NCBI GenBank assembly: GCA_025201365.1
Contig: JAIXMF010000003.1
Coordinates: 620,001 to 684,000, forward strand
DNA length: 64,000 bases
Direction: 5' to 3'
Source: Syncephalis plumigaleata
Taxonomy: Eukaryota; Zoopagomycota; Zoopagomycetes; Zoopagales; Piptocephalidaceae
The translations under genes were made by a program, and so were the position numbers. Within the stretch, counting starts at the first letter, position 1, and each line of letters opens with the position of its first letter. The notes beneath the pieces are model-generated. The model ran no database searches. It had not been told where the DNA came from and saw only the letters and a list, made by a program, of their open reading frames with translations. Shown here in pieces: positions 1 to 64,000 of the stretch.

Positions 1-575
1 TATTGCACTCTCCTTACACTACCTTATTGTATATCGCCTACACATTGTGCTCGAGCAAATCGAGCAACCATAGCTCCCACACTATCAATGAGAAAGTGTC
101 CTACTACTTGTCATGATCCCTTACGGTAAGTATACCTCATTGCACTTTGATATTTATTACAGTATACTAATCCATTATTCTATTAGATGCACACATCGAA
201 ACAATGATTAAGAGGACATGCAAGTTAAAGGATTCGAGTATCGCTTGTGGAATCGGGGTTATGGTTGCTCGTCTGGATTTCATTCAAATCACCAACTGCC
301 TTCGTAGTGGAACCGATGTTCCAACACACCCTCATCCAAGTGTCGTTGCTTCCAATCATTCAAGACAAGGAGGACAAGGACATCAAGGAACCAAACAACA
401 AATAACAATTCATCCGTGATAGTTATCGCTATCTATACATCTAAATACCTGTAAGCGTTAACATAGCTATCATTTATTCGTAAAGACAAAAGATTAATAG
501 TGCAAATTGGTTGGAAAAGGACTGTACTGAAATTGTTACAATGTAATGTGGTTGCTCCTATTGTACACGCAAGTA
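1..575 (+). repeat. Dispersed repeat, copy A (runs off the left edge)
   Basis: This segment matches copy B (about 15166-15790) over most of its length and resembles copy C (about 30709-31062) more distantly. It contains a well-formed intron-like stretch: donor GTAAGTATAC at about 126, branch-like TACTAATCC at about 165 and acceptor TATTAG just before 187. The next block has a 71-codon open frame (204-419), but the best frame differs between copies, so I do not call a protein. The right end carries the widely shared motif GCAAATTGGTTGGAAAAGG near 512. No terminal inverted or direct repeats are visible and the family is not recognised. Confidence 0.7.
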
Positions 576-759
576 GTATAAGTATATATAGAATCATATA
601 CACTAGCATTCAATAGATGAAATAGTTTGACATAGACTTTATAATGTAACTATTAGTAGTAGTAGTAGTAGTAGTAGTAGCAGTAGCAGTAGCAGTAGTA
701 GTAATAATGGGACATGAATATTAGATAGTAATCAATATATGTATTAGAACAAATCATTC
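576..759. repeat. AGT/AGC microsatellite and C1D 3' flank
   Basis: An AGT-AGC triplet run lies at about 652-703, between the dispersed repeat and the stop codon of the C1D-like gene. No gene is seen here. Confidence 0.8.
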
Positions 760-1661
760 TTATTTTTGAGTCTTCCTTGCTTTACGCTTGTTTGCTCCAT
801 TTCCTGTGTATGATCGTTACAATTAACAAGCTGTTCGTTTATAATTCATGTTAGCATAGCTTACTATTCTTCTTCTTTTGTTGTGTTGATTTACTCGTTT
901 CACTATCAGTCGTTGAATCTTCATCTGTTTTTTGCTTCTTTGGATTTCTCCCTTCTACTGATTCATCCTGACCGAGTGTTGTCTCCTCATTACTCGCATC
1001 TTAATAATAATGATTATACTTAGTCTATTATTAAATACACTCATTAATCGATTAATAGTTACCTTTACTTTTCTCTACTAATTGTGGTAGATTATGCTTA
1101 ATAAATCGTGCAGCTGCCTCTTTATCAATAGTCATGGTGGCTATAATGGAGATAGTACACAATGTTAGAAATACTACTATCGCCTCCTTAATAATACTCT
1201 GTTTACTTACGTTTTGGTGGATTCTCCGTCTCTTGTATCTTTACAATATACGATCTAATACGATCCTAATAATAATAGTAATAGTAATAACAGTAATCAA
1301 TCACGTATTAGTATCAAGTAATATGTACGATAATCACTACTATTATGTACCAATTCACGTTTTACTGAATGTTTCTCTGGTGCATCACCTTGCATCTTCA
1401 AGTAAACTAATATCAATATAACAATTAGATTAAAATGGTTACATTATCTGCGGGATAGCAAGCGTACATACCCCAAAAGAGTGAATTAAGTGTATAGGCT
1501 AGCATAACCTGGAATTTAGCACGGTCTGAAGCTTGAAGTCGACCAGAAACCTCATTGTATGGTGTTTGCAACAATGCCGCTAATTGCTGTTGAATACTCT
1601 CAACAGTAGCAGACAAATCGTTGGCTGTCTTGACAAGTGGAGCTGTTGTTGCGTCCGACAT
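760..1661 (-). CDS. C1D: Nuclear nucleic acid-binding protein C1D / exosome cofactor LRP1 (Rrp47)
   Basis: Cofactor of the nuclear exosome that in known relatives binds Rrp6 and supports 3' processing of rRNA and snoRNA. Six exons fit one frame: 1472-1661, 1351-1406, 1211-1265, 1063-1140, 865-999 and 760-803, giving 185 residues. The family core is clear: AYTLNSLFW followed by VYLKMQGDAPEKHSVKREL, then the helix AAARFIKHNL near the C-terminus. The tail is Asp/Glu- and Lys-rich and ends in a basic patch, as expected of the nuclear RNA-binding tail. The exon lengths sum to a multiple of three and every intron has a good donor and acceptor. Family assignment rests on recalled similarity to human C1D. 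Confidence 0.85.
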
Positions 1662-2008
1662 GATTATTCAGCGTCAATTAGACAACTATATTGTGATTAA
1701 GAGGAATGAATAGCAAATATCGATAAAGAGAAGGAGATAGTCGATGATATGAATTAAACAAAAATAAAAAATAAAAATAAAATGACATCCAGTAATTAGC
1801 ACAGCCTAGTATAACTAATAGAAACAGACATGCTCTTAATTGATGTTTATGTTTATTCTAAGTAATATTTGTAATAATAGCAATAGTCAATGGTAAGCAA
1901 TAATGCATCAAGTAAACTGATATAATTTTGTAATAGAAAAAAATGGATTCCTTAGGATAGTAATTACATTAACGGTGACCATCATCATCATCATCATCAT
2001 CATCATCA
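1662..2008. other. Intergenic, C1D promoter side and SMP-gene 3' flank
   Basis: No gene seen. AT-rich DNA with a (CAT)n run at about 1981-2010 that abuts the stop codon of the SMP-domain gene. Confidence 0.7.
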
Positions 2009-5000
2009 TTAATGAGTAGTCGTCGACCAGGCTGATGACTCGTGTCCCCATGTATCGGATAGTTCAGTTGGTCTTAGTGTACCGGTAGCTTCACCACTAC
2101 CATCAATGACGTAGCTACTCGTGTCTAGAAGACCGCTTAATATACGACTTTTACGCTTGCTATTCGTCGATGAATTGGACGAGTTCTTTGGTGAATTGGT
2201 TAAGCCTGCCGAGGTGGATGATGACACCGGTGTACTCACTGCAGTACGTGTTTCTTCATTCTCCCATGACGATGCCGATGATGATGTGATGGGCATGGCA
2301 GCGATAGATACCGCAGGTGAACGTGTCAATATACGTTGTGTTCTTGTATAAACAGAAGGTGAAGAAGAAGAAGAAGAGGTGGTGGCAGTAGTGGCAGCAG
2401 CAGCATTGGTGATAGTAGTGGCAGTAGTGGCAGTTGGTTCACGAATACTAAATGATGGCTGTGCTGCTGCATTGGCTAGTGTGGTTGTCCTAGTAGGAAC
2501 TGGACGAGAGCTGCCATCGTTTCCTGTCGATCGAGAGCGTATCATTGATGCCGATATGGTTGGTGTCGTGGATGCATGTTGCATAAGTCGAGATAGTCCG
2601 GCTAGACCACCATCGGGTTTCTTCGCTGCTAGGAATAATGAAGGCGATGCCGTTAACTTGGATGAATCATCATATTTACTAGTATTGTCATTGGTCGGTG
2701 ATTCTGATGTAATACTACTGTTGATTGTATCAGAAGAAGGTGTTTCTACATGTAATTCCGGTACTTTATGTGTCGATAACAATGCTGCAGCAGTAGTAGA
2801 TGTGGTGAGATTTGTAGGCTGCGGTGTTTCTATTATCTTATTCATTGCTGATTCGATATCATCTTGACTACTATGATTCAATGTTTCTTCCGTATTATTC
2901 TCGTGGTCATTCTCGTGGTCATTCGCATTATCCTCTGACAATGATGATTCCTGCGTAGTCTCTTCATTCTTTTCTGTTGCTTCACTTGGTGTTGATTCTT
3001 CTGTAGTAGTAGATGGACTACTAGGTGCCTCTGCCACTATTATGGTTTCTTCCGATTGTACTACATCAGGTGGATGGCGTATGTCACTACCGAAAATGCC
3101 ACCTGTGCCATAAGTGTTAAAGAATGGCATATCATCCATGTTGGGTAGTACGATGGTCTCGCGCATCATGTCACGTACACGATTCAAGATCGCTTTAGTG
3201 ATGACGGGATACTTGAGCGACTTCGTACTTACTACCGGTTCCATCGATATATCCATGTCGGGCATATCGAAGAAACCGATCCATAATCGATTCGATGGTG
3301 GTGGCTTGATCTTTACGAGCATTCGACCTTCGAAATGCTTAACCAAAGCGGATAACACGACTGGAACGTGAATGGAACGAACACGAGAGGATACACTTAT
3401 GATGGCGCCCGTTTCAATCTCTACTCGGAATCCACCCTCGTAGCGAATACGCACCGAGATACGCAATGTTCCATCGGGTGATAGTTCAAGTAAACGTGGA
3501 TCCCATATATGTGGTGCTTGATTACCGACATCGAGATCTCGTACCTTGATATCATCAATAAAATCCGGTTTACGTAGTCTTTTCGTCTTCTTGATGATCT
3601 TATTGATAAAGTGTTGTCGCAATTCCGGTGTTTTATACACGCTAAGGAACAATCGACCCAGCAGTGCATTGAGCCATGGCACGGAATGATCGGCGTCAGC
3701 ATCCGAGTACACCTGACCGATAACACGACGCATGGCAGCCGTGTCAAAGTTCAACTCGGTCAATGGATTGACAGGTTGACGCGACTGAGAAGGAGCGGAA
3801 TGTGCATCCGTATCATTTGGGCTTGTGTCCGTCGTGGAATCGTGTGTTCCCGAGGCAATAGCCGTGGAGGCCGGTGTAGTGGCCATCGAGTTATCATGTG
3901 CATCCACCATGTCCATGAGACTACCGTGTCGTGATGATTTCAGTAGGGCGAAATACCAGTCCTCCTTTTCTACAGGCGCATTGATAAATAGATAATAATC
4001 GCGCGACTCCTCCTCTTCCTCCATAACATCGTCGTGTGGCGTAGGACGACGTGCCAAACGGATCGGTGTATCCTTGAGGAATATCTCATTGTCCGGTAGT
4101 CCAGGTGGATAGATGCTTACATCGTGCATGGATGTTAGAATAACACCACGACAATCAAGTTGCTCGTCGGTATCGTAAAGGAAAAGCGTGTCATACTTTA
4201 GAACGGCAAAGAACGTGTCGATTTCAGGATGATCATGATGTTGCTGATGCTGCTGTTGCTGATGCGCATCATCTCGCTCCATTTGTTTTTGCATAAATGA
4301 AAATGGCTGATACGGTGGCGGTGTATTGCCATCAGTGTCAGTCGGGTGATTACGACCTCGTAAACGACGATAGAGCGATGTTGCATACGTATTGGCCGTG
4401 GATACAATGGACGATGTTCGTGCTGACAGTTTGTTACCACCATTATGTGGACTATGATTATCACTGCCAACATCACTGGTGTGTTCATGAGCGAGTGCAT
4501 CTTTCTCTGCTAATAGTTCGCTATTATTATTAGCATCATTCGCATCATTCGTGTTGTCTTCTAGTGGGATATTCCTGAAATTCTGGTGCTTTTGTTGACT
4601 AATTATACGTGCACGATTATCCTTGCGTAACTTTAGGCTTTGTCGTACTATGGCGCCCCAGTCTGAAAAGTCTATTGTAAGGCCACGTGGATTAGGTGTA
4701 CGAGCTACTCGCATCCAGCCTACACGATAATAGTGTTCATTATCTTCTTCCTCGTCGTCGTCGTTGTTGTTGTCGTCGCTTTCCACTTCACTATGGGTAT
4801 TGCCCGTATTATGTTCACGAGTGTTTTTAGTTTCTATGCCTAATCCTAACGGATCAGTACGAGTACTTTTGTTGAGACTACGAATACCACGACGATATCG
4901 GTGTCCAGTTGATTTTTTATGGTCGGGAAGTCGTGTAAATACAAAGTATGCTATGACACCAACTAAGCCAAGGAAAGTGGTAATCACAAAAACAATGCCT

Positions 5001-5032
5001 GCTAAGAAACCGGCAGCAAATGCTACTGCCAT
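2009..5032 (-). CDS. NVJ2: ER membrane PH- and SMP-domain lipid-transfer protein (Nvj2/TEX2 type)
   Basis: An intronless frame of 1007 codons from ATG at 5032; an in-frame TTG further upstream is not needed. Order: an N-terminal hydrophobic ER anchor in the first 35 residues, an acidic linker, a PH-like region (YDTLFLYDTDEQLDCRGVI, ending near KEDWYFALLKS), then an SMP domain (VPWLNALLGRLFLSVY, RYEGGFRVEIET, RLWIGFFDMPDMDISMEP). A long Ser/Thr-rich disordered tail follows. This order matches yeast Nvj2 and animal TEX2, which move ceramide and other lipids at ER contact sites. The tail is encoded by triplet-rich DNA (runs of Thr, Ser and Ala). An alternative is another SMP protein, but the TM-PH-SMP order argues for Nvj2. 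Confidence 0.88.
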   Translation of the reverse strand: MAVAFAAGFLAGIVFVITTFLGLVGVIAYFVFTRLPDHKKSTGHRYRRGIRSLNKSTRTDPLGLGIETKNTREHNTGNTHSEVESDDNNNDDDEEEDNEHYYRVGWMRVARTPNPRGLTIDFSDWGAIVRQSLKLRKDNRARIISQQKHQNFRNIPLEDNTNDANDANNNSELLAEKDALAHEHTSDVGSDNHSPHNGGNKLSARTSSIVSTANTYATSLYRRLRGRNHPTDTDGNTPPPYQPFSFMQKQMERDDAHQQQQHQQHHDHPEIDTFFAVLKYDTLFLYDTDEQLDCRGVILTSMHDVSIYPPGLPDNEIFLKDTPIRLARRPTPHDDVMEEEEESRDYYLFINAPVEKEDWYFALLKSSRHGSLMDMVDAHDNSMATTPASTAIASGTHDSTTDTSPNDTDAHSAPSQSRQPVNPLTELNFDTAAMRRVIGQVYSDADADHSVPWLNALLGRLFLSVYKTPELRQHFINKIIKKTKRLRKPDFIDDIKVRDLDVGNQAPHIWDPRLLELSPDGTLRISVRIRYEGGFRVEIETGAIISVSSRVRSIHVPVVLSALVKHFEGRMLVKIKPPPSNRLWIGFFDMPDMDISMEPVVSTKSLKYPVITKAILNRVRDMMRETIVLPNMDDMPFFNTYGTGGIFGSDIRHPPDVVQSEETIIVAEAPSSPSTTTEESTPSEATEKNEETTQESSLSEDNANDHENDHENNTEETLNHSSQDDIESAMNKIIETPQPTNLTTSTTAAALLSTHKVPELHVETPSSDTINSSITSESPTNDNTSKYDDSSKLTASPSLFLAAKKPDGGLAGLSRLMQHASTTPTISASMIRSRSTGNDGSSRPVPTRTTTLANAAAQPSFSIREPTATTATTITNAAAATTATTSSSSSSPSVYTRTQRILTRSPAVSIAAMPITSSSASSWENEETRTAVSTPVSSSTSAGLTNSPKNSSNSSTNSKRKSRILSGLLDTSSYVIDGSGEATGTLRPTELSDTWGHESSAWSTTTH

Positions 5033-5466
5033 TATATATATATATATGCTTGTTATACTGTGCAATAGATGAATTCAATCAATATATGTGTATATATATG
5101 TAACGTATAACAAAGAACACTAATCAGTAATGCAACATATGAAGAAAAGAAAAGGAGCAGTAAAGATGAGAAACGTGAGTATGTATGCTACTTTCAGTGG
5201 ATAATAGTAGTAAAGACTATCATATGATAAAAGCGCACATGTGCGATAGTAGGATGAGAGTGTGTAATAATAGCTTGCGTGTGCGAGTACGCGAGTGAGT
5301 GAGTGAGTGGATGAATGGATGTGACCGTGAATGATGTAGATGATAAAGAGTAGTGTGCGTATGTGCGTATATGTGTGTGTTGCAAAACGATGTGATGTGA
5401 TGTGATGTGACTGGATATCATTTTATCATTGTTGTAGATGGAAGAAAAGTGACATCTAGCCATTAT
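5033..5466. other. Intergenic with a GT-rich stretch
   Basis: Between the SMP gene and PSTK. Holds a TA run just upstream of the SMP start and a TGTG/GTGAG-rich stretch at 5230-5410. No gene recognised. Confidence 0.6.
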
Positions 5467-6737
5467 TTAGTACGGATTAGTCATAGATGATGCTTGTATT
5501 ATTTGATTAAACTGCTCCTCAACCATAGGAAATGATGGGCGTTCATTGTTGGTTAGCGATTTGATATGCGTATACAGCTGCTGTTTAGCAAGGCGTAGTC
5601 GTTGAGACCATACAGATTGTGGTAATGAGGCAATGGCAGAGGGAGGCATTTGCATATATCGATTAACTAGCCGGTTCAACACGATGTTCAGTTGGTGTAG
5701 ATAATCTTGAGCAATACGTTGTTGCTCTTGTCTCTATAATATGCTTGTTGATTAGTAATGACATTAGTAAATAAATAAATAAACAGATAATACCATTTCT
5801 CTATTAGCAATTGTTTGTATTTGTTCATATTCATATTGTTGCTTTGCATAATGCTGCCAACCAGGCAAGAAGCATTCGTGTATCCATGTGGTAATGCTAT
5901 ATGTCAATAATAAATGGATTGTTACAATGATTGTGAGTAATAAAACTTACCGGTTAATATCAACGTATTCTTTAGTAGATTGCCATGTCAATGTACTAGC
6001 TTGCCATGTCTCAAATACTTGCATAGATTGATTATTAGTGTTGTGATTACTAGGTGCATTGTACGAGGCTTGTGTGATTAATGGCGGTTCAAATCGTTCA
6101 GCCATTCGACGAATGATAGGTTCAGGTACATGCAGTTGAGGGTTGCTGTTAAGGCGTTGAGCATTTCGAAGGATTACGAGTGCTACATCACATTGAACCC
6201 ATAGCTGCATAAATGTAACCTTATCTAAAGATAGATCAAGAAAGGAAGAAGATTGTTTACAGTCAACATACCATTATATTAACGTATTATCATTATCTGC
6301 TTACATTGTTGAGCCAATTGGTAATAAGCATGTCGCATACTCGTATAATACATGTTGTCATCGATTAGTAAAATGTGACCAGTTGATGTACAAGTAGGAG
6401 ATGTACCACTATTGGAAACAAGCTCTTGTAGCTGCATCTCCACCTGTGCTTGTATGCTAGCGCGATCCTGCTTGAATGACCGCATTGGTTCTGCTAATAA
6501 TGGGGTGGCAGTATCCGGTGCATGCCATTGAGGCATTAATTCATCAAGTGACCATGTATGCACCTCGCACTTTGTCCAACTGGCAGTACTCAGTGGACAA
6601 TCAGGATAGACTCTGTTTAAATGCGTTTGCAGTCTAGCTACTAGTGTTGACTTGCCACTAGCCGGTAGACCACATAGTACTACAAGTAGTATGTTATAGT
6701 AATGACCAGTCATGAGTGTTCTGTTTCGAGTACTCAT
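5467..6737 (-). CDS. PSTK: L-seryl-tRNA(Sec) kinase (PSTK)-like protein
   Basis: Known PSTK phosphorylates Ser-tRNA(Sec) so that SepSecS can convert it to selenocysteinyl-tRNA. Four exons fit one frame (6305-6737, 5951-6224, 5794-5896, 5467-5733), giving 358 residues, about the family length. The P-loop is GLPASGKST near residue 22. The family hallmark LIDDNMYYTSMRHAYYQLAQQ follows, and exon 2 continues with QLWVQCDVALVILRNAQR, close to the QLFLDCPLETCLQRN segment of human PSTK. The C-terminal half is helical and has no further motif I can name. The alternative is the related Kti12 of the tRNA wobble-uridine pathway; the DDNxYYxSMR motif argues for PSTK. A selenocysteine lyase gene lies 34 kb away. 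Confidence 0.78.
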
Positions 6738-7132
6738 TAGAATAAATAAGCTATAGAAGAAAAAGAAGCGTAGTAATCAGTTAGGCTAATTGATAACACA
6801 CTTGTTATTATAATCCGCATGGCATTTACATATTGATGACAATACAGCACATATAATATGTTGCTAACAGTTATAGATTGTAATATAGATGTTTAATTCG
6901 CAAAAAAGTAAGCATCTAAGTGTAGATAGAGAAATAAGCAATATAAACGCGCAGTATCAATGTGCTTAGCAACGAAAAGCTAGAGAAAAAGCATACACAC
7001 ACACAAAGGTGAGACTATAAATGATTTGTTATAATATCATTTTGTCTCCTTCATATCATGGCCAGTATAATGATGATAGTGGTGATGATGATGATGATGA
7101 TGGCCATATATGACAAGCTGCTAGGTTATTGC
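6738..7132. other. Intergenic between PSTK and histone H3
   Basis: PSTK upstream flank and H3 3' flank. A (GAT)n run lies near 7075-7100. No gene or histone-type 3' hairpin recognised. Confidence 0.6.
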
Positions 7133-7555
<423 letters not shown>

Positions 7556-7743
7556 CTAGTGTTCAGTAACAGTGGAGTCGGTCAGATCCAAGGTGTAAAA
7601 AGTAAGTAAGTGAGAAAGTAAGTGAGAAAGAAAGAGGGGGAAAACAAGTCCAAACGAAGTGTCGCACTCGTGGGGTGAAGTGATGTAAAAGAGAAAGAGA
7701 AAGAATAAGTGTACTAAGGCCGTCGACGTGAAAGGGGCCTCCC

Positions 7744-7752
7744 ATTTATATA
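7744..7752 (-). promoter_or_regulatory. TATA box of histone H3
   Basis: The minus strand reads TATATAAAT about 200 nt upstream of the H3 start. The leader between them is a degenerate AGTAAGTGAGAAAG-type repeat (7595-7640). Confidence 0.5.
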
Positions 7753-8201
7753 TGAGTCATCGTTATCATCATTCTACACCTTAGTTAGTCGGATTCATAT
7801 TCTTCCTCTTCGTAATAATAGCAATAGCAGCAGTAGTTTTCTATTTGTCATTCACTGTCGTCGTGACTACATGTTCACAGTCTTGTAACAAATCATATAA
7901 TGATGACATATCAAGTATTTGTAGTGCTGTTTTATTAGCAGTAAATGAGGTTTGATCACCATTATCAATAGGGTAGTAAATCCAACAGGATTATTGTGAT
8001 TCATTGCATGAATACTGAATAATGTCGATTGTCTATTGGCTCGGCAGCATTACTCATAGTTTCAAATGAATGGAACAACATTGATAATGCAATATATTAA
8101 ACAAATTATGAATGAAATGCTAACAGCAACATAAACAACTAGCAACATTTAATATCAATGGGAGAATACACCAGTTTAATTGAAAACTGCTAGCTAATCA
8201 T
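7753..8201. other. Intergenic between H3 promoter and AKR copy 1
   Basis: No gene seen; AT-rich with no strong repeat. Confidence 0.6.
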
Positions 8202-9146
8202 CTAGTCAAAGATACCGTCAGTCCATGGTGGAAATTCACAAATGCGTTTGCGTTGTTTGATCTGCGCAATCTGCTTGACGTCATCCTCATCGAGCTTGAC
8301 TTCCTTAAAGTTGGATTCAATACGGCCTGGATTGGCTGATTTGGGAATTACTGACGTGTTACGCTCGACTGCCCAATTGATAAGCACTTGTGCCGGTGTG
8401 CATTTATGCTTCTCGGCAATCGATGTTATAATCTGCTCTGATTGCAATGGTGCACCAGTGGAACCGAGTGGACTGTAAGCTGTAACATGAATTCCTTTAC
8501 TTTGGCAGAATTCAATCAGCTCATCTTGTGGCAAGTATGGATAGTTCAACCTGATTGACAGCAGGAACAATCTTGGCATTATCAAGTAAATGCTTTAGAT
8601 TAGCAATATTGAAATTGGCTACGCCGATTGCCTTTACTTTGCCAGTATTCAATAGATCCTAGTAATGATTATATTAGCACGAGTAAGATGTGTAATAGTT
8701 TTGCTAGCAATACATACCTCCATGGCTTTCCATGTTTCTGTGAAATCAATTTTTTCTACATGATCCATGGTGATTTTGTCAATCGATACATTAGTATTCT
8801 TCTTGAATGCCACTGGCCAGTGCATCAAGTAAAGGTCAAGATAGTCAAGACCGAGATCCTTGAGCGTTTTGTTCAATGCCTCTGGGACATCTTTGGGATC
8901 GTGCATGGTATTCCACAACTTCGATGTTACGTGCAACTGATCGCGAGGTACTCCACAATTGGCGAGTGCTTCACCAACCTCGGTCTCTTGTCCGTAGATT
9001 GCTGCTGCATCAATGTGGCGGTATCCCGTTTTGATTGCATGCTGGACTGCTGCTTTCACCTCGCCTTGTGGTGATTGCCAGGTACCAAGACCAATGGCTG
9101 GCATAGAGGCACCAGTATTCAGTTTGAAACTATCGTGAAGATGCAT
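8202..9146 (-). CDS. Aldo-keto reductase, copy 1 (carries a 2-base deletion)
   Basis: NADPH-dependent carbonyl reductase of the AKR family (GCY1/YPR1/AKR1 type). Exons are 8718-9146 and 8202-8658. The tetrad is visible: Asp in GYRHIDAAAIYG, Tyr in the same motif, Lys in VTSKLWNT and His in LYLMHWP. The end holds the cofactor motif [18 protein letters not shown]. Start chosen at MHLHDSF because a TATA box (9220-9227) lies only 20-25 nt from the more upstream in-frame ATG at 9200, which would therefore fall outside the transcript. Exon 2 lacks two bases near 8541 compared with copies 2 and 3, breaking the frame just before [12 protein letters not shown]. This may be an assembly error or a real lesion. 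Without the deletion the product would be 295 residues. Confidence 0.85.
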
Positions 9147-9219
9147 GGTGAATGACGGTAGTAGTAGTAGAAAAAGCGATAATGACAAGCAAATGTACAT
9201 CTACGTCAAACAAGCGTAG

Positions 9220-9227
9220 TTTTTATA
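9220..9227 (-). promoter_or_regulatory. TATA box of AKR copy 1
   Basis: The minus strand reads TATAAAAA about 75 nt upstream of the chosen start; the same element sits before copies 2 and 3. Confidence 0.55.
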
Positions 9228-9649
9228 TTGATTGTCATTAATGCAGTATCATTTTGCTTATTGGTTATTGTTTTAGTTGAGACCGCTTTAGAATTATGCA
9301 ATGTTTAATATATGTGTTCCAAGTATACATTGTGTTACTTTCGTTAAGAATGTAAACAATGCTGTTTTGGATTCAAGATAATGCCATCAATTGATATAGC
9401 TAGCAATGATGTCTAATCTATAAGCGACAGCATATATCATACGTCATTTACAGTAACAGTTTATAAACAGTAGACATAATAAGGGCACGCTACATAGAAA
9501 TGGTTTAACTGATATGATAATGGATGCAATAGCATAAGAATATCAAAAAACAACATACAGATGACTGATGTATGACATATTGATGGAAATATTTTAGTAA
9601 TCAAGCAAGTAGGGGAAAGAGCGCCAATATGTTTATATATCTCATGTAT
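9228..9649. other. Intergenic between AKR copies 1 and 2
   Basis: No gene seen. The part adjoining copy 1 is repeated nearly unchanged upstream of copy 3 (12091-12175), showing that the duplicated block extends past the promoter. Confidence 0.6.
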
Positions 9650-10596
9650 TTAATCAAAAACATTAGTATACCATTGTGTGAAAGGGAAGTAACGTTTGCG
9701 ATGTTTGATCTGCGCGATTTGCTTCATGTCATCTTGATCGAGCTTGACTTCCTTAAAGTTGGATTCAATACGGCCTGGATTGGCTGATTTGGGAATTACT
9801 GACGTGTTACGCTCGACTGCCCAATTGATAAGCACTTGTGCCGGTGTGCATTTATGCTTCTCGGCAATCGATGTTATAATCTGTTCTGATTGCAATGGTG
9901 CACCAGTGGAACCGAGTGGACTGTAAGCTGTAACATGAATTCCTTTACTTTGGCAGAATTCAATCAGCTCATCTTGTGGCAAGTATGGATGTAGTTCAAC
10001 CTGATTGACAGCAGGAACGATCTTGGCATTATCAAGCAAGCGCTTCAGATGGGTAATGCTGAAGTTTGACACACCAATCGCCTTTACTTTGCCAGTATTC
10101 AATAGATCCTAGTAATGATTATATTAGCACGAGTAAAATGTGTAATAGTTTTGCTAGCAATACATACCTCCATTGCTTTCCATGTATCTACAAAATCTAT
10201 ATCCGCGATATGCTCGATGGTCACATCATCAAATGGCATGTCTACATCCTTCTTGAATGCCATCGGCCAATGTATCAAGTAAAGATCAAGGTAGTCAAGA
10301 CTAAGATCCTTGAGTGTTTTGTTCAATGCCTCTGGGACATCTTTGGGATCGTGCATGGTGTTCCACAACTTCGATGTTACGTGCAATTGATCGCGAGGTA
10401 CACCGCAATTGGCGAGTGCTTCACCAATCTCAGCTTCTTGTTTATAGATTGGTGAGCAGTCGATATGTCGATATCCCGTTTTGATTGCATGTTGAACTGC
10501 TGCTTTCACCTCGCCTGGACCTGCTTGCCAAGTACCAAGACCAATGGCTGGTATCAATGCTGCAGTGTTTAATGTAAAACTATCGTGAAGATGCAT
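9650..10596 (-). CDS. Aldo-keto reductase, copy 2 (intact)
   Basis: The intact member of the array: exons 10168-10596 and 9650-10108, 295 residues. It keeps the AKR tetrad ([26 protein letters not shown]) and the NADPH-binding [13 protein letters not shown] near the C-terminus. Part of exon 1 has diverged from copy 1 (substrate-loop region PMAFKKDVDMPFDDVTIEH), but exon 2 from 9745 to 10010 and the intron are almost identical to copy 1, which suggests gene conversion. A TATA box at 10660-10667 supports the MHLHDSF start. Confidence 0.92.
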
Positions 10597-10659
10597 GGTG
10601 AACGATGGCAATGAAATGACGACAATGGTTGTCATCAACTGTTGTTTTAAATCGGCTAG

Positions 10660-10667
10660 TTTTTATA
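10660..10667 (-). promoter_or_regulatory. TATA box of AKR copy 2
   Basis: The minus strand reads TATAAAAA about 64 nt upstream of the start codon, the same spacing class as in copies 1 and 3. Confidence 0.55.
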
Positions 10668-11074
10668 GCCATCACTGCGAATGACGTGGCAGTTTTTAAT
10701 TAAAAAGAAATGTAATTACAAGTTTCCCGCCGGGTTGGCCACTGCCATATACGTATGTGCTAAAAATATATATTGCTACTGTAAATAGATGATGATGCGA
10801 ATGCGTTTGAATTAATCGTATGTGCTCCAAAGCCTTCCTATTTGAATCTAGACAAGAGAGTGAATGAAAAGCATGAGATGATAGAAGACGTATCATCCAC
10901 CAGCTTAGTTATAATTACAACTATACGTTACAAATCCAATTAATAGCAAGTCATTGCCATTTCGTTGAAAAATGTCTTTTAATGACTATAACTATTGAAA
11001 TTGGGATATTGATATCTAGACGTATATGCCATCAAACTCGTATTGATTTATTCAATATTACTGCTACTTGCTAA
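10668..11074. other. Intergenic between AKR copies 2 and 3
   Basis: No gene seen; AT-rich, with one short GC-rich patch at about 10726-10742. Confidence 0.6.
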
Positions 11075-12010
11075 TTAGTCGAAAAATATTTGTCCATCCA
11101 TGGTGAGGCTTTGCCATAACGTGTGCGTTGTTTGATCTGCGCGATTTGCTTCATGTCATCTTCATCGAGCTTGACTTCCTTAAAGTTGGATTCAATACGG
11201 CCTGGATTGGTGATTTGGGAATTACTGACGTGTTACGTTCGACTGCCCAATTGATAAGCACTTGTGCCGGTGTGCATTTATGCTTCTCGGCAATCGATGT
11301 TATAATCTGTTCTGATTGCAATGGTGCACCAGTGGAACCGAGTGGACTGTAAGCTGTAACATGAATTCCTTTACTTTGGCAGAATTCAATCAGCTCATCC
11401 TGCGGCAAGTATGGATGTAGTTCAACCTGATTGACAGCAGGAACAATCTTGGCATTATCAAGTAAATGTTCAGCGCGGTAATGGTAAAGTTTGACACACC
11501 AATCGCCTTTACTTTACCAGTATTCAATAAATCCTAGTAATGATTGCATGAGCACGAGTAAAATAGATACGATATGCAATACATACCACCATGGCTTTCC
11601 ATGTATCTACGAAGTCTATATCTATCACAGCATCCATAGTGAGTTTGTTGGGTGGTTTATCCACTTCCTTCTTGAATGCACTGGCAGTGCATCAAGTAAA
11701 GGTCAAGATAGTCAAGACCGAGATCCTTGAGCGTTTTGTTCAATGCCTCTGGGACATCTTTGGGATCGTGCATGGTATTCCACAACTTCGATGTTACGTG
11801 CAATGATCGCGAGGTACTCCACAATTGGCGAGTGCTTCACCAACCTCGGTCTCTTGTCCGTAGATTGCTGCTGCATCAATGTGCGGTATCCCGTTTTGAT
11901 TGCATGCTGGACTGCTGCTTTACCTCGCCTTGTGGTGATTGCCAGGTACCAAGACCAATGGCTGGCATAGAGGCACCAGTATTCAGTTTGAAACTATCGT
12001 GAAGATGCAT
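11075..12010 (-). pseudogene. Aldo-keto reductase, copy 3 (frame broken at several points)
   Basis: Same two-exon layout as copies 1 and 2 (intron about 11530-11588). Exon 1 is nearly identical to copy 1. About seven single bases are missing relative to the paralogues, for example near 11211, 11470, 11680, 11690, 11804, 11882 and 11920, and I saw no insertions. The losses fall in short runs such as CC or GG. That pattern fits uncorrected long-read consensus better than a decaying gene, because substitutions are few. The gene is unusable as written but may be intact in the organism. A TATA box lies at 12083-12090. Confidence 0.75.
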
Positions 12011-12082
12011 GGTGAATGATGGTAGTAGTAGTAGAAAAAGCGATAACGACAAGCAAATGTAATCTATGTCAAACAAGCGTAG

Positions 12083-12090
12083 TTTTTATA
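12083..12090 (-). promoter_or_regulatory. TATA box of AKR copy 3
   Basis: The minus strand reads TATAAAAA in the same context as the copy 1 promoter. Confidence 0.5.
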
Positions 12091-12239
12091 TTGATCATCA
12101 TTAATGCAGTATCATTTTGCTTATTAGTTATTGTTTTAGTTGAGACCGCTTTACAATTATGCAATGTATAAACAAGTGCTCTATATATATATAGTAGTAA
12201 ATGTCATTTTTATTAAATATTCCTGTAATCGATCGTCAT

Positions 12240-13077
12240 CTAAATATCATCCGACTCATCACTATCCATTCCTGCCATTTGTGCGTTATTCGCATTGTTA
12301 GCTTCATCGTCGTCGTCATCATCATCAGAATCGTCGCTTTCATTGTCCATGCCACCTCCATCGGCAACGCATAAAATCGGTTTCTATAAAAATAGTCTCG
12401 GTTAATCATTATATCATTTATAGTACGTTACAACTTACATCCTTAATATCCTCCTCATTAGGGAATGTTGCACGGTCGCTAAATGTACGACGTATAGCAC
12501 CATTGGTGGATACATCCCATATACGCAAGCCACCACTTGTACCGCAAGCGGCCAAGTTAAATAGTGAATCGGGACATAGTTGCAGGTTGAACACCTTGCC
12601 TACACCAACATCACGGCTGACCACCATTGTTGGCTTGCCATTACGTACATCCCACACCTTGACCGTCTTATCGACAGAACCTGTAACAAGACAGCCAGGT
12701 ATGGTCGGGTGTACATCCATGCTAGAACAGGCACCATCATGCGCTTGTAGTGTAAATACCGGTGTACTATCACTGCCATTACGAACATCAAAGCATAGCA
12801 CGGCACCATTCTCTGTACTGGCCTATAAACAGCAATAACAACGACAGTAGTGAATATAATGATCGCTTATTGCTACTGCTACTATTATTAGTGTGTATCA
12901 TCTTACATAGAGTTGTTGTGGTGCATGAACATCCCATGCTACAGCCTCGACATCGGCATTCACAGACCAACGCGTGACATTGCTAGGTGAACGCGAGTCA
13001 AATGCCATTACACGTCGATCATAACCACCTGTGGCCAACACGTGCCTTCCACTGGATGCCAGGTCACCGATTGTACC

Positions 13078-13115
<38 letters not shown>

Positions 13116-14469
13116 ATTTTGTACAATAATCAATTAGTCAACAACTATTACATTTCCCTTTACATGATAGCAATTAACCAATTTCACTTACTTTATCTTT
13201 ATGCTGCTCAGAGAATGGCACACGTTAGCGTGTTCAAATCCCATAGTTTTACGGTAGTGTCAGCAGAACCACTGGCCAGAATATTCCTATACAATTATTA
13301 GTATATCATTGCATTGTATATTCAATAGTCAGTCATATATTACCGATGAATCTTATTCCACGATAATGTCATGACAGCATCTGTATGTCGTTTATCCGAT
13401 TTCTAACAAAGAAGAAAAGAAACAGAACCATTCAATCGAGTTATTAATGACGTGGTTATACACTTCACTACTTGTTCATTTCTTCATTTATCCCTTTTAT
13501 ACCTTTGTCTTCTTCTTCTTTCCTTCTTGCCCATGGTGGTTTCATTACCGAGAATAGCATCAGGATACATGGAATCGATAGTATCCAAGTCCCAGATCTC
13601 AATTTCTGGTTCAAATGTACCAATAGCCACATAGTTACCTATTCAATCTTAATGTATCAGTATCTCCATCCTATATCAAGTGCTGCATACTCATTAAAGC
13701 AACACTTACCATTACCGCCTTCCTCGGCACGACGACCTGCTCGGAAATCTAGCCATTCAACGCATAGTGGAAATGATGGCAGCATAACATCATGATGAAC
13801 GTAGAGATTGTCCTCGTTCTCTTCGAATACATACACCTCCAGATGACTAACATCATCCTCGGTTCTAGCTGCCACATCATATTGTCCGTAGACCGTATAC
13901 GAATATCTCATCGTCCGAATCATCCTCATTCTAACAAGTATATTAGCACAATGTATTACACATTGAATTCACTTCTTACCTCATTCATTACAATATATGG
14001 ATCCTCGTCGTTGCTGGCGTGATAAGTTAATCCTTGAACATTTCCAAATATTGATACATCTAATTATTATGTAGTATCATTAGTATTAAAGTATTTCTCG
14101 TCATACTGACTAGCTATTCTATATCCTACCATTATCCTCTTCCTCTTCCTTCTCATCATCATCATCGGATGCAGAATTGTCATAATTATCAAGGTCGTAT
14201 TCAGCTAGTTCCGGGTCTGTTACCGCGATGGATTCACCATTGGTCTTCTTTGACTTCTTAGTTTGCTTTTGCGTCGTCTCCTCCGTGTCCATGTCCATAT
14301 CGGCCTCTTCTACACCGTTTGTCTTGGATTCACCGTCATCCATGTTGGGCATGCGTAAACGATCACCAGCCAGTTGGCTAACACGTTGGAATTCCTCCTC
14401 GGTCAGTTCATATTTGTCGGGCACCTCGCGTGCTGCACCCTTTCTAACCCAAGCCAAAGAGGAGAACAT
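12240..14469 (-). CDS. PWP1: Periodic tryptophan protein 1 (PWP1), WD40 ribosome-biogenesis factor
   Basis: Nucleolar WD40 protein that in known systems acts in rRNA production and ribosome assembly. About nine exons. The N-terminus SSLAWVRKGAAREVPDKYEL and the motif LAEYDLDNYD match the family, followed by LEVYVFEENEDNLYVHHDVM and WD repeats (EIEIWDLDTID, ILASGSADTTVKLWD, CLVTGSVDKTVKVWD, GLRIWDVS). The C-terminus is an Asp/Glu-rich tail after an intron near 12383-12437. At least four single bases appear to be missing in otherwise conserved exons (near 13052, 13228, 13520 and 13895), all in short runs, so the broken frames are probably assembly errors. The last intron of the WD core ends in a long (CTA)n run (13080-13116). 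Confidence 0.88.
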
Positions 14470-14539
14470 GCTTTTATTCGTTATTCTTTTTTACTAAGGT
14501 AAAAACAAGTGAAAAGAAAGGAATGAAGAAAAAAAGAAA

Positions 14540-14606
14540 AATACAGTGTTTTTCCATCCAATTTGCGCATTTATCCTTTAACGTTTGTAGTTTATTAATA
14601 GATAAA
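14540..14606 (-). repeat. Dispersed repeat core, copy F (minus orientation)
   Basis: Reads GCGCAAATTGGATGGAAAAA on the minus strand, almost identical over about 60 nt to copy E near 39930-40000. It sits 75-135 nt upstream of the PWP1 start, so it may be part of that promoter or leader. Confidence 0.6.
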
Positions 14607-14824
14607 TTTGCACAATTGTTAACACCATTATCGCATTGCTATTATTATTGAGTAGTTGTCATCGCTCTAGCAGTTGAGGGAGATGTTAATGATCGCGATA
14701 TCATATATTACAATTAGTGATAATAAGTAATAGACACGTTGATAGAACTTACATATCTTGGATGCAAAGCGATAACAATCACGGATAAGTTGTTTTCCGC
14801 TGTTTGATCCTCGTTGTTGCACTA

Positions 14825-15000
14825 ATCCTCCTTTTCTTGAACCTTTGGAGTTGTGCCACTTTGATGCATTGATCCTCCTTTTCTTGAGCACCTGAAGGTA
14901 ACACCACTGATGAAATGTATCTAGAGGTATACGTAATCCTCCTTTTCTTGAACAACTGAAGGTAACACCACTGACTAAATGTATCTAGAGGTATACGTAA
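14825..15000. repeat. Tandem repeat of about 64 bp
   Basis: Two near-identical units (about 14872-14934 and 14936-15000) begin with ATCCTCCTTTTCTTGA and end with GTATCTAGAGGTATACGTA. A partial third unit starts at 14825. A short minus-strand frame overlaps it (LKKRR and SRKGG come from the repeated motif), so I do not call a gene there. Confidence 0.75.
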
Positions 15001-15165
15001 TCCTTTCTGAGATGCGCTCCTTATTGCTCATTATTACCCCCAACCATTCCTGCATCATGAGATTGGTATCTATGTTGGTATTACAGCCATGTCCCTTCAA
15101 CACTCACCATAGTTTCATATTGAATAATGTTACATTATCCACTATAAATATGGGTCCTATTTTGT

Positions 15166-15790
15166 ACGAATTGAATAAACTTATCTTCACCTTCCAGTTC
15201 AATCGTCCCTATTACACCTACTCACTCTACCTTATTGTATATCGCCTACACATTGTGCTTGAGCAATCGAGCAACCATAGCTCCCACACTATCAATGAGA
15301 AAGTGTCCTACTACTTGTCATGATCCCTTACGGTAAGTATACCTCATTGCACTTGATATTTATTACAGTATACTAATTCATTATTCTACTAGATGCACAC
15401 ATCAAACAATATAAAGAGGACATGCAAGTTAAAGGATTCGAGTATCGTTTGTGGAATCGGGGTTATGGTTGCTCGTCTGGATTTCATTCAAATCACCAAA
15501 TGCCTTCGTAGTGGAACCGGTGTTCCAACACAACTTCATCCAAGGGTCGTTGCTTCCAATCATTCAAGACAAGGAGGACAAGGACATCGAGGAACCAAAC
15601 AACAAATAACAAATTACCGGGGTTGTATCGTCAACCACCCCAGTTCTTCTCCAGAGGGGGCTGGGAAACAGAATGCAGGGGGCTCAAAAGGCCGGTAAGT
15701 GTTAACATCATCATTATTTATTCGTAATAACAGAAGGCTAACTGCGCAAATTGGATGGAAAAAGCCTGTAAAATAGCGATTGTCATCATA
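15166..15790 (+). repeat. Dispersed repeat, copy B
   Basis: Matches copy A, including the same intron-like block with donor GTAAGTATAC (about 15334) and acceptor CTACTAG. A TATAAATA lies upstream near 15143. Between 15612 and 15695 it carries a GC-rich block, able to fold, that copy A lacks. The end has GCGCAAATTGGATGGAAAAA near 15745. This copy lies about 100-150 nt upstream of RPAIN. Confidence 0.7.
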
Positions 15791-15892
15791 TCCTCGTGAA
15801 TATGTCATGTGATTATTCTCCTAATAGCTTCTATTGCAAGACATGTATAAAACTTGGCATAATCATTCTCTATTATTATTATTCTAGCAAAT

Positions 15893-16633
15893 ATGTATCG
15901 TAGGAGAGCATGTGGACGTGCTTTATTTCTGGAACGTTGTTATATAGCCTCATGTAATCAGCGTCAGCGTAAGGTAGAACAAAATAGACGAAGCGGTCAA
16001 CGTGAAAGTGACCTATCCTCGCGTAACATACGATGATACAAGAGTATGACTACTCGTACGATACAGCTATACGTAAGCGACAAAGAAGCAACAAGCAGGG
16101 TACTGGCAAGGAACAGCTATCAATTGAAGTAGGCGCGATTTGTTTGTTAAATGAACTACACAATTCCTCGTCTACAATGGTAACACTACAAGATACAGAG
16201 TTCCTACCATCCGATGATGATGATGCTGATGATTTCATTATCCGTAAGTGAGCATACTCACTATTTCATCGAGAAAAAAGAACTACGTAAATTGACATGA
16301 CAGCAAAAGATCAACCAATGGTGATTTGTCCATTATGTAGTGATGCAGCATTGGATGATCGTGACACTCGTGTATTCTGTAGTAGTTGTGGCATGTCCGT
16401 GGATGTAGGAGCAAGTATACGACCACTGTCCTATTTACTAGATCGTATGAACTCTGTCATGGGTGAGCACAAGTAAGCATGCTATTGATGTTATACTAGT
16501 TTGCGGTCAATAATACTAATAATCCATTAGAACGAATTGTGATAATCGGTTAGCTTTCATATTGGATACACTTTGTGACAGCAGTTTAATTGCACAATGT
16601 TCGTCATGTAACTATTATGATATTGTCGTGTAA
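15893..16633 (+). CDS. RPAIN: RPA-interacting protein (RPAIN-like, zinc-binding C-terminus)
   Basis: RPAIN carries replication protein A into the nucleus. Exons are 15893-16243, 16304-16472 and 16531-16633. The N-terminus has the basic helix (FLERCYIASCNQRQRKVEQN) that binds RPA in relatives. The middle is acidic (LPSDDDDADDF). The C-terminus holds the zinc-binding cysteines: MVICPLCSDA, VFCSSCGMSV, GEHKTNC and AQCSSCNYYDIVV. One base seems to be missing near 16031, where an AA run would restore continuity between the two halves of exon 1; with it the exons sum to 208 codons. The start is the first ATG that gives the basic helix. The family is recognised by Cys spacing and the hydrophobic C-terminal end. 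Confidence 0.72.
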
Positions 16634-16753
16634 TTGTATTTATTTCACTAAAAGAAGTTGATGTATCACTAATAGAAATGAACATAAACGTATTATAGTA
16701 ACTATTATTATGTAATTATGCGATGCTTCTCATAACATATCGACGACAATCGA

Positions 16754-18524
16754 TTAGATCAAATCTAGTGAATGATTCATGCCACCGTTCATCGTTTCTT
16801 TCTGTTTTATATTGCTATTGCTATTGTTGTTATCGTGTTCTACATCATTGATCACCGATGAGGATGATGCCATTGTAGATACGTGTTGTGATATGTTATG
16901 CTGATCGGCTGTCGTCGTATCTTGTTCCAACCAATCGAATATACTATCGTGTATATCAAATGAAGTAGTCGGGTTCATTCTAGGTGAAGACGCTACTATA
17001 GATGACACTGATGGTAGAGCACGCTCAATGGAATAAGATGCTGACTGGAGATGATAATTAAATATCGAATATCCATGGCGTCTACTTGCATTGCTAGATG
17101 ATCCAGTCAAATCATGTGGTGTGCGCATCGTTCTTGGTAATTGATTATGACATTTGCAGGATGAATGACCGCAATAATTGCCATCGGGTGTATTGCTCGG
17201 TGTCACGATGCTACTAGGATGGTTAGTGAGGAATGGATGAGCATTACTAGTTGACTGACTCGATGGGTCGATTGCAACAGAAGCAGTGCTATTAGTAGTA
17301 GTAGTAGTAGTAGTAGAAGGAATGTTAGATGAGCTTGGTGTGTTATAAGTGGATTCTGCTGATAATGTGTTTACATGCTCCTCTTGTGTCTCTTTAACTG
17401 GTGATACACATGATGCTGACGATGATAATGATGCAGGTGATGGTAAAGGTGAACTAGACTGAACTTGTACTAAAGGCTGTGCTACTATCGTTTGCTCATG
17501 ATTCCGATTGACTGGACAACGGAAACTATTATCCCTATAAAACTGCTCGCTAATCCGTACTCCGGATAGTAGTGGAATATCCTTTGGATGGCGCAGAGTC
17601 ATCGATGTAATTTCTAGTAGTAAGGCATGATAAATCGATCAATAGATCACGAATACTCGTAGATTAAAATCAACAGTAGCTACCTTGCGTACTATCCTGA
17701 TAGGCCACCAAATGGCAACTCTGTCCATTCATCATGACGGATATGGTACGCTTGATCATACCGTTAGGCTTTAGCAAATACAATCCTTTATTGCTATTGA
17801 GTATCCGTGATGGATCGACCTCTTTAATCTCTGGGAAGGACTTGAGTAATCTTAACTGAGCTAAGCTAACCTCGCATTCTTTAGGGTCAGTCGTAGTTAA
17901 TCTAGTATACGGGTGTTGCTGTCGTTGTTGTTCCATCGCCAATCCCCCACCTAGCCACCATGGACGTCTAATATTGCTTGGTATGCTCTGGGAAGCATCC
18001 CTTCCAGACGATGCAGTAGCATGCCATAACCGAGAGAAGAGTTCTCGGGATCGATTCGGTCGCCAGGGCAATTTTAGCGTAGCTTCATGATAAACGAGAA
18101 AATTATCGCTAATACGTGAGGGCGACCATATTCGTCCATCGGTCCATCGATGAATACCGGTCTCCACTTCATTAAAGACGAAAACACTACCGGATCGGAT
18201 GTTGCCCTTTTCACAGTCGAGAATACGACGCGTGGTAAACGGTAGGATGCCCTGCTTGCAAGCCTCTAATCTCGAATGTAATGAATGATGATTACTCGTT
18301 CGTTAACCGTGTAAAATCGAATGGATGACGAGCAAGTTAATGGTGTAGCCATATTGTCACTTACCAAATATCAATAGCGCATCCTCGGTAGTAGTAACGG
18401 ATGCTAGATAGAGAACACATTACAAGGTAAGTGTCACTGATGTATAAAACGCTAACGGTTGGCTTTTATTACCGTGACAAGTCTCCAAACAGTAGTCAGA
18501 TGAAGTGACTGTCGTTTCCTCCAT
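16754..18524 (-). CDS. WOPR-domain transcription regulator (Gti1/Pac2, Wor1/Ryp1 family)
   Basis: DNA-binding master regulators of morphology and virulence-type programmes in fungi. Four exons (18473-18524, 18365-18403, 17684-18265, 16754-17613) sum to 510 residues in one frame. WOPRa is complete: EDALLIFEACKQGILPFTTR, IRSGSVFVFNE, HRWTDGRIWSPSRI and FLVYHE. WOPRb is seen in GMIKRTISVMMNGQSCHLVAY, followed by a short block ending in EQFYRDNSFRCP. The rest is a low-complexity Ser/Thr/Asn-rich tail. The tiny second exon (39 nt) interrupts WOPRa. The gene faces a 3.4-kb non-coding region. This family is confined to fungi, which is the best evidence for the host kingdom. Confidence 0.93.
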
Positions 18525-20652
18525 TCTAAACACTAATAGAGTGAAAGACAAGAAAACGAGAGGATGAAGAAGAGATGATTTCGATTTAACAATAGTAGAA
18601 TGTTGCCTCGAATGTACGGCAATAAATGGTTATTTGAAAGTATGCTATATATCATCAGTAGATATGCAAATCTACTCTGCAATACTCGTATAACAATGAG
18701 CAATTGATATATATATTCGAGATGTGAGTTTCGATTGATAAATGTAAGACGATTAATTAGACCTGTCCTACACTTTGAGAACAATACTACTGGTAGCAGC
18801 CCAATTATCTAATCATTGTACGCATATTAATCAATCCTAGTCAGTTCTATCTCTATCTATTAATCAGATGACGTTGAACCAGCTGTTTTACTCTATACTA
18901 GAAATGATATAACGCGTCATTACTAATAAAAGAGATGTAGTATGTTAATCTATGTCAACTACAATAATACTAATCTCCATTCAAGTATAGATAAATAGAG
19001 TCGTGTTGATTGGTTCCAAGAAAGAGGATGTCATATTATTGCATTTGATATGTCAATATTCAACGAGAACCGGTGTAATAACCGAATGTAGATTTGTTCA
19101 AATCAGCAACATAATGGTAACTAGTCGTTATTTCTAATTCGAATGGAAACAATTACTTAATGATGGTAGTGGCATGAAGTATATTTACCAAAGGGGAGTG
19201 CAAGCTGTTTATTCGTAATGGATATTGAGAGTTGCCATTACACGACTTTTACAAAGAACAATGATATCATAATGATATATTTGTACGCCTGCCTACAAGG
19301 TGGTGTGGATTGAATTGGATTGTTAGTGATTGATGACGATAGTGATGATGGTACGACCGAATTTGATGTCAATAACTCAGCTCAGTCATCGTCAATCCTA
19401 TGGATATAGGTGTAACACTCAGAAAAAACAGACAGACAGACATTATTCCATCGTGCTTGTAAAGTCATATGTCGCTTTACGTTCTCTTACGGATTTTGAA
19501 ACAACGTAAGCACATGCTCACCACACAATGATCCATACACACATATATATATATATACGTTATCGTTTACAAACGACAACGAGCCTTGTATTAACTGTAT
19601 CAGAGAAATATCCTCGGATATACTTTAGAAATCGATAGTAGTGTCATATCGTATGTTCATTATCGGATGCAGTTTACCCTTTCGTTGGTACGATTTCATA
19701 TCATTAGAATAGTGTACTGCAAGTAAGAATCATGAATGGGGTTTTTTACTATTCGGAGAATTCCCGCATTGCTTAGGAAGGAAACGGATCCCCCATAATA
19801 GGCACGATAGAATCCAAGAAAGTGAACCGACACGCGCTAATTATCCAGCAGTTGCACGTTCTACTAGGATTCATCATGGCAACAGCTTGTAAAAAATGGA
19901 CTCGAAAACTAAAACGAGTAATCATCAGCTGATGGATGTTACTGCTGCCGCATGTTCTTTGCTATTGTCGTTCAACAGTCAGACAGACAGACAGACAGAC
20001 AACTTGCTTCTTAACCAACCGTCAATATCGATTAAACCGGACGTAATCCTGATAAGCCTAAGAATAGGCCTGCAATCCTATGGTGTGTGTGTGTATGTGT
20101 GTGTATGTGTATGGTTTAATGAACACATGATGCCAAAGACGACGAGCTATCAAAGGCTGCGTATGGTTTTCTCTCCCTCTCTCTCCTTTTTTCCATGCAC
20201 ATGGCAGGACACCGAAATTGGACAACTTGTCCCTCACCTGCGGTGTTTAGTCGGACAACACGCCCTATGTCGATTATTCTTGGCTTACATCCATTTGTGT
20301 GTTAGGATGGTTATCATTATTGTGGTCACCATTATTAACGAATGTACAAACACACGCACCTGTCTTACCTATCGTTTAACAAATGGAATATACGGATGAT
20401 GAACGTAACCGACTTGAATAATGAGTGTATGTTCGAGTGCATAGAGTAAAAGTAACTACTCTAGTTATTATACGATTCATTATAACAAGGAATAAATCGA
20501 CAGAAAAATTGATAACTACCCGTGTAAGATCGTCATAAACAAGCTGTGTGATCAATGTAACATCTTCAATGGAGAATAGGTGATACACCAGGTTTTAACG
20601 AGTAAATAGATTGTATATACACATTGAAATCATACATTTATGATTGTTGAAG
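18525..20652. other. Gene-poor region upstream of the WOPR regulator
   Basis: No gene I can support. Holds AGAC tandem runs (19430-19445, 19978-20000) and GT runs (20082-20112). A 167-codon open frame at 19896-20399 is low complexity and lacks a recognisable domain. Long upstream regions are typical of WOPR master regulators in other fungi. Confidence 0.6.
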
Positions 20653-20871
20653 ATGTTATCGTCATTGATTGTTATTGCTAGTATATTCATTGCTTGTAAT
20701 AAATGTCATCTAGCTGTGCTTTATTCATGTATATCATATCATCTTAATAAAAGCTATAGATCATTAACGGAGTCATCCAGTGGTTGTAACAAGGTAACGG
20801 ATAATTATACATTGTTACATATCGATGGTTGTGCACATTTCTCCTACTACTACTACCTGATAGTAGCATAG
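20653..20871 (+). CDS. Possible small secreted Cys-containing protein
   Basis: A 72-codon frame begins with a plausible signal peptide (MLSSLIVIASIFIAC) and has five Cys codons after or within it. No family is recognised and there is no paralogue in the window. It may be chance in AT-rich DNA. Confidence 0.2.
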   Translation: MLSSLIVIASIFIACNKCHLAVLYSCISYHLNKSYRSLTESSSGCNKVTDNYTLLHIDGCAHFSYYYYLIVA

Positions 20872-21955
20872 AAGGATTGACGGTTGAACATTCTCATTGA
20901 GATGATTATAGATGGACAGTATTACAAACCGAGTAATGTGAATAACAACACAATCCACTAACGAAATGGAATGGGATTGTCACTGAAAGAAGGATAGATG
21001 TGTACGTGTGCGTGCGTATGTGTAATACGAATGCACTAATATGCACCAAGGGTTGATTATACATTTGACTGAGCACGCGTACAGATGTGCTTATACATGA
21101 TATTGTATAATGAAGAGAGAGATAGGGAAGCATGTCGCTTCCTTCTTATCGCTCGATTCTTCTCATAATACACGGCTTGAGTGATCAGCAGGTGTCAATG
21201 ATGATGATGGTAATAATGATGATGATGATGATGATGATGATGATGTTGCTAATAATAATAATGGTATGGCTATTATCAGCTTAACACACGCCATTTGATC
21301 ATTTAGGGACATATGCCTCTATATACACGGATTGGTATCTTATTCGCTACTTGTGTCTTCGGAATAAATGTGTAAGCGCGTGTGTTCGAGTGTATGCGTG
21401 CTACTCACTCAACCCATCCCGTCTATGGTGTTCTTGTCTGTCTCTCTCACTCTCATTCTTGCATGGTTTTGTCTGTCTCAATTTTTCACTTAAAAACGCA
21501 CACAAATTTTTGATACCATTTCCTTTCTTTCACTTTCATCAACTTACAACATCATCAACATCCACAGATTTGTTATTGTTCACTCACTCTTTCTATATCT
21601 GTCTCCTTCTCTCTTCCTTTCTTTCTCTCTTTCTTTCTTTCTCTTTCTTTATCCCCTTAATAGTATCGTTGTCGAGTATCGTTTTCCTTTATTCTTCAGG
21701 TGGTCTATACCTTGCGCTATTCTTCTTACATCGCATTGTTTTCCATCTAATTTTGCGCAGCGCGTAGCCTATTTGTCGCTTGGCTTCGTCAGCGACACCC
21801 TTTCTTAGCTCTTCCTAGGTGTATCGCTGTTGATTAACTCGCTATCCGCGTGTTTCTCCACTGCATACAACAAGGAACCTATTATTTGTCGTGAAATTTC
21901 GAGTTAGTCGCGTTTATTTGAATCGTCATCTGGTCGAAAATATATTATTCCTATC
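20872..21955. other. Intergenic upstream of the cation ATPase
   Basis: Contains a (GAT)n run (about 21200-21245) and a long CT-rich tract (about 21420-21665) that probably belongs to the ATPase promoter or leader. A 138-codon frame there (21351-21767) is composed of the CT tract and is not credible as a gene. Confidence 0.6.
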
Positions 21956-24900
21956 ATGGACACATCAAAGATACCTGAAGGCGCAGTGGGTGAACCTACC
22001 GTCACCACGAGTACGCATACCGACGCTGATGGTCGTACTGTTACCGTCACCACCACGCAATATCACGATGCGGATGGTCGCGTTCTAGCCGAGGAGGTAA
22101 CCGAGGAAGTCCTGGAAGAAGTGATCGAAGAGGCTCCCATCCCATCTCAAGAAGCGCTCGACACCACCACCACTACTGCTACTACGATGGAGGATCCAAA
22201 CAATAGTTCGGCCGGACGCACCACTATCATGTTCGAACAGCAAAAGAAGCCGGAGCGTGCTCCTCAACCGCAATTCTCCTCGGTACCTGAGGGTAAACCG
22301 GCTCCTCCACGCACGCCAAAACCTGCTTCACCACCTGTCGCCGATGGCAAGCCCAAGAAGGAAGAGAAGAACCTTGATATCGATGAGCATCTAATGACAC
22401 TCGAGGAAGTGTGCGATCGTTATGGTGTCACCATCGATCAAATACGTCCGGCGGATAGTCACGGTCTCAACAATGATCGTGCTGCACAACTACTCGAGGA
22501 ACACGGTCCCAATGTGCTTACACCGCCCAAGCGTAAACACCCGATTCTCGTATACCTGGAATTCCTGTTGTCGCTCTTCAACGTACTCCTCATGGTGGCC
22601 GGTGTTCTAGTCTACATTCTATACGGTATCAAGCCAAAGGAGAACGAGGCCAACTTGTACCTAGGTGCTATTCTTTTCATTGTAGCATTTGCCAATGCAT
22701 TCATCGAATTCTACCAGCATCAAAAGAGTGCAGCTATCCTTCAATCTTTCCTTAATATGATTCCACAAAAGTGCTACACTCTCCGTGAAGGAAAGCTCAA
22801 CCAGCAATCGGCAGCCGAATCGTACCGGGTGACGTTGTATTCGTGCGTATGGGCGATAAAGTACCCGCGGATCTACGTATTTTCGCTTCGTCCGATCTCA
22901 AGGTGGATAACTCGTCGCTCACCGGTGAATCGGAACCACAACCACGTACCAAAGATAACGATCACAAGAATCCACTTGAAGCATCGAATATCGCCTTCAA
23001 TGGCACGTTGGCAGTGGCCGGTGAAGGTTACGGCATTGTAGTACGAACGGGTGACCACACTGTGCTCGGTCAGATTGCCGGTATGACAGCCGGTGAAAAG
23101 GCCAATCGCAGTCCACTTTCCGTTGAAATCGATCGATTCGTCAAGATTATCGCCAGTATCGCGGCCGCATCAGCTGTTATCTTCTTTATCATTGGTATGG
23201 TCATTCACGATGCGAACGTCAGTTTCTGCTTGAATTTCGCCATTGGTGTCTGTGTGTCATGGGTACCAGAAGGTTTGCCCGCCACCATGACCATGCTTCT
23301 TACTATTGCCGCGAAACGAATGGCCTCTCGTAATGTGCTCGTTAAAGATCTGCAAGGTGTGGAGACCTTGGGTGCCATCACTTTACTGGCCACCGACAAG
23401 ACTGGTACACTTACGCGTAATCAAATGACGGTCACCTACATTTGGAGCTCGCAAAACTTCTACTCCGCCCTACGTGGTCTTCAAGATGACACGAGCCCAT
23501 TGACACCGGATGCACCTGGTATTCCGGAGGTATTGCACATCTCCACCTTGTGTTCTCGTGCCAAATTCGATCGTACCGATGTGCCAGTCGAGGAGCGTCA
23601 AGTGTTGGCCGATGCCACGGAAGCCGGTTTAATTCGTTTCGCCGCTCGTCATATTGAACACTTTGACGATATGCATAACATCTATCCCAAAGTGTTTGAA
23701 ATCCCCTTCAACTCGGATAACAAATGGGCGCTTACCATTCATCGTAAGAAGCACGCCAATGGCGAGTTGACCCTTTACATCAAGGGTGCACCCGAACGCG
23801 TACTTCGTCTCTGCTCGTCTATCCTATCGAACAACGGACCGGAACCATTGACCGCGACTCATCAGGAGAAGTACAACGAGATCTACGAGTACATGGCTAG
23901 CAAGGGACATCGTGTACTGGCATTTGCTCAACTTCTCTTACCTGGTAACGAGTATCCCGCAGATTACGAATTCAACAAGGATCCCGCCAACTATCCCACC
24001 GGTGATTACTGCTTCGTCGGTCTCGCTTCTCTCGAGGATCCGCCCAAACACGGTGTACGCGAGGCTATCGGTCGTTGTCGTGCTGCTGGATCCAAGTGAT
24101 GATGGTAACGGGTGACCATCCATTGACCGCCGAAGCCATCGGTCGTAAGATCAATTGATGTTGTCGGAAACGAAGCCACAAGTCGCCAAACGTCTTGGTC
24201 GTCCCGTGGAAAGTATCGAGGAGCACGAGTATCAAGCGATTGTCATTCATGGCGAGCAGATCGACTCGTTCGCCGATGAGGATTGGGATCGTGTCTTCTC
24301 GAAGAATGAGATTATCTTTGCTCGTACCTCGCCTCGTCACAAGTTGAGATTGTTAGACACGCGCAATCACTCGGTCATATCGTCAGTGTCACCGGTGATG
24401 GTGTCAATGACTCGCCCGCCCTGAAGAAGGCCGATCTCGGTATTGCCATGAATATCTCGGGATCGGACGTGTCCAAGGAAGCGGCCGCCATGATTTTACT
24501 CGATGACAATTTCGCCTCCACCGTGAACGGTATCGAAGAGGGTCGACTTATCTTTACCAATTTGAAGAAATCGATTCAATACACCATCACGCACAGTATG
24601 CCGGAAGTATTCGCCAGTTTACTTTACATTGTCGTTCCATTACCGCTACCATTGTCGGCCATTCTTATTCTAGTGGTTGATCTCGGTTTCGAAATGTTCA
24701 TGGCTCTTAGTTTCGCTTGGGAGAAACCGGAGACGAAGCAAGGTCTGATGAAAATGCCACCACGTAAACCGGTAACACCGGCAAGTGTGGAGCGTTTACG
24801 TCGTCGTCAAGCACGTCAACTAAAGGGTAGACTTGACGAGGAATCGGGCGAGATTATTCCACCCACTCGTGCTCAACGCTTCCGTCATTCATGGAGTCAA

Positions 24901-25560
24901 TTCTTCTCGGGTGTCTGGTGGCGTGACCTACGTGAACCAACAGAGGAACAGGTGCTCGTTGATTTCGGCGTCCTATCATGGGCCTACCTCGAAGTGGGCA
25001 TCATCGAGACGATCGGTTCATTTGTAGCGTATTTCGTCGCACTTAGCCGACATGGCATTACACCATCCATCGCCAAGGCAGCCGCCAATAGCAACACTGG
25101 CAACTACTTTACCAGTATCGCTGATCCATTAGACATTGGTAATGGCAAGGTGCTCAGTGCCGATGAACAAATGGAGATTCTTGCTCAAGCGCAAACCAGC
25201 TACTACATGGCACTGATGATCATGCAGCTGTTCAATCTATTCGCTTGCAAATGCCGTATCCGCTTGCCATTCGGTCGTTACATGTTCGCTAACCGTGCCT
25301 CATTCTACGGTATGTTCGGTGGTATCTTCATCGGTGTATTTGTCAGTTACGTGCCATTCATGAACGTTGCTTTCGGCACCTCCTATAAGACACCGGTCTA
25401 CTTGCACTTGATTGGCGTGGCATTCGGCGTATTCATCATCTTCTATGCCACAATGCGTATGATCATCCTTCGTAAGAGTCGACCAATTCGTTGGAATCCC
25501 GAGATTTCCGGTTTGCAAATGCATCCTACTGCTTATTCAGTGGGTAGTACCAAGAACTAA
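21956..25560 (+). CDS. P-type cation ATPase, type IIC-like (Na+/K+-ATPase alpha-like)
   Basis: Membrane cation pump of about 1200 residues without introns. A 130-residue N-terminal extension includes two DADGR-centred repeats and acidic and Pro-rich parts. The pump core follows: LTPPKRKHPILVYLEFLLSL (M1), SSLTGESEPQPR (actuator), WVPEGLPATMTMLL (M4), ATDKTGTLTRNQMTV (phosphorylation Asp), TGDGVNDSPALKKADLGIAM (hinge), then M5-M10. Four single bases appear lost, near 22815, 24090, 24155 and 24345. Each would be restored by lengthening a CC, GG or TT run, and every catalytic motif is intact, so I treat it as one real gene with consensus errors. The M4 sequence is partly like SERCA, so the exact ion is uncertain. 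Similar IIC pumps are known in some fungi. Confidence 0.85.
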
Positions 25561-25973
25561 ACTAGACCATACAATTGCTATTACACCACCACCACCACTG
25601 CAATAACAGTAAACACACCCATACAACCATATCAGTAATACTCCCCCACTTCACTTCACTTCTTTTATTACAATATCCCATTGCTTTTCTTTGGGTAGTA
25701 CTGCACTACTTTCCTATTCCTTTATATCAGTCTTTTAATAGTTGTTAGTTGATTAGTTTCATTAATAAAACCTTATTAACAAATATGATACAACAAGTGT
25801 AAAATGTTAATCGTTTGAATGTCATGGCTATCTTTATCTACTATCAGTATTTGTACACGTCACTCTCTCATTTCAATCACCGTCCTTTATCTGTTTGTCT
25901 CTCTGTTCGTTAGTCATTCCTTTTTGTTTTGAAATATTTGTCATTTACTCTCTTCTATTTATACTTGTGATTG
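25561..25973. other. Intergenic between ATPase and UBA3
   Basis: ATPase 3' flank with an AATAAA-like signal (about 25762-25768) and the UBA3 promoter. No gene seen. Confidence 0.6.
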
Positions 25974-27772
25974 ATGTCAGCGTCAGCCTTGATGAACAGC
26001 GATATGATAGAGCAATCTACTAGTAGTTTGTCGGCTGATTGGCCAGGTCGTTGGGATCACCTACAGCCGATAATATATCGAGCAGGTCCTATGGCTCACG
26101 AAGGATTCACACCAGGCACACAGGTATACTAGAAACATGTAGGCATATATACAAAGCTAACGCTACTTTATTCACGGGTAGACTATGCAGTTTCTAATGG
26201 AGCAGTGTAAGGTACTAGTGGTCGGTGCTGGCGGTCTAGGTTGCGAAATACTAAAGAACCTTGCTCTATCTGGATTTCGAGATATTCACGTAATCGATAT
26301 GGATACCATCGATGTTAGCAATCTTAATCGACAATTTCTATTCCGGTAAGCGTTGACGAATAGGATGATGCTTGATCGTGTAGCATTGTTTCATTTACGT
26401 AAAATATAGCGCAAGCGATGTAGGCAAGTCAAAGGCAGAGACAGCTGCTGAATTTATTATGCGACGTGTACCTCATTGTACAGTGACACCGTAAGTGTTG
26501 TTCTACATGTCCTCATTCGTATTTGTCCGCTTACTAGACCAGGATGATGTCATTTGTCATGTCACTAGATATTTTGGTAAGATTCAGGATAAAGATGAAG
26601 ACTACTATATGCAATTCAACGTTGTCATTTGTGGTCTTGACTCGGTGGAGGCACGTCGATGGATGAACGCCACACTCGTGCAAATGTTCGATAGTGAATC
26701 GCCGGAATCACTTAAACCACTAGTGGATGGTGGCACTGAAGGTAGATTGAATAATAATGCACTATTACTACTATCATGTAATAATGATCATGATACATAT
26801 GTATAGGTTTCCGAGGACAGGCGCGTGTCATTCTACCTACCATCTCTTCTTGCTACGAGTGTTCACTGGACATGCTTACTCCTCAAACGGTCTATCCTGT
26901 ATGTACTATTGCTAATACACCACGTCTACCTGAACATTGTATTGAATGGGCATCCGCCTTGGAATGGCCTCGTCTCTTCCCAGGTAATGACTGACTAGCT
27001 GACTGACTGACTGAGTAACAATAATAATGACATTAATAATCGATAGAACAAACATTGGATACGGATAATCCTGAGCATTTACAATGGCTATTTCATACAG
27101 CATCGGAACGTGCTAGACAGTTCAACATACCGGGCGTTACCTTCTCGCTTACACAAGGCGTAGTAAAGAACATTATTCCCGCGATTGCCTCTACCAATGC
27201 AATTATTGCAGGTAATACACTAACAGATTATTGAATGAATCATAACACGTAGAATACTAACGACAGAATATCGATTGTAATATGATAGCGGCCTGTTGTA
27301 ATGAAGTGTTCAAATTGGCCACATCAAGTGGCATGCTACTTGACAACTATATGATGTACACGGGTACAGATGGTGTGTACACGCATACATTTGAACACGA
27401 GAAAAAGTCGACCTGCTTGGTTTGTGGTCAGCCACGTATTAAATTGAATGTGCATCCATTGTGGACACTCGAGGAATGGATCGATCATTTGATGGAGGAT
27501 ACTAACATGTAAGTTACTAATAGAATACAGTGAATACTCATAATAATAACAACAATAATAGTCGAGTAAAGAAACCAAGTCTACGCACGGCATCTCGTTC
27601 ATTATATATGCAAGCACCCCGTGCATTGGAAGAGGCTACACGCCCTAATCTATCCATAGTACTTGGTGAACTACTACAAGAAGGCGATGTCATCACAGTG
27701 ACTGATGTTACCCTACCCATTAGTTTGGAGATTACCATTCATTTTACTGAACCTATTGCTACAGCCGAGTAA
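25974..27772 (+). CDS. UBA3: NEDD8-activating enzyme E1 catalytic subunit UBA3
   Basis: Activates NEDD8 together with an NAE1/Ula1 partner and hands it to Ubc12. About seven exons with short introns. The adenylation site is [21 protein letters not shown], with [16 protein letters not shown] after it. The zinc site is formed by CYECSLDM and CLVCGQPR. The catalytic Cys lies in [20 protein letters not shown]. The C-terminal ubiquitin-fold domain that binds the E2 ends in [15 protein letters not shown]. The start ATG at 25974 is followed 18 nt later by a second in-frame ATG; either may be used. Length and order match the family. Confidence 0.93.
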
Positions 27773-27929
27773 TAGCAAGTAATAAGCAACATGTAATAAA
27801 TGATGCTTAATCTATTAGACTTTATGGATAACATCAAATATGTCCTATTTATTATAATGAAATAGGATAACACTACCTATTGTGTATAGATGGACGGAAT
27901 CGATAAATGATAAATTATGATGATGACTA

Positions 27930-28716
27930 TTAGGCTTCCGTACGTGTCTTCCATAGTCCATCGCCTAGACAATGCAAGGTCTCGACACCAATTCCCTTGT
28001 TAATCTTTTTAATATCCGTGGTAGACATCTTCATTCTACCGATGGCTAGCGCGTGTTCTTTGCCTTCTGCCATCACTGCTACTAGTGCACCCTCAGGCAG
28101 TTCTGTATCCATACGTGCACCGGGTGATGTCAATCCTGGACACATGATATTGGCACCAGATAGTAAGAATTTAATAGCACCACGATCTACTTGAACAGTT
28201 GGAATGAAACCAGGATCTATCACGTAGGAATAAACAATCATAAACATACGCGTGGTTATCAGCATGATTCATTCATTTATCTATAGCTAGCTGTTAATTA
28301 CATTCATGTACTAGACGAAGTGTGGGCGCGTAGGGACCTTCACGTTGATTGAAAAAGAGAATACGATTATTAAGCGATACCAAATTGATATGTTCATGAC
28401 TAGGAGAGACAACTATCTCGTTAGAAATACAATGGATATATACACGCTGACTAGTTGCATTATAGCACTTTACTGCTTCAAGTAGTACTTACCATTTCAT
28501 TAGGTACATGCTCGATTTCTTTGGTAGAATATCGTCGGCAATCAATTGCAACGGTTCATAGTGGTCGAGTACTTTTTGACGAATGCCACGCTGTACAGAC
28601 GATTTAACGAGACTACTGCTCGATACGTCCTCTTTTACGCTGAATCTAGTCGTGATTCAGATTAGTATGACTTGTACATGTCAAATAACAGGTAATAGTG
28701 CCTACTTTTTAAACAT
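27930..28716 (-). CDS. MCTS1: MCT-1 / Tma20, translation reinitiation and recycling factor
   Basis: PUA-domain protein that works with DENR/Tma22 in ribosome recycling and reinitiation. Several exons: the start MFKK at 28716, a middle exon with [14 protein letters not shown], and a last exon from about 28218 giving [20 protein letters not shown]. The PUA core [35 protein letters not shown] and [18 protein letters not shown] is highly conserved. The intron near 28219-28294 has a good donor and acceptor. Its 3' end faces UBA3, the two genes converging with about 160 nt between stops. Confidence 0.92.
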
Positions 28717-28923
28717 GGCTAGAAGAATGATATTGGAAACCTAACGTGAAAGAAGGAATAACAACAATCAAATGGGATGCAAATGAATGATGATTTAAAA
28801 ATGGGATAGCCTCACTTTTATATTGTTATTCCTCATTATTAATTCACATTGTTAGTTAATAGAAACATATTGCTCTCGTTCTAATGTGATCAACAACAAT
28901 AGAGTATGATTTATTGATATTTA

Positions 28924-30542
28924 TTATAGTTCGCCATACTCTTGTATTACTAGAATATTCTTGTCAAATGGACTATATACCGTACCAAACATTGTATCAG
29001 TTTTCAAGTGCTCACCAATGTTAGGTGCTTTCAATTTTCGTATTACTTTCTTTGTACTGATGTCTACAAGTAATTGGCTTCCTATATCATTATGATCTTT
29101 TGTAATAAACACATAGAGATCTCCAATAATATGTTTGATAAAATCTGTACGCCGTATTCGTAATACTTGATCGTCAATGTAGGATAAGTCGGTCCATACT
29201 TTTGCCGGTTCGGAATTAAGTATTGAAAACCTGCATCCAGCCTTTAATAATGGTGTAGGTATATGTTGGTCAGATATAGTGTAGCAATTACGTGGAGTAT
29301 GGCTTTGACCACTGGATGCTACACTATGCAATATGCATGGATGATAATCAGGATGACCATATAATTCAATTATCATATACGAATCGTATGAATTATACGC
29401 ATTTATCCATCCCCCTCAGGTAGTTGAAACCAGCCATTTCGCAATTGTATAGCAGAATTATTGCTCGGGAATCGGTATAGTGCCCATTCAATACGATCTG
29501 TATCATCATCTTTGACTAATCTTGCCGTGTATACGATTGCTCTATTACTGGTTGTTTTGTAGAAACATGCCACATCCCATGTACCATCAATGCTTCCTGG
29601 ACACATGACACTATTATCTATATCGAATACTATTATATCGTCTAAATGTATTGATTATTAGTACTTGTTATATTGCATCGTTGTATAATTACTATGCTTA
29701 CGTATACAAACTGGTGAACCATAGAACATTCCCTTTTTCTCATACACTAGCAATAACCATCTCCCCTCGATTTTCTTCACTTGATATCGTCCCGGAACAT
29801 CGAATGTAGTGAAAAGACCACCATGTTTGCGAGAAAGTATTTTTACATTATAGTTGGTGTCGCTCTCAATCTCCTTAGGAGATACAGCTATGTAATGATC
29901 ACCCGAGACATAATTGTACTCACCTTCATTGCCAATATCCAGCGGAAGAACATTTGGCGATGTGGAGAACGCACTGTTATACACAATTTTGTTGCTTGAT
30001 CTATGATTTGAGTGCGGTAAATATTCCAAAATATAACTATGATATGATGTTTCGTCTGAATGACTTTGCTGTACGATAACTATACTATAATCCTCAGCTT
30101 TTGTGCTATAACGTACTCCATGCTTGCCCTGTTCCATATCGATATGCGTGGTCTTGCATCGTCCATATCGCCAATTATTCTCCGTGCTCACTCGTCGACG
30201 ATATGTGTTGTACCAGTCCACATTCTCTAGTAGATCGGCTCGTTTATCCGATGTACATGGATTGTTGACATCCGTGCGTACACACCATAATACGAAATCC
30301 ATTTCTTTAGTATAATAGGCACCCGATAGGAAATCCTTATGATATAGTTGTTGCCATAATACTGTATCATTTCGAATACTGCTTCTTAACGAGCGACAAC
30401 ATGTTGATAAACGCAATAATTCAATATGACCAAGTAGACTACGGAAGACACGCTGGTCATGAGGTGGAAGAGTATTCAAACAAACTAGTAATCTACAAGA
30501 CGAGTTGGGATTACTCGATATTTCAGTAGTAGTAGTAGACAT
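28924..30542 (-). CDS. F-box-like protein of unknown target
   Basis: The N-terminal region LLGHIELLRLSTCCRSLRSS followed by DTVLWQQLYHKDFLSG has the spacing of an F-box, the part that binds Skp1 in SCF ubiquitin ligases. The rest is about 450 residues of predicted beta-rich sequence with no motif I recognise; it may be a propeller-like substrate domain. There is an intron at about 29643-29700. One base is probably missing near 29408 in a run of G, where the frame breaks between FQLPEGDG and the last 155 residues. The start is the first ATG after a short AT-rich leader. Confidence 0.55.
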
Positions 30543-30708
30543 AGTGGAATGAAATAAGAAAGGCGATATGGGGTAGAGAAATACGATGACGTTATTTTAA
30601 TCAAGAATACACAAATAAATCATAGGCAAGTGTGGATAATAATGAAACATGGTGTTCAAGTATTTCTAATTGACGAGATATCCTACTGTCACTTGTCATG
30701 CCTTCTTA

Positions 30709-31062
30709 AGATGAGTACAATCTATAACAATATACTAATTCATTATTCTATTAGATGCACACATCAGAATTGTAAAGATGACATGAAAGGTAAAGGATTC
30801 GAGTATCGGGTATGGAATTGGGATATGGCAGCATGTCTGAATTCTATTCATATTATTTTCAGTCTTCGCAATGGAAATGGTGTTCTAGCACAATTTCAAA
30901 GTGTCATTACTTCTAAACGTTCAAGAAATGATGGACAACAAATAACAACTTATCCGTGTTGGTTATTGCTACTCACATCTAGATACGTATTATCATAACT
31001 ATTATCTATTAGTAAGAACAAAAGGCTAACTGCGTTAGTCAGAAGGGGAATCTTATAGAATG
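30709..31062 (+). repeat. Dispersed repeat, copy C (diverged)
   Basis: Shares the acceptor-like CATTATTCTATTAG and the following GATGCACACATC block with copies A and B, then diverges. Here the longest frame through the shared block is different (KGFEYRVWNWD region). It ends with the loosely conserved CTAACTGCGTTAGTC block. Confidence 0.55.
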
Positions 31063-31846
31063 GATCGATAAACACACATACACACGTGCGCATGTTATTG
31101 TTGGTAGTTGCAGTAATACACTGTCATCATCATGGTATAAATTGATTTACATTCAGCTATACTCATACACATGATGTTCAATACAATGACAATAGCAAGT
31201 GTATGATGGCTGTAACAGGTGTACGCGTCATTATTGATGATGTGTAGATTCAGACAATTGACAAATCATGCAGTTACACGACATGACAGATATTCACCAT
31301 TCATTCATTCATCGCTAATTGCTATGATGATTAAACAGATGGATAGCTTTCCTTACATTTCCACTTTAATCGACACTCATATGCATCGTGTGCATCTAAA
31401 AGTGGTTAAATGATAGTAACTAGCTTGACACTCACTAGTTGCATGTCTAATTCAATAGTAGTGGCTCATACGATGTACATTCATGTGGGGAGAGGAATGC
31501 TACGCGATACATTGTAAGCATAGGCGACAATGCAATCATGCAATAGGTGACCCGAGCGGCTCATGTCGCTGTTTCAGTTTATCTATTCGGATTGCACTAC
31601 TGGTTAATCGAGACATGTTGTCCGCCATCTAATTGGTACTTATTTTCTCCGTATATCATCTACTCCTTGTAGATTGGTAGTTCAGTTATACTAATACCTG
31701 CTATTGTTACATGTATACCGGTTAGAATAGACTTGTTCTATCAGTTAGCGAGTGAATCTTCTGTCCAGTACTCACTTGTATAGCATGGTACAAATACAGG
31801 TTGATTGATGCTCACTAGGAATATCCGCCATCATCATCATCTCGGC
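31063..31846. other. Intergenic upstream of the micro-exon gene
   Basis: No gene recognised. The last 200 nt act as promoter and CT-rich leader of the micro-exon gene. Confidence 0.6.
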
Positions 31847-31853
31847 TATAAAT
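31847..31853 (+). promoter_or_regulatory. TATA box of the micro-exon gene
   Basis: TATAAAT lies 145-151 nt upstream of the ATG, followed by a pyrimidine-rich leader of CTACT/CTCTC repeats (31895-31960). This is the same layout as the secreted-protein genes at the right end. Confidence 0.6.
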
Positions 31854-31997
31854 CAAGCACTTTTGACACACTCGACTTGCCATCCTCATATTCACTCTTC
31901 TACTCTACTCTACTCTCTTCTACTCTCGCTCTCTCTACTTTCTACTCTCGTTCTAGTCAACTTATCTGTCTATCTATTCCACTAGGCTAACATCAAC

Positions 31998-34542
31998 ATG
32001 AAGTTCTCTGCCGTTATCGCTATTGCCGTCGCCGTTATCGCTCTCACCAGTTTGGTCGCCGTTGAAGCTGGTCCCACATTGATTCGTCGTGGTATGTCTG
32101 GCCGTGACTCTATCAATTGATGTACTAATCGTAGTCTATTGTCTCATTGTCTACTGATGATTACTGATAGCTGGTAAGGTCATGTATATTAAATGGTTGT
32201 TTTGACGTGCTAATCACATCGTAATGTTTATTCTACCTATTAATTTGTTAATGATAGAGGGTAAGCTATTATATTGGCCATAGCAACAATCATGCTAATA
32301 GTAATATAAATCATGTGTGATTACCATTTCAAGGGCCCGTAAGTTATCATTCTGATTGTAATAAACAGAATACTAACTATAATTTGTCACACAATCGGTA
32401 TACTTGTCTATCACAGTGCGTAAGTTATCATTCTGATTGGAATCTATGAATGTACTAATCACGCTATGACACATGATCCACGTACACTTCTATATGATAG
32501 ATTGTAAGTCATTTTTCTGACCGTAATGAGTGAGATATTAATTACAACGTGGCACATGATTTCACTATGATAGAAAGTAAGTTATCATCCTGACTGCAAT
32601 GAATCGACGTACTAATTTTAGTATGACACATGATCCATGTATGTTCCCGTATGATAGATCGTAAGTTATCATTCCAATGATGCTGTACGGTGCACTAACT
32701 ACAATATGGCACATAATACATATGCTTGTATACGATAGAGCGTAGGTTATCATTTTGGCAGTAACGTATGAGGTACTAACTACGCTATGGCACACATTTC
32801 ATCTGCGTTTTTTGTATAATAGAACGTAAGTTATCATTTCTAATCGTAATCTATGAGGTACTAATCACGCTATGACACACGATCCACATACGTTCTTGTA
32901 TGATAGAGAGTAAGTGATCGCCTTAAACCAACGTACGATGTACTAACTGTAGTATGACACGCGATCCATGCGTATGTCCCGGTATGACAGTGTGTAAGTT
33001 GCCATTCCATTTACAAACTATGGTGTACTAATGATGATGTGGCATACGATCCATACGTATATCTGCCCATAACAGTGTGTAGGTTACCATTCTGATCGTA
33101 ATGAATGGATGTACTAACTATGATATCGCATATGATTCACCTATGTTCATGTATGATAGTATGTAAGTAATCATTCCGCTCATAATACCTGATGTACTAC
33201 TAACTGCGTTGCACATAATCTATACGTGTTTTCGTATGATAGGAAGTAAGTTACCATTTTTACTGTAAAGAATGAATGAGTACTAATCACGTTATGGCGC
33301 ATGATCAACGTATGTTCCTGTATGATAGAACGTAAGTTATCATCTCGATTGTAATCTATAGATGTACTAAGCACGATATGACACACGATCCACACACGCT
33401 CCTGTACGATAGAGTGTAAGTGAATATGGCTGGCTGTAATGTACGACGTACTAATTATGCTATGGTATGCGATTTACACATGTTCCTGTACGATAGGACG
33501 TAAGTCATCATTCCGGTTATAACTATGGTATACTAATTACACTATGACACACGATCCACACGTTCCTGTATGATAGAAAGTAAGTAATTATTCTGATTGC
33601 AACGTATGAAGGTACTAATTATACCATGCCACATGATCCACGTATGTTTGTGTATGGCAGCCTGTAAGTGATCATTCTGGCTGCAATGAATGGGATGCTG
33701 ACTACAATACGGCGCATGATCTACCAATGTTTGTGTATGATAGGGAGTAAGTTACCATTACGACCGTAATGAATGAATGATGTACTAATCGTAACGTGAC
33801 GCATGATTTCCTTATGATAGACCGTAAGTTACCATTCTTACCGTAATGAATGGCGTACTAATTATAACGGGGCGCATGATTCCTTTATATTTTTGTATGA
33901 AAGCTTGTAAGTTGACATTTCAATCGTAATGAATAAGTACTAATCGCAGTATTGACACATAATCCACATATGTTTCTGTATAACAGTTTGTAAGTAATCA
34001 TGCTAACTATAATGAATGATGTACTAATGATAATATGGCATATGATTTCCATACATTTATGGATAACAGTGCGTAAGTTACTATTCCTGATGATAGCATA
34101 TGGGTGTATTGATATTAATACGGCGTATGATCTACCAATGTTCATGTATGATAGGATGTAAGTGATCATTCTAGCTGCAATGAATGGCGTACTAACCACA
34201 ATACGGCACATTATCTATGTATGTTTGTGTACGATAGGACGTAAGTTACTATTCTAACCGTAATGAATGAGGCACTAATTACAATACAATCTACATCACC
34301 TGGACGATAGCGATAAGCGGTAAGTAATAATCCACATGCTAATCATACTCATACTAATCCATTATGATTACAGGACAAGACAAGGGCATCGTCAAGTAGA
34401 TATTATAGGTATTCAAGTCAAGAATGGATTAGTGCAAGACCCTTTAGTGTCCATGTCATTCAAGTCATTATTCCTTGATACAACAACAACAAGCATATCT
34501 ACAAGTCCCTTACGTCTATTCATCCATGGTCCTATTACATAA
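31998..34542 (+). CDS. Micro-exon gene: secreted Cys-containing peptide encoded one codon per exon
   Basis: Exon 1 (31998-32091) encodes a signal peptide ending VAVEA and then GPTLIRR. After it I read 27 tiny exons and a final one. Exons 2 and 3 are three bases (32171, 32258) and exon 4 is five (32334-32338), which resets the phase to zero. Twenty-three exons of exactly three bases then start at 32417, 32501, 32574, 32658, 32739, 32823, 32907, 32991, 33076, 33160, 33243, 33329, 33413, 33497, 33577, 33661, 33744, 33821, 33904, 33987, 34070, 34155 and 34238. A nine-base exon (34311-34319) contains TAA, and the last exon starts at 34374. Each gap is a full intron: donor GTAAGT, branch TACTAAT, acceptor ATAG or ACAG. 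The short product is 59 residues with Cys at 36, 43, 44 and 56 (C-X6-CC-X11-C). An alternative acceptor would give about 114 residues. Function unknown; secreted by prediction. Confidence 0.72.
32092..34310 (+). repeat. Array of about 84-bp intron-plus-codon units
   Basis: Spacing between successive three-base exons is mostly 83-86 nt, with a few units of 73-81. The units are degenerate relatives: GTAAGTTATCATTCTG at the start, TGTACTAATCAC in the middle, TATGACACATGATCC next and TGTATGATAG at the end. The three bases between ATAG and the next GTAAGT are the most variable part. This is neither a CRISPR array nor a simple minisatellite, because the conserved blocks are precisely the splice signals. 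Confidence 0.9.
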
Positions 34543-35480
34543 ATATTAATCATTGATTGAATAAATATGTAATGCTATAGGGCATTCTTCTACTCTATTC
34601 ATCGTCCGATTCTTTCTTCTACTCCAACTATGCTTATTATTTATCGTGTGCCATGAATGAGCATTGTATATCGAGTGAGGTCATCGAATATTGATTACAC
34701 GAGTGCTATTTCATCACATATGTCAGTATCCTTAGAACTATGCTTCCTACATATTGTCATTACACTTGGATTACAACCAGTCATAACTATGTCTAGTGTT
34801 GCTGTAATACTAGGAACAAAGACAACGTCTACGTTTCTATACTTTAATGCTTAAACGATACAACAGCATGGAAGTGAGTGATGACAACAGTGATCAATGG
34901 GAGTGGTGAAAACACGATTCGATACACATACAAGTGATTACGGAGGACGTAGTCAAGTGTAAAAAAGGGAAGAAAGAGAAAGAGAGGTAATTGCAACGGA
35001 TACGTATTCTTCAATAGCACATCGTGACACCATTAACAATTTGATTTTATTAGCCTATACACACATTACATTTATGCGGTTGTTAGCCAAATAATCAGGC
35101 AAACGAAATAAAGTTGATTAACTAATTACTATTCATAATGGATATACTCGTCTCATTGCAATAGTCGACACCTTTTTAGCACTCATTAATGCTTATAGTG
35201 GAAAGTGACGCGTAAGGAAAGAGAGAATAATCGCCGCTTAGACACGTTTAGAATTACCGCTTTTATATAGATACTCCACGAACACACGATCATCTTATAC
35301 GTAATTAGTATTATTTTATTCGTGATTCAACGCTGACTAAGCTAGTTACCCTAATAACCAGTATCAACGAGTGTTGAACAAATGCATGTAGATCAAAGGC
35401 CGTTGCGTGATCATGTTACACTGAGTAAATGAAAAATCACGTGATGTTAACATTTCGATTTCTAAGCTTCAATCGCGATT
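34543..35480. other. Non-coding region downstream of the micro-exon gene
   Basis: 3' flank with AATAAA-like signals (near 34560); otherwise AT-rich with no gene recognised. Confidence 0.5.
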
Positions 35481-35837
35481 ACTTTAATATAATACCAGGG
35501 CTTGTCAGATGACTATTTTGCAATTACCGAGTAGCTATAAGAGAGCGTGCTCCTCGGCAGCCTTCTGTGCTGACCGAGCTTACTTCCCTTCTTGCATTCA
35601 TCTTCTTTACGCTGCCTTCTAGTCGCCACGTCTTGTTGTCGTATCTTCATATGGATACGATCGTTTCAGGGCTTTGCTGGGCCTTGCAGATGGATGGATG
35701 GATGGATGGATGAAATGACACGTCATTATGGACAGGTATTTCTCCACTCCAATTCCCCTCCTTTTGATGCAAGCCACTGTAAACTATCGTATCTATATGT
35801 TGATTACGGCAGTTATACAAGACCATGATCATTAGCA

Positions 35838-35952
35838 AGTTGCACCGCTAGATAGTCATCCCTCGCATAAGTATATGACTGGGTGCAACTAGCTAATGGT
35901 TATGGTTGTGGTGGTTAGCTGAGCCATGACTAAGTGGTGGTCATGGCTTAGC
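35838..35952. ncRNA. Candidate structured RNA: cluster of three hairpins
   Basis: Outer stem AGTTGCACC (35838-35846) pairs with GGTGCAACT (35882-35890), enclosing AGTCAT/ATGACT. AGCTAA/TTAGCT follows (35891-35896 with 35915-35920). Then AGCCATGAC (35922-35930) pairs with GTCATGGCT (35940-35948), extended by GCT/AGC. The family and strand are unknown. A GGAT run lies just upstream (35690-35712). Confidence 0.35.
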
Positions 35953-36102
35953 AGGGTAAGAGAAATGGAGTGCTTATACTGAGGAGAGGGTTGAGGTTCG
36001 CTATTGGCTTCATACGATGTATGGAAAGAACGTAGAGGTGAGTAGTAGTATCTCTACGTTTCCTCTTCCCCTCCTTTCCTCTCCCTCCCCTCTCTTTATT
36101 GC

Positions 36103-36420
36103 TTACCTGTGCGTCTACTTTATGTGGTAACACAGGTAAACAATACCCGGGCTACATCTGATCAATGTAGTCCTTACGTGGTGCGTCTAATACATGCCCA
36201 CGTAAAAATGGCAGTCTAATCCAATCTTTATTGGGTTGGACTGCCACTCCCAAAACAAGAGCTCTATAATGTTAACGGTTGCACCAACGATGTACGCTCA
36301 CACCCTTCTAGAATGGTTGTTGTGATTGCGCTCGTTGTTTGCCAGACAAAGTGCTATTACGCCTCCGCTTATGAAAGCCCTCTTGGCGTGCCATGCCATT
36401 CTAGGGTCATCTACAAGCTG
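36103..36420. ncRNA. Candidate structured RNA: four consecutive hairpins and a downstream long stem
   Basis: TTACCTGTG/CACAGGTAA (36103-36111, 36131-36139); GGCTACAT/ATGTAGTCC (36150-36157, 36165-36173, one bulge); TTACGTGG/CCACGTAA (36174-36181, 36198-36205); and a 13-bp stem GGCAGTCTAATCC/GGGTTGGACTGCC (36210-36222, 36233-36245) that needs G-U pairs. Further on, CTAGAATGG (36308-36316) pairs with CCATTCTAG (36396-36404), followed by ACA at 36413. An ANANNA-type box (ACAAGA, about 36257) lies between the two parts, so an H/ACA-like RNA is one reading. I see no match to U1, U6, SRP or RNase P cores. Confidence 0.4.
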
Positions 36421-36559
36421 GACATACTATTTATTACAACTCTCTCACTCTATAAAACACATTCCATTCAAAATCATTGATTTATTTGCTTTGTTATAAT
36501 AAAGACGGTATATTACCAATAATTTCATTAAAAAAACCTATTATCTCATTACAATTATT

Positions 36560-36673
36560 ACTGAGCACTTGTCATTGCATTTACATCTAAATGGGTAAGT
36601 TTTACATCATAACTATTATTTATTCATAAACATAAAGGGTCAACCGCATTAATCAGGAGGGAAAAGTCCTGTA
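36560..36673 (+). repeat. Dispersed repeat, fragment D
   Basis: The ACATCTAAATGGGTAAG block and the AAAAGTCCTGTA end resemble the tails of copies A-C. It ends at the stop codon of the glutamate-cysteine ligase gene, and so may lie in its 3' UTR in antisense. Confidence 0.45.
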
Positions 36674-39409
36674 TTATGCAAACTGGCCTAGTAACTCTGG
36701 TGCTTTGTCACTACCATTACCAATGGCATCCATAGCTCGTACTAGATCGTAGTTAATCTGTTGACTAACCACCGAATCATGCTTATAATCCGGATGATTT
36801 TGTACAAATTTACGTATCCATGCGGCTGTTGTCATTAATGTACCTAAACAAATAAACAAATGAATAACCAAAGATATCTCTCTCTCTATTTATGTTCTAC
36901 AAGTTTACTTACCATTGGCACGAGCACGTATAAATGCAAGATAACGAGAAAGATAACAGCCCGTCTCGACATCCATATTAATCGAATTTAAATAGGAATG
37001 AATAATTGGAATCAATCCAGGGAATGAGCCCTCCTATAGAATGTCATTCATCGTGATAAGTGGATGTGAGATCATAGAAGATGCCGTATACAACTAGCTC
37101 ACCTTTTGTCCATTAATGATCTCATCGATAGACATGAGCTCGTACTCATCCTCCACCGGTCCCCATGGTATATCATCGGTGCCCATGACTTGTTTGCGGA
37201 AGTAGAATTTCTCATTGAGTACCGCTCCTCGATGATGTGCTCGTTTCATATTCTCATCCACCTAGTTGGAGTAGCAGCTTAGTATCTCTATGATGTGTAC
37301 ACACTAGTAGTCCATGTCAATGTATTCACCTTAGACATGGGAATGTAAAAGTTAAGATTAAAGCTAAGCATGGCTCGTGTTAATAACACGACAAAGATGG
37401 CGAATGCTGCATTCTCAAAGTCTGTCAGTTGTATCTCCATCGATCGGAATTCAACCCGCCAACCGATATCCGCATTGGGTGGTGGTGGTTTGAATCGCAT
37501 TGTTTGCCAGTTGGTCGATTGAATATTCTATGAATCGCGTATGGCTGGTTAGTATAGAGTGACTACACTCACTCTACTTGTGTATTAACTATACAATGAA
37601 TGTACCTCAAAATGATCAGATGATTTGCTGTTGTCTTGCTCGACGAGTTCACGATAAATGACAAGTGGATCACGTATAAATAAATGGGCAACATGACGTG
37701 CAAGTCGTTCATCCACATCTACATAATAATAATTATTAGTGATGATGTTGTTGTTGTTGTATTAGCATCTCATTGATAATCTACTAATCATCAACACTCA
37801 CCATTATCCATCAACTGCTGACATATATCTTTATCGTAGACTAGATTAATGTCATTATATTCAGGACGTAGTTGTTTATCCGTTGCTATGTAACAATCAA
37901 TCGAGTCATAGCGCGACTTATTAATAACGAAACGATCATGCTCCAATGGCTATTCATAGGGTAGATATAGTTATATTAGTGCTGTATTGTTTCCATTAAC
38001 TATTGTGATATATCTACCTTAATACCGCGTTCCTCATCGGTACGATCATCTACACTCTGAGCAATGACACTCCATCGACAATCGACATCGGCCAGGTAGC
38101 CACGGAAGATGGGGGCAGCTGCTGTCAATGCCAACTATAGACAACGGAACATTCAGTATGCACATCCATAAATATCCATACTCCATTCACTTACCATAAT
38201 GGGTCCAACCGGTGCCAATTGATCATAGAGACGACGTGCCTCCACGATATTACACGCTTGAAAGGTGATTTGCAAACATGAACAACCCATGCCAAATACC
38301 ATAGCATCCATGTAGATGTGATCGGGTAGAGCGGCACCTTGAGCTGCTTCTTCATCCTCGGCAAACAGATTACGATGTACAGGAATGGTGGGATCGTGGA
38401 ATGGACGCGGTGTATTTACATCGTGGAATATAGGCATATTAATGGCTACCTTGGATCCACGTCGTCTTCGAATGTTTGCCGTTAATGTACTGGGTATGAG
38501 ATAGGATTAGCGCGAGATACACCTCGTGACATCATAATGACACTTACGGAAATCGAGCATGTGGGTTGATAGCCTCATCCGGTACAAATAGACTATGACT
38601 GGACTGGCCTTCAGGTTCGGAATGAGGATCGAGAAATACGCCCGGTGCACCTAATCGTGGAAAACTAGTCATTGAAATGATAGTCTCGTTGGGTTTCAAG
38701 TATTCCCGTACAAGTGAACGTCTAATAATAATGATGATGAGGATAATAATAAAGCATTAGAATATGTATTACTATGTAGTGTAGTCATTATTGCTTCTAC
38801 ATTACCTCAATTTCATATTGAGTTCAACATTAAGTAATGAATTAAGATCGCCATTATAGGGCACACCCGGTGTACCTAATAATTATATAAATGTTCATCA
38901 TGGTTAGTCAAATAGCTAGAGACTACCACTCGCTATTCAGTCATTGTAGTAACATACCCTCCAACATGAATCGACCATATTCAGGTCGCCAGGCAGTTTT
39001 AACCTTTGCCATCTTCCTAGTAGACACGCGATAGAACTATTAAATCCACTGAATGATATTGATGATAATGCTATTAGTACTTACTCGGGATCACCTTGAG
39101 CCTCTTTCTCCTCCTTCTCCAACTCGGCTAGTATTTCAAACACGCGTAGCGATAGACGTGCATTGTGCTGTTCGTCATCATACGATATTACCATATACTC
39201 AACCTGACAAGCATAGGTTAACAATGTACGGTGTGGAATACACAGTACACGTTGCTTACCTCGTCTCCCCAACGTAAACGGTCGTGCTGTCGCTCCTTGA
39301 CTCGGTGGTATATGCTAAGAAACTGTTCAATACCATTTTGACGTACATGATTCGCGTATTGCTTTGCCTCCTTCCAGTGTAATGGTGTACCCAAGGATAG
39401 TAGACCCAT
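36674..39409 (-). CDS. GCLC: Glutamate-cysteine ligase catalytic subunit
   Basis: Joins glutamate and cysteine with ATP, the first and rate-limiting step of glutathione synthesis. About a dozen exons. The N-terminus [20 protein letters not shown] and RLRWGDE (first exon 39260-39409) match the eukaryotic GCL family, followed by [11 protein letters not shown], then the middle blocks [20 protein letters not shown] and [10 protein letters not shown]-like, the substrate loop [19 protein letters not shown], and the C-terminal [18 protein letters not shown]. These segments line up with human GCLC in order and length. Some exon frames were not joined base by base. The cofactor chemistry (sulfur amino acids) sits next to the selenocysteine lyase gene, transcribed in the same direction. 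Confidence 0.93.
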
Positions 39410-39907
39410 ATTGGTGAGAGGACACGAGTTGAATGAGGAATAGTAGTAATAACAAGAGCAACAGCAACGACTAATGAGACTATCAAATACGTCACAGAAA
39501 GAAGAGGAAGGTGAAGAAGGTAAAGAAGTGGTGGTAGTGGTGGTGTTTACGAACAAAGATTAATAGGATGCTGAGTAATCCTTATCAATTATGCTGATTA
39601 ATCCATCAATGATATTTCGATAATAAAGTTGTAGCTAATGTCTCATTGCGGCACCCTTGTCCTTACGAACACTGTGAATAATCTGAATGAAGTTCAAACA
39701 TGCAGCCATATCCCGATTCCATACACGATCATTAATAGCTACTTGTAAGTACATGACATGGCAATATCCAACTATACTAGTACACTTGTATCATCTACCT
39801 TATAGAATTGATGATGATAGTTATCGCTATCAATAAATGATCCATTACTAATACTGAATTGTTATTATTATCATGCTATATCAATTGGCATTTCTACGCT
39901 AATAATG
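39410..39907. other. Intergenic between GCL and SCLY
   Basis: GCL promoter side with a triplet-rich stretch (39425-39550) and AT-rich DNA. No gene seen. Confidence 0.6.
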
Positions 39908-40015
39908 ATGTTAACAATTGTGTTAATCTATTTATTAATAAACTGCAAATGTTAAAGGATAAATGCGCAAATTGGATGGAAAAACACTGTATCATAGCAA
40001 TTGGCTGCTTGTTAA
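39908..40015 (+). repeat. Dispersed repeat core, copy E
   Basis: GCGCAAATTGGATGGAAAAA near 39963 with about 60 nt of context shared with copy F (14540-14606, opposite orientation). It abuts the stop codon of SCLY. Confidence 0.6.
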
Positions 40016-41622
40016 TTATTGAGGAACCAATGTTTGGAATATCTTCCATATGGCGTGTATTGCATCGTCAATATGCTCTACTTGCGTGTCTCGTCCTGTA
40101 CTGAATCTAATAGAAAGACGTCCAATAGATTCAGGTACTTGCATGGCACGTAAAACTCCCGAGATACTAGTAATAAATTGATTAATGAATAACAATTCTA
40201 TTATACCAGTTGAGCAACTCATCCATGATCTTCTGTTGACTTACTTGTTACTACTGGATCCCGAATGACATGCTGAACCTGCACTCACATAAATGTTCTC
40301 CTGTGCCAATCTAGTCACTAGATCGTTTGACGATGGCCATTCAACTTTTTGTTTAGTTGTTGTTGCCGCTGTTGTATCCATCGGCACAATAGAGAAATAC
40401 GTTGTATTTGACACGCGGTTGGTCTCCTCGCCATGTATAAGCACCTGGCAATGAGGCGGCGCTCGTAGACGTAGATTCGTTTCAAATAATTGTTGTAGCA
40501 TTCGCATATGATGTACCGTTGATTCAAGTAACTCTTGTGCCATGAAACATGCCTATTATTATTATTATCACGTAATTAGTGATCCTAGTCTACCATGTTT
40601 ATTCAATCTCACACCTTGCCTAGACCGGCTAACATGGCTGTATTCTCCGTGCTATTCCAGTGTATTAATAATGATGATAATTCAATGATATTCGTATATA
40701 ATTTACCCTGCTCTAAGTCCACGCTCCTGTCCTCCACCTAGGAATATCGGCACTAATGGTGTTTGCCTCGTAGCAAGTCCACGTACATAAAGTGCACCCA
40801 CACGTGGACCATAAAACTATAGCGAGATTAGTTGTAATGATTCATTACCCATGATTCATTACTATTATGATTACCTTATGTCCAGCAATAGTAAGATAAT
40901 CAACATCAAGCTGATTCACCTGTACACGTAGCTTACCAATCGCTTGAGCTGCATCAACATGAACGTAAATACGCGATAGTGAACGTGTCACTTCATATTG
41001 ACGTAGTGCCTTAGTCAACTGAGCAATATCCATGATGACACCCGTCTCATTCTGCACCAGCATTACCGATACTAATCGTGTATTTGGTGTGATCAACGCG
41101 AGCGTGCCCTCTACGTCAAGTTGACCTGATGGCTGAAGTGGTGCATAGGATACTTGTAGCTTGTCATTGTCACTATAAGCTTGCGCGGATGCTTGTACTG
41201 AAGGATGTTCCGCTGCAGATATTACTACATGACTATCATGAAATGTCTGGATTATCGAGTGCAATACTGTATGATTTGACTCGGTGCCACCCGATGTAAA
41301 TAGAATATCTATCGATTGTTTGCATGAATATTAAACTGCTGAATAGTGAGCATACGCGTATATACTATCATGGCAATACCTTGTTCTGGTGCATCAATTA
41401 CTGCGGCCACTTGTTGACGTGCTTGTTCAATTATTTGTTTTGCTTTACGGCCTTTATATCAACACTGTTAATATAACCACGCTATTATTCTTAATATCTA
41501 TAATTACCAGCTGGTGAAGCAGAACTAGGATTGGCCCATGCTTCGTTTAGAGTCTCCGTGATAGTACGAACTACTTGTGAATCAACCGGTGTAGTTGCAT
41601 TATAGTCAAAGTAAAGAGACAT
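40016..41622 (-). CDS. SCLY: Selenocysteine lyase (NifS/IscS-fold, PLP enzyme)
   Basis: Splits selenocysteine into alanine and selenide, feeding selenium back to selenophosphate synthesis. About seven exons. The start [15 protein letters not shown] is the class V aminotransferase N-terminus. Then come [35 protein letters not shown] and the PLP Lys in DYLTIAGHK, followed by [31 protein letters not shown] and the active-site Cys in [10 protein letters not shown]. The FYGPRxGALYxRG and GGGQERxxRxGTENT segments match human SCLY more closely than mitochondrial Nfs1. No mitochondrial targeting extension precedes the start. The alternative is a cytosolic cysteine desulfurase; I favour SCLY on those motifs. 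Confidence 0.78.
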
Positions 41623-41765
41623 GGTGTAATGAATAGACAAGACCAGATAAATAAAATGACGTCAAATGGATGAATCGCGTAACTAATTAAAACAAACAAT
41701 TGAACTAGACGGTCTCCTCGATTTCTTCCCTTTTTCCTCCTTCCTCCTTACACTAGTCAATCACC

Positions 41766-44700
41766 ATGACACAACGTGTAAAAGACGTGAATCACTTTAC
41801 GCACGAATTAATCACGCTATTCATAGGTGCAGAGGTACTAGTTAAATAACATACGCTTATACGCAATAATAACTAAGAAATGTGTATATTAGCGTGGTAC
41901 CAGTGACTACAAGCAATGTTGGAAGTTTATTCAAACCGAATTAAATGCCTATCGTTATTCTCAAGTGGATAGCACGCAATGCAAACAAAGATATACAGGG
42001 TAACTAGCTGAAGATAGCATATAAGAATAGTGACTACAAATACTATCGTGTAGATTAGCGGAGAAAATGTCAGCTCATTCTCAACAGGTTAAAGTGAATA
42101 CGCTATTAGCATCGTATACGCGATTATTTCAGTTATGGCATCCTGTAGATCAGGTAAGCAAATGGATGATGACTATTTACGATACAATACGATACAATCT
42201 ACTAATTGCATATTAGATGTTACCTCATAATGTTCTATTCTTGTTGTTGGAACTCTCGCAATCACCTACCAATGCAGCGTATTCGCCTAGTTCAATGGCT
42301 AGCAATATTGTAAATTATCAAAAGTTAACATGGGAAGACATTGTTAAAGAATCACCATTAAAGGGCGAGCACTGGGAGATACCGAGTTATACATCGGATA
42401 CAGAGGATGATTACGAGAGTGATTACGAAGTAGCAGTAACAGCAGTAGATCCAACGAGTAATATCAATGTAAGTGTTGAAATGTATAGAAGCAATTGCAA
42501 CGGGATAGTAGTGCTAATCTTCATTAACATTAATCAAAGAAACATCGAACGACGCAACAACAACAACAACAACAACAAGACAATATTGCGAGTAATAATA
42601 ATTTGATAGTGCGACGTGAGCAATATCGATTCATCCTAGATCGACTAGTTCAACAGCAGTACTGGCGATTAAAGTCATCTAATTTGATGTCTACTACAGG
42701 TATATATATATATATATATATAAATTAGTAACATGACGATATTAACATGTTGATTGATTCATTAGCGTTCGAGTTTTATAAAGCAGACACTTTAGGTAAG
42801 TGATTTACATTGCCTATATTATTTATTCACCAAGAGAGATAGCACCAACATTGAATAGAATGATGCGTGAATCTGTCGAGTATCTTCCATTACAGTGTGA
42901 AAACTATATCACGGAAAGAGATCTCATTCGAGAGGTACTATTCATGTTGATGGGTCGATCCTGTTTTCTATTCAAGCATGAGGATAGAATGATTAAAGTA
43001 AGTAGATCTGACTATTAACAATGTAGATAGTATTAAGATGACTAACAACATTCCCTATAGATATTGAACGAGGCTCAATTAAAGCATCTGAGTCAAGGTG
43101 GACTACTATCACTACTGAAATCCTTTGCTAGTAATGGAGCAATGATCCATACAGCTCGTACATACGCGTTAACGTAGGTGTGGATGCACAACAATACACG
43201 ACTATGTATATTGACAATATCATGACATCTAGGATATTAACCATGGGAACTGAACCAAAAAGTCGAGTAAGCGAAGCATTTGCCGCAGCCATTTACGATG
43301 AATTAGTCGAATTAGATAGAGTATTGAGTCAACTAGAACAAGTGTATATCAATGATGATATGAAGTCAGGTAATACTAGCAATAGTAGTAGTAGTAGTAG
43401 TAGTAGTAGTAATAGTAACTTACAAGCATGTATAGACATCGTCATATCACTATTAAGACTTGAATCGACACTAAAAGAGCGGTTTATTCTGTTCCATGAA
43501 TTAGGCAAAATACTTGACTGTATTAATACTGAAGGTAATAGTAATGTATATCATATGATTACAACAACTAAAGGCATGAATAGATGCGGCCATTTATGCA
43601 ACAAGTATACTGGATCAACTTTATTACACGGCAGAACATCAATTATATCTAGGATCTACTGGGATCTATTATTTTATGCAACATTTATGGCGTAAATCAC
43701 TTGTACCCTATCTTGAAATAATGTACATATGGCTATGTAATGGTGAATTGGACGATGAGTTCAACGAGTTTGCTATTAAAAGGTAGATAGTTGATTATTC
43801 ATTCGAGTAAAGAAAGTGAATACTAATCAATCTACATAAGAAATACAGATGTTTCCTTACGATCAAGTCAGTATTGGTCAAATGGATTTGTGCTAAAACC
43901 TACGCATAACTGTTGTCCGTCATTCTTTCAACCAGTCATTCAATCAATACTGATTACAGGTAAAATGAGATGCTTACTAAGACAAATAGATACACAAACA
44001 GTAAGTGATTACATATCTATAATTGAAATGATTTAGTAAATTATTGTTAGTAGTCTACAGATACATCTAGTGATTGGATGAATACATTTAAGCAAGCATT
44101 GGAGCAACAACAAGGGAAAGATCGTTCCTCCATCGAGTATACCATTAGTACCACTGTAAATGAAGAAGGAGAGTATAATAATGTATTGCAGCATATGTTT
44201 CCTGTTCATTCATCCACCTTACCTACATTGAATGATACTCGAACAAGTAGTGAAGCAAGTAATGTGTCACACTCTGATACGAGTAAACATGACAATGTTG
44301 ATCAATGGATACCATTGACTGCTCGTCTCGCCTCAGCATTTGACGCGTTAGTAGTTGCACCGAGAGAGAATACAAGTCGTTTATTACTCGATACACTGAT
44401 TAACAAGCATCATCTATGGCGTAAATTTGATGGACTATTCGGATTTTATTACATGCTAGCGGGACAGTCATGGCATAGATTCTGCGATGCACTATTCACA
44501 AAGGTAAAGAATGCAAAGTAAACAACCAATGAATAATGACATTGTAATAACTTTATGTATCCGATTACTCTCTAGATGGATAGTGAATCCATGTGGGCAG
44601 ATCGTCAATTCATTAATCATTTACTAATCGATGCAATCTACGACGATGTTAATCTGGATGAACGATGTGTTTCTGCATGGATTAGAACGACTACAGATGT

Positions 44701-45615
44701 CGATTTCGATCAAGATATACGTGTACTACAAATACTGGATTTCGACTATTCAGTAAGTAATAATGAGCTTATCTTCTCTATGACTAACACTGCCATCTGT
44801 TAATTGTAGATCCCATGGCCTATCAACAATATCATTAGACCTACAAGCTTTAGTATTTATCGTAAAATTACCAATTTACTATTACAAGTGAGACGGGCGC
44901 GTTACTTGATTGAACGACCGGAATACTTCAAGTACAAGTTCATTCGAGAGGATGTCACTAGTGGTCTATTCTACGCGTTACGTATGCGTTTATTAGCATT
45001 TACTCATGGTTTCTACAATTATCTAATGACTACCGTAAGATGATGATAATGATGATGATGACACATTGTGTAGTCTAAGTATTAGTGAATTAATAATAGA
45101 TTTGTATGTATGTGTTCTACTAGGTGCTGCATTCGGAAAGTCAACGAATTCTCAAGGAAATGAAGGAATCCATGGATATCGACATTATTATCCAGTTGTA
45201 TGAACAGCACACTTTACTCGTACGCGATCGTTGTCTACTCAATGAAAAGGTATTAATTATATTAGTAGTCATTTTATTCCTATATTAATCATTTATACTA
45301 GGCTACTATTATTCTACAATCGGTTCTATCCCTTTTGGAGGCATGCTCACAATTACGCCGATTGTTCAGACAATATGTCATTGTTAGTGATCGTACACTT
45401 AGAAGCATGCCTGGTTTTCATGATGCATTAACTGCATTAGCATCTGAATTCGAACGTACTCGTTCATTCGTTGAAACATCTCTACGCGTAATAGCACGAG
45501 CAGGTGGTTTCCAACATTGTAAGTGTAATAAGTGATATGTTAACATTTACTACAAAATACTAATCATGCTTGTTATACACTAGTGGAGGTATTGGCACTG
45601 CTTATTGCCAATTAA
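41766..45615 (+). CDS. TUBGCP5: Gamma-tubulin complex component (GCP5-like)
   Basis: Subunit of the gamma-tubulin ring complex that nucleates microtubules. More than ten exons with short introns; I verified several joins, such as 43536-43587, which removes an apparent frame break. The motif KLTWEDIVKESPLKGEHWEI with a following acidic block is typical of GCP5, and the GRIP1 core is visible in YITERDLIREVLFMLMG. GRIP2 follows in the later exons (IPWPINNIIRPTSFSIYRKI, RMRLLAFTHGFYNYLM), ending QHLEVLALLIAN. GCP4 or GCP6 cannot be excluded. One exon carries an AGT run that encodes serines (43385-43415). Confidence 0.75.
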
Positions 45616-45961
45616 CTAATAGCACGGCGTATAATCTCAACATTTTTTTACTAGTTGCCATATCAAATAGATTGAATCATAGTGTATATTAAATAAACAG
45701 TATTCGCGATAAATGTTAATATCGATAGTAATAATAAGCATGCACGCATTTGGTAATAGGGTCAAGGATAAGGAACAACATCGGGAATATTTAATCAGGT
45801 GATAATCGCATGACGTTATTGCCTCTACTCTTCTATACACGCTTCCTTCCAACTCTTTCATCTACTCTACTCTACTCTACTCTACTCTACTCTACTCATT
45901 AACCTTTGTGCTTAAACTAAAAAAGACACTGCATCTATCGTCTCTTCATTGATACTACACC
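45616..45961. repeat. CAP promoter with a (TCTAC)n run
   Basis: Between GCP5 and CAP. A TCTAC tandem repeat (about 45859-45898) lies about 60-100 nt upstream of the CAP start. The pyrimidine-rich leader resembles that of the micro-exon gene. Confidence 0.65.
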
Positions 45962-47920
45962 ATGGCTGAACAACCAACACTTGCCTCTCTATTGAACCGT
46001 CTAGAGTTGGCCACGGAACGACTGGAGGACTTATCGCTCTCGGGTAACTTGAATGGCAGTGCAGGTGGCGCTGGACGTGCAGTCGGACGTTCTATCAAGA
46101 AGAACGCGGATGCCGTTCAAGCTACCGTGCCCGCATCAGTCGAGAGTTACGATGAGATTATCAATGGTTCGCTTAAAACGTACCTGGAGCAATCTGAGGA
46201 AATTGGCGTTTTAGTCAAGGAACAGGTACGATAACCGCTATTACCCGTCTATTAGTACTAATGACATAATATGTATATATGTATATAGAGTCTAGCAGTA
46301 CAGCGTTTATTCCAAATTCAACGTCAATTTATTCTTATAGCGTCGCAGTCGAAGAAGCCCGACTTTGAATCGGCAACGTTCACCGAATTGATCACGCCTA
46401 CTCAGCAAGCGATGAACACCATTTGTGCTTATCGCAACGACAACCGAGGATCTCCCTTCTTCAACCATTTGTCTACGGTTAGTGAGGGTATCTCGGCATT
46501 AGGCTGGATCACCGTGGTAAGTGGCATCATCATTGTCATCATTAATGTGGAATAAAAAGTGTCACTACTAACAAGTAATGTAAATGTAGGAACCTGCACC
46601 TGCACCTTATGTCGGTGAAATGAAAGATAGCGCTCATTTCTACGCTAATCGTGTATTAAAAGACTACAAGGAAGAGTGAGTATACATATGTATGTGTATA
46701 TATATATACAGAACTAATAATGGCAAATAGCGATCCAAAACACGTGAAATGGTCCAATGCATTCATGGCCATTCTCGAGGAATTACAAAACTACGTAAAG
46801 GTCTATCATACGACTGGTCTAGTATGGAATCCCAGTGGTAAAGATGCACAAGAAGTTGCCGGTAAGTCAATTAGAATAAACGCGACTATCACTGTCGGCT
46901 AAGTCAGCTACGCGTGTATGTTCATTAGCTTCATTGGGTGGATCTCCAAGTAGCTCGGTTAAACGTACTCGTCCACCCGTGCCACCTCGTCATGATCGTG
47001 CTCAATCGGCAGCTGGTGAATCAGCTAGCGGTAATCAGGATGCAGCAGCATCAGCAGCAACAGGAACACCACCAAGTAGGGCAGCCCTATTTAGTGCTAT
47101 CAATTCGGGTGAAGGTATTACCTCCGGTTTACGTAAAGTGAACAAATCCGATATGACCCACAAGAATCCAGAACTACGCGGTTCAAGTGTGGTACCAGCA
47201 TCCCCGCTGCCAGTAAGTAGAATTGTCACATTATCTAATAGTATTTAGCAATTTAGTAACAATTTATGATAATAGCATCTTCGACACCATCTACTACACA
47301 GCAGAAACGATCACCACGTACCGTACTTGAAGGCAAGAAATGGATTGTTGTAAGTAATTGATGATGACTAAAGTGTAATCATGTATATACTAACATGTAA
47401 TCATCATCATCATCATTATTATTACGTAGGAATACTATAATGGAGAACAAGTACTATTGGATAAAATAGAGCGTGACCATGCAGTCTACATTTTCCAATG
47501 CACTAACACGACAATTACAGTCAAGGAAAGGCAGCCGCTGTTACTATTGGTAAGTCAACAGTATGAGTATTTGTGTGCTATTAGTCATATTCATATCATT
47601 ATATAGATCATTGCCGTAAATCGGGTATTGTAGTCGATAGTGTTATGTCGAATCTTGAAGTTATTGCAGGTCAATCTGTACAGCTTCAAGTATCCGGACA
47701 TGTTGAAACTATTGTGGTTGATAATACGGATTCTGCGCAAATATACATTTCCCCTGAGAGTATGGGCATGCAACTACTCACCTCCAAGAGCACTTCTGTC
47801 AATCTACTCTTTGCCGAGAAAAGTAGCGATGACTATACGGAGAAGGCTATTCCCGAGCAATTCATGTCAAAGATTGTTAATGGCAAGGTGGTCACTGAAC
47901 CAGTATTATACGTGGGATAA
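45962..47920 (+). CDS. CAP1: Adenylyl cyclase-associated protein (CAP/Srv2)
   Basis: Recycles actin monomers with cofilin and, in some fungi, ties Ras signalling to adenylyl cyclase. About nine exons. The N-terminal region LNRLELATERLEDLSLS is the cyclase-binding coiled coil. The helical folded domain follows (FNHLSTVSEGISALGWI, PAPYVGEMKDSAHFYANRVL). Proline motifs RPPVPPRHD and the WH2-like part with ITSGLRKV come next. The C-terminal CARP domain starts at RTVLEGKKWIVEYYNGEQ and ends EPVLYVG. A single base seems missing near 47526 in a GG run, since VKGKAAAVTI would be expected. Length and order match the family. Confidence 0.93.
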
Positions 47921-48277
47921 CATTATAAAAATCGACACTAGTATATAACAGTAATAAACTGTGGTTTTTATTTTATTCATTATCAAGTTGTTGTTGTGCT
48001 TGCCATTATTGGAATCCATCACATCTTGATCTAATCGTATTATCATTTACATAAAAGAGTAATTAGTAAATACGTTTTCATAATTGTTACATCATATGTA
48101 TATGCATGTATATGTATAGCTCAGACAAATTAATTTGTTCGATTCCTTTAGGTCTTGTCATCATACTGCAATCAGTAGAGGGAGACCGTGTACATCATTG
48201 CTATACATGTATACATATATACATACACCCAGCAATCCATTATATACTTACATAAAGTAAAATGTAGTATAGGCAAC
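47921..48277. other. Intergenic between CAP and eS12 (convergent)
   Basis: 3' flanks of two convergent genes. No gene seen. Confidence 0.6.
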
Positions 48278-48709
48278 TTATTGGGTCTTGAAGTGCTCCA
48301 AGAGGACGTTCATGGCCTCGGACTCCTCACCGTAGTCGCGTACGACGGCGCAAGAGCAGCCAACGACCTTGCGTGGGTTACCCTCACGATCGATCTTGCA
48401 GAGACCGACCCATTCACCGAGCTTCTTGGCATCACCAACCTTGATGAGGTTGATACCGTGCTCGGAGCAAAGAGCCTCGACCAACTTGATGTACTCCTTC
48501 TCAGTGCACGACTCGACGAGCACGCACAAGTGAGCTTGACGACGATCGAGAGCCTTGGCGCATTCACGGATACCACGGGCCAAACCGTCATAGGCCAAAG
48601 AGCGCTTCAAAACATCTTGAAGGGCATCTTCAACGGACATTGGTCCAGTGACAGCTACTGGGGTGTCGGCGGCGACCTCAACTTGAGCCACGTCATTTCC
48701 ATCAGACAT
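48278..48709 (-). CDS. RPS12: 40S ribosomal protein eS12
   Basis: Small-subunit protein of 143 residues without intron. [40 protein letters not shown] and [20 protein letters not shown] are diagnostic, with the C-terminal [18 protein letters not shown]. Codon choice is strongly biased compared with neighbours, as expected for a ribosomal gene. A long frame on the other strand (48188-48742) is a shadow of this bias. Confidence 0.97.
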
Positions 48710-49538
48710 GATTGCGATGTTAAAATTAGCTTATTCAGCTGATATCCTCACTAAATAAATAAAACATAGCATAATGTTAGTATCTCTGCTATTATTATAT
48801 TCAATTACGCGTTATTCTAGCCGTAGAGTGAAAGTGTGCATTCACTGTATTATACAAATATACGTACATGATGTAGATGGTATCCGGGATCAAATGCAAA
48901 AGTACACCATTGACATCATCATCACCATCACCATCAAGTAGATATTATTCTATGAATGAGACAAACAAACAGATGTATACATCCATCCATCCATCCATCC
49001 ATCCATCCATGTATGCATCCACTAGATGGTATATGAATAATGATAATGATGCCAATGCTAGTGTATTAAACATCAATCCCGTTCATCGTACGTATTGTAT
49101 ACAGTAATCATCAGCATGAACAATAAACTAGCAGCATATTGATACTGATGATTACTTGCAACAAGTCACTCCGGGTTTGAATATTTAATTCGCGTATGTA
49201 TTCAACTATACGCGCATGATGAATTTATATTAACTGCATACGTACATGATATGGCAATAGGCGCCTAAAACAATAGCGGTATAAAAATACGCTAAATTGA
49301 ATATGTAAAAAGGAAGAAGGTACAATCCAGTGGTGTATGAGGTGAACACGATCCTATTTATTTAATTCCGATTGAGACTGATTGTATCAGTTTAGTTTAG
49401 AAATTCGATTCAATACAATTAATAAGCGAGTAAACATCACAATGACAGGAAAGATCGTTTATCAATAATTCATAACAATAGTAGTAGTAATAGTAATAGT
49501 AGTATAATAAAGGTAATGCAGGGCAGATTAATTACAGG
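48710..49538. other. Intergenic, eS12 promoter side
   Basis: No gene seen. An ATCC tandem run lies at 48978-49010, and further AGT-type triplets near 49482-49506. Otherwise AT-rich. Confidence 0.6.
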
Positions 49539-50903
49539 TTATTCGTTGGCTCTCCTACGAAAGTAGGCCGATAAGTTCTCGTATACCACAAATGTAATAC
49601 ATGTACCGGGTAGAACACGTAGTGCATTAGGCGCTAAACCCTTGTAGAAGCCCATTACACCTTCCAACCTAAGTGCAATCAATGTTAGAAATCGATAAAG
49701 CAACAACAACAACAGCAATACTTGCCGATATATTTTTACAATAATATCCCGTACACCGTGATACTTTTTATCGCCATTGTGTTGATTCTAATCATCATTG
49801 GTATATTAGATAACTAGCATGCTAACAGTTATCATTATTACTTACTTGTAATCGTGATCGTAATACTTGATATGGATAGGTGGATATGGTAGCAAATAGT
49901 TTGGAACTACTAGCCATTGTCATATATTCGAGTGTACTCTATTAATAATTAGGTTAGAATTATAGCTATTACTACAGTTGCTACTGCTATTAATTTCATA
50001 CCAAGCGTTCCTTATCCTTGGATGGATTCACGTCAATACGCCACTTTTTCAATTCCTCGTAGGCCATGAATTGTAATGCACCATGGATACACCGAATAAG
50101 CTGGTATCATTCCTTTATACAAGCCGCGAATGCCTTCTTTACGAGCAATCTGACTCAGACCATCTAATAAAAATCAATCAATCAATCAGTATTGTATTGC
50201 TTCATTCCAACTCATACTACCTAATAGTCCACGATAGGCATATTGATCCGTTCTATTAGTAACGCACATACGCGTCTTTACCACCCAGAGTGGATTTGTC
50301 ATTATAGCAGTAATAGCACCTACCATAGCTTACTTAGTTATTGTGTTATTAATAATAATAAAAATTCACTTACCTGCTTCAGCTGATGCAATCAAATGCT
50401 GACCTGGTGACATTCGTCCAGTTGCATTTTAGATGCTCGCGCCTTAAACATATCATACCTAAATCATATAATGCGGTATATATCAATCTATTGGCAGTAT
50501 TATTTAGATTGATCTCTACTTACCACCAAAAGTAGAATGTCCAACTAGCGGTGGCACCCGCCAAATTGGGAGACAATCCACGATAAAGACCGCGTAATCC
50601 ATCTTGACTGAATATCAAGCGTAGTATCGACACGGTTCGACCAAACATCGGTTTACGATGACTTTTAGCTGCATCGTCAACTATTTGTTTGATAGTTTAT
50701 ATATATCATATCAGTATATATATCAGTATATATAGGTTAGTACAGTGTTATTCATTATTAGTTTAACGCATAAACGCTCATTCACCTTGTAGTCGTGTTT
50801 TAACCATATCCAACGGATGTAATATGGCCGTAGAGGTGAATCCAGCCCCAAAACCAGCTAGTGCCTGGTCTAATCCAGGGGAACTAGTAAATGACCGTGC
50901 CAT
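49539..50903 (-). CDS. FLX1: Mitochondrial carrier, FAD/folate type (Flx1/SLC25A32-like)
   Basis: Six-helix inner-membrane carrier. Several exons. The first Px[DE]xx[KR] signature is in [14 protein letters not shown], the second in [13 protein letters not shown] and the third in [13 protein letters not shown]. NPLWVxKTRM, [17 protein letters not shown] and the ending [15 protein letters not shown] match the Flx1/SLC25A32 group. Two single bases appear to be lost near 50083 and 50095, where [20 protein letters not shown] would be expected. The substrate cannot be read from sequence alone; a pyrimidine-nucleotide carrier is the alternative. Confidence 0.75.
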
Positions 50904-51027
50904 TATTGTTTGTAGAATAAATATTTAGAAAAGTAAAAGAAAAATGTAGTGTGTAGTTTTTTTAGTTGAACGTGTCAAATTACAGCTGAGGTGACTGTTG
51001 CACTCCTCTATTCTCTTACACTTTATC

Positions 51028-53625
51028 ATGAACGTGGATTCAAGTAATTTTAACGATGCGCTTGCTTTACTGGAGAGTGCAGTAGCTGAAGCTGACTTTG
51101 TAGCTATTGATTGCGAATTAACAGGTACTGCATGGTTAGATGACAACGCGTAAAGATAACTCATAGAAATGTCGTTTTTATACAGGTTTACAACCACCTG
51201 GTTATGCATTATCCGTTAACGATACTGAGACAATAAGATACGAGAAAATTCGGCAAGCATCCAATGCCTATAGAGTTATTCAACTTGGCGTATGTGTATT
51301 CAGCACAAAGTACACTGACAGCAATAGCAACAATGATAGCAGTAATAGCAATAATAACGCGTCTAGTAAAACTACGCCAACTTCCACTGGTAAACGACAA
51401 AAGGTTATGGCACAACCATTCAACTTTTGCGTATTCCCCAAGGAGAGTAGCGAATTTGGACGAGAAGAGTGCAATTTCATGGCGGATGCCAGCAGTCTAC
51501 GCTTCCTTGCCTCTCATGGATTTGACTTTAATCAGCTTGTTGAGAAAGGTAACCATTCAGTTTGCTATTCAATATTAACGAACTAATACTTACTTACTTG
51601 TATACGTTGCGATGAAGGTATTCCCTATTGGAATCATCGACAAGAATCGGATGCAATGGAAAAGTTTAGTTCAAATATGCAGAAATCTGACATAAAGGAA
51701 GACTCAGAAAATGCGGAATTTATACGTCAGACAACGTAAGCATTGTAATTCGTGCACGATAAATGACAACTCATTAGTTGAGATTAGGGAAACTATCGAT
51801 AATTGGTTACAGAGTTCAACGGATAGAACACTGGAGTTGGATGCAAGTAATTCATACCTGAGAAGACTCGTTTACCAGATTGTGCGTAATAAGTAAGTGC
51901 GAATAGACAATTGAATTGACGAGTAATAGTAGTAATAATAATCACGTATATGATGATAAGATATAATGGATTCCTAGTTGCCAAGGGAAATGGAAGACAA
52001 GTACAAGTGAAACGATTAACGGAAAAGGAAAAGGAAACGTTAAGTAAGAATGCCAGTAAAGTGAGTAGTAGTAGTAGTAGTAGTAGTAGATTGTTTATAA
52101 AAAGTTTTACTAATCTATTAACGACATCATGATGATAGGCAGTATTGATCGATATAATGAATGCTAGTCAGATCGTTCGAATTCTTGCAAAGTATCGTAA
52201 ACCAATGGTGGGTCACAATTGTCTACTGGATCTAGGACATGTGATGCAGCATTTCTGGGATGATCTACCAAAGTCCATGGAACGATGGAAGTATATGGCG
52301 TATGAACTGACCACGCAGTAAGTTATTGATGCTAATAAGTGCACACATAACATGCTAATCAATTGTGTAAACTAGTGTAATTGATACAAAATATATGGTG
52401 CATAATCATCCAGCATTGGTAGGCTATGCACACTATGTATTATGCGTAACGATTATTGCTTTGTTAACATACTTGTCACTATGATTATAGAATATGATTA
52501 CAAACTCGTCATTAGAGCAGTTAACGCAGATTACATCGGAGACTCCATTTATCGATGACACTATGGATGTTGGTATGTATGAGGAATACTTTTTAGTATT
52601 CACGCTTACTCTGTGAAGAACAGTGAACTAATAATGGCGATAGAGTTCCAAGATGAGTTTACTCGTTACACGAATGGTAACGAGCATTATCATGAAGCAG
52701 GATATGATGCCTATTGCACTGGACTTAATTTAATTCGTATGTTGTTATATATTGGCAAATCAAAAGGTGAAAACAATAGTGATGATAGATATACGAAAAC
52801 TAATAATGGCCACTGAAAGATATTAGTATATTTAATGAGGAATGCATATTCGACACGTTATTGAACGAGGAAAGTATCACTGGTGTTTGCAATAAGCTCT
52901 ACTTGATGCGATCCGAGCTAAATTGTATCGATTTAACGGGATACGATACGCCACCAGGCAAGTGTACCCTCCATCATAGGTGTATGTTGCCCTTATTCTT
53001 CACTAACATCGCTGTATCCAATAATAGAGTCGGTAGCACCACAAGCAACCCCAGCTGCCTTTCTGCTCACCGGTGTACCACGTACACTCGAGGCGGAACA
53101 ACTGGTCAGGTATTGTCGTCACTTGGTGCGACTAATGCCGAATGGCTGGAGAACAACCAGTGTCGTGTCATGTTCAAGGACGCGCATGTGGTGAGCGAGA
53201 GCTATATACAATTGCTCATAGATAGCAGCCAAGAAATGGACACGGGTAGTACTATTATATTTATGGAAAAAGAGGATACAGAAACGGATACCGCTCAACT
53301 AGACGATACAACAACAACTACTACTAATGGAGTAACCACTGGTAAGTAGATAATATCTAGCTAGATGATTGGTTATTTGATTGTTGCAATAGAAATAGAT
53401 ACCATTGGAACTTATAATCCGCTTAAACGGCCATTATTATTACCCGAGAATCCCGACAAAAACGACTGCACTATGATGGAAGTAACAAATGAACCGGAAG
53501 AAGGAGAGCTAGCCGATTGTAATGAGTCCACGACGATAAACGATAGTCATGTAGCATCGGAAATGCAAGACATTGGCTTACCTAGCAAAAAACGTCGCAC
53601 TGAACAAAGCGAGACTAGCACGTAG
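51028..53625 (+). CDS. PARN: Poly(A)-specific ribonuclease PARN
   Basis: 3'-5' exonuclease of the DEDD class that trims poly(A) tails and matures snoRNAs. About nine exons. Catalytic Asp28 and Glu30 sit in FVAIDCELTGLQPPG, numbered just as in human PARN. The C-terminal catalytic part is MVGHNCLLDLGHVMQHFW, then the last Asp/His in HEAGYDAYCTGLNLIRM. The family NFCVFPKESSEFGREECNFM and FLASHGFDFNQLVEKGIPYWN blocks are clear. The C-terminus is a disordered tail ending in a basic, nuclear-localisation-like KKRR patch. The start codon lies just after a short leader and 125 nt from the divergent carrier gene, so the two probably share a promoter. Confidence 0.93.
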
Positions 53626-54603
53626 AACTATAACGGAATAATAAATTAATAGTGAATTAATGTAGGAGAGAAAAGATGACATTTCTACAATGTAAGGGCA
53701 TACACATTCAAATATATATATGTTCATAAACGCACTATTATTTATAGACAAGTTGTCTTGATGCTAATAAATAAGATAAACGAGAAATTGATTTATGTAT
53801 ATGTAAATAAATAGATAGGTACATTCAATGAATGATTGTTATGTAGCCGTTGTAGTGGACTGTAAATTGACATTTTAGTGTCAGGTCTTGTTATTGTTGT
53901 TGTTGTTTAACGTGTATAGTAGATTTTCTTATTTAGAAATGAATACACGAATACAGACGACAGTCACTCGAACAGACTTGCATTTACTGAATCAAACTTT
54001 GCTTATAAAGCTGAATCATATGGAAAAGAAAAAAAGAAGAAGAAAGCATCATGTCGACATAGAAAAAGAAACAGAAAAAAAGAAAGGAAACAAATGAGAA
54101 AGAAGAGGAGATGAGACATGAATAGGCGTGACAATATGGAAACGCTTGAATGAATCAGTTGACGATGGCTGACAGAAGGGCACAGGAAAGCAAAGCTGTT
54201 GTAAGTAGGAATAAACTGCACGATATAGGTGCATTATTCACGATAGGAAGACAATTAATGTCGAGGTAACAGCGATAATAATATAATATAATAAGAAGGA
54301 AGAATAAGGAAAGGAGAGAGAGGAAATAACAAAAAAGAAAATGTATGTATATGTGTATGATTATGGTGGGCAAATTGCTAGAGTCGTTAAGCTGAGCGAA
54401 GAATAGATGATAGATAGGTCGGTGGATGGTGCTGAATAATCATAATTAGTTGAGTAGCTTCCAGACTTGCACTACGACGATTGTCGTTAACGGCGTCTCG
54501 TTCATTCTGCTCCTTTTTAATGAAGCGAGTTGCTCGTCGTGTTGATGCATCGCTTCAGTAGCATTACTTGCGACACACCAAGTCATTGCTTAATGACGTG
54601 GAA
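53626..54603. other. Intergenic between PARN and the bHLH gene (convergent)
   Basis: A purine-rich stretch (54020-54120 and 54290-54345) produces open frames on the minus strand with long Phe/Leu runs; these are not genes. No other feature recognised. Confidence 0.6.
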
Positions 54604-56017
54604 TCACCGGTGAGCTTGAGTGGGCATAGTTTCCTCGTGTTCCCCATCGGATGCGTCCATCTCGTCTTCTGGATTACTCTCCTGAGAATGAGCGTTTAGG
54701 GTTGGATCAAGATCCGAGGCTTCATCTTTGACACCGAGCTGTCGGCGTAATTCATGAATGTACGCGATGGCTCCTTGTAGCACAGAAAGTTTGTGCAAAT
54801 GATCCTGACCACGACATGATGGTACAAGACGGCGTAAATGGCCTATTTCACTGTTGATACGTTCGCGACGACGACGCTCGATAGCCGAGTGGGAAACGCG
54901 ACGCTGATGATCGCGCTTATCGACAATACGACGAGTAGCGCGGAATTTGGAGATTTGTGAGGCCATCGTGTTGGCTGGTGGAGCACCGCTGGATTTGGAT
55001 GCTGTGGAACCATTGCCAGATCTGCCATAATTGCCTATGCCGACGGAAAAGACAATATTACCCGAGTGATTGGGCGTATGACTGGAGGCATTTGAGTTGA
55101 CGTAGCTGACTCGTTCATTACGTGTTGCTGCCGTAACTGGAATGGTAACAGACTTTTTGATACCAGCAATAACGGGTGTGGTAGGAGTAATGGGAGCAGC
55201 GGGAGCACCTAGCCGTTGACTCTGATGATAGAGCGGATGTCCATGAGTAGATGAACGGACGATAGAAATCATTGGTGGGCGTTGCTGCTGTTGTTGATGT
55301 TGATGTTGATGTTGATGATGTTGATGATGATGTTGTTGATGACCATGCTGCATTGACGAGTGTGCGCGCAATGGTAATGGCGACTCTGGTGTATGGAATT
55401 GTGAATGTGGCATACGAGCAGATGATGAACTGACAAATCCAAATGACTGCGTTGGCCGTTGAAATCCTCATGATGCGATTGCTGCGAGTGATGCAGTCGT
55501 TGTGGAGAAGAAATCGGCATTCTCGGTGAGTATTTGTAGTTGCTGTCATGATGATTCTGATGCTGCTGTTGCTGCTGATGTACTGATGTTGTCTTACAGC
55601 TGGAATTGTTTGCATATCGCGTGCTAATGGCGAACATGGCGTGTTGCTGTGATAGGCCACCGGAGAATGACGATCTGGACCATGGTAAATGGCATTGTAG
55701 TTGGCCGACTGCTCCTTAGAAGCGGGGAAGATTGGCATGGGAGCGGTGTAAGAAGGACGAGTCATTACAGCTGGTCGTTGCGGTGAATTTGGACGGAACT
55801 CGTCCGTTGGTGGCGATGGCATGCTACCGCGAGAGTGTTCCAAGTGTGGTAGATGACGATAGAGCGGTGTTGGTTGTGCAGGATCACTGTGAACGCTGGA
55901 TCGTGAAATAGATGATGGGTGCATTGGCGGTAGTGTTTTCTGTTCGTTCGAGTGGCTGGCGTAGTTTTTGTATTGGAAGTGAACTTGCGATTGTGATTGC
56001 GGCTGTGGCTGCTGCAT
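54604..56017 (-). CDS. bHLH transcription factor
   Basis: The C-terminal part holds a complete basic helix-loop-helix: basic region HSAIERRRRERINSEI (His-x3-Glu-x3-Arg spacing, as in E-box binders), a short loop with PSCRGQDHLHK, and helix 2 LSVLQGAIAYIHELRRQL. About 330 residues of disordered Gln/His/Ser/Pro-rich sequence precede it. Two single bases seem lost in this low-complexity part (about 55500-55620), which breaks the frame between the N-terminal half and the bHLH half. I start at ATG 56017; an upstream TTG start is not needed. A His/Gln run is encoded by a CAT/CAA repeat (about 55280-55345). Target genes are unknown. Confidence 0.8.
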
Positions 56018-59000
56018 ATTCACTAAACATGGCAAGCAAATGTTAATAAAAAATACATTTATAACAATTAATGAGATGGAGGAATATCAATGATTGTTGT
56101 TCTCAAAGCTTAAATATACGCGTTAAAGATGAAAGATGCAGGGTCAGGCTCATTATTGTAAGTATTGCCAAGTGTGCAACAAAAAATACCTGAAATGTAT
56201 GGCAGTTTTTTTACATGGAGACATTGATGAACAAGTTCGATATTCAGAAAGTGCTCAAAATAGATGACAGCGAAAAAGTATCCAGCGAATACGATTGCAA
56301 ATTGGAGAGGCAACATAAGCATGGCAAGCCTGTAACAGCAGCTTGTCTCGATAATAGAACACAGGCGAGATCACTGAGAACCAGAGCAGTGGGTAACGTG
56401 CTTGTGCCGATAATAACAACAGGCTGGATAGCTCAGGTGTGTACATCGCAGTAGCTTTAAACTGAACAATGATAAAGACAAAGTGTACAACGATTGATGC
56501 AGTGCCCATGCATGTAATGCCTTATCGCCTATTATTTGTTATCAAGTAAGGAGGATTTGCAGTAAGGGTATATGTATATGTATATCATTACACATCATAA
56601 TACAGCAATACCCTCTCGTCTAACATTAAGACCATGCGCACTTAGTTTGCAAGTGCTCTGGCAAATAGGTAAGATAACAAGTCGTCATGCAGACATCAAC
56701 AATGGAATTAAATGATAAAGTAAGGAATTTGAAACATTACCGCGTCTGAGAAACAGGCGTTGTAACACGATGATATGACGAGTAGAGCAATGATCCAGAA
56801 ATAGAATGAAGACAACATCCTAGTCCATGTACGCGCATCGATTATGAACGCTATTGATTTACTTCTTACCTAGTGGTTACAGTAAGAGGATGGGTAAAAA
56901 CTAGAGAAAGAAAGGATACCAAATGGTGTTGGTGTCAAAATTAAACGGTGTGTAATGTACTGCTATGCGTGAAAGTAAGCCTATAAGAGCGTGTATGTAT
57001 AGTAAAGGAAAGTGAAGCCAAATGAAAGCTATTCTGAAGTTAGAAAGCAAAACAAAAAGGCTGAATGGCTAATACGCGGTGTAAGTAAAGCGCGAGGAAT
57101 AATGAATGTGTTGAACGTTGATAGAAAGCTGCAATGATATGGAATAAAAGTTGTGGAATTAGAACGCGTATCCCAGATTTTATAGGATTAAACGGAAATA
57201 GCTAGAATGGCTTGTGTAGTGAGTGTAGGCTAGATGCGGTCCAACCACAAGGTAGAAGCGGTAACAGAGTACACACCTCATCCAAGGCGTTCGAAGCTGG
57301 TAACGTGAACTAGCAAATCAGTGACAACCAGGGGACTGGTAAGTTAAAAAAGAAATGGGTGAAGATGGACCACTATTTCTTCTAAGCGGCTGCCTTGAGC
57401 GGTGAATCGCATGATCAGGCTCTCAAAGTAGCCCGGTCACAATGAACGTGCCCACAAAAGACGACATAGCCGCTGAGGGTATATCCACATGATCATACGA
57501 TGGCGGTACGTTGTGCTCGAATGGCGAGCTACGAACAGGTACACGTGTGCGTGGCATGAGACGCGAATTTAACCATTAAAAAAGCGTAATACGTACAAAG
57601 CGATGTAATATTTGTATCGCAACAATGTATCGATTAACGTACATTAGCTAAAATACAAGCGGAATATATTATTATTATCACCATGACGATAATAATGCCG
57701 AGTTGAATCATTAATGAACAGGTCGCGAATGCATAAGATAGTACTTGTCAACATATCGACTCGTGCTTCCTCTTTTTTCCCTTACCAAGATGCTATTTTT
57801 AATTGCATTGAACACCTTACATCTTTCTTTATGCATTTCACCGAACACTACCAAATGAGGCAACTAATTACAGGCAATAGTCCTATATGAAAGATAGCTT
57901 GATTAAAACCGACTGAATGAAATGCTGCGTATGTATGGATATTCAGCCGATTTACAACAATAACAACAACAACAACAACGATAATGATAGTAGCCAGATG
58001 AAACATGTCTATCGGAGAAACAACAATAATTTAACCGGAAACAAGGCGTACACGTACATCTCATACACATACTCAAGCATAGAGATGAAGAGAGAGAGAG
58101 AGATGAAGCACACGCTATTCATCATTAACAATAATTAATAATATGCAAGTATTTACACTTCATAATGTGCTGCTCTTTCGTAGTACAGTGCGTTCGATCG
58201 AGTTCCATTGTCCACCCAAGGCGATGCTCAAGATTCCCCTGAAGAAGATTCGTTTTTTTAGTATTTACAAAAAGTAATGCATGTGGCTTAAAATAAGCAT
58301 TAAAACACGGGGACATACCCATCATGCCTGAAGGGGCCAGTTGTATAACGGGCCTGTGAATGGACATACAAAGAAAATGTTACTAGTAGTGGAAAATAGT
58401 GGCCATTCTTATGCTCTAATCGTATACAGATATATTCGTAGTAGCAATAATGATTAGGGTATAACGAGATCAGTACCTCACACACTACCGTTCACTCGTA
58501 AATCAAAGTCAGCAATCTAGATTTCCAACTAACGGCTCATATACAAGGTATGTCCAAGAATGGTAATCGGCGTATAATTTGGAACAGAACCTTTTCCTGG
58601 CTCTATAGGCCAATAGATGTTGTCTCGAATACACATGTTATTATTTCCTGATGAACACGTGGTGATAATTAGGCAACACAGGCATCTGTTAGGAGTTACC
58701 GGGAAATAAGCTAAAACGAAATGTTCTTTTTTTAATCTAGCTACCCCGTATCCCCATCCTAATTGCGTTCTCTTTATCGATTCACATACGGATATAGACG
58801 AACTCGTTTCGCTTAACTATCGTGTCCTCACCTATACTTTTACTCGCTTGATGATTGTGATATGACAAGTAGTATATTGTTCACTTTCACGCATAACTGA
58901 ACAATAAATGATTCAGTGGTAGCCAGACTCATTTGCCTGGTCTAGAACACGATCTAGACAATAAAAAAGGAAGAGAAATAAATGACATATACAATTATGG

Positions 59001-59832
59001 TGTACACTTGATGACAACCTTCATCACAAGTCAATTATACGCTGCCATACTTGGCATTATCGTATAATTACATACCAGAGTTAAGAGTAGTAGTGTAATG
59101 AAGATGAAAATGAGTGCAATGTGACCAATTGAATAGCAAGCACTGCATGAATGTGAGATGTGGCTAGCCTCAAGTCTAGACCTTTCTCGATTCATCATAA
59201 TTATCGCCATTGTTGTTGTTATCGGTTGAATGAACGTCAAACTTGTTACATCACCGTTGTCATCGGCAATTATTTGAAAGCATAACATCCCCACATCATA
59301 TGTCATATTCCCAACTAGGTTTTGTTCGCTGTTCACGAGGCAATAAGCTAACAAATTCGCGTGTATTCACGACTGCAACGTGATGCTGCAAAGGTCTAGA
59401 TCCAATCTTTCTTGCATCCCACGTACGTGAAATAAATTATGATTTGTACTAGTGTGATGATTCTAGATCATACGTTAATGAATACACCAGTAGTGATCAT
59501 GTGCATCATTTATTCATCACCGTCTAATTTAAGATCATATTTGAACAAAGTCGAATTGCGGCTAATATTATCGCACGCTGGCATCCGTCATTCAATTGTG
59601 CGGCGTCAATACTAGCAGTTAAATAGTTACGCCGCTGATGACAAGCTATAATACCGAGTAAGGCCCAATATACCTTCAGCTTTCGCCTTAATCCCGCGTA
59701 CACCTTTAAAAAGGCCTTACGTCTATTCGAGAGAGATATTCTTGCTAAACTCTATAGTTACTTTGTACAAATCACTAAGGGATTTAGACAAACACGAAAC
59801 CTTGTAATCAAATCAATGGAGTACTTCATCAG
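56018..59832. other. Gene-poor region of 3.8 kb
   Basis: Upstream region of the bHLH gene and left flank of the secreted-protein island. I see no confident gene. It holds an AAC run (57955-57978), an AG run (58085-58105) and short open frames such as 59031-59354 minus, whose tail is hydrophobic but which lacks a convincing ATG start. See the separate entry at 57423. Confidence 0.5.
57423..57557 (-). CDS. Possible small protein (44 codons, unrecognised)
   Basis: An ATG frame begins MPRTRVPVRSSPFEH and ends in a mildly hydrophobic segment SSFVGTFIVTG. GC content is higher than in surrounding DNA. If one G is missing near 57435, the frame would close three codons later after TGATLRA. It could be a small membrane protein or an upstream exon of the bHLH gene. 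I do not recognise a family. Confidence 0.25.
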   Translation of the reverse strand: MPRTRVPVRSSPFEHNVPPSYDHVDIPSAAMSSFVGTFIVTGLL

Positions 59833-59840
59833 TATATAAA
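59833..59840 (+). promoter_or_regulatory. TATA box of 8-Cys secreted gene 1
   Basis: TATATAAA 129 nt upstream of the ATG. The paralogue has the same element at exactly the same distance. Confidence 0.7.
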
Positions 59841-59961
59841 GACATGTCAATAGTCCGGCTATCATCAATATTATCACTCACTACTCACAGCTCTAATCAT
59901 CGCTTACTTTTATCTTATTATACAGCAACGACACTGCCTTCCACCACCACTATCACCGATC

Positions 59962-60324
59962 ATGAAATTATCAAGTGCCATCACTTTTACAATTGTCGTA
60001 GCCTCAGTGGTTGGAGGTATTATGGCGGCTGCTACCCCACCAAAGCAACGAGTAGAACCGGGAGAAGTAAAACTTTCATGCTTAACATTGTTCTTTGGCG
60101 GATGTCCCGATTGTCCTGACGGTTACCATTGGATCAGAGGCGATAGTCCGCATAAATTCTGTGCACCAGACAAGGACGCCCCATACTATATGGCAAAGTG
60201 TGTAGCGTTTGGTAAAAAGTGTGACGCCTGTCCAGACGGCTGGAAGCAAGCGGATAAGGAAAAGTATATTCGTCATAAATCTCAAAATTACCTCAAGTAC
60301 TGTGTACGTGACGAGAGCAACTAG
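59962..60324 (+). CDS. Small secreted 8-Cys protein, paralogue 1
   Basis: 120 residues, no intron. Signal peptide of about 24 residues (KLSSAITFTIVVASVVGG core), then a TPPKQRVEPG segment. The mature part holds eight Cys in two similar halves, each with the motif C-P-D-C-P-D-G-Y or C-D-A-C-P-D-G-W followed by a later Cys, suggesting an internal duplication. No known family is recognised. The paralogue at 63504 shares promoter, leader and signal peptide almost base for base, but the mature part has diverged strongly. That pattern is seen in secreted effectors, toxins and defence peptides. Function is unknown. Confidence 0.85.
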   Translation: MKLSSAITFTIVVASVVGGIMAAATPPKQRVEPGEVKLSCLTLFFGGCPDCPDGYHWIRGDSPHKFCAPDKDAPYYMAKCVAFGKKCDACPDGWKQADKEKYIRHKSQNYLKYCVRDESN

Positions 60325-61341
60325 ACCCATCAACTATTTGTCCAATCCATCGATAACAATACTTGGCTTATTACTGCAATGTATCGTCGTTATAAAGATT
60401 GAACCGGAATATATGGAAGAATATGCATATATTAATAAATCCTGGAGGTTACGATAATCACAATGTCCTAATTCTCCCATCACATTTCCATTCATTTACA
60501 TGCTATAAGGGATCGGATTGGATTCGAGCAATATGAACGTATGATTGCTAAAAAATGGTAGGCTATCAATCACAATTGTCTGCCACATCCATATTAATCA
60601 ATACAGCAACAAGGCTTGGTGATCGTGGCATTCTTTTGATTGTGTATTCATCTTTTACAACTTGGAATGTATCCTTAGTATAAGTTTACTTTGTGATGGT
60701 GTTTTGAAATACGTGGTCAGTCTTTGATTGCAAATTTATAGATATCATTTTATCAAAGCAATACATTAGATATATTGAAGGGTTCCCATTTAGTTTGGAT
60801 CACAGTACGCATACATGCATACTATGCCAATAGATAAGCAGTTAAAATAAGACACTATGATTGATTTACTGATAATATATAGATTGTCTGCATCGTGCGT
60901 TGTGTTGATTTGTAGATGGTATCCATTCTTACCATTCGAATGATCCAGAGAACAATCATAACAGGTAGCGTGTTGGCAATTTTGAATACAACATCCAAAA
61001 ACAGCTATCCATAACCATGATTCAATCCCAATATAGTACACGACATATGAGTGTTTGTATGGACTGCACGTGTCATTGTAAGAGATTTGAGCTCCATAAT
61101 TGTATCTACAGCTATAAATGGATCATCAAAAAATGTCAACACTTGGTTATCGATAGCAGTGTACGCTTTCCTCTTTTTCTTTTTACCGTAGTCAAGTCTC
61201 CTCATAGAACTACACGTTAAAGCCATTCCGTTTAGTATACGTTATACACTGCACTAGTCGTCGATATAGATCAGTACAAGTGTGGCTACAAGAATCGAGT
61301 TTATTGACGACATATCAACAAGTTACTCGACCAGGATAATC
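60325..61341. other. Intergenic inside the secreted-protein island
   Basis: No gene seen. A block at about 60885-60955 (TGCATCGTGCGTTGTGTT core) recurs at about 63152-63222, upstream of the second paralogue, which marks the extent of a duplication. Confidence 0.6.
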
Positions 61342-62670
61342 ATGAGATACAACACGACTTCATTATCTGCAATCACACTATGTGTGTGCATGATGCTATC
61401 TCATCATGCAAATGGCATGGATATACGGGGTACACCATCATCATCTAGCAATAGCAATCCGAATCAAATATCAACGACAGGGAAACAATGGGATCTACGG
61501 TCAAATGTTAAAATACCGTTTAGAATTAATAACCGGAATAGTGCAGCTACACCGATATTTCTGGCACCTCCAGGCAGCAGTCAGGAACAATTATTAGATA
61601 TGTCAGAATTCCACCCACCAAAGAATATGATTATACACGCAACAGTAGACCCAAGTACTAAGGATGTGCATGCAAAATTTTTCGGAAAGTATAAATTTAA
61701 ACCGATAAGATGGGCGAGGAACAGTGGTCATAATCAGTATCAAATGAAACCGACATGGGGTAAACAAAAATTCCTTGTTACATGCTACAAAGATAATATG
61801 AGATATGAAAAAGTGAAGGCATTCTATGATGTAAGTAGCTACAGCTATACCGCCTAATGACATTAGCTCACATTGCTATTTAGTATGCTGAGGGAATAAC
61901 AGATCCACTGCATAAGGAAAAATTAGATAGCATCTTACCGAAACGTATGGATAATGCTCAATCAGCAAATAAAGTACTAGGATGCTTTGTATTCGAGCAT
62001 CCTCAAGAATATATAAATCTGAAAAGATTCCTTGAGCGACCAGTCTCATTTGGCTTGGCTAAACATATACCAAATATTATCGCTCGTGTAATGGATGGTA
62101 TGTATATTATTAGTAACAACAGTTTGAATATTAATACTAACAATAATATGCTTTAGCCGTTGCATATCTTAACGAGAAAGGGATTGCATACAATGGCGTT
62201 GGAAGAGAGCGTAAGTCGTTGCTTTTATTGTATGGACAGGCCTAACCAATACCATGATAGATCTTATGGTTTCTGTTGATAAGAAGAATAACATATATGG
62301 TATTAAACTGATCAACTTTGATCGTTCACTTGTCTTCAAAGAGTACGCAGAGAGCATGGCCAATGGACAGAAATATCAAAACCAAGAAGAGCTAGATTTG
62401 ATGTATAAAGCTTTCCTGAAAGACATTAAGCAAACTGCTGCATTCATCGACACTTTTTTTACTTCCAAGGTTAACCTATTAGCCAAGGACTATGAAACTA
62501 CTAATCCTGCCTGGCTCCCTCAAGTGGAGCTATACAATAAGCAGCGTCAAAGCTTGAAGAATATAAGCGCACTTATGCACGCTTCCCAGATTTTTTTCAT
62601 GATGTCTAATTCCATATTATTCAATGATGACTACAACCTAATAGCAACGCCAGTCATTAGGAATAACTAA
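61342..62670 (+). CDS. Secreted kinase-like protein lacking catalytic residues
   Basis: Four exons (61342-61830, 61884-62097, 62157-62210, 62261-62670) sum to 388 residues in one frame. The start at 61342 gives a signal peptide (SLSAITLCVCMMLSHHANG). The middle resembles the C-lobe of a protein kinase: IIARVMDAVAYLNEKGIAY precedes what would be the catalytic loop, and LMVSVDKKNNIYGIKLINFD stands where the strand before DFG should be. The HRD Asp is replaced (YNGVGRE) and the DFG region reads NFD, so catalysis is unlikely. The N-lobe is too diverged to place the ATP site. The last 120 residues are helical and unrecognised. It lies between the two 8-Cys genes in the same orientation. Confidence 0.6.
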
Positions 62671-63374
62671 ATAGACGACAAACTGCTATCATTCATTATA
62701 ACGATGACTAGACTATTGATACATCATAATAAATAGCTTCATTCTTATAAGAGATGTTCGCTTGTTTAATCGATCATCATTCCAGTGACAATGTTGACCC
62801 ATACTGACGGATTGATATTTCATGTAATGTACGATTGCTTAATGATCAATTCATTGCAATACAAACAACACTAGTTTGCATAGACACGAGTGATCTATTC
62901 CAATCATCATTGGTAGTATCACTTGTTAGTTCATTCGGTATACCTAAGCAACATCAACTTATAAATAGATGGATATGGAGAAATGGTTTATATAGTAGAG
63001 AGCAAACAAATGGTTACTCATTGCCGTAATACAGCTCAAATGCATAGGAAATCATTGTCACTTCCTTAGGAATGCTACTTTAATGGTGCAAGCTACTCCT
63101 GTCTGATACTTGGTTTTTACTATGCCATGATCGAGATTGATCCATAAGATGTAGATTGTTTGCATCGTGCGTTGTGTTTATTTGTAAATGTATCCATTCT
63201 CATCATTCGAATAGTCCAGGTATAGGCGAAAAAAAAGAAAAAGCAAAGGCAAACTTGTAGTCAAACACTTGGCTGCAATTGAATAGGCCTGTGTATCTGT
63301 TTTTAAGCAGCAGCAAGTAGGTTTGTATTATTGAAAATCAAAATGACTACCAGGTTAATGGAGTATTTGACCAG
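62671..63374. other. Intergenic upstream of 8-Cys gene 2
   Basis: No confident gene. Includes the repeated block at 63152-63222 shared with the flank of paralogue 1. Confidence 0.6.
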
Positions 63375-63382
63375 TATATAAA
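63375..63382 (+). promoter_or_regulatory. TATA box of 8-Cys secreted gene 2
   Basis: TATATAAA 129 nt upstream of the ATG, with leader nearly identical to that of paralogue 1. Confidence 0.7.
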
Positions 63383-63503
63383 GACATGTCAATAGTCTGG
63401 CTATCATCGATATTATCACTCGCTACTCACAGCTTTAATCATCGTTTACCTTTATCTTATTATACAGCAACGACACTGCCTTCCACCACCACTATCACCG
63501 ATC

Positions 63504-63854
63504 ATGAAATTATCAAGTGACATCACTTTTACAATCGTCGTAGCCTCAGTGGTTGGGGGTATTATGGCGGCTGCTACCCCACCAAAGCAACGAGTAGAAC
63601 CGGGAAATATTCCGGTTAGATGTGCAACAATATTTGGCCGATGTCCCGATTGTCCCGATGGCTACCACAAGCTTAAAATAAATGGTGCTACTAAAATGTG
63701 CACACCAGATACTGGTAAACCATACTTAATGGTCCATTGCATAGTGAATGGTATTTCGTGTCATACTTGTCCCGATGGCTGGCACCAACGACGAAGTAAC
63801 GACAAGTACAAGCCAGATGAACTCAACATTCTCAAGTACTGCGAACGCGATTAA
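63504..63854 (+). CDS. Small secreted 8-Cys protein, paralogue 2
   Basis: 116 residues, no intron. Signal peptide differs from paralogue 1 by one residue (SSDIT for SSAIT). Eight Cys keep the same order and near-identical spacing: C-X6-C-X2-C, then C, C, C-X2-C and C, including CPDCPDGYH and CHTCPDGWH. Most other mature residues differ, while promoter and leader are about 95% alike by eye. It is intact and followed by an AATAAA-like signal near 63950. Confidence 0.85.
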   Translation: MKLSSDITFTIVVASVVGGIMAAATPPKQRVEPGNIPVRCATIFGRCPDCPDGYHKLKINGATKMCTPDTGKPYLMVHCIVNGISCHTCPDGWHQRRSNDKYKPDELNILKYCERD

Positions 63855-64000
63855 CGCAACTACACTCAACGACTACTCGTATGATCCACTCATAACAAAT
63901 GAGGAAAACTATTCTTATTTGATCATGGAACGATAGACTAGATAGAATCAAATAAACTATGACGTTTAACGAGGAGTATAACACACAACTATTAGCAATC

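Follow-up and report, generated by a model that had tools for sequence, protein, structure and literature searches.

The window analyzed here, a 64,000-nt stretch of a contig of Syncephalis plumigaleata, a fungus of the Piptocephalidaceae (Zoopagomycota, Zoopagales), carries on its forward strand a gene (31998–34319) composed of a 94-nt exon resembling those for signal peptides, 25 three-base exons, one five-base exon, and a short last coding exon. Pieces of a cation-transporting P-type ATPase (22843–25560) and a helix-loop-helix protein (54604–55413) are ordinary neighbors within the window, which gave no match in Rfam. On the minus strand, the ORF at 2009–5065 matches an S. plumigaleata protein with 93% identity over 69% of the query. 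Exon 1 (31998–32091) starts with ATG and runs through a signal-peptide-like stretch and a short part leading to Arg-Arg before ending in phase 1; the signal peptide and the processing at Arg-Arg are both predictions. Upstream of exon 1, a TATAAAT read directly on the forward strand (31847–31853) is a candidate core-promoter box, and a similarly placed one precedes another gene of the same family (L022). The remaining exons were obtained with a splice-chain search that scored donor, branch, and acceptor, was neutral to exon lengths of 1–9 nt, and used a donor profile trained on the AG-NNN-GT units themselves. This search returned a chain of 94, 3, 3, 5, 23 × 3, and 9 nt, all on the forward strand. 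Two phase-1 three-base exons (32171–32173 and 32258–32260) precede the five-base exon (32334–32338), which moves the frame from phase 1 to phase 0, and 23 phase-0 one-codon exons with 22 introns between them follow at 32417–34240, as found by both direct reading and the model. Four of the triplets, at 32417, 32991, 33076, and 34070, read directly as Cys codons. An earlier note on this DNA had given the same coordinates for exon 1 and the four Cys codons and had described the triplets and the five-base exon, and re-reading confirmed all of these, together with the order of two triplets before the five-base exon and 23 consecutive ones after it.

The 27 introns of the window model are 70–84 nt long (2,139 bases in total), and successive triplets lie 73–87 nt apart with an array tandem period of approximately 84 nt; as the earlier note had stated, the unit lengths vary and do not change in steps of three. 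The stop-free frame of 59 codons proposed there also stands, ending at the TAA in exon 34311–34319 (CGATAAGCG), where the model reads CGA TAA GCG, i.e., the final residue and the stop. A comparable stop block was present in the 15 complete paralogue models (window included). The exon from 34374 had been taken as the last coding exon; this was incorrect, and 34374 onward was dropped as the C-terminus because the frame meets TAA in 34311–34319, which leaves the sequence from 34374 as 3′ untranslated. The intron lying 3′ of the stop codon (34320–34373, forward strand) shows GTAAGT, CTAAT, and ACAG by direct reading, with its terminal acceptor chosen by the model. It is followed by the untranslated terminal exon (34374–34567, forward strand, far end approximate), in which an AATAAA-like motif was read directly near 34560 and whose start pattern recurs across the assembly.

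Within the array, the distance from AG to the following GT was three in 25 cases and occurred 0–4 times at every other spacing from 0 to 15, in agreement with the 25 exons of fixed length counted before. The same peak appeared in 20 further regions of this genome, with 14–55 cases on one strand and 1–4 on the other. Across the assembly (32.6 Mb), TATGATAG-N(k)-GTAAGT matched 726 times at k = 3, 4 times at k = 2, and 0 times at k = 4, and TATGATAG-N(4–34)-GTAAGT gave 44 matches versus 52 in the reversed control. With looser flanks, TAG-NNN-GTAAGT was found 2,579 times versus 519 for TAG-NNNN-GTAAGT. Since 436 of the 733 array triplets found across the window and the 20 regions have these looser flanks, the assembly may, very roughly, contain ~3,460 one-codon exons, haplotype copies included.

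Exon 1 was near-identical in 19 of the 20 further regions, and these 19 regions and the window formed the first set of 20 modeled loci; L014, in which no first exon could be recognized, does not belong to it. Among the 684 inner exons of this set, haplotype copies included, 625 were 3 nt long and 660 were multiples of three, and the corresponding values for the 15 distinct genes were 445 and 471 of 489, respectively. The longest runs reached 47 consecutive one-codon exons, and the phase-setting exon of the paralogues was 5 or 2 nt long. In 15 of the 20 loci, the frame that starts in exon 1 stayed open as far as the last coding exon. No complete open model was obtained for L011 and L017 (a 2-nt exon inside the array), L012 (3′ end lost), L018 (interrupted), or L026 (a 59-nt exon picked by the splice-chain program), and the 2-nt exons of L016 and L020 were compensated in the next exon. 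In L018 (approximately 1500–4260 of the reversed locus), unrelated sequence, possibly an insertion, separates a run of 8 triplets from one of 24. A second batch comprised 12 loci, of which 10 were modeled (no model was obtained for L040, and no start was found in L029) and two (L030 and L031) also belonged to an 18-locus set used below. Seven of the 10 remained open up to the last coding exon, ending in TGA in L031 and in TAA in the six others, and L032, L033, and L038 failed; 184 of the 205 inner exons were 3 nt long and 194 were multiples of three.

Several loci depart from the common plan. L032 (248–920) seems to be a family member nearly devoid of an array, with a few short exons and then the stop block, and L022 contains a second array (11–1704) located 5′ of the main gene, whose introns appear to differ from the usual type and which ends in the same kind of terminal exon. 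The L029 array, which includes Cys triplets, lies on the contig of the window at 613300–618900, just upstream of the window and on the opposite strand, so array genes can neighbor each other on one contig.

The earlier note had treated the window gene as a single finding; the gene itself was upheld, and it is not alone. An exon-1/intron-1 pattern had 97 matches in the assembly with at most three mismatches (one in the reversed control), and the start pattern of the terminal exon had 152 (none in the reversed control), both including haplotype copies. The family thus has some hundred or more copies in this assembly, again with haplotype copies counted. Of 120 candidates in the array search and 197 in the exon-1 search, 40 each were scored, and the locus lists are therefore lower bounds. 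The pattern occurs on many contigs, several of them longer than 1 Mb, and several small contigs of the assembly are haplotype copies of segments of large contigs.

A protein search with ten predicted peptides retrieved 26 proteins, 18 of which were named S. plumigaleata. Some annotated proteins, such as P0077, P0082, and P0095, have the family first exon and mature parts unlike the arrays read here; the signal-peptide exon may be a secretion module open to reuse. Four metagenome proteins (P0092, P0096, P0098, and P0099) end a few residues past Arg-Arg, and their ends resemble the S. plumigaleata exon 1 read through an unspliced first intron; given this likeness, relatives outside this genome may share at least the first exon. 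Counted downstream of the five-base exon, public models P0078 and P0075 match 40 of 45 and 38 of 41 one-codon exons, respectively; both skip Cys codons and also continue into an intron or beyond the stop. P0076 follows seven codons of the chain, and P0080 follows little or none of it. We considered the public models as transcript proof and dropped them in that role, as they partly disagree with the chain and may be automatic predictions. No uninterrupted stretch encoding one of the predicted peptides turned up in a genome search, a result that carries no weight.

In 607 array units, the introns measured 59–91 nt (mode 80 nt) with a GTAAGT donor consensus and an AG acceptor, and a branch motif, mostly TACTAAT or TACTAAC, was present in 549. 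They carry the spliceosomal (U2-type) donor, branch, and acceptor consensus, resemble one another, and recur within this gene family at codon-exact spacing; they are predicted to be removed from mature transcripts. Ordinary introns of this genome were looked for as a donor control, and no clear case was found. Interrupted loci, 2-nt exons, and haplotype copies in the assembly would fit decayed genes or an assembly artefact. Such an origin is scarcely credible, however, as the pattern recurs on many contigs, several above 1 Mb, with near-consensus splice signals and with triplets that have accumulated no stops.

The last point was assessed in the 18 loci, from which haplotype copies had been removed. 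None of the 551 true triplets was a stop (the 553 raw triplets held two TAA, both in L022, which were overlapping mis-matches four bases off true triplets), whereas column shuffling led to an expectation of 15.9 stops, with a minimum of 3 in 20,000 shuffles. The second batch, which overlaps the first set through L030 and L031, likewise had no stop in 184 triplets. Read in the two other frames, the joined triplets contained 5 and 57 stops in 535, i.e., one other frame was also stop-poor. Genome-wide, all 20 matches to TATGATAG-TRR-GTAAGT were TGG.

Codon choice in the triplets would fit selection by the splice sites around them. A CAG or AAG codon would provide an additional acceptor, and GAG works poorly as one. 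In the array triplets of the 18 loci, CAG occurred 0 times versus 15 for CAA and AAG 4 times versus 28 for AAA, and GAG was not avoided (17 versus 14 for GAA). The comparison set, 2,655 codons from six uncurated ORF pieces of the window, gave 28 CAG versus 61 CAA, 65 AAG versus 45 AAA, and 68 GAG versus 89 GAA. Avoidance of CAG and AAG with retention of GAG is what selection by a working acceptor before each triplet would produce. On the donor side, codons ended in G more often beside non-GTAAGT donors with G at +5 (22/97 versus 49/569, P = 0.00014), as U1 pairing predicts for such donors; the weak-donor class (5 of 14 codons ending in G) holds mis-registered sites and is unreliable. Synonymous use also differed from the ORF pieces (TTT 15 and TTC 2 in triplets versus 24 and 66, respectively), and we attribute this difference from ordinary coding sequence, tentatively, to splice constraints.

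The earlier note had argued that the triplets are translated, and this reading gained support from the absence of stops, the frame kept among paralogues, the recurring C...CC...C order, and the avoidance of acceptor-making codons. Alternatively, the array could be a single long composite intron, or a satellite resembling introns, whose triplets are never joined, with exon 1 spliced to the terminal exon or the triplets always skipped, and with the regular splice sites serving only the stepwise removal of the whole array. Sites for stepwise removal of long introns are known elsewhere, which lends this account a precedent, and the join of exon 1 to 34374 would be briefly open (GGA CAA GAC AAG GGC ATC GTC AAG TAG). 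However, a composite intron predicts neither the 0/551 stops, the C...CC...C order, nor the CAG/AAG avoidance, and the in-frame TAA that follows the last triplet is equally unexpected. Moreover, the terminal exon of L017 has a one-base deletion, which would shift the frame of such a join. We regard the composite-intron account as highly improbable; most likely, the one-codon exons are real and constitute a family-wide gene layout.

Part of the predicted mature peptides share a cysteine pattern. Nine of the 18 loci had four Cys triplets arranged as C...CC...C, the loops between them differing in length; L030 had three Cys, L016 had two, and seven loci had none. The same order was seen in L034, L035, L036, and L039 of the second batch. 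In Pfam and PDB, the predicted peptides had marginal matches only, among them a weak one of 1 of 10 peptides to the Pfam Conotoxin family (PF02950, E = 0.0071). Leaving out the first Cys after the five-base exon, CAG preceded 31 of 31 Cys codons versus 89 of 471 other codons, and in the second batch, which shares L030 with the first set, 24 CAG and 3 TAG preceded Cys. The intron ends before Cys were GATAACAG (9), CATAACAG (7), TATGACAG (6), and others (9), distributed largely by position, and the nearest relative of a Cys unit was another Cys unit in 26 of 31 cases. On the simplest reading, the Cys units would be old, position-fixed units.

These acceptors bear on the question of whether every triplet is always included. 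The one-codon exons could be real and yet used combinatorially, many being skipped, randomly or in a regulated way, and each gene thereby yielding several in-frame peptides side by side; CAG acceptors would, conjecturally, secure the inclusion of the Cys exons. Any subset of three-base exons stays in frame, the Cys codons carry CAG as just described, and some codons are absent from public models, all of which would fit. Pro codons, however, also mostly follow CAG (30/40), the positional relationship of the Cys introns (26/31) means that descent suffices to explain CAG, and the public models, which look automatic, omit CAG-preceded Cys codons as well. We consider combinatorial use possible but unlikely. 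In the same tentative sense, the arrays may be a splicing-driven peptide library in which up to ~47 frame-neutral exons are combined in many ways at about a hundred loci, a suggestion for which we hold a similarly low expectation. If it were true, a fungal parasite would secrete clouds of related disulphide peptides with the Cys skeleton secured by CAG, and these would be tuned over generations by the gain, loss, and swap of intron–codon units.

Comparisons among units indicate how the arrays vary. Six locus pairs were haplotype copies, with longest matches of 5.3–9.9 kb at 92–97% identity. Between them, and with the bases adjoining splice sites tallied separately, 8 of 639 triplet bases differed versus 519 of 15,545 intron bases (21.4 triplet differences expected, P = 0.0009). 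The result leaned on the L012/L019 pair, without which 6 differences were found versus 10.9 expected (P = 0.08); dropping any other pair left P at or below 0.0073. Between units of different positions or genes, the picture was reversed: close units differed at 9.5% of intron sites versus 49–53% of codon positions. Among 187 close intron pairs, the adjoining codons were identical in 45, synonymous in 9, and non-synonymous in 133. When pairs were picked by one intron half and judged by the other, those diverged by at most 10% (38 and 49 pairs) differed at 43–44% of codon positions. This could reflect either fast codon diversification after unit copying or intron homogenisation among units.

The many non-synonymous neighbors (133/187) would also be expected if mobile, introner-like elements had invaded an ordinary gene between its codons. 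Introners are near-identical introns sitting at numerous unrelated genomic positions; the introns here are similar to one another and recur within this family. Independent insertions, however, should not land exactly three bases apart. In addition, the nearest relative of a unit lay within its own gene in 123 of 502 cases versus 31 expected, nearest relatives shared the upstream codon in 92 of 502 versus 15 expected, and the haplotypes L010 and L014 differ by a single 83-base unit, i.e., one intron together with one GCT codon. An origin by such invasion is accordingly improbable in our judgment.

We place the probability at roughly 0.9 that the window gene belongs to a large S. plumigaleata family of secreted peptides whose mature part is spelled one codon per exon, an estimate derived from genomic sequence. 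Counting against it are the weight of the L012/L019 pair in the haplotype comparison, the loci that lack a complete open model, the deviating synonymous codon use, the second stop-poor frame, and the partial disagreement of the public models. In the proposed model, the array would consist of head-to-tail units, each combining a complete intron of ~80 nt (GTAAGT, TACTAAY branch, and AG) with one codon. Splicing by intron definition would join the signal/pro exon, the phase-setting exon of 5 or 2 nt, N codons, and the stop exon, probably in a stepwise manner, since the machinery could hardly occupy the two flanks of a 3-nt exon simultaneously. The resulting secreted peptide would be short, would carry a dibasic site and, at roughly half of the loci that were read, would have a C...CC...C skeleton; the splicing and its order, the secretion, and the cleavage at Arg-Arg all belong to the model as predicted steps. 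As every codon comes with an intron of its own, a unit gained or lost adds or removes one residue and leaves the frame intact. Syncephalis is a genus parasitic on other fungi, and we infer that the peptides might serve contact with the host fungus or an attack on it.

Such a layout would offer a new route of secreted-peptide evolution, in which residues are gained, lost, and exchanged singly with the frame always safe. An exon is usually a coding stretch; here, it would be a single letter, and the intron would be the repeated and conserved element. The layout would also make testable how small an exon the spliceosome can join, how many such exons can follow one another, in what order they are joined, and by what means their skipping is avoided or exploited. 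Genes of this type are missed or garbled by gene finders, and comparable families may therefore hide in other genomes.

The peptides recall conotoxin prepropeptides, in which a constant signal/pro part is combined with a mature part that varies around its cysteines. The family described here likewise joins a constant signal/pro part to a variable Cys-based mature part; to our knowledge, one-codon exons are not a feature of the conotoxin family. Among the matches listed in the open-licence PMC literature on microexons, introners, and Syncephalis, there was no report of one-codon exon arrays. Regarding gene structure, the closest likeness is to the micro-exon genes (MEGs) of schistosomes, which have 10–20 exons, most of 15 bp, and introns of 0.1–5 kbp (PMC10526429). 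The exon range is given as 3–81 bp in the abstract of that source and with a minimum of 6 bp in its text (PMC10526429). MEGs encode secreted proteins and combine a conserved signal-peptide exon with many short exons, mostly multiples of three, and with variable mature parts (PMC10526429); the S. plumigaleata genes share the signal-peptide-like first exon and the short, mostly multiple-of-three exons (660/684), and their secretion is predicted. They differ in that exons of 3 nt prevail (625/684, up to 47 consecutive) and in that the introns are ~80 nt long and mutually similar rather than 0.1–5 kbp. The two lineages are far apart, and none of the 26 proteins matched by our word-based search, which would miss very distant kin, was named as flatworm.

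The bicycle genes of aphids have ~17 exons on average with internal exons nearly all in phase 2, and a ‘megacycle’ gene has >100 microexons for ~2000 residues, i.e., exons longer than one codon (PMC9168663). Many small exons of one phase in fast-evolving candidates for secreted effectors are common to both (PMC9168663), but the array exons here are in phase 0 after the 5- or 2-nt exon and in phase 1 before it. Exons of 1–3 nt are themselves within reach of the spliceosome, as described for Arabidopsis APC11 (PMC4674806) and, among fungi, for CYP621A of Fusarium (PMC12940212). Those exons are single and lie in otherwise ordinary genes, whereas the arrays here make up nearly the whole mature protein. 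The layout works most like a micro-exon gene, yet it departs from the known families in exon size, intron size, and phase. Under a stricter view, it could be counted as the extreme of micro-exon genes; we count it as a new kind because its exon is a single codon and the intron–codon unit is the unit of change.
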